From Amyelois transitella (taxonomy: Eukaryota; Arthropoda; Insecta; Lepidoptera; Pyralidae): a stretch of 64,000 nt of DNA. The translations under genes and the position numbers were made by a program. Position 1 is the stretch's first letter, and every line of letters begins with the position of its first letter. The notes under the pieces were generated by a model that was not told where the DNA came from, did no database searches, and saw nothing but the letters and a program-made list of their open reading frames with translations. Of this stretch, positions 1 to 64,000 are shown piece after piece. Where the stretch lies: assembly GCF_032362555.1 (NCBI RefSeq), contig NC_083531.1:4402001-4466000 (forward strand), given 5' to 3'.

Positions 1-1460
1 TTTTAATGAAATAACAAATGTCTGTATTTTTTAATCAACGACTAAATATTTAAATCGGTAACTACCGATCGATCGAAATTTTCATAATATTAATTAAAAT
101 TCCGAGCCAATTGAGCATCGAAATGTGCTAATGCTTACTTAGTTAAATATTTATTATATGTAATGAAAACTTAAAATATATACTGCAATTGTCAATTGAA
201 AAACTATGACTTTAATGTTAAAGCATTGTTTGAGTTCAAATTAAATATATTTAATATACTTACTTATAATAAAATCAGTTTATATTGTAGTTATATGTAA
301 TTTTAAGATGTGTTTCATTGTTAGCAATCAATGTCGCTTTTGCACGCTTATAAAATCAAAGTATAATTGAAAATATATAGGTACCTACTTATATTAAAAA
401 GGATTCGTTTGTTTAATTACACTATTGATAACGACATTCAAATTCGGAAAATTGATTCCTTCATATGTTCAGAACTGTCGATGTTAAAAACCTAATTTTA
501 AAAAAATACGATACAAGCCTAAACGCGGGAAATTTTAAGAAAACGATGGATGTTGAAAGGCAAATGGATGTAGAGTCCATACAGCCAACCACATAGCATG
601 TTCATTATTGATAGAATTTTATCATTTTTTTAAAATTAAGACTATGTACCTATAAACTTTTCAATTATGCTTAGCCCATGATGAAATGTTTACTAGTAAG
701 ATGAATTCTATAAAAATTAAATGTTAGTTTTCTAAGGATTGACATTTTAAACCCCAACTGCTTACCGTATTGTTGTAGATATTAATTTGAAATAAATATA
801 AACTGTTGGACTTATTTTTGTGGTTTTATTTTTAGGTAAACCCCAACATTATTAAAAACTAAAGTTTTAATGGCAACATTCGACATTCAAGCTACTTTTA
901 AAATGATATTACAGATGGTATTCCATTTTTTAAATTTTACCATTTACCATCGTAAGGATCACCGCAATAGTATTGGTTGGTATTCAAACTAATGTACTTA
1001 ACTTGGAAAATAAAAAATGGTACATGACCAAAGTGGGATTTGAAACTAACTTAATACGCATCACGCATTTTAACCGGGGATCCTACCGATTATCACGACA
1101 CATTATTAGGACATTTTTTAAAAATTAACTTTGTGGTATTTCAAATTTTGCTATGTACAGTCTTCTAGAACAAGAAGGTTTACAATGTTTTATGCATCCA
1201 ACTACATTGCCGTATTCAGAAGAAAAAGAAAACAAAATGTTATATAAATTAATATTTTATTTCATTGTTCATAATACCTACAGTAAGTATACATAAGACT
1301 GGTCTATGCCGATACATAGATGTGGGTACAATATATTGACACATTTTTTTAAAATATATTTCGTCATGCAGTTATATTGTACTTAGTTAACATTTAAAAA
1401 TGGACGAATTGAAACTAAATTGAAATTAACATTCAACACTAATTTCAATGTTAATTTATA
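1..1460. other. AT-rich flank without recognised gene
   Basis: No convincing ORF or splice-phased exon was found on either strand. About 940-1080 is a degraded piece of repeat family C, recognisable by the phrase near TATTCAAACTAATGTAC that also occurs at 13150-13200, 19915-19940 and 21650. An AATAAA-like signal near 792 could be the 3' end of a plus-strand gene lying upstream of the window, but nothing else supports that. Confidence 0.4.
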
Positions 1461-1727
1461 CTAGCTGTGCCCGCGACTTTGTCCGCGTGGAATAGTTATT
1501 ATGGGCATCATTGAAGCCCTCAAGGATGAATAATTTTCCCCGTTTTCTTTCACATTTTCCATTATTTCTTTGCTCCTTATAGTTGCAGCGTGATGTTATA
1601 TAGCCTAAAGCCTTCCTCGATACATGGTATATTCAACGAAAAAAAATATTTTCAAATAGAACCAACAGTTCCTGAGATTAACGCGTTCAAACAAACAAAC
1701 TCTTCAGCTTTATAATATTAGTATAGA
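1461..1727 (-). mobile_element. Helitron-like non-autonomous element (family E)
   Basis: It reads CTAGCTGTGCCCGCGACTTT at the left, which is the reverse complement of a 3' end with a short GC hairpin followed by CTAG, and ends at the right in a TTTATAATATTAGTATAG-type 5' end. The same two ends recur at 18447-18757 and 31418-31651. The CTAG end and subterminal hairpin fit Helitron ends; classification is inferred. Confidence 0.6.
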
Positions 1728-1950
1728 TTTAAACAAGAAATTACAATACGTCGGATCAGTAAATCTCAAAAAAAATTTTTACTACATGTTTACTACAGTT
1801 AACTTTTCGTGCGAAACTTAATAATTAATAACACATAAATACACCAGATTTAATTAGCTACTTACTTCACAACTAAGTCAGTTATAAGAATATTGTAGAC
1901 TATATACACAGTTCATTCAGCTTTTTGTTACTCTCTCAAAAATTCACCAT

Positions 1951-2166
1951 GCCGTGTGGTTCCCGGCACCAATATAAAAAGAACAGGATCACATTTCCCA
2001 TAATTCTCGTAAGAGGCGACTAAGGGATATGCTTATACACTTAGGATTCTAATTTCAGGCGATGGGCCGGCGACCTGTCACTATTCCAATCTCAATTCAA
2101 CCATAAAGCCAAACAGCTGAACATGGCATACCAGCCTCTTCCATTGGCTCTGTCTACCCCGCAACG
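1951..2166 (+). mobile_element. Family A SINE-like repeat (defines the family)
   Basis: Family A begins GCCGTGTGGTTCCCGGCACC, runs about 265 bp and ends GGATATAGACGTGATTATAT followed by (ATGT)n. The plus orientation used here reads from the GCCGTGTGG end. This copy stops six bases from the TGA of the minus-strand zinc-finger gene, so the 3' UTR of that gene probably starts in it. The (ATGT)n tail suggests a retroposon; no internal RNA polymerase III promoter was identified, so SINE is a working label. Confidence 0.7.
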
Positions 2167-2172
2167 GTTCAT

Positions 2173-5100
2173 TCACGATTCATCCACCAACTGAACACTC
2201 CACGATTCCGTACCGTTATCACCCAACACATACTCCTCTCCGTCTTGTCCAATTATCCTTATCCCCTGTTCCGTAATCACTTGCTCCGTAACAACCTGCT
2301 CGGTCTCCAATGGTTCGTACACAGCACTTGTATCAATCTCCACTTTGACATCGTTCTTCATCAGCCCTATGAGTTCCACGTATTTCTGTTTCTGCTCATC
2401 GGTCATATTCCCCGGATTGTGATTCTTCAAATGGTAATTCAGATGGCTGCTCTGCTTGAACCGCTTCTGACAAATACCACATTGGAACGGTGAGACGTTG
2501 GTGTGAGTTCTCATGTGCTGTTTCAAATGTATCGATTGGCAGAAGGTCTTCGCGCATATCACACAGCGGTACGGCTTCACTTTGGTGTGGATACGGAGAT
2601 GCTGGTCAAGACCCGACTTCTGGGTGAATGCTTTGGTGCAGTACGTGCATTCGAAGGGACGATCACCCGTGTGCATGCGCATGTGTTGTTGAACACCGCC
2701 CTGGAATTGATAAATTTGTTGTTTGTTTGTTTGTTTGTAAATTCTTTATTGTACATAACAAATTATAGGTAATACATAAAAAACATTAAAAAAAATTGTA
2801 TCAGTTTAACAACATTAATTAAGGAGTAATTCAAACACTACTGTTTTTCCTATTTTTATATCAAATACGATAAATAAATCGACATTATGGGAATTCAAAG
2901 ATTCAAAAAAAATCTACATACATATAATCACGTTTATTTGCCTTGCCGGGGTAGACAAGAGCCAACAGTCTTGAAAAGACTGAATGGCCACGTTCAGCTG
3001 ATTGGCTTAATGATAGAATTGAGATTCAAATAGTGACAGGTTGCTAGCTCATCGCCTACAAGAATCCCACATTCATAAGCCTAACCCTTAGTCACCTTTT
3101 ACTACATCCATGGGCAATTTACGGAGTGTACTTATTCTTAAAATGCCGTGAACCACACGGCACCTATACATTATATGAACATGTACTTAAATAGTAAGTA
3201 AATAGAGTATAAATTCACCTGCTGTGTGAACCTCTTGTGGCAAACGCTGCATTGAAACGGCTTCAGCTTCACATGAGCGGTGGACGTGTGGTCGGCCAGC
3301 TCGCGGTTGCTGTTGAAACCGGCGCCGCACACCTGTCGGAGAACGCAAACTGTATCAATATCGACATAGTAGTGTATATTGTATAATATAATATAAGTTT
3401 ATTGCTCAGTTGTATGACGTTTTTGTGTCATTTCCACGCTGGTGTGGTAGCAAAAGTAAAAAATGTGCTTCTAATGATTACCATCCCAGCACAGTTTGTA
3501 ATATTCAATCAAGATAAAGGCTTTAGAGCGTCGGTGGTCAAATTGCGGGGTTGACAGAGCCACCACTCTGCACACCTGGCAGCGCAGCCCCGGGCGGCAC
3601 TATATGTAGACACACTCACATCACACACAAAAGGCGCGCTGAGCTCCCCGACCAGCGGCCGCTCGCACACCTGGCAGCGCAGCACTATATGTAGACACAC
3701 TCACGTCACACACAAAAGGCGCGCTGAGCTCCCCGACCAGCGGCCGCTCGCACACCTGGCAGCGCAGCACTATATGTAGACACACTCACATCACACACAA
3801 AAGGCGCACTGAGCTCCCCGACCAGCGGCCGCTCGCACACCTGGCAGCGCAGCACTATATGTAGACACACTCACGTCACACACAAAAGGCGCGCTGAGCT
3901 CCCCGACCAGCGGCCGCTCGCACACCTGGCAGCGCAGCACTATATGTAGACACACTCACGTCACACACAAAAGGCGCGCTGAGCTCCCCGACCAGCGGCC
4001 GCTCGCACACCTGGCAGCGCAGCACTATATGTAGACACACTCATATCGTCCACATTCCATTCTAAGTTAAATTAATATTGTGAAGTTGACCTTGTTCAAG
4101 AAAATGCTGCAGTGCAGTTTGTTACCGCTTCCTCTGCACTGGCACTTCTGAAGCGGCAGAAAACTTAGTTATTAAGTAATTCATTTGACGTCAACCAATG
4201 TTGTTAAACCGTACGTTTTGACAATTATTAAGCGATATATAGCATCCTATAGTAATGAATAAAAAATTTGAATTTGAATATATATATATATACAAACTCA
4301 CGTCACACACAAAAGGCGCGCTGAGCTCCCCGACCAGCGGCCGCTCGCACACCTGGCAGCGCAGCACTATATGTAGACACACTCACGTCACACACAAAAG
4401 GCGCGCTGAGCTCCCCGACCAGCGGCCGCTCGCACACCTGGCAGCGCAGCACTATATGTAGACACACTCACGTCACACACAAAAGGCGCGCTGAGCTCCC
4501 CGACCAGCGGCCGCTCGCACACCTGGCAGCGCAGCACTATATGTAGACACACTCACGTCACACACAAAAGGCGCGCTGAGCTCCCCGACCAGCGGCCGCT
4601 CGCACACCTGGCAGCGCAGCACTATATGTAGACACACTCACGTCACACACAAAAGGCGCGCTGAGCTCCCCGACCAGCGGCCGCTCGCACACCTGGCAGC
4701 GCAGCACTATATGTAGACACACTCACGTCACACACAAAAGGCGCGCTGAGCTCCCCGACCAGCGGCCGCTCGCACACCTGGCAGCGCAGCACTATATGTA
4801 GACACACTCACGTCACACACAAAAGGCGCGCTGAGCTCCCCGACCAGCGGCCGCTCGCACACCTGGCAGCGCAGCACTATATGTAGACACACTCACGTCA
4901 CACACAAAAGGCGCGCTGAGCTCCCCGACCAGCGGCCGCTCGCACACCTGGCAGCGCAGCACTATATGTAGACACACTCACATCACACACAAAAGGCGCG
5001 CTGAGCTCCCCGACCAGCGGCCGCTCGCACACCTGGCAGCGCAGCACTATATGTAGACACACTCACATCACACACAAAAGGCGCGCTGAGCTCCCCGACC

Positions 5101-8100
5101 AGCGGCCGCTCGCACACCTGGCAGCGCAGCACTATATGTAGACACACTCACGTCACACACAAAAGGCGCGCTGAGCTCCCCGACCAGCGGCCGCTCGCAC
5201 ACCTGGCAGCGCAGCACTATATGTAGACACACTCACGTCACACACAAAAGGCGCGCTGAGCTCCCCGACCAGCGGCCGCTCGCACACCTGGCAGCGCAGC
5301 ACTATATGTAGACACACTCACGTCACACACAAAAGGCGCGCTGAGCTCCCCGACCAGCGGCCGCTCGCACACCTGACAGCGCAGCACTATATGTAGACAC
5401 ACTCATATCGTCCACATTCCATTCTAAGTTAAATTAATATTGTGAAGTTGACCTTGTTCAAGAAAATGCTGCAGTGCAGTTTGTTACCGCTTCCTCTGCA
5501 CTGGCACTTCTGAAGCGGCAGTAAACTTATTAAGTAATTCATTTGACGTCAACCAATGTTGTTAAACCGTACGTTTTGACAATTATTAAGCGATATATAG
5601 CATCCTATAGTAATGAATAAAAAATTTGAATTTGAATATATATATATACAAACTCACGTCACACACAAAAGGCGCGCTGAGCTCCCCGACCAGCGGCCGC
5701 TCGCACACCTGGCAGCGCAGCCCCCGGCGGCGCGCCGCGTGCTCGTCGCGGAAGTGCGCCGAGTAGGCGCAGCACGAGAAGAATATCTGATGGCACGTGC
5801 CATCCGCCACCAGCGTCGAAGGCTGAAGGCACTCGAACGGGCCGCTGCGATACAAATACCATAGATACATACATATAATCAGGTCTATATCCCTTGCTAC
5901 AGGTAGTTCAGCTAGTTCTACATTCATTCATGTTTTTTAATGTAGAAAATGTGCATTCGTCCGTGATTTAGATTTAAGAGATCTATATTTGAACATTGAC
6001 GTCCGATGAAAATGCTGCAGTGTAGTTTGTTCCGCCGCTTCTTCTACACATACGCTTTGGAAGCGGTAGTAGTTATAATTAGATTTAAGTGATGTGACGT
6101 CAATATGTGATACTTTGTATCCAATTATGAAATCTATTCTATTCTATCGTTAAGCCAAACAGGTGAGCGTGGCTTATCAGTCTTTTTAAGACTACTGACT
6201 CTGTCTACCCGCAAGGGATATAGACTTTTATGTATGTGTATGTATGTATGTAGATTTAGAAGTAACAAAATTGAGACTAACGTTGGGATATACATACATA
6301 CATATCACGTCTATATAAACTGATGCCATTCATCAATGAGAACGCCTATTTATGACTTAAAGGTACCAAAAAGTCGTATATACAGATCGAAAGAGATATT
6401 TTTTTCTTATATTTAATTTATTTTATTATCTTACTGGTAAAAAAGGTGTAAATCCTGATGTCAGATAAGGGCATTTTAGTTATACCACGGCAGTGTGTAT
6501 GTATGTATGTATGTAAATTAAGAAGTAACAAAAGACTTACGTGATAACTGTAGGCTCCGGCTCCTTCTTAGCCCTCGGCGGTTTCTCCTCCCGCCTCCTC
6601 TTAGGCGGCGCCGGCGCATCCTCAGACTTTATGATGATGTAGCTCACGTCCTCGGAAGCCAAGCTCATCAGGTTCTGAGGGCCCATGTACGAGAGCAGCT
6701 TCTCGGTGTTCAGCCGTATGGCTTTATGCTTGTCGGATTCTAGTTGATGTTGTATCTGCTTTTTTGTCTGCCGAGTGGAAAGTATTTTTGTTCATTAGGT
6801 GATTTTAAAATTTCGTGTAGCATTATACTGTTTAGTCCCTTTTGCCGTGTGGTTCCCGGCACCAAAACAAAAAGAATAGGACCATCTCTTTCCAACAGTC
6901 ATGAAAAGACTGATAGGCCACGTTGAACTGTTTAGCTTATTGACAGAATTAAGATACAAATAGTGACAGATTGCTAACCAATGAAAAAATGAATATAACC
7001 ACTCCATCACATTCCCATGGATATCGTTAAAGGCGACTAAGGGATAGGCTTATAAACTTGGGATTCTTCTATTAGGAATATCTGACTAATAGTCAACTCA
7101 CAAGGCACAAGCAAAGCATAGCAAAGCCATTTTTGCATTATTGCCATCCCAATTCAGGGCAAAACCTCGGCCTTTTTGGATGTAAATTGTCATATTTTAA
7201 TTTGTATTTTTTACCAAAGAAACATTTTTTCTTTCTCTCTTAACAAATATTATGCCATATCAAGTAGACCCCCTGAATGGAGGGCATTAGGCCAGGTTAT
7301 GAACACACTCACGGTTTTATCCAAGATCTGCAGCCAGGCCTCCTCCTCTCCGCCGAGGTAGACCGCAATGTGCTCCATTCGGACGTGGTTCCGGAGCGCT
7401 ACGACGCTCGCGAAGCCCTTCCCGCACACCTTGCATGCCACCTGGTCATCGTCATCGGGAATTTCTAGCTCCTTCTGCAAATTAATGATATTAACTGATA
7501 ATATATATATTTATTAATGTTGAATCTTTCCCATGGATGTCATAACAGGCAACTAAATAAATAAATATATACGTGACAAATTACACAGATTGAGTAAGCC
7601 TCGAAGTAAGTTCGAGACTTGTGTTACGAGATACTAACTCATCAACGATACTATATCTTATAATAGATACTTATGTATATAGATAAACATCCAAGACCTA
7701 GGCCAATCAGAAAAAGTTCTTTTCTCATTGTGCCCTGACCGGAATTCGAACCCGGGACCTCTGGTGTCGCAGACAAGGGTACCACCGCTGCGCCACATAG
7801 GCCATTTAACTAAGGGATACACTAATACACATGGGATTCTTCTTTTAGGCGATGGGCTAACAACCTGTCACTATTTGAATTAGAATTCCATCATTCGGCC
7901 ATACAATATGGCCGTTCGGTCTTTTCAAGATGAATGTGGATGAAGCAAAAGAATACAATAGGCCATGACTATCAGTCTTTTCAAGACTGTTGGCTCTGTC
8001 TACCCTGCAAGGAATATAGACGTGATTATATGTATGAATGTATATATTGGTTGTATGAACTGCTATGAAAACACACTTTGATATACTCCTAGATATATTT

Positions 8101-8263
8101 TAAATGGAAAACAGAAGTACTGATGTGTTGATCAAAACTGATTCGATCGAGCTGTTTCAAGCTCTTAATGTAAATACACAAACTTCTATGTCAAAGCTGA
8201 CTATGTATCACTCACCTTTATCTTCACATTGTTAGGCACTACATTCACCATCCTCACAGACAT
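2173..8263 (-). CDS. C2H2 zinc-finger protein, 7 coding exons, ~421 aa
   Basis: Probable nuclear DNA-binding protein. Coding exons on the minus strand are 8216-8263, 7313-7474, 6541-6767, 5658-5844, 3219-3332 and 2173-2700, with GT/AG sites and consistent phases (0,0,2,0,0); the ATG-containing exon also has an acceptor 7 bp upstream of the ATG, at 8271-8273, so a 5' UTR exon precedes it. The predicted protein has a lone N-terminal finger (CKVCGKGF...H...H), an acidic and basic linker with AAARRR-like and KRRRE stretches, a Cys-rich piece with C-x2-C-x13-C-x2-C, a finger split over exons 5 and 6 (VCD joined to VCGAGF), then four canonical fingers in the last two exons and a short acidic tail. 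Intron 5 (3333-5657) holds the tandem array made from exon 5. No orthologue name recognised. Alternative: array copies may be spliced in as extra cassettes. Confidence 0.85.
2917..3162 (-). mobile_element. Family A repeat in last intron of zinc-finger gene 1
   Basis: It starts at the (CATA)n side and ends ACCACACGGCA, so it is antisense to the family A orientation. It lies wholly in the intron between exons 3219-3332 and 2173-2700. Confidence 0.7.
3530..4038 (-). repeat. 85-bp exon-derived tandem array, block 1
   Basis: There are five complete 85-bp units starting at 3614, 3699, 3784, 3869 and 3954, preceded by a diverged partial unit. Each unit, read on the minus strand, contains the last 65 nt of exon 5658-5844 (ending ...TTTTGTGTGTGAC), its GTGAGT donor and 14 further bases including CTACATATAG. 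The block ends at ACTCATATCG, where a LINE tail begins. Confidence 0.95.
4039..4295 (+). mobile_element. LINE 3' tail (family D) between array blocks
   Basis: Family D runs from GTCCACATTCCATTCTAAG through AATGCTGCAGTGCAGTTTGT to an A-rich tail with AATGAATAAAAAATTTGAAT and a TA run. It looks like the 3' UTR of a non-LTR retrotransposon. An almost identical copy stands at 5401-5651 in the same position relative to the second array block, so insertion came before a larger duplication. Confidence 0.7.
4296..5400 (-). repeat. 85-bp exon-derived tandem array, block 2
   Basis: Thirteen perfect-length 85-bp units start at 4296, 4381, 4466 and so on to 5316. Units are almost identical; differences include CACATCAC for CACGTCAC at the donor side (units at 4976 and 5061), which is synonymous in the exon frame, and one CTGACAG change in the last unit. 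Each unit keeps a CTGCCAG acceptor-like site, a 51-nt phase-0 open stretch (17 residues from VCERP to FVCD) and a GTGAGT donor. Confidence 0.95.
5401..5651 (+). mobile_element. LINE 3' tail (family D), second copy
   Basis: Near-identical to 4039-4295. It ends a few bases from the donor of the genuine exon 5658-5844, so that exon's intron begins in element sequence. Confidence 0.7.
5940..6148 (+). mobile_element. LINE 3' tail (family D, subtype 2)
   Basis: It shares the CTGCAGTGTAGTTTGTTCCG core and the GATGTGACGTCAATA block, and ends in TTGTATCCAATTATGAAAT followed by CTATTCTATT, a variant of the family D tail. It lies in the intron between exons 5658-5844 and 6541-6767. Confidence 0.6.
6149..6252 (+). 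mobile_element. Family A fragment, 3' part
   Basis: The last ~100 bp of family A, from TTAAGCCAAACAG to (GTAT)n, directly abuts the family D tail. Confidence 0.6.
6844..7085 (+). mobile_element. Rearranged family A copy
   Basis: The first 50 bp read in plus orientation, about 6893-6990 reads in the reverse orientation, and 6998-7085 returns to plus. This is either two nested copies or an internal inversion. Confidence 0.6.
7556..7806 (-). mobile_element. tRNA-derived SINE (family B)
   Basis: The right end, read on the minus strand, is a tRNA-like head with GGCGCAGCGGTGGTACCC (A box region) and GGGTTCGAATTCCGG (B box region). The body ends at the left in an AAATAAATA tail. It is a SINE rather than a tRNA gene because there is no foldable 3' acceptor half and the same body recurs at 12880, 18790 and 35050. 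Confidence 0.75.
7809..8045 (+). mobile_element. Family A repeat, 5' truncated
   Basis: It starts at the AAGGGATA block of the family and ends in GACGTGATTATATGTATG; it lies in the first coding intron of the zinc-finger gene. Confidence 0.65.
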
Positions 8264-8655
8264 TTTGGAGCTGAAACAAGGATGATTTAAATCTCTAGAG
8301 ATCTCTTGATGTGCTTTATTATTGCTAAGGTTCGAAAGTCAGCAATGATCGCTCTCGGAAGTTTTCAAAAGAGAATTAAAGACTATTCTGAGCAATGAAA
8401 CAAGTTGACCAAAATATATTTAAGAAAGGTAATTTACGTGTTGCATAATGAGACACCAATTACAATTGATAATTCTAATGGCACGACATAATATATCTAT
8501 ACAAGAATTTTATTCGAAAAATACATCCTTTAGCGGGAATAATAATGTCAAAAATATACTTTTTTTAGGCTATGGACCATGGTTTATGTGTTCGTAAAAA
8601 AACTATGACGACGTAGGTATTGATTTTCACTGCAATACAATCAAGCTTTACTTAC

Positions 8656-8760
8656 CGAAATTTTACACACTTAACCACAATACAATCCACAAAAACAATG
8701 AAAAATATCAAAACAATCTTGAGAAACTACTACTTTCTTCGCCAAACATTGATAGGCGAT
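8656..8760 (-). promoter_or_regulatory. Probable 5' UTR exon and promoter region of zinc-finger gene 1
   Basis: On the minus strand the sequence AATTTCG is followed by a consensus donor GTAAGTA at 8650-8655, and the first coding exon has its own acceptor seven bases before its ATG. A short untranslated first exon upstream is therefore likely. The transcription start is not defined; no clear TATA box was seen. Confidence 0.4.
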
Positions 8761-10760
8761 TGTTTTTTTTTTAATTAAAAAAAAGAAATCGAAAAAGAAA
8801 AAATTAAAAACATAGTGATTTCAAAAAGATGTCAAATTTTATTTGACATTTACGTACCTGCTATTTTAGATTTCACAGAACAAAATTCCTCAGACAATTC
8901 CGCATTAACCCAACAATAATCACGTACAAAATAAAGGAAATATGTATGTTACACAGGCGTGGCTTCTAAATAGCTTGGGCCGCCATTTTGAAATGTGATC
9001 ATTCGTTGAATCATGACATGCATGGTATGGTGATGTGCTTTGAGTACTCGGTACTTGTAGATGGGGATATAAAAAAAAAACTAATTTTACATTAATTCCG
9101 ACTACACTATTGATCCAGTTGTTATATCTCAGAAAATTAAATATTTATTGTAATAATAAAATAGTTACTTATGGCACACAAATGTTTTATATCCTTGCCT
9201 CACGGTAAGACTAAAAAAAATTCACGTCACCGTCAATCACAGCTGTCAACTGTAAAACGGTCAGTCAGTGTTGCCATCTTAGCGCTTTTGGGTCTACATC
9301 TATCGCCTTGTCCAGTCAAAATAGACCAAAAAATACTGACCGTTTGCGAAAAAAATGCAAAAAAACTGATTTTTTACTGATTTATAGCAAAAAAGGTCAA
9401 ATAAAAGTTGTATATCATCAGAATTCTTATTTAAGCAACTGTTAAATACCCAGTAAGAAGAGGAAGAAAGCGAAGAATTTATAGTTGAAGTTGAATTTGA
9501 CGAGTATCAATCGGATGAAAATTTCTTTCAATATAATTTTTTTGACCTTTGACAACGAATAACTTTTTTAGCAAGCATGGGATCGACGGGGACTTTTGAC
9601 ATATTATTTGTATTCATATATTAGAGGTTTGTACCAATTTTGAGCTCTATGCGAATTGTTGCAACCTGACATGTCTATTTTGACTGGACTATAGGTTTGA
9701 ATAGGTACTCAAAAATATTAGAGATTTTTTTAAGGATTCGAGTATAATGTTTTTACTAACTGACATAGGTATAATCAAATAGATAACAAATCTGATGTTT
9801 CCTCGTAGTCCCAGGATAAGTCAAGGGCGGCGTTGCGTTAATACTATAAAGAAAAAGCACAATTTTGTATTTTTAAATGTTTTTTATTAAATTTGTAGTA
9901 GTACAAGTAACAAAATTAAAAATTTTGAAATACCCACGTCATAATGGTTTAAATGTACCAACCTATCTACTCTAAACGATGAAATTGGTTTCATAAAGAA
10001 ATGTCTACTAAAGCGCCCCCTGATGAATTATTGACGTAAAACCTATCTAACAATATGTAGCAATTTAATCCAAACCCATCACTGAAAACCGCATTAAAAT
10101 CGGACTAGTGGTTTTGAAGATAAATGGAACGAAAGTTTCGTCGACGCGCGGGCCCCCGCCACGCCGCCGTCATGTCGCACCCCACCTCACCGCTCTCGCC
10201 CCGCATCCGTTTCGAGTTCTGTTATTAGTTTGCGGAACCAGAAGCAGAAACGGAACTGAAAAAACATGCGGAACTTCTGCAGATGCAGAAGCGGAAGCAG
10301 AGTTCTGTTGCAACACTAAGTGATAGCATGTCTTTCCTAGATGCTGGTTCGTCAATGTCTTGGTAGATACTAAGAAATTTCCTTTATTTTTTTTTATTTC
10401 AAAACTCCCAAGTTCAATAAATCAATTTCTATTCATTGCTTTGTTTTATTAATTCTTTGAAAACTTTACCATTCTCTCTTTCCCTCTCATCTTTGTGTAA
10501 CCCGTTCCCGCCTTGTTTCCACTCCACTTTGATTCGGAGCGTGGTTCGACGCGCAATAAGGTTGATTCCTTGTTAAATCAATAAAGCTGTTGCTATGAAT
10601 CAAACAAAACTTATATAATTCCCTAGTTTCCTGCATCTCTCTCAACTTTGTTCCCAGTTGTACACACAGCGTCTCTTTTACAATTATCTTTTTACTTCGT
10701 TCGGTATTCTTAGTTTATCAATAGGCTCGGATATTTTCTTCGGCGTATCCCCAAACAAAA
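8761..10760. other. Intergenic region between divergent genes 1 and 2
   Basis: AT-rich, no supported coding exon. 10000-10100 resembles a repeat phrase (AAAACCGCATTAAAATCGG) also present near 40610 and 40755. 10145-10320 is GC-rich with GAAGC-type short tandem repeats. The last ~60 bases before the ATG at 10761 are the likely 5' UTR of the dynein light chain gene. Confidence 0.4.
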
Positions 10761-13700
10761 ATGGCTGGCCCCAAAGCTACAACAATCAAAGAAGCCATAA
10801 AGAAATGGGAAGATAAATCTGGCCAGCAGGCGGCTACGGCTACAGAAGTGAGTCTGATATTCCAATGGCCACCAATTGAAAAAATGGATAATTCTCTTGC
10901 GGCGCTCGTTAATTGCGAGTAAGTTAATATAATAATAATTGCGGGTAGGTTAAAAATTTTAACTAAATAGTTTTACCAGGAACGTAGAAGTCGCGATTAT
11001 TTTCAACGCCACCTGGTGAGAAATTTCTGTACTGCCTTAGACAGAAATTTCTCACACGGACATAGTAGATAGGTTTAATGGCTTGTCTCGAAAAGTCTCG
11101 AAGGCTACGTTCAGCTGAATGTTGAGATATCATTTGTGGCAGGTTGCGCTATAAAATAAGCTTATTTTTTTATATTTACATTAATCCTTTTTGAAAGCTA
11201 ATTAGCCAATTTTAATGCCCAGCGTACGTACATACATACATATGGTCACGTCTATATCCCTTGCGGGGTAGACAGAGCCAACAGTCTTGAAAAGTCTGAA
11301 TGGCCACGTTCAGCTATTTGGCTTAATGATAGCACTATTTCAAGTGACAGGTTGCTCAAAAAGAATGCCAAGTTTGTAAGCCTATCCCTTAGTCGCCTTT
11401 TACGATATCCATGGGAAAGAGAAGGAGTGGTTCTATTCTTTTTTGTATTGGTGCCGGGAACCACACGGCACTGTCACAGCGTACTTGGAAATTATCAAAT
11501 CGTTCACCAGGATCCCACAGCCGATGCGATCTTGCTGGTCAAGGGATCCAAATGAACTGATCCGATCAATAACTAGGTATAAAAATTCAAATTTAAATAA
11601 TCTTAAGATTTATCGCGTGAAAAACATACCATACGTAATGAAATATCACGTCATTACGTTACGGGGTAGACAGAGCCAATAGAATGGGAAAAGACTGAAA
11701 GAACACATTCAGCTGGATGGCTTAGTGATGGAATTATGATTCAGATGCACTTAGTACCGACATAAGTAAACAAAGAGTTGTAGAGAAGTATTTGATAGAC
11801 ACTATTTTGTATCTAACTTGTATCTGGTCTACGAAGCTGAATTATTACATACATACATATGGTACCGTCTATATCCCTTGCGGGGTAGACAGAGCCAACA
11901 GTCTTGAAAAGACTGAATGGCCACGTTCAGCTATTTAGCTTAATGATAGAATTGAGATTCTAATAGTGACAGGTTTAGCAACCTGCAACCCAACAACCAA
12001 GTAACCCATCGCTTAAAAAAGAATCCCAGCTTACCCCTTAGTCGCCTTTTACGACATCCATGGGAAAGAGATGGAGTGGTCCTATTCTTTTTTGTATTGG
12101 TGCTGGGAACCACACGGCATTATTACAGGAAGCTCGAATTAAACATTAAAATTATGTTTTAAGGAAACTGAGCTTATCCACAAACATGATAGAGAAAGTG
12201 ACCGGCCTGAACAGTCTGAAGCGACTCCGAATACTGTCATTAGGAAGGAATTATATTAAATCTTTTGCTGGAATGGTGAGTTATATGAGTATTTATTTGT
12301 TTATTTAAACTTTATTGTAGCATTATCTACAAGTAGGTAAGCGGTTTTGTCTGACAGAGAATTTTAGGTGGGGTCAAACTGAATAAATATATTTATACCA
12401 ACTTACACAAAAAACAAAATAATATAATTATAATAACATACATACATAAAATCACGCCTCTTTTCCGGAGGGGTAGGCAGAGACTACCTCTTTCCACTTG
12501 ACACGATGTCTGCATACTTCCTTCGCTTCATCCACATTCATAACTCTCTTCATGCAAGCTCGGCTCAATTCATGTTTATTATAATAAACATGCAGAAAAA
12601 ATATAAGAAATGAAAAATATACATAAATAATAAGGTGCAGCGATTACCGAAATAAATGAGAAGGCTTATCGGTATTAAATACTTGCAACTAAAAAGAAAC
12701 TTGTATTTGAAACTAGAACGACTTTCTTTAAAATCAATCTTCAGTTGTATCTTCACCTCTCTGGAGTAGAGCCTGAGGTGGCCATTTGACTAAATCCTGG
12801 ACTTGGTAAGTCAGGTTCAAACTTGAAGCGAGTCATGTCTGAACTCTGCAACCTTTGCAGGGCAACTAAACCATATTATATACGGGACAAATTACACAGA
12901 TTGAGTTAGCCTCGAAGTTCGAGACTTGTGTTACGAGATACTAACTCAATGATACTATATTTTTTAATAAATACTGACCCAGATAGATAAACATCCCAGA
13001 CCCAGACCAATCAGAGAAAGTTCGTTTCTCATCATGCCCTGACCGGGATTCGAACCCGGGACCTCCGGTGTCACAGACAAGCGTACTGCCGCTGCGTCAC
13101 AGAGGCCGTCCTTGAATATTGTATCATGGTTACACATCCAGTTGCCTGAATGTGCGGGTTTCCGATGTTAAACATTATCGGTTAGAACTAAGATTAATGT
13201 ATATAACAGAGAAAATAATAATTTGTGCGTAGCTATTACATTACCTCCACAGCAAGCAGCGAAAGTTTATCGCACAATAATAACGGCATCGCGCGATAAA
13301 CTTTCGCTGCTTCGCTTTTTAGCATGACGTAACACGGAACAGCGACAGTTTCTCGGACGTCGATAAAGATGGCGTCGCGAGCGCCAACTTACGGGGGCTG
13401 GCTTAATCTTTAATTACCCACTAGGTTATGGGTGCATCATATTATCTACTAGGTTATGGGCCCAATACGCTTTAAATGAATAGAATAAAACTTTTCAGGA
13501 ATCTTTAGGTGACACTCTTGAAGAATTATGGATTTCATACAACCTGATAGAGAAGCTGAAGGGAATCAATGTGCTGAGGAGTCTGAAGGTCCTGTACATG
13601 AGCAACAACCTTGTGAAGGAGTGGAGCGAGTTCAATAAATTGCAAGTTTGTATATACTTATGAATGAATGAATTCTTTAAAAAATCTTTTGCAATGCATT

Positions 13701-15164
13701 ATATTATACTGCTAGCTGTGCCCGTGACTTCGTTCGCGTGAAATAAGTAGTTATTTTGGGCATCTCTCAAGGATGAATAATTTTCCCCGTTTTTTTTCTT
13801 CGCTTCTTATAGTTGCAGCATGATGTTATATCGACGAAGGCTTTGGGCTAACAAACAAACAAAATTTTAAAGTATAAATTCATTCATATAGTCACGTCTA
13901 TATCCCTTGCGGGGTAGACACAGCCAGCAGTCTTGAAAGACTGACAGGCCACGATCAGCTTTACGATGAAGCTGTAGATTCTATCCCCACCACTAGGGTC
14001 GTTGTCTTAGTTGTAGAAAAATTAAAATAGATGGCGCTAAAGTAGCTTAGTGTTTCCCAAGTGTATCGTTTATTTCCTTCTACTTACTTATTTATGCCGT
14101 GTGATTTCCGGGACTTTAGAATAGAACCACTCCGTAACTTCCCCATGGATAACGTAAAAGGCGAGCAAGGGATAAGCTGATAAACTTGGGATTCCTCCTA
14201 TAGGAGCGATAGGCTAGCAACCTGTCCACATTTGAATATCAATTCCATCAAAAGCCATACAGCTGAACGTGGCCTTTCAGTCTTTTCAAAACAGTCGACT
14301 TTGTCAACCCCGCAAGGGACAAAGACGTGACGTTTGTCAAGACTGTCGGCCTTGTCAACCCCGCAAGGGATAATAGACGTGATTATATGTAGGTATGTAT
14401 GTAGAATATTGAATGTAAATAAAATAGTTTATAAAATATAAGGGACAAAGACGTTTAAACTTCACAATTACACAAAGGAGCTGGCGTACCTAGACGACTT
14501 ACTGTTCGTGGGTAACCCTCTATATGACGGGTGCGAACTGGACACGTGGCGGTTCGAAGCCGCCCGCCGCCTTCCTAATCTGAAGAAGTTGGACGGGGAG
14601 ACGGTCATCAGGGAGGACGACCCGCCTATAACTGTCGCGGACATGCAGGTAGGTACATTTCTACATACATATCTATTTATTTATTTAAACTTTATTGCAC
14701 AAAAATCAAAAATGTACAAAAGGCGGACTTAATGCCGTTTGGCATTCTCTACCAGTCAACCAGCTGACCAAACAGAAAAAACTTTAAGTTGGTGGTGCGA
14801 TAAAGTGCACATGCATACTGACAAAATACATAAATACATACAAGATATCTACATAATATACATAACATATCGTCAGGGATAGTTCAAATCCGCGTAACTA
14901 GCATTGGATAATTCCGCGTGCCGTGAGGTTCCCGGCACCAATAAAAAGAAGAATAGGACCACTCCATCTCTTTCCCATGGATGTCGTAAAAGGCGACTAA
15001 GGGATAGGCTTATAAAAAGTGTTAAAATATTTACTGGTTAAGTCACGTAGGTATTCCTGCTAACGCAGTACATACATATCAAGTATATGTATTTTCTATT
15101 TATTTTTCAGATGGACGAAGGGGATGCTGTGGAGACTTTAGTTAGCGCTGAAACCAACGACTAA
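10761..15164 (+). CDS. Dynein axonemal light chain 1 (LRR protein), 213 aa
   Basis: A leucine-rich-repeat light chain that binds the motor domain of the outer-arm dynein gamma heavy chain in cilia and flagella; in insects it would serve sperm tails and chordotonal cilia. Exons are 10761-10918, 12164-12275, 13499-13645, 14478-14648 and 15111-15164, with phases 2,0,0,0. The translation starts [16 protein letters not shown] and contains [35 protein letters not shown] and LPNLKKLDG, which are the landmark segments of DNAL1 in order (remembered, not searched). Length is close to the human protein (190 aa), with a slightly longer acidic C-terminus. The donor of exon 3 is GTTTGT, weaker than usual. 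Introns hold family A copies and a Helitron-like piece. Confidence 0.95.
11226..11476 (-). mobile_element. Family A repeat in DNAL1 intron 1
   Basis: It runs from (CATA)n through GCGGGGTAGACAGAGCCAAC to ACCACACGGCAC; antisense to the gene. Confidence 0.7.
11640..11745 (-). mobile_element. Family A fragment
   Basis: Only the tail-proximal third (GGGGTAGACAGAGCCAATAG) is present. Confidence 0.5.
11852..12121 (-). mobile_element. Family A repeat in DNAL1 intron 1
   Basis: Full-length copy from (CATA)n to CACACGGC, ending about 40 bp before exon 2. Confidence 0.7.
12437..12560 (-). mobile_element. LINE 3' end (family H)
   Basis: Reversed copy of the segment that elsewhere reads GATCGTGGCAAGTGGAAAGA and ends GGCGTGATTTTATGTATG. 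In the minus frame it encodes KEVCRD-like residues, as expected for the C-terminus of a non-LTR retrotransposon ORF. Confidence 0.55.
12755..13200. mobile_element. Family C repeat interrupted by a tRNA-derived SINE
   Basis: Family C is recognised by CTCTGGAGTAGAGCC, GCAACCTTTGCAGGG and, after the interruption, ATCCAGTTGCCTGAATGTGC. A family B SINE (about 12880-13110, minus orientation, B box GGGTTCGAATCCCGG) sits in the middle, so it inserted after family C. Confidence 0.65.
13254..13312. repeat. 20-bp perfect inverted repeat (hairpin)
   Basis: Arms 13254-13273 (AAGCAGCGAAAGTTTATCGC) and 13293-13312 are exact reverse complements around a 19-nt loop, in intron 2 of DNAL1. It could be the core of a MITE or an RNA hairpin. 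Confidence 0.7.
13712..13878 (-). mobile_element. Helitron-like element (family E), truncated
   Basis: It begins CTAGCTGTGCCCGTGACTTC and lacks part of the distal half found in full copies. Confidence 0.55.
13884..13965 (-). mobile_element. Family A fragment
   Basis: Tail-proximal part only, adjoining the Helitron-like piece. Confidence 0.5.
14093..14402 (+). mobile_element. Family A repeat in DNAL1 intron 3
   Basis: Plus orientation from GCCGTGTGATTTCCGG to an (ATGT)n tail; the TCAAGACTGTCGGC block near the tail is repeated once. Confidence 0.7.
14918..15020 (+). mobile_element. Family A fragment, 5' third
   Basis: Only the GCCGTG head through GGGATAGGCTTATAA is present, in the last intron of DNAL1. 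Confidence 0.6.
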
Positions 15165-15288
15165 ATCCTGGGTTTGAAAAAATAACGAAACAATACTAGA
15201 GGAAATGTACAATATAATATATTGTATTATTATACATATTATTTAATAATAACGGTAGAGAAACAAGACTCCCTTGTTTTAATTCACG

Positions 15289-16067
15289 TACATACATATA
15301 ATCACGTCGATAACCTTTGCGGGGTTGACAGAGCCAACAGTCTCGAAAGAATGACACGTTTTAATGATAGAATTGAGATTCAAATAATGACAGGTTGCTG
15401 GCCCATCGCCTAAAAGAATGCCAAGCTTATCAGCCTATCCTTTAGTCGCCTTTTACGAAAAAAAATCTTGGTTAATTTTTCATCCTTGAAGCCCTTCAAT
15501 GATGCCCAAAATAACTATACCACGCGGACGAAGTCGCGGGCACAGCTAGTTTTAAATACAGTTTTACTTTAAGTGAAAAATAAAAAAACACATAGGTTAG
15601 GAATATTAGATTTAGCATCATACCACTTCTGTTATGAGAGCTTGTAAAAAATAAAACTAATGTTCGTAGAAAAAAATATTTTATTCACATTGTTCATCCT
15701 AAAACTACCTACCTACCTAATATTAGTTTACATCTTCATAGAAGACATCTTGTTTGTTATAAACAAGTTTCAAATAACATTTTCAAACAAATTTATTGGT
15801 CAGTGTAAGCCATATATCCATCCATATAATCACGTCTAAACCCCTTGCGGAGTAGACAGAGCCAGCAATATTGAAAGGCTGACACGTTCAGCCGTTTGGC
15901 CTAATGATAGAATTGAAGATTCAAGATGACAGGTTGCTAGCCCATCGCCTAAAAGAAAAATCCCAAGCTTGTGAACCTATCCTTTAGTCGCTTTTAACGA
16001 CATCCATGGCAAAGAGATGGAGTGGTCCTATTCTTTTTTTCATTGGTGCCGGGAGCCACACGGCACT
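15289..16067. mobile_element. Repeat cluster: two family A copies and a Helitron-like 3' end
   Basis: 15289-15460 is a family A copy (minus) lacking its head. 15472-15552 is a plus-orientation family E 3' end finishing GGGCACAGCTAG. 15815-16067 is a full family A copy (minus). Confidence 0.65.
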
Positions 16068-17519
16068 GAAATTATAATATGATTCTGAAGAAAAAGGCAT
16101 ATTTTTCAATAACGTAAAAGGAGACATAAAGAGTGCAAGAATAAGGTAATGTCAAATAACCTACTATATGACGGTATTTAGCAAAAGATAATGAGCCCGA
16201 ACACATTAATTGCGTTAACATACCAACTTAATTGGAAAAAATAATAAAAAAATACCGAAAACAAACTTGTTATACATATAACCCGTTTCGATAAAAAAAG
16301 GAATCCAAAATGGCGGCCAAAATTATCAATCAGTCTCACTCGCACGCTATTGCCGTCTTTACTCGCACATGTCAGTACAGCGTGCAAAAAAAAATCAGCT
16401 CAACTACTGTTTCTTCATCGCCTAATATTGTTTTAATATTAGTAGGTACTCAATGTAAAGAAATTGAATATTTTTTAAATTAAAAAAAATAATTGCCAAA
16501 CACTTTTTTTGCTAACCCTACGATCTGTCACTGCGCAATCACATGACTCCGTTGCAGATGCGTTTCTTTATCAAAACGGATTATACTTAAAAAAATCGTC
16601 TCACTTGTCCTACCATAGATATAAAAATTACATACATTTCACTGACCTGCGTGACTTCCATTACCATATTTATTCTCTGACCAAGTGTCAATAATGGTCG
16701 GGTCAGTTTTGCGAGGTTCAAATTCAAATATTTTATTCAATTATTACAAGCAGCTGTTCCGGCGAACGTTATTTTGCCGTATAAATAATTATTAAGTAAA
16801 ATCTAGATAAAAAAAAATGTTTCACCCTTATCACTAAGTGGTATGAAAAATAGATGTCGGTCGATTCTCGGACCTACTCAATATGCTCACAAAATTTCAT
16901 GAGAATCGGTCAAGCCGTTTCGGAGGAGTACGGAAACGAACATTTTTACCGAGAATTTTATATATAAGATAAAGTGATGTTGAAATGTCCCATAATAATG
17001 AATAAAAATTTTGAATTTTAAAACGGTGTTAAACTACTTACTGTATATTTGTTCATACAATTCAGACTTATTTCATAATATTCTCATTTAATAAGTATGT
17101 TTTAAAATAATACTTACCAGTAACTGTCGATTTTATCAACTAAATTGTTGCTTGACTTGATATTTTCACTTCATGAAGCTGACTATTGTTACACAAAAAT
17201 TATAAGTTTGCATGATAAAAATTATTGATGGTTGAATGAAGAAAAGTATGCAAGGACAAGTGGCAAAAGGCGTGAAAATTAATTCATTATTAACAGAGTA
17301 ACAAACATACAAATAAAATGAAAACCTCCCATTTTCAAGTAGGTTGAATAATAGATAAAGTGAATGTATTTACTAAAATATTTGAGCAATATTTCTCCTT
17401 TTTATCGTTAAAACATTTCAACGTTTCGTCTTTATTGTTATAATTTACATATCAATTCACAGAATTACTGAATAATTAAATCTATTATGTAGAAGAAAAA
17501 AAAAATGGTACAATAATGT
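16068..17519. other. Intergenic, AT-rich, no gene seen
   Basis: Only a degraded element with the phrase TTCGGAGGAGTACGGA at about 16740-16975 (related to 24086-24315) and a family D-type tail at 16980-17020 are recognisable. No exon with coherent splice sites was found. Confidence 0.4.
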
Positions 17520-17905
17520 TACACATCGTTGTACCAGCGCGCCAATGTTTGTATGGCGCGAAAAAATTCAAGCGGGCGAGCCAATCAGAGCGCAGTATTT
17601 AGACCCACAAACAAAACTGTCCGCTATTGTACTACTAATATGAGACATTTTGTTTTGGATTTCAGCCAATCAGAGCGCGTTATTTGAAGAACCGAACTGA
17701 ACTGTCCGCTATTGTTCTGCTGTTAAGAGAAATTTTGTTTTTGAATTTTAGCCAATCAGAGCGCGTTATTTGAACCCGCGAACTGAACTGTACGCTATTG
17801 TAGTTACAAGACTTTTTGTTTTGGATTTCAGCCAATCAGAGAGCGCGATTTGAATCCGCGAACTGTACTACTGTTAAGAGACATTAAGATTTCGGATTTT
17901 CAGTT
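17520..17905. repeat. Four tandem ~85-bp units with CCAATCAGAGCGCG
   Basis: Units start near 17579, 17665, 17750 and 17830, each containing GCCAATCAGAG, then GCG, and most with ACTGTCCGCTATTGT. The left end (GTTGTACCAGCGCGCCAATG) matches in inverted orientation a segment at about 60075-60130, so this belongs to a dispersed element family, probably a MITE. Confidence 0.65.
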
Positions 17906-17926
17906 CAAATACACTTGTTATATTTT

Positions 17927-18190
17927 GCTGTGTGGTTCCCGGCACCATTCCAAAAAAGAATAGGCCCACTCCATCTCTTTCCCACGGATGTCGTAAAAGG
18001 CGACTAAGGGATAGGCTTATCTTGAGATTCCTCTTTTAGGCGATGGGCTAGCAACCTGTCACTATTTGAATCTCAATTCTATCACTAAGCCAAATAGCTG
18101 AGCGTGGCCTATCAGTCCTTTCTAAGACTGGTGGCTCTGTCTTCCCCGCTAGGGATATAGACGTGATCATGTGTATGTGTGTGTATACAC
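17927..18190 (+). mobile_element. Family A repeat
   Basis: Full plus-orientation copy between the CCAAT-repeat element and the 3' end of the RNF220-like gene. Confidence 0.65.
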
Positions 18191-18208
18191 TTGTTATAAG
18201 GTCGTTAT

Positions 18209-18214
18209 TTTATT
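18209..18214 (-). terminator. Candidate poly(A) signal of RNF220-like gene
   Basis: AATAAA on the minus strand about 100 nt after the TAA stop at 18316-18318. Confidence 0.5.
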
Positions 18215-18315
18215 GGTACGCCATTCCGCGCCGGCGAATATTGATTCGCGATTCTGCCGCTAGAGGGCGCTAGTTCGGTTTTCTTATAATTATATCTATA
18301 TTTTAAACACTAATA

Positions 18316-21300
18316 TTACATGTAAATCCTTCTCAAATGTTGAGTCGTTGTGATAGCGTTACATTGGGGGCAAATTTTCTTAGCGCGAAGGGATTGGAGC
18401 CAACATACCTGTGGACAAAATATTCAAATGAAAATACATCTATAGTTACTAATATTATAAAGCTGAAGAGTTAGTTTGTTTGTTTGTTTGAACGCGCTAA
18501 TCTCGGGAACTACTGGTTTTAATTGAAAAATTCTTTTTGCGTTAATTTAACGCAAAAATGGTCTCGATAAATGGTCGATTTAACTTAAATCGACCATTTA
18601 TCGAGGAAGGCTTTAGGCTATATAACATCACTCTGCAACTATTAGGAGCGAAGAAATAATGGATAATGTGAAAAAACACGGAGAAAATTATTCATCATCA
18701 TCCTTGAGGGTTTCAATAACTATACCACGCGGACGAAGTCGCGGGGCACAGCTAATACTATTATATAAACTAGAGGCAGCCCGCGACTTCGCCTCGCGAG
18801 TTGGCCTCGAAGTAAGTTCGAGACTTGTGTTACGAGATTCTAACACAAAAATACTATATTTTATAATATATTTTTTATATTTTATAATATCTATACATAT
18901 AATATTTTATAATAAATACTTATATAGATAAACTTCCAAGACCCAGGCCAATCAACAAAACATGGTTTCTCATCATGCCCTGGCCGGGATTCGAACCCGG
19001 GACCTCCGGTGACACAGACAAGCGTACTACCGCTGCGCCACAGAGGCCGTCAAAATCTTGTCGAAATACTTAACATATATCTTAAATACTTACTTCACAA
19101 TAAACATGCCAACATTGTATAGAGACGGCGGGCGAAACGTGGGGCCCGAGACATATCAGGCATTTACTCTGTGAACAAATCGATAAAATACAAACATAAA
19201 GTCACGTCTATATCCATTGCGGGGTAGACAGAGCCAACGGAGTCTTGAAAAGACTGAAAAGCCACGTTCAGCTGTTTGGCTTGATGATAGAATTGAGATT
19301 CAAATAGTTATGGGTTGTTAGGCCATCCGCCTGTAAAAATAATCCCATGTTCATAAACCTATCCCTAAGTCGCCATTAACGACATCCAGGAAAAAGAGAG
19401 ATTTTTATCAGTCAGCTGGTTACCCAGCAGACTGATAAAAATATAAAATCACTACATAGTATAAAACAAAGTCGCTATTTTAGTCTGTTTGTCTGTATGC
19501 TTAAATCTTTAAAATTACGCAACGGATTTTGATGCGGTTTTTTGCAACAGGTAGAGTGATTCAAGAGGAAGGTTTTTATGTATAATAACATTTATAATTT
19601 TGCACCCGTGCGAAGCCGGGGCGGGTCGCTAGTTATTAATATAAGTAACTAAATAAAAGTGTCTAAGTCCTTCTTCCCCCTGGCTTTAGTCCCGGTCGCA
19701 TCCTCACCACTCTGGAGAGGAGCCCGGGGTGTGCCTTCGACCATGAACCCTGGGTTGGGTGAGTCAGGTTTTTGCACGAAGCGACTCCCGTCTGACCTCC
19801 GCAACCTTTGCAGGTAAACCTGACCCGTATTGGATCGATCATGGTCACACATCCAGTCGCCTGAATGTGCAGGTTTCCTCACGATGTTTTCCCTCGCCGT
19901 AACGCCATCGGTTAGTATTCAAACTAATGTACATAACTTCGAAAATATTCATTGGTACACGGCCGTGGTGGGATTCGAACCTGTGCCTTTGTCACCTCAC
20001 CGACTCGACCGCCGACAATCCAACAAATTATATCAATACCATGTCAAAAATGCACATGCATTTAAGTAAGAGGCCATTGTGTCAAACTCTGATAATTGCT
20101 GAGAGCGACTAAATGAAATAAACATAATTCACTTGTTCAATATCTTCTCGGCCAAAAACCGTATTCAAAATTTTTATTCATCATTATAGGATACTTCATA
20201 TCGCTTAATAATTGTCAAAACGTATGGTTTAAAAACATTGGTTGACGTCAAATAAATTACTTAAAACTAAGTTTACTACCGCTTTCAAGGCGTCAGTGCA
20301 GAAGAAGCGATAACAAACTGCACTGCAGCATTTTCTTCAACAACGTCAACTTCACAATATCAATATCGTAGGTTATCATCCCAAGTTTATAAGCCCAAAC
20401 CTTTGTCGCCTTTTACGACATCATGTTTCACATAAACGATAAAATCTCTTACCACTAAACCTGCGTTTTGTTTTGTCTCAATTTCCTTGATCCTCGCTTT
20501 TAATGCTTGTATTCTTGTCTGTAATATAAAAAAAAATATATATTAATTAAATTAAATAAACATATACGGGTCACATTACACAGATCTAGTTAGCCTAGAA
20601 GTTCGAGACTTGTGTTACGAGATACTAACTCAACGATACTATGTATATTTTATAATAAATACTTATATGTATAGATGAACATCCAACTCACTGCCTCCCG
20701 AGATACGTGACTCTAAATCACTGTCCCAATTTAAAAAATTAATTAAAATTTATTACCTCTCCAAGCCTTGCTAATTTGGTATATATTGTATTTACTTTAT
20801 GTAAGTTAATTATTTTGTATTTATATATGTATTTTATTATATTTTATTTATGTATTTGTTTATGTATGTCTATTATTAGTTGTGTGAGTGGAGTACACGC
20901 CTGTCACCCTTTCCATCATGTCTCCTATCTCGGGTCTGCTGGAAGAGATTTCTTTTGAAATAAGCAGAACCTTTGTAATTTTGTTTCTTGTGTTTATCAG
21001 TCTCGATGTTTTCTGTGTACATAAATCAGTAAATAAATAAATAAATAAATCCAAGACCCAGGCCAATCTGAAAAAGTTCATTTGTCATCATGCTAAGTCG
21101 CGGGCACAACTAATCTATAAAACTATGTGACTCACCTCAGCACTAGCCTCCACCATTCCGTTACACTTTAATATTGTCTCGTTGGTATTATTTTCCGTGC
21201 CATTACTGCTATTTTTGGTTGACTGTTCAGCATCAGTGTACTCATTATTGTCTGTATGTTCGTCTGTCTGATTGTCCTCTGTTATTTGTATCTCCGCCTG

Positions 21301-24300
21301 GAACATATATATATATATATGTATAATTAGAAAAAATATATACACATACATATGCCGTGTGGTTCCCGGCACTAATACAAAAAAGAATAGGACCACTCCA
21401 TATCTTTCCCCGTGGATGTCGTAAAAGACGACTAAGGGATAGGCTTACAAGCTTGGGATTCTTTTTTAGGCGATAGGCTAGCAACCTGTCACTATTTAAA
21501 TATCAATTCTATCGTTAAGCCAAATAGCTGAACGTGGCCATTCAGTCTTTTCAAGACTGTTGGCTCTGTCTACCCGGCAAGGGATATAGACGTGACCATA
21601 TGTATGTGCAGGTTTCCTCACTTTGTTTTCCCTCACCGTAAGAGCATCGGTTAGTATTCAAACTAATGTACATACTATTTGGTTATAAATGCAAAAAAAA
21701 ATTTCAACTCACATCAGGATGAATTCTCGATGGAGAATACTGTGGTGGCCCGTACAGTTCAGTGTCTTCGTCTCCATCAACAACCTGAAATCAAATAATT
21801 AACAGTACAGTCAGGATAAATTTCAAAGCAGGTTGTATAAGCATATAAAAAAAAAAAAATATATGTGTAAACTATTTATGTAATGTATTACGTTAACTAG
21901 TTACTACATTTAGCTACTAGAGGCCGCCCGCGACTTCGTCCGCATGGAAACCCCATCAATCCCGCGGGAACTCTGGGATAAAAAGTAGCCTATGTGTTAT
22001 TCTGGGTCTTCAGCTACCTACATACCAAATTTCATGGTAATCGGTTCAGTAGTTTTTGCGTGAAAGAGTAACAAACATCCATACATCCATACAAACTTTC
22101 GCCTTTATAATAGTAGTAGGATTTTGTCAATTGTTATGTTGTCAACACACTAGCATAATTTATATGTTTTTTGGTAAATTTTTTGGGCACTGTTTGTGTT
22201 TCTATTTTATATGTATTCTTATTGTAAAATTGTTGTAATGACTGTTTGTGCCAAAATAAACTAAAAAAAAATATATACTCCATACTCCTGTTCGGTTTCC
22301 TTCCACCCAAAGGTTGACTGGAAGAGATTGCATCAGCGATAAGTCCGCCTTTGTGCCATCTCTGTCTGTTTTGTGCTGTTTTGTATGTTTTACTCTTATG
22401 GTGCAATAAAGAGCTTTATCTATCTATACCGTGCCGTGTAATTCCCGGCACCAATAGAAAAAAGAATAGGACCACTCCATCTTTTTCCCATGGATCGTCT
22501 ATATCCCTTGCGGGGTAGGCAGAGCCAAAAGTCTTGAAAAGGCTGAGCTATTCAGCTTAATGATAGAATTGAGATTCAAATAATGACAGGTTGCTAGCCC
22601 ATCGCCTAAAAAAAGAATCTCAACTTTGTAAGCCTATCCCTTAGTCGCCTTTTACGACATCCATGGGAAAGAGACGGAGTGGTCTTATACCTTTTTTTGT
22701 ATTGGTGCCGGGAACCACACGGCAATGTATGTATATGTATACATGTATGTATGTATGTATGTATATATGTATGTATGTATCGTTCTCAACACTCACGAGC
22801 GCCTGGTCGGCGGACGCGCGGCGGGCGGGCGCGGCGCGCGGCTGCTCCAGCAGCGCGGAGGCGCGCACGCGCCACTCGCCGCACCACTGGTACTCCGCCC
22901 CGAAACCCGTGTGCCCCGGCCCGCTGCTGGGGCCGTCGTTCTGTGGCATATCATTGTTAAAAATAAAGAGAAATACAATGTAATATTTTTATATTGGCAA
23001 CACTGTCTGATGACAGAGATCGGAATAGGTATATTAAATTGGGGTCTGAACTGAAACGTATATATTAATATGGACATGCCTCCGCCCGGGATTGCGGAAA
23101 ATATCTTAATAACATATAATTATTAAGATATTTTCCGGAATTTTCACAAGTGGGATGAAGAATATATTAGTGGTAGCTGTTTTCCCCCGACTTCGTTCAC
23201 GTAAATTGTAGTCCTATGTTACCCGCGGACAGTGTAGTTTACTTAGTGTAAGAATTTTTAAAATTTCATCATTTCATTTTATATCATATCAATCCGATTG
23301 ACTGGCCTTCTATAGCGAAAAAAGTTTTGGAATGGTACAACTAGTAGCAATCCCGGAAAAGAGGCTTATCCATGTTATGCTTTCTATGGTAATTCATGAT
23401 GCAAGTACATAAAATCAATCTACCTATTCCGATCTATGCTGATGACAGTGTGTTTCTTTCATTCATCGCTTGTTATTGTCTCTGCGTTGCGTGCCTTTTG
23501 TTTGTATGTCAATAAAAGGATTTAATAAAAACAAGAATAGCTTATTCAACAATATATGTACATCTACATATTTCTTTAATTTTATTTGATTTTTTGAGTC
23601 AATTTTTTTTTATTTGTACAATGTGTACGCATCTTGTTTTATTTATATTTGTAAATTGGACTTCAATTGAAGGTGCAAAATGCTGCAGTGTAGTTTGTTC
23701 CGCTCTTCTTTCTACACATGTGTAATCATTACCAATCATAATCATTACTGCTTCCAAAAGCAGTAATGATTATGATTGGATTTAAATGATGTGACGTGAA
23801 TAAGTGATACCTTGTATCCAATTTTGAAAATTATTCTATTCATCCAAGACTAAGGTCAATCATAGCATTATCTTTTATTATCATGCCCTGGCCGGGACAC
23901 GAATCAGGGACCTCTTGTGTCACAGACGCGCATTATGACCGTTCACAGAGACAGTTGAAGTCAAGCAGTGGTATTTAAAATTCAAAATTTTTATTCATTT
24001 TTATAGGATATTACATATCGCTTCATAATTGTCAAAACGTTTGGTTTCACAACATTGGTTGACGTCAAATAAATATAAAAAATACTAGCTGACCCGGCAA
24101 ATGCTGTTTTGCAAAAAAAAAATAAAAATTTGTATAGAATTATAAAAAAAATGTTAAGGGTCGACAACCCTTAACACTTAGGGGTATGAAAAATAGATGT
24201 TAGCCGATTCTCAGACCTACTGACTATGCATGCAAATTTGGTTAAAATCGGTAAAGCCGTTTCGGAGGAGTACGGAGACAAACATTGTGTCACGAGAATT

Positions 24301-26118
24301 TTATATAATAAGATAAAATGTATAAAATCACAACCCTACCTCAACATCAATGCTCTCATCCTCCGAACTGGTAGTGTCAGGTACGTCTTCATCCATAGAC
24401 GCACCGGTGCGCTTCAGACACCTTAAAGCGTGCCGCTGCAGTCTCGAAGTGGGCAGCGTCATGTTGCAAACGGGGCATTCGCCCTGCTGGGGAGGCGGAG
24501 TGCTTCGGCGACGCGCTCGGAGCCTCCGCAGACGGTTTGATTGTATTCGCTGAGAATTATAGAAATATTTATTAACACATACATACATATGGTCACGTCT
24601 ATCTCCCTTGCGGGGTAGACAGAGCCAACAGTCTTGAAAAGACTGAATGGCCACGTTCAGCTGTTTGGCTTAATGATAGAATTGAGATTCAAATAGTGAC
24701 AGGTTGCTAGCCCATCGCCTAAAAAAGAATCACAAGTGCCGTGTGGTTCCCGGCACCAATACAAAAAAGAATAGGACCACTCCATCTCTATCCCATGGAT
24801 GTCGTAAAAGGCGACTAAGGGATTGGCTTACAATGTTTATTAAGTTTGTTTGTAATACATATCTTTATAATACATAGCTGTGCTAGCGAATTTGTCTGCG
24901 TGGAATTGTTATTTTAGGCATCATTGAAGCCCTCAAGGATGAATAATTTTCCCCGTTTTTTTTTCACATTTTCCATTATTTCTTTGCTCCTTATAGTTGC
25001 AGCGTGATGTTATATAGCCTAAAGCCTTCCTCGATAAATGGTGTATTCAACGCAAAAAGAATTTTTCAAATAGAACCTAGTTCCTGAGATTAGCGTGTTC
25101 TAACAAACTCTTCAGCTTTATAATAATATTATAGACTAGCTGTTGCCCGCAACTTATTATATTCCGCGTAAATTTCGAATTTTCGAACTCATGCCTTGAG
25201 TTCATTCAAATGATGATAACTTTTTTTTTTGTGAACCGATTTTGATGAAACAAACTTTAAATGTTTTTCTGAGTTACTACAAAGCAATTGGTGTCTGAAA
25301 GTACTGAAAAGTTTTAAGTAAATCAGTTCAGTACTTTCAGAGATAAGTGTGATCATACATACAGACAAAAAAACATTTTTTTTATTTCTATTATTCATTC
25401 GTGTAAGTGTCCCTCTATCCATTTCAGTCAAAAATTCTAAATGTACAGACAAAATATTTTTACTGTTAATATGTATACATACACACAAAAATACAGTAAA
25501 TATCCCATTTATTAGATTAATACTTACAACTCCATCTCTTTCCCATCTATGTCGTAAAAGACGACTAAGGGATTGGCCTATAAACTTGGGATTATTTTTT
25601 TAAAGCGATGGCGAGAGTAGAAACCCACTATTTGAAACTAAATTCTATCATGAAGCCATACAGCTGAACGAGACCTTTTAGTCATTTCAAGACTAAAAGC
25701 TCTGTTACCTCGCAAGGGCAAGATTTTTCCTTTTAGTTAAACAACAGATACTAACCTGATAAACATCACTTCCTAAGCATCCAGAGACATTTACCTCTTC
25801 TCCCATCACATCGGTACTCGTACTAGAACCAGCAACCGCTAGACTAGTATTAGGCGAATTTGAACTTATTTTACGCTTACTACTACCACTCGACAACTTT
25901 TGAAGTCTCTCAACTTCTAACGCCAAATGTGAATCCAATTCACCTTGGCGTATTGTACAAGAACAAACAGGACAATTAGGCAATTCACTCACTTTCTTCC
26001 TACTCCTAACCGAATTCAATATCCTTTCGTCATAAAAACTATTGAAACTACTACCGGGACTGTTATTTAATGAGTTCGAACTCCCATCCATGTTACTGTA
26101 CATCAAAACAGGTAACAT
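18316..26118 (-). CDS. RNF220-type RING E3 ubiquitin ligase, 394 aa
   Basis: An E3 ligase; vertebrate RNF220 ubiquitinates transcription-related proteins and modulates signalling. Minus-strand exons are 25756-26118, 24340-24549, 22797-22940, 21713-21784, 21136-21297, 20453-20518, 19094-19168 and 18316-18408, all phase 0. The N-terminal exon has a CPVC...GELDSHLALEVERL module and exon 2 a CPVCNM...H...C knuckle. Exon 3 carries EYQWCGEWRVRASALL and exon 4 DGDEDTELYGPPQYS, both strongly recalling RNF220. Exon 6 is a short coiled coil (ALKARIKEIE). The last two exons form a complete C3HC4 RING: C-x2-C-x12-C-x-H-x2-C-x2-C-x10-C-x2-C, ending LRRIYM. It is shorter than the human protein (566 aa). 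The start ATG at 26118 opens the ORF; an upstream exon cannot be excluded. Confidence 0.92.
18447..18757 (+). mobile_element. Helitron-like element (family E), near full length
   Basis: Starts ACTAATATTATAAAGCTGAA and ends with the GC hairpin and CACAGCTAAT. It contains an internal palindrome around 18570-18605 made by duplication of the GATAAATGGTC block. It lies in the last intron of the RNF220-like gene. Confidence 0.65.
18790..19052 (-). mobile_element. tRNA-derived SINE (family B)
   Basis: tRNA-like head at the right (GGCGCAGCGGTAGTACGC and GGGTTCGAATCCCGG on the minus strand), about 40 bp from the RING exon 19094-19168. Confidence 0.75.
19190..19405 (-). mobile_element. Family A repeat in RNF220-like intron
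   Basis: Recognisable from GCGGGGTAGACAGAGCCAAC to the CATCCAGG block; the GCCGTG head is lost. Confidence 0.65.
19433..19635 (+). mobile_element. Helitron-like element (family F)
   Basis: It contains ATCACTACATAGTATAAAAC at the left and ends GCGGGTCGCTAGTT after a GCGAAGCCGGGGC stretch. A second copy is at 29338-29518. The CTAGT end suggests Helitron. Confidence 0.55.
19662..20065. mobile_element. Family C repeat, most complete copy
   Basis: It contains TCACCACTCTGGAGAGGAGC, GTGAGTCAGGTTTTTGCACG, CCGCAACCTTTGCAGG, GTGCAGGTTTCCTCACGATG and a GGTGGGATTCGAACC box B-like motif near its end. Function unknown; class probably SINE-like because of that motif. Confidence 0.6.
20165..20365 (-). mobile_element. 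LINE 3' tail (family D)
   Basis: Reverse copy running from AATTTTTATTCATCATTATA to CTGCACTGCAGCATTTTCTT. Confidence 0.65.
20560..21100. mobile_element. Family B SINE split by a LINE 3' fragment
   Basis: The SINE body (20560-20678) stops at ACATCCAA, and resumes at CCAAGACCCAGGCCAAT (21049 on). Between them a plus-strand LINE fragment begins in frame with LPPEIRDSKSLSQFKKL (C-terminal end of a reverse transcriptase ORF) and finishes in (AAAT)n. The CCAA on both sides may be a target site duplication. Confidence 0.65.
21353..21677 (+). mobile_element. Family A repeat followed by family C fragment
   Basis: 21353-21604 is a full family A copy. 21604-21677 is a family C piece (GCAGGTTTCCTCAC to AACTAATGTACAT). 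Both are intronic in the RNF220-like gene. Confidence 0.65.
21914..22130 (-). mobile_element. Helitron-like element (family L)
   Basis: It contains GCCCGCGACTTCGTCCGC at one end and AAATTTCATGGTAATCGGTT in the middle, phrases shared with 56943-57160. Classification is tentative. Confidence 0.45.
22294..22431 (+). mobile_element. LINE 3' UTR fragment
   Basis: GGTTGACTGGAAGAGAT, then GATAAGTCCGCCTTTGT and a final GCAATAAAGAGCTTTATC; the same order occurs at 56452-56565. Confidence 0.6.
22433..22726. mobile_element. Two family A copies in opposite orientation
   Basis: A short plus-orientation head (22433-22494) abuts a nearly complete minus-orientation copy (22494-22726). The copy is 70 bp from RNF220-like exon 3, separated by an (ATGT)n microsatellite at 22728-22782. 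Confidence 0.65.
23096..23137. repeat. 17-bp inverted repeat in an intron
   Basis: GGAAAATATCTTAATA and its exact reverse complement are separated by a 9-nt loop; AT-rich hairpin of unknown role. Confidence 0.6.
23650..24080. mobile_element. Two family D LINE tails around a SINE fragment
   Basis: 23650-23845 is a plus subtype-2 tail. 23849-23955 is a degraded minus-orientation family B SINE head. 23970-24080 is a minus subtype-1 tail cut short. Confidence 0.55.
24086..24315 (-). mobile_element. Repeat with CTAGCTGACCCGGCAAA end
   Basis: It begins CTAGCTGACCCGGCAAATGC and contains TTCGGAGGAGTACGGAG. Related to 16740-16975. Helitron-like by its CTAG end; 24 bp from exon 24340-24549. Confidence 0.5.
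24580..24832. mobile_element. Two family A parts in opposite orientation
   Basis: 24580-24735 is a minus copy from its tail to the CATCGCCTAAAAAAG block; 24737-24832 is a plus head part. Confidence 0.6.
24875..25720. mobile_element. Repeat block in RNF220-like intron 1
   Basis: 24875-25130 is a family E Helitron-like copy (minus). 25136-25520 begins CTAGCTGTTGCCCGCAACTT and contains AACCGATTTTGATGAAACAA, shared with 36795-37110. 25530-25720 is a degraded family A copy (plus) reaching to 35 bp from the first coding exon. Confidence 0.55.
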
Positions 26119-26808
26119 TTTACTTCACATATAATCTAAAATCATCGTAATTATTTGTGGATTATATAATTCAAACGACCCGGCAATTGGTTAATGAAAC
26201 TTCTATTTTGATGTACGACCTCGTCTTGTGAATAAATTTGCTTTGAATCACGTAATTAGAACGATTAATTTTCAGTAAAAACAACAACAACTTGATCCGT
26301 TTACACTTTTTTTTTGTAATTTGTCCGATGATCTCTCAGAGCATAGACCAAAAACACCCTTTGACAAGTAGGCATTGATTGACGTTGCGTTTTGTTCTTT
26401 ATGCCGTATTAATAAAATAAAGGTACCGTACAATCGCATCCGAGGCTCAGTATGACCGCAGCCTCACAGTTTTCTTTTGTTCTCAAGCACATTCAAGAGA
26501 TACTGATGATAATAAAATTTGTTTAATTTCGGCGTGCAAGAACGCTAAGAAGCCATGAAAATAATTAATTTATAGGACTAGCAAGCAGCGTCATCGACCG
26601 TCGCCTATCCATTAAAAAAAAAACAAAATCACAACAACAAAAAAATAACAAGTCGATGTGGGATATAATTTTTTCTGGTTTAAATGTTATAACGAAGCTA
26701 CTACTCCCTAATTTAACTCATGATGTTCGGTTACTCGCGAAGTACACATTTTAAGTATATTTAATTCTAATAATGTTCAGTAGGTGTTGCAGAATCTGAA
26801 CCATAAAA
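26119..26808. promoter_or_regulatory. Divergent promoter region between RNF220-like and ZAD zinc-finger genes
   Basis: About 690 bp separates the two start codons, which point away from each other. No exon or known repeat is visible. A possible acceptor (TGTTGCAG, 26783-26790) lies 18 bp before the plus-strand ATG and may end a 5' UTR exon. Shared regulation is an inference. Confidence 0.5.
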
Positions 26809-29800
26809 ATGGTACACATATCATCCCTCTGCAGAATATGCCTGACTTCAGACGTGAATATGCACGTTATAGCCCAAACGCCGCTCCAAGAAGTTTACGA
26901 GAAACTTACCAATGTTCCAGTAAGCATTCTTTTCCTCATAAACTTGCGATTCTTCTTTTAGGCGATGGGCAATTTCATCATAAATCCATACAATTGAAAG
27001 TAAACTTTCAGCCTTTTCGGAACTGTTGGCTGTGTCTACTTCGCAATATACGCATATATACGTTAGGTATATAGACGTGATTGTATGTATGTCTATAAAC
27101 TTGTATATCTTTTCAGTTGCACACAGAAATGAGGCCTATAGCGACTTGCTACATCTGTTTCGCGAGATTGAAAAACACGCAAAAGTTGATACAGACCTCG
27201 CTAAGAGCCGAGAAATTACTCAGAGGCATCTTGGAAAGCAATCAGGTAATTTTACTCAAAATTGTTACACTCTATAACATGCAAATAAAGTTATTATTTG
27301 TTTCTCCGCTTGGATTTCACGGGTCTATACACCCCGGATTTTTGAGAAGCTTGCGTGGGGATATAAATCCTACATGTAGAGGCCCTTTGCAGAAGTTGAT
27401 GTTGTGTTGTTCTCCTGCCAAAACCTGTTCCCGGGCATATCAATAGATGATATGTCCATGAACAGGTCTCGGCAGGAGGTGGAGCTATTACAATATAAGG
27501 AAAAGAATGATGGGTTATGGAGTTGAAGTTTGGATGGATTTAAACTGGGCTATTGCTGGAGAAGTTCGGACACCTGCCATAATCATGAATATGTGACTTA
27601 TTAGTTTATTATTATGTTTTATTATACCTATGTATGTATGAATAATATAATTCATAGTCTTGACTATATGTATGTGTGTATGTTTTATTATACATATAAA
27701 TAATATTATTATTACAGCCCACCACAACAGAGTTTCTAAATGTTATCCAATCAAAGAACAACCTGACAATACACATTGCACCTGTTGAATGTATAACTGT
27801 CGCTGAAGAACAAATAACTAATAGTGAAGAAGTCATAACAGCTGTTGAAGAAGGCGGTCCAGTGAAAGTTGAACAGGAAACGGTGACCGTGAAGACTGAA
27901 AGAACAGCAGGTGCGTAAAATATTTTACAACTTTGAAATGTTGAATGAAAATTGAAAAAAAGAAAATTGTAATTAAAAATTTTGAATTAGAATCTTCTGT
28001 ATGTTTCTTATGTATGGTGATGAATAAAGATGAATGATGAAAATAAAATAAGTAAATATTGCTCTATAGCAATAAATTCATTGAGTTGTGACCATTTTTG
28101 TATTGCTGCAACTCGCACCCTTATTAATGTGTACTCCATATGAAAATGTAAATTTGTGTAGCAAATCAAATTAATGATCTATTTATCTATGCAAATTAAA
28201 ACATTAATATCTAATTAAAATAAGTAATAAGAGAGAGTAAGAAGAGGTCAAGAGTACCCAAAACCGCCAAGCGTACATGAAGAGAGTTATGAATGTGGAT
28301 GAAGTGAAGGCAGTATGCAGAGATCGTGGAAAGAGGTAGTCTCTGCCTACCCCTCCGGAAAAGAGGCGTGATTTTATGTATGTATATGTATGTAAAATAA
28401 ATAATTGATTTCAGAAACATCGGAACCAAATGGAATTCCACTGTCAGATTTAGACAATGGCGGTTTTACTGACTCCGATGATGACGTGCCACTGAAGAAT
28501 ATCAGTATGAAACAAGACAGAAAGGGAAGTTTGAAGAGAACGGACGGGAAAGGCCGGAAATATAAAACAGGTAATGGAAATAAAAAAAGTAAATATTCTT
28601 ATTTTAAGACATATGTATTTAAACGCTCTTAAAAGTAGAAATATATACAGGGTGACTTTTAATTCAACTGCATAAATTTAACTGTTAAGTGTACTCATTT
28701 AAAGGATATTTAAAAACGTTAAAAGAAGATTATCGGTTCATTTTTTCAGAAAGTACGAAAAAAAATTAAAGTATCAAAATCCACGATCCTAAATACGTAA
28801 TATCACCCCGGCCGGCGAAAAAGCGACACGTAAGATTCTGAGGTCAACGACACAATTCATTCAGCTGAGCGATCTCGACAACTCTGTACTTTATTTTTCA
28901 GACATTTATTTACATGTTTAGTTTTAATTTCTTTTTGTACTATTGGTCTTTATAAAGCGTGTGACGTAGTTTTTGAGGGTTTTTTAAATGTGAAAATGAT
29001 GACGTTTAATTTAAATAAAAATAGGCTCAAACGGCTCAGAAGCATGGGTATAGTCTATGTTTAAAAGGATGCAGTTGTTTTAAATGTCACCCTGTATGTA
29101 TATTATATCCAAGTCCATAAATTTATCCGTATCTCAAATCTTACAGCATTCAAATTGAACGCGAAAGAGATTATACTTACGAAAGAGGAACAATTGAACG
29201 AAATGAATGCGCGTGCGTCGTCGTCCAATTACATGGACTCGCCGTACAAATGCGTTTTGTGCTACAAGGGTTTCGTCGACGACCAGGCGTATAGCAACCA
29301 CAGGGAGAAACACGCCGAGGTCAGACTTTTGTATAATAATCACTACATAGTATAAAACAAAGTCGCTATTTTAGTCTGTTTGTCTGTATGCTTAGATCTT
29401 TAAAATTACGCAACGGATTTTGATGCGGTTTTTTGTAACAGGTAGAGGTAAAGGTTTTTATGTTTAATTTTTTCCGAATTTTGCACCCGTGCGAAGCCGG
29501 GGCGGGTCGCTTGTTTTATAATAATTTGCATGCTATGACCAGTAGGAAATATGTTTTTTTTTAAACCTTTTGTAAACCCTAGTCAAAAGCAAATAAATAT
29601 TCTATTCTATTCAGTGTGGGCGACCTTGTTTATGGACGCCATAGCAACGGTTGCCATAGCAACGGTTGCCATGGTTATGTTTAGTTAGGAAAAAATGTGT
29701 TATTTTTATCTATAAGTTGTTATTGTTAAGTATTGTTATTTATAAAGCTGTAGAGTTTGTTTGTTTGAACGTGCTACTCTCAGGAACTACTGGTTCGAAT

Positions 29801-32800
29801 TGAAAAATTATTTTTGTGTTGAATAGACCATTTATCGAGGAAGGCTTTAGGTTAATAATATAATAACATCACGCTGCAACTATTAAACTTTAAATTAAAG
29901 AAAGGAATTTACATTCACTAGAAGGTACACATGATGTATGTATAAATACATAAATTGAAGATCAAGAACAAAAACAATCATCATATAAGTACATAGAGAA
30001 ATAGACGATGTCTATAAATAGTTCTTATTTTATTTCAGTGTCGTATTCTGTGCTGTGATTGGCTGATGGCGTATGACGTCAGCGATCAATGTCACCACAT
30101 TATGTATGCAGTGTTCGAAATTCGATTCTCATTTTCAGAGCAGCGGCGATCACGAGTGCGACATATGTCATATGCGATATCGCACCGCGCGCCACCTCAG
30201 AACTCATTCTGCGACGTCGCACTTCAGACAGTACTTGTGTAACGTATGCGAGCACAGATCTCATACCAAGTGAGTGTCTTTATTGTTAGTTCAACCGCTA
30301 TTGTATAGATGGCGTTGTGAATGATTATAGAAACAATGGTGTACATACTATGCATACTTATAGGTAAATTTGTACATACCTACATATCATCACGTCTATA
30401 TCCTTTGCGGGGTAGACAGAGCCAAGAGAGTCTTGAAAAGACTGAAAGGTTCAGTTGTTTGGTTTAATGATAGAATTGAGATTCAAATAGTGACTGGTTG
30501 CTACGAGTACCTACGTCGCCTGAAAGAAGTGCTAAATAAAAGACATGTGTGGTATCACGGAGCATTTATTGCATTGCCGCACAAGCAAGTTATATCTAGA
30601 TACCTTCAAATACAATATCAACTTATGTCGGTACATACTTGTCAAGAAGAATGACAAGTTTATAAGCTTATCCCTTAGTCGCATTTTACGACATCCACCG
30701 GGAAAGAGATGGAGTGATCCTATAATTTTTTGTATAGTATATCTTTTTAATTCTTTTAATGGCAACACTAGGTACTGTATTTTTAAGAAGTCATGTGTTT
30801 TTTTTTTTTTTCAGAAACCAAGCGAGGGAACATCAGAAATGGCACGAGGGTTACACTTACGAGTGTGAATTGTGCGGGCAGAAGTTCAGGTATTACATAC
30901 ATACATATAGTCACGTCTATATCCCGCGCGGGGTAGACTGAGCTAACAGTCTTGAAAATACTGATAGGCCACGTTCAGCTGTTTGGCTTAATGATAGAAT
31001 TGACATTCAAATAGTGACAGGTTGCTAGTCCATCGCCTAAAAAAGAATCCCAAGTTTGTAAGCCTATCCCTTAGTCGCCTTTTACGACAGCCATGGGAAA
31101 GTGATGGAGTGGTCCTATTCTTTTTTGTATTGGTGCCGGGAACCACAAGGTACACATATAGTCACTTCTATATCCCTCGCGGGGTAGACTGAGCTAATAG
31201 TCTTGAAAATACTGACAGGCCACGTTCAGCTGTTCGGCTTAATGATAGAATTGAGATTCAAATAGTGACAGGTTGCTAGTCCATCGCCTAAAAAAGAATC
31301 CCAAGTTTATAAGCCTATCCCTTAGTCGCCTTTTACGACATCCATGGGAAAGAGACGTAGTGGTCCTATTTTTTTTTTCCATTTGCGCCGGGTCCACACG
31401 GCTTCCGACCGTATATCTATACTAACATTATAAAGCTGAAGAGTTTGATTGTTTGTTTGTTTGAACGCGCTAATCTCAGGAACTAGTGGTTCGAATTGAA
31501 AAATTATTACTATATAACATCACGCTGCAACTGGAGCCAAGGAGGAATGGAGAATGTGAAAAAAAAAAACGGGGATAATAATTCATCCTTGAGGGCTTCA
31601 ATAATGACCAGAACAATTATTCCACGCGGACGAAGTCGCGGGCACAGCTGGTATATCTATATTATATTTTTTTAATTTGTGATTAACATGTGCCGTGTGG
31701 TTCCCGGCACCAATAAAAAAAAAGAATAGGACCAGTCCATCTCGTTCCCATGGATGTCGTAAATGGCGACTAAGGGATAGGCTTATAAACTTGGGATTCT
31801 ACTTTTAGGCGATGGGCTAGCAACCTGTCACTATTTGAATCTCAATTCCATCATAAAGCCAAACAGCTGAACGTGGCCTATCAGCCTTTTCAAGACTATT
31901 GGCTCTGTCACCCCGCAAGAGATATAGACGTGATTATGTGTGTGTGTGTGTGATTAACATTACAGAAAATCAACATCCTATCTGACTCACATGAGGAAAT
32001 GTCACCCAACACAACACGTTTGCGAATTGTGCGGCGAGAGTTTTGTCGGTAAACACGGTCTGCTGATGCATAAGAGCAAAACGCACAGACATACTCAACA
32101 GGTGAGTTATAAAACAACCATTAATTTACTAATTTGTTACAATGATTTTATTGCGACAGGTTTATACAGGGTTTTACAATTTTAATTCAACTGCATAAAT
32201 TTAATTGTTAAGTGTACTCATCTAAAGGATAATTTTGTAAGCCTATCCCTTAGTCGCCTTTTATGGCATCCATGGGAAAGAGATGGGAGTTAGGACCACT
32301 CCATCTCTTTCCCATGGATGATTCTTATTTGTATTGGTGCCGGGAACCACACGGCACTTTTGTTATTCATACATAGAATAGAAAAGATTTATTTTCAAAA
32401 TTGTATACAAGGTATCACTTATTGACACGTCACATCACTTAAATCTAATTATAACTTCTGCCGCTTCCGAAGCGCGTGTGTAAAAGAAGCGACGGAACGT
32501 CTCGTCTCGTTCCCATGGATGTCGTAAGTGGCGACTGAGGGATAGGCTTTTAAATCGAGATTTTACTTTTAGGCGATGGGCTAGCGACCTGTCGCTATTT
32601 GAATCTCAATTCTATTAGTATGCCAAACAGCTGAACATAGCCTATCAGTCTTTTCAAGACTGTTGGCTCTGTCTACCCCGCATGGGACATAGATGTGATT
32701 ATATGTCAAGACACAGACAAGCGCACCACCGCTGCGCCACAGAGGCCTGATAATTAAATAATAAAAAATGTTTTCAGAATCCAACAATACCACAAAAGAA

Positions 32801-35800
32801 TTCTGACACTTACTGTTCTGAATGTCAAATACAATTTTTGACAAGTGACGCGTGGAAGAGACATATGCTCAACTCTTTCAAGCACAAGATGAAGAACAAG
32901 GACGGGTATATATTTGAAATTGTTATTGTTTTTCTTTTACTCTTTTTCTCAGTGACAGATTTGTACAATGGTTGAATTTTTATACTTTTGAGGTAATTTT
33001 ATACAGCACGTTTGAACGGGAGATCGTGGCAAGTGGGAAGAGGTAGTCTCTACCTACCCCACCGGGAAAGAGGCGTGATTTTATGTATGTATGTTTGAAC
33101 GGGGTACTTAAATGGTAGGCGCTTAAAAATTTGCCTTTTAAATAATGAATTAAGCGTCACCTACCAAAAAGCAACGAATTTATCTCGGTAAAAGTTGCAG
33201 ATCTCGTGACATTTGCCAATAAACTAATATTATTGCGTGGTTGCTGCGTTTAATTCGTCGCTTTTTGTAAGTGGCGTTTAAATTGTTGCTTTTTGAAGGC
33301 GGTGCTAATTTCGTCAAAGAAAGAAAGAAAAATCGTTTATTTGGTACATTAACAAAATATAAATTGGAATTAGTGAATTGTTAAATTACTGTGTCGCTGA
33401 ATTGTTGCGGGTGAAAGCTAGTAAATAGGTACATAGAATAAAACATGTTGGTACACTATTGTAATTTTGACACCTTAAATGCATTTATGCATTATGTCAT
33501 TGTAGGTACACGTTTTGGCAAATAAGTTATCTTATGTCTTGTCTGATGTCTAATGTCCCACGTCCCATGTCCCATGTCCCTCGTCCCATATCCCACGTCC
33601 CATGTCCCTCGTCCCATATCCCACGTCCTATGGCCCAATTCTCATGTCCCACGTCCCATGTCCCATGCTTCATGTTCCATGGCCCAAGTCTAATGTTCCA
33701 CGTCCCAAGTCTCAAGTCCCACGTCCCGTGTACCATGCCTCATGTCCCGCGTCCCATGTCCCATGACCCAAGTCTCAAGTCTAATGTCCCACGTCCCAAG
33801 TCTAATGTCCCATCACCCAAGTCTAAAAGTCCCACGTCCCATTACTCATGTCCCATGACCCAAGTTTCATGTCCTACGTTCCATGATTCAAGTCTCGTCC
33901 CTCGTCCCACGTCCCATGCCTCATGTCCCACGTCCCTTATCCCATGCCTCATGTCCCACGTCCCTTATCCCATGCCTCATATCCCTCGTCCCATGTCTCA
34001 TGGCCCTGGTCCCACGTTGGCTGTCTCACATCTCACCGCGCATGACCGCAATATGGCAGGTCGCACTGCGCGATATGCGGCGGCGGCGTGCCGGGCCCGC
34101 TGGCCGAGCACCTGCGCGGGCACGCGCGCGCGCTGCGCCCGCCGCGTGCGCGCGCGCCGCCGCCCGCCGCCCGGCTGCCGTGTCAACAGGTGCGTGCCCA
34201 TATATAGTCACGTCTTTATTTATTAACTAGCTGTGCTGTGCCCGCGACTTTGTCCGCGTAAAATAGTTATTTTGGGCATCATTGATCTTTTTGTAGTATT
34301 GGTATGTATTACAGCGTGTGACGTAGTTTTTGAGGGTTTTTTAAATGTGAAAATGATGACGTTTAATTTAAATAAAAATAGGCTCAAACGGCTCAGAAAC
34401 ATGGGTATAGTCTATGTTTAAAAGGCTGCAGTTGTTTAAAATATCACCCTGTATAGCCTAAAGCCTTCCTCAATAAATGGTGTATTCAACATAAAAAGAA
34501 TTTTTCAATTCGAACCAGTAGTTGCTGAGATTAGCGCGTTCAAACTAACAAACTCTTAAGCTTTATAACATTAGAATAGATGTAACTTGAATTTATCTAT
34601 AAAAATTTAAAATCACGTGAATGTAAGATTATTTATTAGATTGCCTGCAAAAGCGAATTTTATGAATAAAATTATTTCAATTTTGAATGTTTTTTTTACA
34701 GTGTAATGGCACGTTTTCGAGCAAATCTTTGCTGATTACTCATACAAAACGCGCTCACCTCGGCGTGAAGTACAATAGAAATGTCGTGTGTGAAATATGC
34801 GGAAAGCATTGCACTGTGAGTATATAAAGCATAGCTGCGCCAGCGACTTCGTCCGCGTGGAAAAGTTCATTTTGAGCATCATTGAAGCCCTCAAGGATGA
34901 ATAATTTTGCTTGCTTGCTCTTTAAAATTGCAGCGTGATGTTATATAGCCTAAAGCTTTCTCTATAAATGGTCTATTCAAAGCATAAAGAATTTTTCAAT
35001 TCGAACCAGTATATACCAAATTCACGCGGGTGAAATGCTGATAATAAATAAATATATACATATATACGGGACAAATTACACAGATTGAGTTAGCCTCGAA
35101 GTAAGTTCGAGACTTGTGTTACGACATACCAACTCAACGATACTATATTTTACAAAATACTTAGATAGATAAACATCCAAGACCCAGACCAATCAGAGAA
35201 AGTACGTTTCTCATCATGCCCTGACTAGGATTCGAACCCGGGACCTCCGGTGTCACAGACAAGTGTATTACCGCTGCGCCACTGAGGCCGCCGAGAATAT
35301 TTTTTTTTGGCGTGACAACGTCTTATAATGCGACTGAGCCGGCTGCACGCACGAAAAAACATGACTCATGCGGCGTTACCTCGCTCTGAGGCGTTCCATG
35401 TAAGGCTGAAGTGCAAGCGAGAGCGCGGAACGAGCGACAAAGAGGCACAATCGGCCTTCGCGTTCGGCAGCGTATACCTCCTTCTCTATATACCTACAAA
35501 CAAATCTATTAAACAAATGAAATTAATGTTTTATTGATTTTTTTTATTAATTTTTTTTATTTTCTTTCCCATGGATGTCGTAAAAGGCGACTAAGCGATA
35601 GGCTTACAAACTTGGGATTATTTTTTTAGGCGATGGGCTAGCAACCTGTCACTATTTGAATCTCAATTCTATCATTAAGCCATATAGCTGAGCTGAGCGT
35701 GGCCTATCAGTCTTTTCAAGACTGTTGGCTCTATCTACCCCACAAGGGATATTGACGTGACCATATGTATGAAATTAAAATTTTCTTTTGAAAAATGTAG

Positions 35801-38800
35801 TGTCCGACCGAAGGTCTATTTTTGGCCGAAGCCGAAGCCGAAGCCGATTAATCGGCTATCGCCACAACCTTCGGCCGAAGCCGAAGCCGAAGCCGAAGGT
35901 TTATATTCTCTCAGCACTCAGTAATTAATTTTGTTCAATATTGTCTACAAGCTACAATTAATATTAAAATCATTTCAAAACCTCAATATTGAAGGTTTAT
36001 ATATTGACTGTTTCATATAGAAGTTGATGATATATCAAAGAGGTGGTTGGTTTAGAGATAAACTAGCTGTTGCCCGCGACTTCGTCCGCGTAAATTTCGA
36101 GTTGAATTTTAATCATACAGTCAGATACAGACAGACAAAAATGTAAAAAAAAAATTCTCTATCCGTTTCAGTCAAAATATTAAATGTACAGAAAAAATAT
36201 TTTTACCGTTTTATTATAAATAAATAAATAAATAAAATAAAATATGTTTATTTCAGACACAGTCCAGAGTTGTTAGTAAATCTTATGTACTAATGTTAGT
36301 AATAATTTGACACGTTTTTATTTAAGCTCGAATGCTGTCGAGTCCAGTGACATTATATGTAGTATTTTGATTTTCAGTTTTTTTACATAAAATACTCAAA
36401 CAATACAAAAAAAATATATTTTTAATAATAAAAAATATCTTGTAATTGTTGGGATTCGAACTTGGACCGCCAACTTCACAGTCTCACGGGCTAACCACTG
36501 GACCATCGAAGCCGTTGCGTTGGTGTCGAAATTAAAGTAGACTACATACATATGGTCACGTCTTTATCCCTTGCGGGGTAGACAGAGCCAACAGACTTGA
36601 AAAGACTGAATGGCCACGTTCAGCTATTTGACTTAATGATAGAATTGAGATTCAAAAAGTGATAGGTTGCTCGCCCATCGCCTAAAAAAGAATCCCAAGT
36701 TTGTAAGCCCATCCCTTAGTCGCCTTTCACTTATATTTATATGTTATAGGTATAATGTCGTCGTATAATGATAAATGACTTTGAATTTTTAATTTCGCTG
36801 GCATACTGATGCCTTGAGTTCATTCAAATGTCGATAACTTTTTTTTTGTGAACCGATTTTGATGAAACAAACTTTTAATGTTATTCTGAGTTAAAACAAA
36901 GCAATTGGTGAAAGTTTGAAGTAAATCGGTTTAGTACTTTCGGAGATAATCGTGATCATACATACAGACAGACAGACAAGAAATTTAAAAAATATATTTT
37001 TGCTTTCTATTATTCATTCTAAGTGTCCCTCTATCCATTTCAGTCGAAAATACTAAATGTACAGACAAAATATTTTTACTGTTTTATTATATGTATAGAT
37101 AAAAGTTTGTGATTTACCTACTGGTAAAAATAATGATTTGATTTCTTACAAAAACACTCGTTTAAATACACGTACGGACTTGTTTTGATGCATGCAATCA
37201 GCAATGTGATATTTTGACAGTGACTCCCCGCCGCCTCATGACTTTCGTAACAGTTCGTTCAATCTCGACGGTCGCTCGGACCTTCGGCGAAACCTTCGGC
37301 TTCGGCCGGATTTTGGGCCGAAGCCGAATGTTTCGCCGAAGGTGGATTTTTTGGCCGAAGGTGGCCGAAGCCGAAGCCGAAGCCGAAGCTTCGGTCGGAC
37401 ACTAGAAAAATGCTACCATTCTACTAGTATTTTCTTAAGACATTGTCACGTTCAACTATCGTCAGTGAAACGACTTTATAGACAACAGATAAACGATTTT
37501 TGTATTTTTTTTTAAACAGTCCAACGCCTCCCTCAAATACCATCAGCGCTCGCACACCGGCGAGAAGCCGTACTCGTGCGCCGTGTGCAACAAGAGGTTC
37601 TCGAGCAAGAACCACCTGAACATACACACGCGGACGCACACGGGCGACCGGCCGTACGTGTGTGCGACGTGCGGCAAGCGGTTCACGCAGAAACCGGCGC
37701 TCAATAGGCATCAGAGGGTAAGGGGATACATATACATACATACATATGGGACATGAGACATGGGACGTGGGACTTGGGACATGAGGCATGGGACATTAGA
37801 CTTGGGACATGGGACATGAGGCATGGGACATGAGGCATGGGACGTGGGACATTAGACTTGGGACGTGGGACATTAGACTTGGGACGTGGGACATTAGACT
37901 TGGGACATGGGACATTAGACTTGGGACATGGGACGTGAGGCATGGGACGTGGGATATGAGGCATGGGACTTAGGACATTAGACTTGGGACATGGGACGTG
38001 AGCATGGGACATGAGACATGGGACTTGGGACGTGGGACATTAGACTTGGGACATGAGGCATGGGACGTGGGACATTAGACTTGGGACGTGGGACATTAGA
38101 CTTGGGACAATTAGACTTGGGACATGGGACATTAGACTTGGGACATGGGACGTGAGGCATGGGACGTGGGACATGAGCCATGGGACATAGGACATGAGAC
38201 ATGGGACTTGGGACATGAGGCATGGGACGTGGGACATGAGACTTGGGACATGGGACACGTACACGTGCGCCGTGTGCAACAAGAGGTTCTCGAGCAAGAA
38301 CCACCTGAACATACACACGCGGACGCACACGGGCGACCGGCCGTACGTGTGTGCGACGTGCGGCAAGCGGTTCACGCAGAAACCGGCGCTCAATAGGCAT
38401 CAGAGGGTAAGGGGATACATAATATATATCATGGGACATGAGACATGGGACGTGGGATTTGGGACATGAGGCATGGGACGTGGGACATTAGACTCGGGAC
38501 ATGGGACATGAGGCATGGGACGTGGGACATTAGACTTGGGACATGGGACATTAGACTTGGGACATGGGACATGTGACTTGGGACGTGGGACATTAGACTT
38601 GGGACATGGGACGTGAGCATGGGACATGAGACATGGGACGTGGGACATGAGCCATGGGACGTGGGACATGAGGCATGGGACGTGGGACATGAGACATGGG
38701 ACTTGGGACATTAAACGTGGGACATGGGACACGAACACGTGCGCCGTGTGCAACAAGAGGTTCTCGAGCAAGAACCACCTGAACATGCACACGCGGACGC

Positions 38801-41111
38801 ACACGGGCGACCGGCCGTACGCGTGTGCGACGTGCGGCAAGCGGTTCACACAGAAACCGGCGCTCAATAGGCATCAGAGGGTAAGGGGATACATAATATA
38901 TATCATGGGACATGAGACATGGGACGTGGGACTTGGGACATGAGGCATGGGACGTGGGACATTAGACTCGGGACATGGGACATGAGGCATGAGACGTGGG
39001 ACATTAGACTTGGGACGTGGGACATTAGACTTGGGACATGGGACATTAGACTTGGGACATGGGACGTGAGGCATGGGACGTAGGACATGAACCATGGGAC
39101 GTGGGACATGAGGCATGGGACGTGGGACATGAGGCATGGGACGTGGGACATTAGACTTGGGACATGGGACACGTACGCGTGCGCCGTGTGCAACAAGAGG
39201 TTCTCGAGCAAGAACCACCTGAACATACACACGCGGACGCACACGGGCGACCGGCCGTACGTGTGTGCGACGTGCGGCAAGCGGTTCACGCAGAAACCGG
39301 CGCTCAATAGGCATCAGAGGGTAAGGGGATACATATACATACATATATTTATATATATATATATATCATGGGACGTGGGACTTGGGACATGGGACGTGGG
39401 ACATTAGACTTGGGACGTGGGACATTAGACTTGGGACATGAGACATGGGACGTGGAACATTAGACTTGGGACATGGGACATGAGGCATGGGACGTGGGAC
39501 ATTAGACTTGGGACATGGGACATGAGACATGGGACTTGGGACATGAGGCATTAGACATGAGGCATGGGACGTGGGACATGAGGCATGGGACGTGGGACAT
39601 GAGGCATGGGACGTGGGACATGAGGCATGGGACGTGGGACATGGGACATGAGACATGGGACTTGGGACATGAGGCATGGGACGTGGGACATTAGACTTGG
39701 GACATGGGACGTGGGACATTAGACTTGGGACATGGGACATTAGACTACGGACATGGGACGTGAGGCATGGGACGTGGGACATGAGCCATGGGACGTGGGA
39801 CATGAGGCATGGGACGTGGGACATGAGACATGGGACTTGGGACATTACACGTGGGACACGAACACGTGCGCCGTGTGCAACAAGAGGTTCTCGAGCAAGA
39901 ACCACCTGAACATACACACGCGGACGCACACGGGCGACCGGCCGTACGTGTGTGCGACGTGCGGCAAGCGGTTCACGCAGAAACCGGCGCTCAATAGGCA
40001 TCAGAGGGTAAGGGGATACATAATATATATCATGGGAAATGAGACATGGGACGTGGGATTTGGGACATGAGGCATGGGACGTGGGACATTAGACTTGGGA
40101 CATGAGGCATGGGACGTGGGACATTAGACTTGGGACATGGGACATGAGACTTGGGACATGAGGCACGGGACGGTGTGTGTGACGTGCGGCAAGCGGTTCA
40201 CACAGAAACCGGCGCTCAGTAGGCATCAGAGGGTAAGGGCATACATATATGTATGTATATATTCATCCACGTTCATAACTCTCTTCATGCAAGGCACGCC
40301 TATATCTATTGCGGGGTAGACAGAGCCGACAGAGGAATGAAAATGAAAAAAAAAAATGTTGAATCCAAAGTTTATTACCTTATCCCTTAATCCACTTTTA
40401 CTATCTCCACGGGAAGCGAAGCCGCGCTGTTCAGCATAGGGGCTTGCACTACATAAATATTGCTCTAATTCCATTAGTCGCTTTTTACGACATCCATGGG
40501 AAAGAGTAACAGAGTAGTATTTAACGTATCCACCACCAAGCGATATTCTCCTTTTATGAAGTCGGTTAGATTTCTAAAACCTTCTCCTAAGTGTAACTTC
40601 CTGAAAACTGCATTAAAATCGGTTGAGCGAAACGCGAGGACAAACAAACATACAGGTCAAACTGAGGATCAACCTTTTTTTTTTCCCTAAAGTCGGTTAA
40701 ATTACTGTTTTTTACTATTTTTCTAAAACCTTCTCCTTAGGGAACTGCTGAACACCGCATCAAAATCGGTTGAGCAAAACGCGAGGACAAACAAACAAAC
40801 AAGCATACACGTCAAACTGAGGATAAACTTCTTTTTTCTAAAGTCTGTTAATATACTGTAATTTTTTATTCTTTTTTAAGTCTGTTAAAATACTGTTTTT
40901 TTATTCTTTTTTTTTTTTTTAATTCTTATACTTTTTTTTTTAAATTCTTTTACAGATACACACCGGAGTGAAACCCTACGAATGTCAGTTCTGCTCCAAG
41001 TGTTTCAGCCAATCGGATTCGTTGAATGTTCACGTAAAAGCTGTACATTTAAAAATGCCCATAATCAGAAAAAAGGGGGGGGTGAAAGCTGAAGATCGTC
41101 AAGATGTGTAG
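26809..41111 (+). CDS. ZAD-type C2H2 zinc-finger protein, 13 exons, 609 aa, 12 fingers
   Basis: Probable transcription factor of the arthropod ZAD family. Exons: 26809-26919, 27117-27245, 27718-27910, 28415-28570, 29147-29319, 30139-30269, 30815-30889, 31966-32101, 32778-32905, 34060-34189, 34702-34815, 37520-37717, 40956-41111; phases are consistent throughout. Exons 1-2 encode the ZAD with paired knuckles CRICL and CYICF, a dimerisation domain. Exons 3-4 are an acidic linker (FTDSDDDVP) and a Lys/Arg stretch. Twelve fingers follow from CVLCYKGF to CQFCSKCF; several are split by introns. Only the last fingers have TGEKP-type linkers. The donor after exon 5 (GAG/GTCAGA) is weak. Exon 10 is very GC-rich (Pro/Ala/Arg linker). 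Intron 12 holds extra exon-12 copies; intron 9 an inverted minisatellite. Copies could be alternative exons, but they lack an evident acceptor. Confidence 0.9.
26935..27090 (+). mobile_element. Degraded family A copy in intron 1
   Basis: It retains CATAAACTTGCGATTCTTCTT and the CAGCCTTTTCGGAACTGTTG block. Confidence 0.5.
28240..28390 (+). mobile_element. LINE 3' end (family H)
   Basis: From CAAGAGTACCC through GAGAGTTATGAATGTGGATG and GATCGTGGAAAGAGG to GGCGTGATTTTATGTATG. In one frame it reads [14 protein letters not shown]-like, the C-terminus of a non-LTR retrotransposon ORF. Confidence 0.6.
28649..29095. mobile_element. TIR DNA transposon (MITE-like), ~450 bp
   Basis: Inverted ends CAGGGTGAC at the left and GTCACCCTG at the right extend imperfectly to AACTGCA/TGCAGTTG, flanked by TA on both sides. 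A partial copy of its right half interrupts a Helitron-like element at 34283-34450, and its left 70 bp recur at 32165-32235. The TA flank suggests a Tc1/mariner-like mechanism. Confidence 0.65.
29338..29890 (+). mobile_element. Helitron-like elements in intron 5
   Basis: 29338-29518 is a family F copy ending GGGGCGGGTCGCTTG. 29735-29890 is a truncated family E copy (5' half). Between them CCATAGCAACGGTTG is repeated two to three times at 29637-29672. Confidence 0.55.
30375..30745 (-). mobile_element. Diverged family A copy with internal insertion
   Basis: The tail side (30375-30505) and head side (30640-30735) are separated by ~130 bp of unrelated sequence. Confidence 0.5.
30893..31405 (-). 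mobile_element. Two tandem family A copies
   Basis: Copies at 30893-31150 and 31152-31405 share diagnostic variants (GGTAGACTGAGCTAA and GAAAATACTGA), so they arose by local tandem duplication. The first starts immediately after the donor of exon 7. Confidence 0.7.
31418..31651 (+). mobile_element. Helitron-like element (family E)
   Basis: From ATACTAACATTATAAAGCTG to GTCGCGGGCACAGCTGG. Confidence 0.65.
31691..31950 (+). mobile_element. Family A repeat
   Basis: Full plus-orientation copy that ends in (GT)n only 15 bp before exon 8, so the intron's polypyrimidine region partly derives from its tail. Confidence 0.65.
32165..32748. mobile_element. Repeat cluster in intron 8
   Basis: 32165-32235 is the left end of the 28649-type TIR element. 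32235-32357 is a family A head (minus). 32380-32495 is a family D subtype-2 tail (minus). 32497-32706 is a family A copy (plus). 32707-32748 is a tRNA-like family B SINE head fragment (minus). Confidence 0.6.
33020..33092 (+). mobile_element. LINE 3' end (family H), short
   Basis: GAGATCGTGGCAAGTGGGAA to GGCGTGATTTTATGTATG. Confidence 0.55.
33541..34020 (-). repeat. Heptad minisatellite, C-rich on plus strand
   Basis: Imperfect repeats of the seven-base unit (GTCCCAT/C), for example CCCATGTCCCACGTCCC, run up to 40 bp before exon 10. This is the reverse complement of the array at 37745-40171. Every seven bases carry GGG on the minus strand, a regular G-quadruplex pattern. Confidence 0.9.
34228..34578 (-). 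mobile_element. Helitron-like element (family E) disrupted by a TIR element
   Basis: The family E sequence runs from CTAGCTGTGCTGTGCCCGCG to GGGCATCATTGA, is interrupted at 34283-34450 by the right half of the 28649-type TIR element (ending TCACCCTGTAT), and resumes at AGCCTAAAGCC. Confidence 0.65.
34828..35292 (-). mobile_element. Truncated family E copy and a tRNA-derived SINE
   Basis: 34828-35015 has the GCGACTTCGTCCGCGTGGA end. 35050-35292 is a family B SINE with minus-strand tRNA-like head (GGGTTCGAATCC). Confidence 0.65.
35565..35772 (+). mobile_element. Family A repeat, head missing
   Basis: From TCCCATGGATGTCGTAAAAG to GACGTGACCATATGTATG. Confidence 0.65.
35798..37404. mobile_element. 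~1.6-kb TIR element with GCCGAA hexamer arms
   Basis: The ends are perfect 16-bp inverted repeats TAGTGTCCGACCGAAG / CTTCGGTCGGACACTA at 35798-35813 and 37389-37404. Next to each end lie tandem GCCGAA hexamers with spaced inverted forms. The interior holds no coding region; it contains a Helitron-like piece (36064-36240), a tRNA-like SINE head (36425-36516, minus) and a family A copy (36541-36728, minus). Superfamily not recognised. Confidence 0.7.
38258..38406 (+). pseudogene. Exon 12 copy 1 (two C2H2 fingers, with donor)
   Basis: Nearly identical to 37569-37717. It encodes the complete CAVC and CATC fingers and keeps the AGG/GTAAGG donor and following GGGATACAT. The first 49 bases of exon 12 and its acceptor are missing; the minisatellite joins directly. 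No stop codon interrupts it and the frame is open into the minisatellite. Confidence 0.85.
38731..38880 (+). pseudogene. Exon 12 copy 2
   Basis: Same extent as copy 1. Differs by a few bases, including ATGCAC for ATACAC (Ile to Met in the first finger), GCGTGT for GTGTGT (Val to Ala) and a silent ACACAG. Donor intact, acceptor absent. Confidence 0.85.
39172..39320 (+). pseudogene. Exon 12 copy 3
   Basis: Nearly identical to exon 12 over 149 bp, donor GTAAGG intact, acceptor absent; CGTACGCGTGC at the start changes Ser to Ala. Confidence 0.85.
39859..40007 (+). pseudogene. Exon 12 copy 4
   Basis: Nearly identical to exon 12 over 149 bp with an intact donor. The start reads CGAACACG, as in copy 2. 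Confidence 0.85.
40173..40232 (+). pseudogene. Exon 12 copy 5, second finger only
   Basis: Begins in GTGTGTGTGACGTGCGG and keeps only the CxxC...H part of the second finger, with one change (CTCAGTAGG, Asn to Ser) and the GTAAGG donor. Confidence 0.8.
40290..40850. mobile_element. Family A copy and a tandem duplicated repeat in intron 12
   Basis: 40290-40505 is a degraded family A copy (minus). From 40550 a phrase AAAATCGGTTGAGC...CGAGGACAAACAAAC occurs twice about 140 bp apart, so the segment is locally duplicated. T-rich sequence follows up to exon 13. Confidence 0.5.
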
Positions 41112-42493
41112 TGGTCTTCTTCCTCCTGGCTTTAGTCCCGGTTTCATCCTCACCACTCTGGAGAGAAGCCCGGGGTGTGTCTTTGACCATGAATAGAATA
41201 GATTTATTTTCAAAACTGGATACAAGGTATCACTTATTGACGTCACATCACTTAAATCTAATTATAACTACTGCCGCTTCCAAAGCGCAAGTGTAGAAGA
41301 AGCGGCGGAACAAACTACACTGCAGCATGTTCATCGGACGTCAATTTACAAATATAGAGGTCTCTTAAATCTAAATCGTGGACGAATGCACATTGTCTAC
41401 TATGAATGCATGGATTGGGTGAGTCAGGTTTTTGCACGAAGCGATTCGCTTCTGAACTCCGCAATCTTTGCAGGGGAACCTAACCCGTTTTGGATATCAA
41501 ATAGCAGGTACCCATCACCGCAGATCTTGCATGGAAAATACATACATATAACCACGTCTATATCCCTTGCGGGGTAGACAGAGCCAACAGTCTTGAAAAG
41601 ACTGATAGGCCACGTTCAGCTGTTTGGCTTTATGATGGAATTGAGATTCAAATAGTGACAGGTTGCTAACCCATCGCCTAAAAGCAGAATCCCGAGTTCA
41701 TAAGCCTATCCCTTAGTCTCTTTTAACGGCATCCATGGGAACGAGATGGAGTGGTCCTATTCTTTTTTATTAGTGCCACACGGCACATCATGGAAAATTT
41801 TTGCCTAAAAAACAGATTAGCATTTAAAAAAACTGTATTGGGATTATGGTTACAAATACAGTTGCCTTAATGTGCAGGTTTTTTTCTCGCGGTGTTTTTC
41901 CTCGCCGTAAACATCGTAATGAGACCTGCACATGTAGGCAACAGTGATTTGATATGGGTTAGGTTCAGATCCCTTGAAAAGTTTTGGAGGTCAGACGGGA
42001 GTCGCTTCGTGTGAATGCAGACCTGGGCTCATCTCCAGAGTAAGGATATTTGGGACTTACGCCAGAATACTGTAAATTATTTTTAATAATAAAAATGTAT
42101 GTAAATTATAGTATCTACTATTTTAAGTGATAATTATTTGTACATAAAAATAATTGATTTATGTGTTAGTGAATGACGTGTGCAAACCTATTAGTGTAAT
42201 ATTTTGTAATATGTAATTTTATATGAATTAAATATTTATTGACATGTAAAATAAGTTTTAATTTCAATCGCTATTAATTCATTTTTAATTTCAACATCAG
42301 TCAATTATTGTCATATCTTTTGGTTTCCCAACATTACTTAAAACCAAGTTCACTGCCGCTTCCAAAGAGTCAGTGCAGAAGAAGGGGTAACACACTATAC
42401 TGCAGCATTTTCTTCAATAGTACTTCTTACTAAAAAAAGGAACCATTAACTATTTCAATGAAAGACATTGTATTAAAAATAGTTTTATTATAA
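41112..42493. other. Repeat-filled interval between tail-to-tail genes
   Basis: 41112-41190 and 41402-41520 are two halves of a family C repeat split by a family D subtype-2 tail (41191-41400, minus). 41538-41788 is a family A copy (minus). 41815-42060 is family C material in both orientations. 42330-42420 is a family D fragment. No gene seen. Confidence 0.6.
42484..42489 (-). terminator. Poly(A) signal of POLR1E
   Basis: AATAAA on the minus strand starting only 4 nt after the TAG stop at 42494-42496; an unusually short 3' UTR is implied. Confidence 0.55.
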
Positions 42494-43570
42494 CTAAAAC
42501 TTTGAACTTTTTCGTCTTACAAATGTTGATGTGCTTAAAGGTAACTTTAGTTGTACAATTTTTTTATTGCCAGAAGTTACTATTAACGCTCCTATCACTC
42601 TTATCTTAGTCGTCAATGTTCTTATAGCCAAATTTGCAAACTTACCTAACTCTTCGGCATTGATTTTATAATCATTTATAAGAAGAAGAAATACAACAGC
42701 ATGACAAAACGATTTGTCTTTCATCTGCAAGGATCTGTTACGTTTGGAGTTAGTTAACGTTGTAAAGTTGCTCAATATAACATTGTTCAACGTAGCTGAA
42801 TGGGGGCACGCGCAAAATGACTTTTTAATCACGTCTTTAATCATTGTTGAATTCAGTTTGAATAGTGAACTCGCATATAATGCTAAGACCTTCTGTTCTT
42901 TATTCAAACATCTATTAGACACTATATTTTTTACAATTTCCGCCATGTCTGTGGTTATATCGATGTTCTCTATTTCCGAATGAATTGCCTCGTATTGTTC
43001 TTTTGTCAAAATTTTGTACAAGTCATATATTTCACTGACCTCTTTAGCGTCGCGGTTTATTGGCGGTATGTAAAAGTCTTCAGAGTCAGCTTTAGTGTAC
43101 GAACTTAAATCAACTTGGTCTTCGGCCAGGTTAATCGTCACATTATGTATTTGTTCAACTACAGTCTCCGTATTAACTTTCAGTTTCTCTCGTTGTTCCA
43201 TAATCTTCTTTTGTTTCTTGGAGCCAAACTTCCGACTCAGTTCCAAGCGGCTAGTGTCTAGTTGAGAGTCTAAATTATCTCTTAAAACCGGCCTAACCTC
43301 AATGTTTCCAGCTTCTATTATTCGCACCTTTCCTGTTGTTTTATTGCGCGCCAGGATTAGCGTTTTGCCCAGATCCTCTTTCTCCTCATTTCCTGCGTAT
43401 AGTAAGTTGCATACGTCCACAGTTAAAGATTTTAAATTAGTACTTTTATCTTCGAATAGCGTACAATTTTTGGTTGTGAATTCGTCTGTTGGATAGCCAT
43501 TTTGAAAACTTACTATTACTGGGTTTTCAGAGCTTTTGGGATATACTTCGTCAATACTCAAAGTTGGCAT
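42494..43570 (-). CDS. RNA polymerase I subunit RPA49 (POLR1E), 358 aa
   Basis: RPA49 forms with RPA34/POLR1G a TFIIE/TFIIF-like subcomplex on Pol I and aids rRNA transcription in the nucleolus. This single-exon ORF has the family's order of segments: N-terminal dimerisation part with FQNGYP, CTLFEDK, LLYAGNE and ARNKTTGKVRIIEAG; the linker with RKFGSKKQKKIMEQRE; then YIPPINRDA, IYDLYKILTKEQYEAI, and the C-terminal tandem winged-helix part with NDYKINAEELGKFANLA. Length is slightly under the human protein (419 aa). The ATG at 43570 fits the family N-terminus. No intron was found, which could be the normal state in this lineage or indicate a retrocopy; the intact frame argues for a working gene. 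Recognised from memory, not searched. Confidence 0.93.
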   Translation of the reverse strand: MPTLSIDEVYPKSSENPVIVSFQNGYPTDEFTTKNCTLFEDKSTNLKSLTVDVCNLLYAGNEEKEDLGKTLILARNKTTGKVRIIEAGNIEVRPVLRDNLDSQLDTSRLELSRKFGSKKQKKIMEQREKLKVNTETVVEQIHNVTINLAEDQVDLSSYTKADSEDFYIPPINRDAKEVSEIYDLYKILTKEQYEAIHSEIENIDITTDMAEIVKNIVSNRCLNKEQKVLALYASSLFKLNSTMIKDVIKKSFCACPHSATLNNVILSNFTTLTNSKRNRSLQMKDKSFCHAVVFLLLINDYKINAEELGKFANLAIRTLTTKIRVIGALIVTSGNKKIVQLKLPLSTSTFVRRKSSKF

Positions 43571-44940
43571 CTTCTATTTATTTACAATTCAAATCAAACA
43601 ACATATGAATAAAATTCACATGTACTTGAGAGGTTATACATAAACAAAATATTCAAAATTTGATTCAAAACAATGAAACGTCAAACTCTGGTTGTCATTG
43701 TCAAAAAATTGTCCATTTTCAAATTCCAACTTTAAAAAAGGCGTCTACCCATGCTGCACTTTGTACATGCGATACATCCATAGGCGACACATGTTGCAGC
43801 ACAAACCAGTAGTAGTAGAAATCTCTTCCAGCAGACCCATGAAAGGAGAGACGAATATTGGAGCGGTATGGCGTGTAAGTAATCTTCTCCCTGACGCAAA
43901 TCCTATTCACATCCTCACCTCTCTGGAGCGAAACCCGAGGTTCCGTTTTGAACTGGATTGGTTTAGTCGGGTTTTACATAAAGAAAATGATAAATAAATT
44001 TTTACTGAGCGACATACATACATACATATAATCACGTCCAAAACCCTTGCGGAGCAGACAGAGCCAACAGTCCCATAAAGATTGATAGGCCACGTTCAGC
44101 TGTTTTAAGATGTCGCTATATTCACGCGGTCAATGCAGCGGGTAAAAGCTAGTATACTACATATATGTAGTCTAAGGGCAGTAAGTAGACTTTCGATATG
44201 ACGGTAGCAAGAGTTTTATATAAATTAAACAACGTATGTAACGGAGTCCAAAAACAAATAAACAAGACTTTAATTATCTAAAATTTATTAATCATAATAC
44301 ACTTTTAAATAATTGAAACATCAAATGAAAAGATGGTATTAAGTCTTCATTTGAGAATAAGATTGAAGTTAATTTGAAAAGAGTACAAGCCTTACAAGAT
44401 AAATTACTTTTAAGTTCATAGTTTTTTTTTTATAGAATTATTCTCTGGTTTTTTCTACTTATTGTACAAATGAAAAGATGGAAATATATTAAGTCTTCAT
44501 TTGAGAATAAGAAGTAGAGTACAAGCCTTACAAGACAAATTACTTTAAAGTTCATAGTTTTTTTTTTTATAGAATTATCCTCTGGTTTTTTTTGTCTACT
44601 TATTGTAAAAAAGTGAATTGTGTACATATATTGTAAACTATTATCATTATTTGTAATTATTTGTACATAGCAACAATCACGTCTTTATCCCTTAAGGGGC
44701 TAAAGAGAGCCAACAGTCTCGAAAAGATTAGAAGTCCATTATAATTATACTTACTCACTAAATGTTTTGAGATTTGAGCTAAGTTATTGGTAACATATTA
44801 AAATTTGAAGAACCTTACGAATTTTATTGACGAAAATGATAAAATCAACACAATCAATTATGGAGTTGAGCCACCTTTACTTTTCAACCTTAGATATATG
44901 TACTTACTAACATTATAATGATTTTTTTACTACTCAAAAA
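43571..44940. other. Intergenic: POLR1E 5' side, repeats, a 140-bp tandem duplication
   Basis: 43571-43690 would hold the POLR1E promoter. 43800-43985 contains a LINE-type AGAAATCTCTTCCAGCAGAC piece (minus) and family C. 44013-44110 is a family A fragment (minus). 44327-44470 and 44471-44610 are tandem copies sharing TTAAGTCTTCATTTGAGAAT and GAGTACAAGCCTTACAAGA. Confidence 0.5.
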
Positions 44941-44946
44941 TTTATT
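44941..44946 (-). terminator. Poly(A) signal of PR/SET zinc-finger gene
   Basis: AATAAA on the minus strand 31 nt beyond the stop codon at 44977. Confidence 0.55.
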
Positions 44947-44976
44947 GGAAATTCAATATCGTTTGTTTTACAACGC

Positions 44977-47900
44977 TCACATAATATTATTCCGATGATA
45001 CTTCCTAATATGCCTCAGAATATTTCTCCTACCATGGCCTTCATAGGTACACATATCACAATTATAGGCATCATTTTTCGTATGACTTTTCATGTGACTA
45101 GTAAAATAAGATTTTCTATTTGTTCCGTATCTACAAATTGTACATTTGTATATTTTTCTGTAACATTTTTTGTAATGTACACAATTTATATGTCTTATCA
45201 AATTTCTCCTATTCTTACAAACATTATTGCATAAATCACATACATAAGTCGTGAATTTCATATGTGTTTCAATATGACGGTAGTATATGTTTTCAAAATT
45301 TGTCTTGTAACTGCACCGTGGACAGTTAAACGAATATTTTTCTAAATCTGTTATTTTGTATTTAGTCAAACTGTCGTTCACAGACAAAATTATGTCGTGA
45401 GCTTTTTTGGTGTGTCGTCGAAAGTTCGCTTTATTGTGACCAATGTATAAACATGAATCGCACTGATAAATTTCATCCAGTGTATGTATATTCAGATGAT
45501 TGGATAAACTACGTTTGTAAATTGTTTTGAAGTTACAATGCGTACAACACAAAGGTTTGGCATAATGAATTTTTTTATGTCTAGTAAAATTTTTATGTGC
45601 TATTTTTTTTAAACAAACATTACACGTTTTCGCATCTTTAATATTAATTTTTGATTTATTTAAATCTATTGCTACTTCTTGTTGTGGAATTTTTTCGTTA
45701 TGTTCTTGTTGTTCATCATTACCATTTTTATTAGCATTTTCTTCATTAACATTATTAATTACTTTATTAAAATTTTGTTGTGCATCGGTACAACTGTGTT
45801 CGATATCTTCTTGTTGTTCTTCATTCCCATTTTTGTAAGCATTTTCTTCATTAAAATTATTAATTATTTTATCATAATTTTGTTGTGCATCGTTATAACT
45901 GGTTTTAGAGGTTTCTTCACATATTTCTAGCACTTCAGTACCGTAAATTGAATCTCGATTGTTATTATCTGTTTTGTTTGAATTTACGTTTTCGATAATA
46001 TACTTGCCTGAAAAATGACAAATTTTAAATCATAATCTTTTTAGTCTTTTCTCATGATTTCATAGTTATTATTGTTTTTTAATTTTGTTATTAGTAGCAT
46101 ATATTAGTTTTTGGTGTTGGAGAGCGTCGGTGGACGAATCGGGAAATACGGGTTAGGTTGCAAAGGTTGCGGAGGTCGCTTCGTGTAAAAACCTGACTCA
46201 CACAATCCAGGGCACATTGTCAAAGGCATACCCCGGGCTCCGGGGCTGTGGAATAATTTTAAAATAATGCCGAATAAACTCCGACTAACCAACAACGCAT
46301 ACCGCAGTGTCCAGTAAATTGAAATTTTGCATGTAAGTTACTTATGTAGTGTAAGGGTGCCCTGAAATTAGATTTCCGGAAATTTTCCGCGGTAACAGGA
46401 CTTTTCGTACATACATATAATCACGTCTATATCCCTTGCGGGGTAGACAGAGCCAACAGTCGTGAAAATACTAGTAGGCCACGTTCAGCTGTTTGGCTTA
46501 ATAATAGAATTGAGATTTATGTGAAGTGACAGGACTAGCCCATCGCCTAAAAGAAGAATTCCAAGTTTATAAGCCTATCCCTCAGTCGCCTTTGACTACA
46601 TTCATGGGAAAAAGATGGAGTGGTCCTATTCTTTTTTCTATTAGTGCCGGGAACCACACGGGACTTTTCGTTTTAACATTAATCTTACTTACTAACTATG
46701 CCAAGGCTTTGAGAGTCATTGTAATATTTCAAATCAATGCCCAATGCGTTAGCAAATTCACTGCCGTAGAAAACCAAGAGCTCAGTAAATTTTGGGACCA
46801 CTTTCACAGTTCTGAAATAAATGGATTGTAATTGAAAGGCCAACGTTTGTCTATGATGTCAGTATGTCCCGGGTTCGAATCCCGGCCAGGGCATGAGGAG
46901 TATAGAACCTTTCCTGATTGGCCCGGGTCTTGGATGTTCATTTAAATTTTTAATTCTATAATATATGTTGAATTAGCATCTCATAACACATGTCTAAATA
47001 AAAGTGGAATATGTCACATTTTGAACGAAAGTCCCATGTTATTTTATTGAAATTTGTTTACCGACCGTCATCCAGCGGTAGAATAAGTACATTCATATAT
47101 ACATATTATCACGTCTATATCCCTTGCGGGGTAGACAGAGCCAACAGTCTTGAAAAGACTGAAAGGCCCCGTTCAGGTATTTCGCTTTATGATAGAATTG
47201 AGATTCAAATAGTGACAGGTCGATAGCCCATCGCCTAAAAGAAGAATCCCAAGTTTATAAGCCTACCCGCCTACTAGTCGCCTTTTACGACATCCATGGG
47301 AGAGATGGAGTGGTCCTATCTTTTTTTCTATTGGTGCCGGGAACCACACGGCATATACATTCATCTAATGCAGATTTAACAATGACTCCATATGTTCATG
47401 ATCCCGCTGCAAAGGTTTCGGAGGTCAGTAGCGAGGAGGTCACAGGCGTTCCCCGGACTCTCCAATGACATGAGGGTGGAAATGGAACTAATTCCAGGAC
47501 AAAACATAACATAAAATCACGCCTTTTTCCCGGAGGGGCAGGAAGACACTACATCGTTCCCTTTGCCAAGATCTCTGCACACTTTCTTCGCTTTGTCTAC
47601 ATTCATAACTCTCTTCTTTTGATTCCAGGACGATTATGATAAATGAAGTCTGCTTGAAAGAAACTAAGGCTTAATTTGCAATCACCTTTTTTACATTTCA
47701 TTCGACCAAATAGAAAATATGGGAATAAAGATAAATGATGTCCTTCCATCTCTTACATACATATAGTATACGTCTATACCCCTTACGGGGTAGACGGAGC
47801 CAATAGCATTGAAAAGACTGAAAGGCCACGTTCAGCTGATGATAAATGAATTCGAGATTCAAATAGTGACAAGTTGCTAGCTCATCGGCTACAAGAGGAA

Positions 47901-50872
47901 TCCCAAGTTTATGAGCCTTAGAAACCTTTAACAAGATCCATGAGAAAGAAATGGAGTGGTCCTATTCTTTTTTTTATTGGTGCCACACGGCATCCAACTT
48001 TGTCTAATTGATTTTTGCTAATGGAATAATCATGCCTTACCTATAATAAATTTGCCCTTTATATTGAAAAGCCAATAAGTTCTGCTCGTGGTAATTCCTT
48101 GCGCAATTCACATATCTCATCCAGTTGGAGGCATCAGCGTTAGATCCATCCACAACGGAATAGTTGTTACTTGAGCGGATCTAAAATAATGAGTCATAGC
48201 TAAATTCAAAATTTTTATTCATTACTATAGAATACTATATATCGCTTAATAATTGTCAAAACGTATGGTTTAACAACATTGGTTGACGTCAAATAATTTA
48301 CTTAAAAACTATGTTTACTGCCGCTTCCAAGGCGTCAGTGCAGAAGAAGCGGTAACAAACTACGCTGCAGCATTTTCTAGCGTCAGATCCTTGCTTAAGA
48401 GCGTCAGTGGTTGAATCAGTAAAGTGCCTGGTCCAAACACGGTGTCGCATAGGGGCACCGGTTTGTAATCATACATACATACATATGGTCACGTCTATAT
48501 CCCTTGTGGGGTAGACAGAGCCAACTGTCTTGAAAAGACTGAATGGCCACGTTCAGCTGTTTGGCTTAATGATAGGAATTGAGATTCAAATAGTGACAGG
48601 TTGCTAGCCCATCGCCTTAGAAAGAATCCCAAGTTTGTAAGCTTATCCCTTAGTCGCCTTTTACGACATCCATGGGAAAGAGAGGGAGTGGTCCTATTCT
48701 TTCTTGTATTAGTGCCGGGAACCACACGGCACAATGCAATTGCAATGTTAAATCTTGTTAAAATCTTAATTGAAACCTTTCTGCAACATGTCGTCTTGTC
48801 TTAAATTTCTTATCTCCTCCTCAGCCTCCTATGCATAACTATGTAACAACAAACATAAATTCACACGTTTTTATCACTAACGGTAAACATAGCCAACAGT
48901 TTCGAAAATACTGATACGCCACGTACGGCTGTATGGCTTAATGATAGAGTTGAGATACATATAGTGCCATGTTGATTTCCAAGTTTAAAAGCATATCCCT
49001 TAGTCGCCTTTTAAGACATCCATGGTGCCCGTTGCTAGCCCATCGACTAAAAGAAACATACCAACTTATAAGCATAGCCCTTAGTCGCTTTTAACGACAT
49101 CCACAGGTAACAGATGAAGGGGTCCAATTTTTTTTTCAATTGGTGTCGATGTGAATCGTAATTTAAAAAAAAAGCTCTAACCTGCCAGCTGTACATAGAA
49201 TTTATATCTTCACTACGTTTCCCGCGGTACGGGCCGAAGCGAACGCCGCGGGGCAGAGTTAGTGAACTGAACACGCCTAGACCGGCCCCTTGAAAATAAA
49301 TACATACATACATATAGTCACGTCCATATCCCATGCGGGGTAAACAGAGCCGTCAGAACAGTCTTGAAGACTAAATGGCCACGTTCAGCTATTTGGCTTA
49401 ATGATAGAATTGAGATTCAAATAGTGACAGGTTGCTAGCCCATCGCCTAAAAGAAGAATTCCAAGTTTATAAGCCTATCCCTTAGTCGCCTTTTACGACA
49501 TCCATGGGAAAGAGATGGAGTGGTCCTATTCTTTTTTGTATTGGTGCCGGGAACCACACGGCTCTTGAAAATAAATAAATACATACATTCTTACATATAA
49601 TCACGTCTATATCCCTTGCGGGGTAGACAGAGCCAACAGTCTTGAAGAAGAATCACAAGTTTATAAGCCTATCCCTTAGTCGCTTTTTACGACATCCATG
49701 GGAACGAGATGGAGTGGTCCAATTCTTTCTTTTTATTGGTGCCGGGAACCACACGGCACTGCTGGGAACCACACGGCACTATATAGATAGGTATATGAAT
49801 GTTACCTGGAATGATGGACCGTGCAATGTGTACAAACGGTCTCGGAGTAGTGAGCGCTGCTCGAGGAACCCATGGTGGTATACCAGCTCTTGATACCTTA
49901 TACCATAGAATTAGAGGTGTTCGTTATAATTTGTTGCAGATTTAATATTACTAATATTATTTTTTGTTAATATATTCGAATACATTTAAATAATAGCTAA
50001 TACTAATATATTAGTTTTATTTAAAGTAGGTAATCTACTTAAATCGTTTACAACATTCAGTAACACTCATCGTCCGTACGAACGATTTCGCAAATGCTCG
50101 ATGAAATTTTTATATGATAAATAATTAGTGCTTAAAATATATTATGTAAAAAAATAATAGCATATTCACATAATGCGTTGGCAAAATATAGCAGTTGTGA
50201 ACACCCCTACATACAACTTTGACCCCACGAACACTTATGTTTTACAAAATTGTGAATCCCAAAAACGGCTTAACCGACTTCACTCCACTCCACGTACTTA
50301 ATTTATTTTAATATTAGTAGAAAATAAACCTATGTTCGTGAATAAATGGCTACGGGCGAATGTTTGTATGCAGAGCCTAGATGCCTAACACGATAATCGT
50401 GGCGTTTGTAGACAGCTGAGAACCACAATCGTCGAACTTAGACTAATGTGAAGAGAAGTCTTTAGACTATGGAAGTTGTATGCAACTTAGTAACACTCTC
50501 TCCTCTTTTCCTCCTCCTGCTCCAGATTCAGATCTTCTGCATTCCCTTTTATATGAACAGGGGCAACGGATGTAAACCGGCTTCTGTAGTGCATCACATT
50601 TTCATTTAAATATTTCTACGATATTTCAATTAAATGTAGAAATTACTCACTTTTTTGTCGGGTATTACCAGTAATGGTCCGTGAATAGCACAATATTCGT
50701 AAACGAAGTCGTAACAATTTTCGCAATCTGAAATACAAAAATCAAATGAGCTTTATATAAAAATCAATTAAAAGTAACGTTAAAACCCATTTTTTTTTCT
50801 CTACTTACATATGAATTCATCAAATCGCGGTTCTACAGGCTCATAATAATTAATTGATTTTCTTTCCCTCAT
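44977..50872 (-). CDS. PR/SET-domain C2H2 zinc-finger protein (PRDM9-like), 542 aa
   Basis: Probable histone lysine methyltransferase guided by DNA-binding fingers, the PRDM7/9-type plan. Minus-strand exons: 50809-50872, 50651-50727, 49806-49896, 49182-49288, 48041-48180, 46693-46811 and 44977-46007; phases match at each junction. Exon 2 has the zinc knuckle CENC...[14 protein letters not shown] that precedes the SET domain. Exons 3-6 make the PR/SET domain: [57 protein letters not shown], then [16 protein letters not shown]. The VNCAR and LVFYG motifs, which carry cofactor and active-site positions in PRDM9, are present. Exon 7 encodes an Asn/Gln/Glu-rich linker with a duplicated DAQQN...NEENA segment and seven C2H2 fingers. 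No KRAB or SSXRD part precedes it. The donor of exon 6 was set at GTTA/GTAAGT because phase then fits. Confidence 0.92.
46120..46668. mobile_element. Family C fragment and family A repeat in intron 6
   Basis: 46120-46255 is family C (reverse orientation relative to 19662). 46409-46668 is a family A copy (minus), ending 25 bp before exon 46693-46811. Confidence 0.6.
46845..48000. mobile_element. Repeat cluster in intron 5 of the PR/SET gene
   Basis: 46845-46985 is a family B SINE in plus orientation (CCCGGGTTCGAATCCCGGCC). 47086-47353 and 47752-47993 are family A copies (minus). 47385-47480 is a family C fragment. 47513-47615 is a family H LINE end (minus). Confidence 0.6.
48200..49160 (-). 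mobile_element. LINE tail and family A copies in intron 4
   Basis: 48200-48380 is a family D tail (minus). 48469-48732 is a full family A copy (minus). 48850-49160 holds two degraded family A segments. Confidence 0.6.
49303..49768 (-). mobile_element. Two tandem family A copies in intron 3
   Basis: 49303-49564 is full length; 49584-49768 lacks the middle third. The second ends with the ACCACACGGCACT sequence duplicated. Confidence 0.65.
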
Positions 50873-52815
50873 TTTTGATTTATACATATTCAAGAAATAA
50901 AGTTACGAAAATGATAAAGATAATTTTAGTCTTTTTGCTCTTCCCGCTACTCCTTCCATTCAAATTTAGAATATTTTTTTGTTCATTTAGCGCCACGAAG
51001 GTAGCCACTGATCTCTTTGTTTTCATGTCAGTGGCTGTAGCCCAGTTAAGCTGTATGCACACGGGGCCAACGGTCGCGGTCAGGAGCTTCTAATAGCTAA
51101 TCATTAATCTTTGCTTACATTGCATTAAAAAAGTCCACAGTGTCATCTGTCAAACAAATCCCAAATTTGTCTGTCGATGTCAAACACTAACTGACTGAGT
51201 TTGGGATAACGAATAGGTATTTTTCTTAAATTATGTTTATTAAAAAAAACCTTATTGACTTTCTTAAAACACCTTGTTTCTCAAAAACATTTTTAATTGA
51301 ATAAGGAGTTGGTTTAACTAGTGTACAAGCGATGTATGTGTAATTCGTTCTTGGACTAAGTATAAATTTATCCGTTATGGTGAGTTGAGTTTGGCGATTC
51401 CTCATCTTTTGGTATTTTCAATCGGAATATTAATCTATACAGTGATAGTTATTCGAAAAGAAGTAATGGTTTATATCATATCTTCTTTTTTATCAATCGT
51501 TTTCGAGGTCAGGTCAAGAGTACCCGAAACCGCCGAGCTTGCATGAAAAGAGTTATGAATGTAGGAATCATGCAAGTATGCAGAGATCGTGGCAAGTGGA
51601 AAGATGTAGTCTCTGCCTACCCCTCTGGGAAAGAAGCGTGATTTTATGTATGTATGTTTTCACTCATGTTGCATTCTCAACTATTGATTCTTGGATGATA
51701 AAATTTGAATACACATACCCTTATAGTAGTTATACCACACATAAAGCTCAAAGACCAATGATAGTATTGAAATTGATGACAGGTTGCTAGTTCATAAACA
51801 TCAAGCATAACATATATAATGTAACTATTATTATTATTATATTATTAATGTGTTTACTATTATATGCTGTGACTATTGTACATAGAGTATACAGTTTTTA
51901 AATGAAGTTTCTGTCTCATTTTGATTTTATTGTTGTTTTTGTCTTGTGTTAATTGTTTTTTTCTACTCATATCTGCTTGCTTGAGCAGGAATTTTGACAG
52001 GTTACTAGCCTATCACCTAAAATTAAAATACCAAGTTTATAAGCTTATCGGTCAGTCGCCTTTTACCACATCCACAGTAAAGACACAGAGTGGTTCTATT
52101 CTTTATTTTATTGGTGCCGGGAACCACACGGCATATCTAACGAATTTGTTTTTGATGGAACATAATTTTTTTGTTTCAGGTATCAGCAATCAAGTTAAAC
52201 AAAACGTAATTAAGTTGTAAACAGAGAGGGGAATTAATATTAACTTTGATGCTGGACTTGATATAGCTATATAATAAAAATAGCCTTTATTTAAACTATA
52301 GTTTTACAAGATATTCATAAATCATAAGTTATAATTGTGTGTCTTTTGACAAAGGCCTTCAACCTCTTCCACGTCTCTCTGTTATGTCCAGGTAGATCTC
52401 TATTTCGTCTACCCACCTTTTGTAGGGTTTATCTCCTACTGGACAAGCTTCTGGCGTACCAGTGTGTACGGTTGTCGACCATGCGTCTCTTCCTCTAATT
52501 TTATGATCTGCCCATCTGCATTTTAGTGTGAAACTATCAATAAAAAAGACAGATATACCTATTTAGTAAATATTATATATTAAGTCTCGTCCACCATGTT
52601 GATTTACCTGTCTTCCCCCAGCGGATTCTCCATTAAAGAAATTTAATTAAGAATAATGTCTAGAAAAGACTACAAATTAAATTTTATTTATAATACAATG
52701 TAAATTTTAAAAGATAATTGGAATGTAACATCCGAAACCATCATTTGAAATTTTCACACCAATGTGAGAATAAATTTCACTCTGCCGACCATCATCGATA
52801 ATTATAAGCCCAAAA
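50873..52815. other. Intergenic region between divergent PR/SET and poly-finger genes
   Basis: 50873-51480 would contain promoters; no motif is clear. 51505-51655 is a family H LINE end (plus). 51770-52135 is a degraded family A copy. 52310-52535 is a LINE remnant on the minus strand with KPYKRWVDEI and DAWSTTV-like residues, typical of RTE-type reverse transcriptase C-termini, broken by frameshifts. Confidence 0.55.
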
Positions 52816-55086
52816 ATGAACAGCTCTGACTACGTTTGTGACTATTGCAGCAGATCATTCACCAGGAAATACAATCTTCAAACTCACATTGAAAATTGTC
52901 ACCTGAACTCGTCCTGCTATTGTGAAATATGCCACCTTACATTCGGCAGCCCGTCCGGTTTGAGCCTGCATTTGTACCGTGGCCATAACAGATTCAGCCA
53001 ACCGTACCCCGAATGCGATTTATGCGGGCGTATCTTCACGAGAAAACAAAATATTGTATCACACATGATGACTGTACATTTACAAGGCTTAGGAGCTGAA
53101 ATAAAATGCCAGTTCTGCCAAAAAGTATTCACAACGGAACGTAATTTGAAGAGGCATATAAATGTTCTGCACAATTCCACATCGATTAGCTGTGGTATAT
53201 GCCACAAAGTTTTCAGAGAACGCAAGAGGCTGAATGAACATATGAACACTCATTACGTTAAGAGTGTGCAGTGTAGCTTGTGCGATAAGGCGTATACTAG
53301 CAACGCGAACTTGAAGAGGCATGTGGAAATGTATCACGGGGAGAAAGAGGAATTCCGCTGCAACATGTGCCCTAAGATTTACACTTCAAATCAGAGCCTG
53401 AGAAGGCACATCAGAACGCGACACCAATCTGAGAGCAATGACGCGTACGCATGTGATTTTTGTGAATTCAGCGCGATAGGCAAAGACAATCTTAACGCAC
53501 ACATGTCCAACTGTCACAACGATGCGCACGAGTCTGAAAATATCAACGTTTGTCAAACTTGCGGCTGCACGTTTGATACAGAATCAGTTTTGCGGCAACA
53601 CATCAAAACGGAACATCCATTTGACGTTTTCTACAAATATTGCAGAGAGTCCTTACTGAAGGACGTGGGCAAGCGTCACAAGCAAGTTTTTTTAAATTGT
53701 GAATATTGTGACAATAATTATAACAACATATACGAGTTGAAACACCATTTGAGAACAGTACATGATAAAGAATACAGTCTCACCACTTGCAATGTGTGTT
53801 TTGGCAAGTTTTACACGCAAGAAACAATAAACGCGCACAGACAGACCTGCATTCCGCCGCCGAACGTGAACTCTTGTTCGCATTGCGATAAATTATTCAC
53901 CGACATATCCAGTTTGGAGTTTCATATAAGGATTTTCCATCCGCAAGCACAAATCGCCGATTCGAATATTACATCCACGAAAGATGACGCCCTGGAAGGC
54001 AATTACAAATGCGATCAATGCGAAAGAGTGTATTACAGTGACAGGTCATTGAAACACCACGTTAAATTGAGACACTCGACGGGGGAGGCGGTGGAGTGTG
54101 ATATATGCTCGAAAGTGTTTAATAATAAATATTATCTCGCGTTCCACAAGAAGAACGTGCATAGCCATGTCGCGTGGTCCAAATGTGACTATTGCGACAA
54201 ACAGTTCAAATCGAAGCGTTATATTCGACGGCACATAAAATATACTCATTTAGGAATGCAAAGATATAAATGTATTGAATGCGAGACACTGTTTAAAGAG
54301 AAAAAAAGTCTGCGCAAACATGTCAGATCTAAGCATCCGAATTCAACGGCGTTCCAACAGTGTCACATTTGCCACAAGAGATTCGAATCTGCCAAATCGT
54401 GTAAGATACATTTGAAATTGCTTCATTCGTTCAATATGAACACGTTCCCTTGCGATTTGTGCCCCGTGTCGTTCAGTTCGAATGAAGCGCTAGCGATTCA
54501 CCTGAAAACGAAACATTTGTCCGAAGACAAAATATTCAAATGCAAGAATTGCAATTCCGTTTTCAAAGGGCAAGAGAAGTTTGACAGCCACAAAGAGTAT
54601 TGTCAATATTTGCCCAATACAAAAGTTTTGCCGCGCTGTGTTTTATGCGCGAAGGATTTCAGCACAAAAGAAACTTTGAAGCGGCACGTGAAGAATTTTC
54701 ACACGGAATTCGACGCCGACGACCTAGCCAATTATGGTTTGGAAAATGGAGTTTTAACAGTGGATTGTGAGAATTGCGTCAGGAATCTCCAAGACGAGTT
54801 TCACTACGAAATTTACCAACGTTACAAGGATAATAAAGACGCGTTTATTTTTAAATGTGAGATGTGTAAGTGTTCTTTCAACTCGTTAGATTATTTGGTG
54901 CACAGATACAAGTTGCATTTTGAAAGTTCACAAGGCAAGATGATTCTCAGTGAGCTTTGCACGACTCAGATGAGTGATGATGATGAATTTGGAGGTTTCG
55001 GATCATTGCACGATCATATGGAAGCGGAGAGCACGACTGATAATTTAGATTTAGATGTTGTAAAAAGCGAACCTGTGTCTCCTTAG
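52816..55086 (+). CDS. Poly-C2H2 zinc-finger protein, 756 aa, ~21 fingers, single exon
   Basis: Probable nucleic-acid-binding regulator. Twenty-one CxxC...H modules run almost from the first residue (CDYCSRSF) to near residue 700 (CEMCKCSF). Two use a final Cys instead of His (near TINAHRQTC and FDSHKEYC). Linkers are irregular and not TGEKP, which suggests long tandem arrays or protein/RNA contacts rather than the Krueppel type. There is no ZAD, KRAB, BTB or SET domain. The C-terminal tail is acidic and ends with VKSEP, a consensus sumoylation site. No introns are seen across 2.27 kb. The first ATG after the upstream stop was used. Divergent from the PR/SET gene and tail to tail with the next gene. 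No orthologue name recognised. Confidence 0.93.
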   Translation: MNSSDYVCDYCSRSFTRKYNLQTHIENCHLNSSCYCEICHLTFGSPSGLSLHLYRGHNRFSQPYPECDLCGRIFTRKQNIVSHMMTVHLQGLGAEIKCQFCQKVFTTERNLKRHINVLHNSTSISCGICHKVFRERKRLNEHMNTHYVKSVQCSLCDKAYTSNANLKRHVEMYHGEKEEFRCNMCPKIYTSNQSLRRHIRTRHQSESNDAYACDFCEFSAIGKDNLNAHMSNCHNDAHESENINVCQTCGCTFDTESVLRQHIKTEHPFDVFYKYCRESLLKDVGKRHKQVFLNCEYCDNNYNNIYELKHHLRTVHDKEYSLTTCNVCFGKFYTQETINAHRQTCIPPPNVNSCSHCDKLFTDISSLEFHIRIFHPQAQIADSNITSTKDDALEGNYKCDQCERVYYSDRSLKHHVKLRHSTGEAVECDICSKVFNNKYYLAFHKKNVHSHVAWSKCDYCDKQFKSKRYIRRHIKYTHLGMQRYKCIECETLFKEKKSLRKHVRSKHPNSTAFQQCHICHKRFESAKSCKIHLKLLHSFNMNTFPCDLCPVSFSSNEALAIHLKTKHLSEDKIFKCKNCNSVFKGQEKFDSHKEYCQYLPNTKVLPRCVLCAKDFSTKETLKRHVKNFHTEFDADDLANYGLENGVLTVDCENCVRNLQDEFHYEIYQRYKDNKDAFIFKCEMCKCSFNSLDYLVHRYKLHFESSQGKMILSELCTTQMSDDDEFGGFGSLHDHMEAESTTDNLDLDVVKSEPVSP

Positions 55087-57276
55087 ATTTTGATTCTAAG
55101 CGGTTTAGACAGAGCCAACGGTCTTGCAAACGGTCGAAAAGGCGATTAGGGCAAGGGTTTAGAAGTAAAAAGCGAACCTATGCCTTTTTAGATACATACA
55201 TAAATATAATCACGTCTATATTCAAAGCGGGTTAGACAGAGCCAACGGTATTAAAAAGACTCGGTGGTCGTAAAACGCGATTAGGGGAAAGGCTTATAAA
55301 CTTGGGATTCTTTATTTAGCTAATTGGCTTGAAACTTGCCACTATTTGAATCTCAATTCAATGCGGCTATTCCTTTTCGAGATTGTTGGCTGTGCCTACC
55401 CCGTGAGGGATAAAGACGTGATTATATTTATAATTGTATGTTTATGTCGGTAATTTTTTTTTTCTGTTTGTACTTAGTTATTAGGTTAAAATTATATTTA
55501 ATCGTGCATAAACATAATTGTAACATGATTCATACATATATAGAAAGATATTGTAAATCTAAATCTGAATAAAATACTCTGAAATCATTGCACTGTCTTT
55601 TTCGCAGCTTGACCATGGACCCTGGATTGTGTGAGTCAGGTTTTTACACGAAGCTACTCCCGTCTGATCTCCGCAACCTTTGCAGGGGAACCTCACCCGT
55701 ATTGGATCGATCATGGTTCCTTACGAGATACAGTCGCCTGAATGTGCAGGTTTCCTCACGATGTTTTCCTTCACCGTGAGAGCGTCGTTAAGTGTATTCC
55801 AAGAAATTTGCGAAACTTGTAAATTGTCACTGTCACATTGCATAGCTGGGATTTGAACCTGTGCCTTTATGCATATTATGCATTTTAACCAGTCGCCTAT
55901 TCGACCATCGACGCTTTTACAAATACACAATACCTGCTTCTTTACCACAGTTGGTAAATAAGGAAACACATACATACATATATGGTCACGTCTATATCCA
56001 TTGCGGGGAAAACAGAGCCAACAGTCTTGAAAAGGTCACTTCAGCTGTTTGGCTTAATGATAGAATTGAGATTCAAATAGTGACAGGTTGCTGGGCCATC
56101 GCCTAAAAGAAGAATCCCAAGTTTATAAGCATATCCCTTAGTCGCCGTTTACGACATCCATAGGAAGGAGATGGGTGGTCCTATTCTTTTTTCTATTTGG
56201 TGCCGGGAACCACACTGCAAGGAAACACTTTAAATGTAATAGAATTATTTAATTTCTAATTTGAACTTAATATAAGTACAATAATTAAAATAAAACGCAT
56301 CAATTTTTATAAATGGCGGGTAAAATAATTAAAATAAAATAAATTCTACAAAAGAAAATATTATGAACTTTGGCACAGAAATATAATTCCCACGGGAGCG
56401 AGACCGCGCGCAAAAGTGTAGTTGAATAATTAATTTATCCTCTTATTGTCAGGTTGGCTGGAAGAGATCCCACTCAGGGATAAGCCCGCCTTTGTACTGT
56501 ACCACTGTTTTATATTTATATTTGTAACGTTACTCCTTTAGTGAACAATAAAGCATTTTCTTTATTTATAATCTATGATTCGATATGCGTTTTCGAAATT
56601 CCCGCGAGAACTATTTCCCGATATTACCGGAATATTTTTTTTACGCGGTATCATTACCGTGCTTGCAGATTATATAACATGACAAAACAATGTTATTAAA
56701 CATGTTTATTATTAAGTTACATAATATGTATGACACGACTCCCCAACAAATGGGAGCCATTACTAAGCGGGGAACACTGCGGGATGCGCGTGCGCACGGC
56801 CACGTGCCGCCGCGGCTCGCATCGCTCACTTCACTCCCTTCCGCTACGACACTCTGACAACTCACACGACCAGGTATATCACGGCGGACTCATACATGCG
56901 AAATATTGGATTTCTACCCCGCTTCTACAAATATATAAAACGAGCTTTTGTCCGCGACTACGTCTGCGTGGCGTCCTTAAAAAGTCCGCAATTTCAACCC
57001 TTTTTCTCGAAATAGAAAGTAGTCTATGCTCTTTCTCAGGGTCAACTCGATCTCTGTACCAAATTTCATCATAATCGGTTCAGTGGTTTAGGGGGTGAAA
57101 GCTGAACAGACAGACAAGATTAGTAGGTATCCTTTCGCATGTATAACATTAGTGGGTAATAAATTTAGTGTATAATTTACAGAGATGATGTCAGATATTA
57201 CACATCATATAAAATAAACTATTTCATTTTTTCCTATTGTGACAGTCTTGATTTGTCATTGCATAAAAATAAGAAT
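55087..57276. other. Intergenic region with repeats and one unexplained GC-rich patch
   Basis: An AATAAA at 55568-55573 may end the poly-finger transcript. 55090-55440 is a degraded family A copy (plus), 55600-55920 family C, 55966-56215 family A (minus), 56452-56565 a LINE 3' UTR like 22294-22431, and 56943-57160 a family L element. 56735-56880 is GC-rich with CpG and stands out from its AT-rich surroundings; no coding assignment could be made. Confidence 0.5.
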
Positions 57277-57282
57277 TTTATT
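57277..57282 (-). terminator. Candidate poly(A) signal of zinc-finger gene 8
   Basis: AATAAA on the minus strand about 180 nt beyond the TAG/TGA end of the ORF at 57462. Confidence 0.45.
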
Positions 57283-57334
57283 TACTTAATTACAATTATA
57301 ATATTACATTTATACTAAGGTAGTGTTGGCGAAC

Positions 57335-57357
57335 TATCGATAGTTTTAGTATCGATA
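57335..57357. promoter_or_regulatory. Paired TATCGATA motifs
   Basis: Two TATCGATA palindromes (57335-57342 and 57350-57357) are 7 bp apart, with a third ATCGAT-like site at 57401. The motif equals the DREF-binding DRE of Drosophila promoters. Here it lies downstream of gene 8, so a promoter role is uncertain. Confidence 0.35.
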
Positions 57358-57461
57358 GTTGACCTCTGGAATAATCTACAATATCGAGATAGTGACCAAT
57401 CGATAGGTAACGCTATTTTTCGGACAATTCTCACACAATCAGGTGGCGAATATTTCATTAT

Positions 57462-59448
57462 TCAGTTGGGGTGTATCAGACTAGATTGGTACGAATTTCC
57501 TTCTACGGGTGAATGGGGACTCTTACGCTCGTCAGGGCTTTCAGAGCGGGACCTATAGGGACTCTTTGGCTCGTTAGGGCTTCCAGAGCGGGACCTATCC
57601 GGACTCTCAGGCTCGTTAGGACTCCCAGAGCGGGACCTATAGGAAATCTTAATCTCGGTAGGACTCCCAGAGCGGGACCTATAGGGACTCTTAATCTCGA
57701 CAGGGCTTCCAAAGCGGGACCTAGCGAGACTTTCAGGCTCGTTAGGGCTCCCAGAGTGGGACCTATAGGGAATCTTAATGTCGGTAGGACTCCCAGAGCG
57801 GGACCTAGCGAGACATTCAGGCTCGTTAGGACTCCCAGAGCGGGACCTATAGGGACTCTGGGGCTCAAAAACATTGCCAGGGCTTAGCGGACCGGAGTTT
57901 TCATTAGAGCCGCCTTCGTTGACGCCTTGTGTTGGATAATTCCTCTGTCTGGTGATATAGTCACTCACAATCATATTCGTACAATTCAACCTCTTCGCTC
58001 GCACCACAACTTTAACCTGTTCTTTCGCATTCTCCTTTTTCTCGTGTATTCTTTTCCGATGACTTTTCATGTTAGTTATACGGCTGAAAGTCTTCTTGCA
58101 AACGGGACACTCGTACGGCCTCTCACCCGTGTGTATGCGCAAATGTTTAGTCAAAACGTTCATATATTTAAACTTGCGCTGGCATATGCCGCACGTGAAA
58201 CGTTTCTCGTCCGAATGCTTGACTAAATGCATTTTCAATTCGCTTGTCCTTTTAAATCTCGCTTCGCACATCGTACAACCGTAGGGTTTCTCGCCCGTAT
58301 GCGTCCTCAAATGTATGTTCATGTAGTTTTTATCCTTGAACCTGTTCTCGCATATCGGACACTGATACGGCCGCTCATCGGAGTGAACGCTCATGTGAGT
58401 CTGCAGATACTTGTCCGTTGTGAATCCCCTCTCGCACACGGCACAAACGTACGGTTTCTCACCTGTATGACCACGGAAGTGTATCTTCAAATCGAACTTT
58501 CTCTTGAATCTGAAATGACATATCTCACACTCGAACGGCCTAATGTCCGAGTGGGACTTCAGGTGGATCTTGTAATCGGCCACATTGTTGAAGTGCTCCT
58601 GACAAATGTCGCACTCGTGATGTTTCTCGGTGTGGGTTTCGAGATGCCTCTTCAGGTGAGGTATTTGATTGAACCGCCTCTGGCAAATGTGACAAGCGTA
58701 GGGTTTCTCACCTGTGTGGGTGCGAGCGTGGCTTTTCAAGTGATGCTTCTGTGTGAATCGGCGATGGCAAATGTTACATTCATGAGGTCTGTTGCCGGTT
58801 TGCATACGAATGTCGATTTTGGACATTGGCTTCGGCTTGGGGACATCCTGCTGGGGATCCTCGATGTAGGCAGGTTCAATGTTCAGGTCGTGATGGCTGA
58901 CCAGCTCGCCTTCGTCTTCGTATGCGCCTGGAATCAATGAATCTATCGATCAATAGCTGTAATTCAGGGCTTTAATAGAGGACAGAGACGAGAGTCTTGA
59001 AAACTGACTGATACGCCACGTTCAGCTTTTTGGCTTAATGATAGAGTTGAGATTCATATAGTGACAGGTTGCTAGCCCATCGCCTAGAAAAGAACCCCAA
59101 GTTTGTAAGCCTATCTCTTAGTCGCCTTTTACTACATCCATGTATGAAGACCAATTTCATAAGCATATCCTTAACTCGACTTTTACTACATCCACGGGAA
59201 AGAGATGAGAGTAGAGTCCTATACTTTCCATAGGTGCCGGGAACAACACGGCACATGGTATGTAGTCCTATACTCTTTTCCCCATAAGTGCCGGGAACCA
59301 CACGGCACATGTATGTCGTACCTTCAGGAATGTCCGGCTCCACCTCAATCTCCATTACAACTCGGCTCACTTCCAGGGGATCATCTTCCGGATAGTCGAG
59401 CGGCTCACACTTCACATTCACGTCCAGATAACGAGGTAGCTCTGCCAT
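57462..59448 (-). CDS. C2H2 zinc-finger protein with RS/SP repeat tail, ~530 aa
   Basis: Probable transcription factor. Minus-strand exons are 59322-59448 (from a candidate ATG with CACACATGG context) and 57462-58927; the junction GAAG/GC joins in phase 1. Upstream sequence to an acceptor at 59463-59465 is open (ELDSH), so an earlier start in another exon is possible. The N-terminus is acidic (DYPEDDPLEVSRVVMEIEVE). Nine fingers follow, from CNICHRRF to CPVCKKTF, with classic TGEKP linkers after several and unusual HSDIRP/HSDEKR linkers after others. A basic stretch (HRKRIHEKKENAKEQ) follows the last finger. The C-terminus has eight 14-residue repeats of the YRSRSGSPNEPESP type (57530-57870), likely phosphorylated SP/RS motifs. 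No orthologue recognised. Confidence 0.88.
57530..57870 (-). repeat. 42-bp coding minisatellite (eight 14-residue RSRSGSP units)
   Basis: Inside the gene 8 last exon. Units alternate between an NEPES-type and an (T/V)(D/E)IK-type ending, so the array looks like four 28-residue pairs. Length is a multiple of three throughout and no unit breaks the frame. Confidence 0.9.
58975..59310 (-). mobile_element. Family A copies filling the gene 8 intron
   Basis: One copy plus a second degraded head; GTGCCGGGAACCACACGGCAC ends the array ten bases from the donor at 59316-59321. Confidence 0.6.
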
Positions 59449-59689
59449 GTGTGAGTCGAGCTCTGAAACAGACAAAGCGGTACAGGTCTACCACTTTCAT
59501 AAGTTACATCGGCATTGTTCGACGGCGCAGAATAGTACAACCGACCGCCGAATCTGGCCGAATGAAAACATTAGTGAAATAACGAACTTAAAGCTACTAC
59601 ATAGCAATCCATAAATATATATATATATATATATATATTTCTTTTTTCAATATTAAATCTCATAAATATATAAATCTGTATTCTCCCGT

Positions 59690-59930
59690 CCACATTCTAT
59701 TCTAAGTATAATTTAATATTGTGAAGTTGACGTTGTTGAAGAAAATGCTGCAGTGCAGTTTGTTACCGCTTCTTCTGTACTGACGCCTTGGAAGCGGCAG
59801 TAAACTTAGTTTTTAAGTAATTTATTTGACGTCAACCAATGTTGTTAAACCATACGACAATTATTAAGCGATATATAGTATCCTATAATAATGAATAAAA
59901 ATTTTGAATTTTGAATTTTTTTGAATAGGA
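59690..59930 (+). mobile_element. LINE 3' tail (family D)
   Basis: From TCCACATTCTATTCTAAG to AATAATGAATAAAAATTTTG; preceded by a (TA)n run at 59606-59637. Confidence 0.65.
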
Positions 59931-59939
59931 TTTTAAATC

Positions 59940-60130
59940 CCGAAACAAACGGAGTCGTGTATCTCGCTCGTTGCCGACTACCGCGCTCCTGCGAACTCCA
60001 GACATGGCGCGTACGCAATTAGCCAATAGCGAACGGTTTTGATCCCGCGTTCAAATGGCGCACTATGATTGGCGCAAATATTTTCGCGCCATGACAAAAA
60101 TTTATTTCTGCGCAGGTACATCGGTGTAAC
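59940..60130. promoter_or_regulatory. CpG-rich, CCAAT-containing segment upstream of gene 8
   Basis: It contains TAGCCAATAGCG, ATGATTGGCGC (inverted CCAAT) and CGCGCCAT. Its right end (TTTTCGCGCCATGACAAAAA to GGTACATCGGTGTAA) is the inverted counterpart of 17520-17560. It may be a repeat that now acts as, or lies within, the gene 8 promoter. Confidence 0.4.
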
Positions 60131-60267
60131 TTATTAAAGTGGTAGAACTGTATCTTAATCCTACATCCTACTAATATTGTGTTAAATTAAATGCTGTAGT
60201 GCATTCATAATTATTTTGTGTTATTCTAATGTGTACAGTATTGTTATAGTATGTTGAAAAAGTTGTA

Positions 60268-60730
60268 CATACATACATACTTACATATGGTCACGTCTAT
60301 ATCCCTTGCGGGGTAGACAGAGCCAACAGTCTTGAAAAGACTGAATGGCCACGTTCAGCTATCTGGCTTAATGATAGAATTGAGATTCAAATAGTGACAG
60401 ATTGCTAGCCCATCGCCTAAAAAACAATCCCAAGTTTGTAAGCATATCCCTTAGTCGCCTTTTACGACATCCATGGGAAAGAGATGGAGTGGTCCTATTC
60501 TTTTTTGTATTGGTGCCAGGAACCACCCGGCAAATCTTAATCTACATCCTACTAATATTGAGTTAAATGCTACAGTGAAATTTGTTACCGCTTCTTCTGC
60601 ACTGACGCTTTGGAATTTAGTTTTAAGCAATTTATTTGACGTCAACCAATGTTGGGAAACCAAAAATATAAGACAATTATTAAGTGATATGAAGTGTCCC
60701 ATGATAATGAATAAAGATCTTGAATTTGAA
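60268..60730. mobile_element. Family A repeat and family D LINE tail
   Basis: 60268-60533 is a full family A copy (minus). 60540-60730 is a family D tail (plus) ending AATGAATAAAGATCTTGAAT. Confidence 0.65.
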
Positions 60731-60734
60731 TTAT

Positions 60735-61200
60735 AAGTGCGAAAATTGGATCAAACAATTCTTTACGAGGTTCCTGCCAGTCGGTCAGTCTCACAAAGTA
60801 CTTTCTTTGCACCATACTCTTTGAATTTTTGGTTAGGCATATCATATCAAGAACAGACTCCGGCAACCTATTATAAAATCGTATACAGTTCCCCATAAAT
60901 GATTTACTGACTTTGCTAAGCCTATGACACGGTATAACTAATTTATGTTTATTACGTAAATTTCTATCAGTTGTGGCACTAACTTTTTGGAAAAGAGGGG
61001 TATTTTTCCTAACATACATATATTATAATCAAAAATGCACTGGGATGCTACTGTAGGTATGTCTATTTCCTTAAAGAGTCTCTTAACGGCCCTATTATGA
61101 ATTTTGAAAATAGTTTGTATATCAGCCGCGCTACCCCATAATAATAAACCATAAGATAACAAGCTATGGAATAAAGCTGAAATAAATAAACATACATACA
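60735..61200 (-). pseudogene. Non-LTR retrotransposon reverse transcriptase C-terminus, broken
   Basis: On the minus strand one frame reads SLLSYGLLLWGSA and IHNRAVKRL, and a second frame continues with HRLSKVSKSF and RFYNRLPESV. These are typical of the region after the catalytic domain of Jockey/CR1-type LINE reverse transcriptases. A frameshift near 60980 separates them and the 5' part is missing, so it is a dead fragment. Confidence 0.75.
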
Positions 61201-62733
61201 TCTAGTCACGTTTACATCCCTTGCGGGGTAGACCGAGCCAACAGTATTAATAAGACTAATAGGCCGCGTTCAGCTGTGTGGCTTAATAATAGAATTGAGA
61301 TTCAAATAATGACTAGACAGATTGCTAGCCCATCGCCTAAAAAAAAGAAGTTTATAATCCTATCCCTTAGTCGCATTTTACGACATCCATGGCCAAGAGA
61401 TGGGAGTGGACCCATTCTCTTTTGTATTGGTGCCGGGAACCACACGACACAGATACAAATGGCGTGAATCATGATTTCAACGTCATCAAACGTGCATAAA
61501 TACTGAATGTTGCTGATAAAGAAATATCTGTCTACCAAGCAATACATTAAAACGTGCTAATGATGACATTGCAAGTAAAATGTTGCATTGCAGATTATTT
61601 TGACCTAGAACTTGCCGTGTGGCTCCCGGCACCAATACAAAAAAGAATAGGACCACTCCATCTCTATCCCATGGATGTCATGAAAGACCACTAAGGGATA
61701 AACTTACAAACTTGGGATTTTTCTTTTAGGTGATGGGCTAGCAACCTGTCACTATGCCTGCTAACCTGCTGAACATGGCCATTCAGCTGGCTCTGTCTAC
61801 CCCGCAAGGGATATAGTCGTGACTATATGTATGTATGTAAGTCTGGTTAGTAATATGCGAATTATTTAATTTTGACTTTTTAAGAATTATGAGTATTGAG
61901 AGAGAGAATAGCTAAATGTGGCCTATCCTATCAGTTTTTTCAAGACTGTTGGCTCTGTCTACCCCGCAAGGGATATAGACGTGATTATATTTATGAATGA
62001 GAGAGAGAATTGTTTAATGAAAATATTCTTCCATTGCATGTGTATGCATTCGGGGAATTCCAAGTAAGACGTCATTATATTTTACTAACTTTGACTTACG
62101 GAGTCTATTTTTTTTTAATTTGAGTTATAGTAGAGTAAAAATATGTACTATTAACACCTCGCAGGGAAATAACATTTTGTTTGAGTTACAAGGTTTGAAT
62201 AATTCCAGATATTACGGATTTAGGGGTTCAGCAGAAGGGAATGACATTTTTTTTCGACTTAACGAGGTTCTAGTTATAGAGATTCTACTGTAATATGTAT
62301 ATGGGCACAAGAGACACAGTAGGCACTCATTTTTTCTTAGCCATTACTAACCTCTTTAACTGTCAACAACCTTATTCATGGGATTACGGTTAATCAAAAT
62401 CATTTATTTCTTGATTATGTTTACAATGGGTCTTAATAATCTATTACACGTCCAGTTGCCTGAATGTGCAACTTGAAGACATGCATACTTATAATCACGT
62501 CTATGTCCTTTGCGGGGTAGACAGGGCTAAGTCTTGAAAAGTCTGATAGGCCATGCTGTTTGGCCTAATGATAGAATTGAGATTCAAATAGTGATAGGTA
62601 TATAGCCCATCACCTAAGAGAAGAATCCCAAGATTATAAGCCTATTTCATAGTCGCCTTTTACGACATACTTGGGAAAGAGAAGGAGTGGTCTTATTATT
62701 TTTTCTATTGGAGCCGGGAACCACAAGGCACTA
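61190..62733. mobile_element. Family A copies
   Basis: 61190-61450 (minus), 61615-61838 (plus, middle deleted), 61918-61990 (plus, tail part) and 62486-62733 (minus). The stretch 62000-62480 between them is AT-rich with an imperfectly repeated GAGTTATAGTAGAG / CTAGTTATAGAGATTCTAC phrase and no gene. Confidence 0.6.
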
Positions 62734-63334
62734 ATGGACTTCCCAAGAAAGAATTGGTACATAATTACATACATGGCCACATTTAAATTTCAATTGTGGT
62801 TTGTCAGCAGAATCCACGTAGCGCCATATGTATGTCATGCAATTATAACAAGGGTAGAGAACTGTACAAATAAGGCAAGCTCTTATAAATCACTTACACT
62901 TTTTACGGAATACACGCTCTATTGTTCAGTTTTCGTTATAAAAATCAGCCTGCACAAAACTATGTTGGTTGTTCAAAGTAATATTTACACTGTACGCACA
63001 TTTAAGGTCATTGTTTAATTATATACACTTATATGTTATGATTTAAACCAATGAATTTATATATAACCCACCTTTTCAGTGGATTTAATTTAAATTTGGG
63101 ATTTATTTTAGTAAAATAGGTATAGCAAAATGTACAATTGCTGGCGTCCGATCCAACTCAGATTTTTTTGTCAAAGAAAAATTGAGTACATGACAGTGAC
63201 GTGACGGTGATAGTGACAGCTGACGGCTGACGGCAGAAAAGAGTGTATGTAATTCAATGAAGAACTAGGTATCTTATGGAAATGCCATAATTGTTCCACT
63301 TGACTCAGAAATGACAATAATATATTTGTCTCTA

Positions 63335-63484
63335 TCACAACAGTGGTTCTACGGGAGTTCTACTCTTCATTGGCTTCGATGTACTTTTGCTGCCGCTGAC
63401 GCCATCGAACTTAACCGGTTTGTTTACATGTGAGATGTGGCCATTGTGATGTATTTCCGTGTTTTTTGACAAAGCTGTGCTCAT
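63335..63484 (-). CDS. Short hypothetical ORF, 49 aa (doubtful)
   Basis: Reads MSTALSKNTEIHHNGHIS and continues Lys/Ser/Pro-rich (KSTSKPMKSRTPVEP) to a stop. It starts 23 bp from the plus-strand ATG of the THAP exon, in divergent orientation. It could be the first exon of a gene whose donor was missed (a weak GTGATA follows near 63340), or non-coding 5' sequence. Not recognised. Confidence 0.25.
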   Translation of the reverse strand: MSTALSKNTEIHHNGHISHVNKPVKFDGVSGSKSTSKPMKSRTPVEPLL

Positions 63485-63507
63485 ATTAATTGAAAATAAG
63501 CTATAAG

Positions 63508-63575
63508 ATGAAGTGTTCTGTAGCTTATTGTGACTTATGCCAAAGCAAAAATAGGTCGAATCTAACATATCACCG
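63508..63575 (+). CDS. Probable THAP-domain protein, first coding exon (partial)
   Basis: The exon encodes MKCSVAYCDLCQSKNRSNLT then YHR and ends at a consensus donor (CCG/GTAAGT) in phase 2. THAP domains open with C-x4-C near the N-terminus, and many have an intron just before the FP that follows YHR, so the fit is good although only the first quarter of the domain is visible. THAP proteins are zinc-coordinating DNA-binding proteins, some derived from P-element transposase. The remaining exons are beyond 64000. Confidence 0.6.
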
Positions 63576-64000
63576 GTAAGTGCACGGTACATCACTAATT
63601 TCAGGCATTGGGGAATTTATTTATTTACTTAAAAATTAACCTTCATTTAAACTCGGGTATTTAACATACATTCACACCAAATTTTATCACAAACGGTCCA
63701 GCGGTTTAGCTATAATCTGAATCATAGGGATTATATTTGATTTCCAAACACTCTTTTTCAAAATGACATAGGTGATAGATATAATTGTTGGACCTTAGAT
63801 TATAGCAAAGATAGTTAGGATTCCCGATGTTGAACCAAATCACAGACGTATTAAACTTTATAGTTACAATTGTGATCGGAAAGGAAGTAAGTATGCAGAG
63901 ATCGTGGCAAGTGGAAAGAGCTACCTCTTTCCACTTGCCACGATCTCTGCATACTTCCTTCGCTTCATCCACATTCATAACTCTCTTCATGCAAGCTCGG
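63576..64000. other. Intron of THAP gene with LINE-end fold-back
   Basis: Mostly AT-rich. At 63885-64000 a family H LINE end is present in both orientations, giving perfect 30-bp inverted arms (63891-63920 and 63925-63954) with a CTAC loop. Confidence 0.6.

Follow-up and report, generated by a model that had tools for sequence, protein, structure and literature searches.

Zinc-finger genes of this genome appear to undergo a recurrent and probably neutral local duplication of exon ends, of which the array of exon copies in intron 12 of the host gene would be a young, large product (probability roughly 0.7). The host array lies in a 64-kb window, the whole stretch of DNA analyzed here, which comes from a single assembly (33 contigs, 327 Mb). 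It is more interesting than a single oddity because the pattern recurs at other loci.

A hand-built splice model joins 13 exons of the host gene, all on the plus strand, into a single intact frame of 609 codons. Exons 1 to 5 are at 26809-26919, 27117-27245, 27718-27910, 28415-28570, and 29147-29319, and exons 6 to 9 at 30139-30269, 30815-30889, 31966-32101, and 32778-32905, followed by exon 10 (34060-34189), exon 11 (34702-34815), exon 12, the parent of the array copies (37520-37717, with AGG at the junction and then GTAAGG), and exon 13 (40956-41111), which ends in a stop codon at 41109-41111. Judged from its predicted protein, this is likely a ZAD gene: the C-terminal C2H2 array expected of a ZAD-ZNF gene is present (Pfam zf-C2H2, 97.6 bits), and Pfam zf-AD aligns over profile positions 1-73 of 75 (E 2.9e-5) with 24.7 bits, below the curated cut-off of 28. 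GCCGAA-rich, partly inverted repeats also precede exon 12 within intron 11, at 35790-35900 and 37277-37393.

The array that the original prediction placed behind exon 12 is present and comprises four copies of the last 149 nt of the exon and a 60-nt stub, all on the plus strand. Intron 12 opens with its GTAAGG donor and a first minisatellite spacer (spacer 0, 37718-38257), followed by copy 1 of the 3′ part of exon 12 (38258-38406), which retains the donor and is without an acceptor, spacer 1 (38407-38731), copy 2 (38732-38880), spacer 2 (38881-39171), copy 3 (39172-39320), spacer 3 (39321-39858), which is near spacer 0 in length, copy 4 (39859-40007), a short spacer 4 (40008-40172), and the stub with its donor (40173-40232). 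Past the stub intron 12 has no minisatellite, and the repeat is thus located between exon copies. The shared GTAAGG donor was likewise described correctly: it occurs in exon 12, the four copies and the stub (6/6), five times as GTAAGGGG and in the stub as GTAAGGGC. Copies 1, 3, and 4 are identical to exon 12 over a 143-nt core (37575-37717), copy 2 has three differences in this core (I>M, V>A, and a silent T), and the stub has three in 60 nt (A>V, N>S, and the silent T shared with copy 2). A genome search with copy 1 returned seven matches, the seventh being 76% over 91 bp on another contig; the copies are not due to chance, because six of the seven fall at the array locus.

Block 37569-38566 matches block 39172-40160 at 90% and therefore points to a multi-unit duplication. 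The view of the array as a recent product of duplication and exchange is supported. The exon cores are more alike (0 differences in 143) than spacers 0 and 3 (44 mismatches in 507 aligned positions), a gap that may reflect conversion. The almost equal lengths of spacers 0 and 3 and the 90% likeness of the blocks could also be read as an assembly artefact, such as two alleles placed head to tail. We regard this as extremely improbable, given that 90% is low for alleles, that a length of 2.7 kb is small against that of long reads (if these were the method), and that similar structures are found at other loci.

Acceptor scoring, trained on 17 known acceptors in two genes of the window, identified no acceptor-like AG among the 127 of the array (37740-40232), the best scoring −3.3 versus 2.3 for the lowest known acceptor, that of exon 10. 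The acceptor of exon 13 is the best of intron 12 at 14.1, or 11.3 when excluded from training, and the score is limited in that three further AGs, between the array and exon 13, also exceed the weakest known acceptor (6.9, 4.9, and 4.8). Because the array has no acceptor-like AG the copies are predicted to be splice-silent, as the original prediction had it for copies missing their acceptors; its proposed rescue by minisatellite TTAG acceptors is not supported, none of the 127 AGs reaching the weakest of the 17. With no acceptor-like site in the array, exon 12 should still be spliced normally to exon 13, leaving the copies free to decay.

The copies had also been said to carry few non-synonymous changes. 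In fact, four of the five distinct core changes are non-synonymous (seven of eight with the junction codons), as expected without selection, for which the fraction is 0.72-0.74. This does not bear out protein-level constraint on the copies, and no excess of silent change was detected among the five distinct core changes, few events that give low power. Open frames do run through the copies for 63-108 codons, but their claimed continuation into the minisatellite is slight, the upstream spacer contributing merely 32-117 nt. Stop codons in the frames of spacer 0 number 14/171, 7/170, and 6/170 on the plus strand and 6/171, 5/170, and 1/170 on the minus strand, close to chance in most frames. We give next to no credence to the copies being functional extra exons spliced in via minisatellite acceptors: open frames of 92-108 codons extend across copies 1-4 and the donors are intact, but the array lacks acceptor-like AGs and silent change is not in excess. 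The suggested nursery for new zinc-finger pairs finds no positive support here, while the recurrent copying of exon edges in zinc-finger genes is real.

Silent copies might instead form a conversion reservoir that feeds variants into the expressed exon 12 and allows quick change of finger specificity. Exon 12 is the first unit of the array, its core and those of the copies are homogenized relative to the spacers, and the I>M residue of copy 2 is at what we take to be helix position +6, which we count in favor of this role. Exon 12 has, however, no copy-specific core variant, contact positions are not enriched among the amino-acid changes (one of four), and copies at other loci are decaying, making such a reservoir very unlikely.

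The array spacers are built of 7-bp minisatellite units, and the same unit family is present in inverted orientation in intron 9 (33553-34014, minus strand), ending 45 bp before exon 10. An exact genome scan with a 20-mer pattern established that the array minisatellite is private to the host gene: all 49 matches in 327 Mb fall within it, 45 of them in forward orientation in the array and the other 4 in reverse within intron 9 (33548-33798), ruling out a dispersed family. As a control, the reversed 20-mer pattern had 18 genome matches, and such patterns can thus occur elsewhere. A looser scan (up to three mismatches) gave 164 matches, and among the 100 matches listed 97 were in the array and 3 were singles on other contigs. 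G-quadruplex formation was also considered as a cause and is a weak candidate, with one canonical motif in the array and three in intron 9 (minus strand).

The intron 9 minisatellite aligns in inverted orientation with spacer 0 at 75.7% over 506 bp. The order of units in intron 9 matched that of spacers 0, 1, and 2 with scores reached by only 2, 1, and 0 of 200 token shuffles; for spacers 3 and 4, 22 and 76 of 200 shuffles did so. These comparisons support a unit order common to intron 9 and spacers 0-2, not to spacers 3 and 4. With respect to end-to-end copying of the intron 9 array, other registers of the alignment score nearly as well; the edges have no unique alignment, and no exact 11-mer is common to both flanks of the intron 9 array. 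Origin of the array minisatellite from intron 9 is therefore partly supported. Serial template switching by FoSTeS/MMBIR is described as able to produce both a segmental duplication and an inverted insertion of neighboring sequence (PMC2583991). With respect to such an inverted templated insertion, the host gene has the inverted homology, a partly common unit order, and edges that are not uniquely aligned; FoSTeS/MMBIR is known from human disease loci, whereas here we reason from end products.

The two minisatellites may alternatively act in cis, by pairing in the pre-mRNA and looping out exons 10-12, which would favor back-splicing or skipping. They form the top-scoring inverted pair of the gene (339 bits), their duplex energy is −684 versus −303 on average across ten mononucleotide shuffles, and the acceptor of exon 10 is the weakest of the 17 scored. 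In zip-2 of C. elegans, removing reverse-complementary intron pairs nearly abolished circular and skipped transcripts (PMC8330042). Transposon-derived inverted pairs of the host gene are nearly equal, however, at 332 and 269 bits with 89% identity, and the loop would be ~3.7 kb; we consider a splicing effect of this kind quite improbable.

A second array, which like the inverted intron 9 minisatellite and the copies at other loci goes beyond the original prediction, is present in the window at 3597-5405 on the minus strand, behind an exon of another zinc-finger gene (5658-5844, minus strand). Its 85-bp unit combines ~64 bp from the end of the zinc-finger exon with 21 bp of intron that begin with the donor GTGAGT. 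Besides the parent, an intact 31-bp core is found in 18 copies, of which 13 are identical to the parent in their exon part, and all 21 matches of a genome search fall inside the array locus. The intron segment behind the parent exon occurs a second time at ~4050-4300, where it interrupts the array.

We surveyed zinc-finger genes only, in 14 places, namely the window and thirteen 10-kb pieces (L042-L054), by comparing finger-bearing open frames with 6 kb on each side and then reading the cases by eye. The pieces span 11 of 55 zf-AD matches, from 10 neighborhoods. We claim no rate because the places were not random, having been picked by zf-AD match or, for L050, L052, and L054, as neighbors of earlier pieces. 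Copied exon edges were identified for nine zinc-finger exons in seven of the 14 places (two each in the window and L045, one each in L042, L049, L050, L052, and L053). None were seen in L043, L044, L046, L047, L048, and L051, and L054 has no finger-bearing frame. A tandem-repeat scan of eight pieces and a local-copy search in three of these had suggested that zf-AD loci elsewhere are free of such arrays, which the survey showed to be wrong. The count excludes transposon hits (L042, L043, and the window at ~7.5-12.9, 30.4-36.6, and 36.5-47.2 kb), inverted-minisatellite hits, finger-to-finger matches within one frame (L044, and the window at 58.2-58.7 kb), two paralogous fingers of L049 that are 4.9 kb apart, a small number of short hits (E above 1e-6), and a 148-bp × 4 array in L042. 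The latter, at 8933-9522 of that piece (C27:4490362-4490951), begins 6 nt inside the intron that follows a zinc-finger exon and contains no exon sequence. An antisense control (E 1e-6) produced two hits to finger-bearing parts, both of them transposon.

The cases range from nearly identical to decayed. L053 has three 99-bp units that span the donor with 9 bp of exon each (98-100% identity). The first L045 exon (9023-9157) is copied at 9394-9528 with its donor (97.8%), a 24-bp stub follows at 9694-9717, and a TCATCAATC-type repeat lies between them. In L052 the copied stretch (954-1028) closes a last exon and includes the stop codon; its copy is at 1324-1398 (97.3%), again with a repeat between, and in L050 the segment 6710-6590 (minus strand) has a copy behind a transposon at 6257-6150 (87.6%). 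Pieces of 78-92% identity follow in L042, L049, and the second L045 exon. The exon end 3913-3998 of L042 has copies at 4229-4316 (77.8%), 4360-4396, and 4136-4175, associated with a AAGGTCACAAAGGTCAGGG-type repeat; L049 has decayed pieces at 1949-1913 and 1856-1802 (minus strand) without a repeat; and the second L045 exon, ending at ~2890, has a copy with an internal loss and a donor at 3845-3929, behind a long repeat of 15-bp units. Some old copies, in L049 and one in L042, have lost the donor. The mixture of fresh and decayed copies suggests a process repeated over time, and the structures can be arranged as successive stages of it: intact exon, fresh copies, an intervening repeat, multiplication of the units, and decay to remnants.

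All nine exons have a downstream copy, and one of the nine (L050) has an additional upstream copy of its acceptor edge, 6769-6735 being repeated at 6999-6965 (97%, minus strand). This sole upstream case seen (6964-7014, minus strand) includes ~10 bp of exon, and CT-rich sequence separates it from the real acceptor. Donors are thus not a strict requirement of the process, given this acceptor-side copy and the L052 copy, which derives from a last exon and includes the stop codon. Upstream duplications would set an orphan acceptor before the exon and be likelier to disturb splicing. The downstream excess is explicable by tolerance, because the first copy stays complete and the second is silent. 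A mutational hot spot, with breaks or slippage favoring the 3′ ends of exons themselves rather than survival by selection, would fit the ratio of nine downstream edges to one upstream (two-sided sign test, 0.02; 7 versus 1 without the window, 0.07). We think it unlikely, as a harmless position accounts for the same bias, the sample is small and partly chosen, and one case is on the acceptor side.

A minisatellite separates parent and copy at five of the nine exons and is absent between them at the other four. The exact repeat patterns of L045 (15-bp unit), L042, and L052 have 28, 1, and 3 genome matches, respectively, at their own loci only. With the host gene, four of four minisatellites tested genome-wide are thus private to their locus, the single match of L042 being a thin test, and a private repeat flanked by direct duplication is found at five of nine exons, four of the repeats having been tested genome-wide. 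In L045 and L042, pieces resembling repeat units also follow the exon copies, as if the repeats had grown from intron sequence.

We infer that neutral duplication of this kind would begin with a local duplication from inside an exon into the next intron, by which the first copy and its donor stay intact and an acceptor-less copy is placed behind the parent exon. A short repeat between the two copies would then expand into a minisatellite, which in the host gene would have a common origin with the inverted one of intron 9, template switching between the introns being likely. Finally, unequal exchange would multiply the exon-plus-spacer unit. The repeat may follow duplication or drive it. A stronger, tentative proposal, which we hold to be possible though not probable, is that zinc-finger genes keep shedding exon ends downstream, coupled to the birth of private minisatellites: duplication of an exon end would make the junction where a new repeat expands, and the repeat would drive further copying. 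If true, this would be a standing source of new minisatellites and of raw material for finger turnover, in which the expressed exon could exchange sequence with its silent copies. If valid in other genomes, the pattern would join fast zinc-finger gene evolution, minisatellite birth, and the one-sided survival of exon pieces; copied exon edges are directly countable in any annotated genome.

Known systems resemble the host array in part. Tandem exon duplication usually involves a whole exon with both splice sites. It has in common with the host array that exon sequence is duplicated into the next intron, but here donors are present in 6/6 units and acceptor-like AGs in 0/127, and the core changes (4/5 non-synonymous, few events with low power) do not indicate that copies are kept by protein selection. 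In the slippage model of their birth, minisatellites are flanked by short direct repeats. The private minisatellites between two direct repeats are similar, with the difference that the flanking repeats are exon edges of at least 24 bp with a donor or stop codon. The LPA kringle IV type 2 VNTR likewise has tandem exon-plus-intron units within one gene (PMC11462820), though its units are complete exons encoding protein domains and those of the host array contain the 3′ part of one exon only. A literature search for a precise precedent of the host array led, in the text available, to an intra-exon duplication; the word minisatellite is absent from the accessible part of a ZAD-ZNF paper (PMC7655104), and a viral-contig scan gave 0 matches. 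In PRDM9 a zinc-finger minisatellite lies in a coding exon and is translated, whereas the repeat units of the host array are placed by the splice model within intron 12, as acceptor-less copies with noncoding minisatellite between them. A separate 42-bp/126-bp tandem repeat of the window, at 57516-57866 on the minus strand, is located in a long C2H2 frame (57462-58949) and encodes SRSGSP-type segments.
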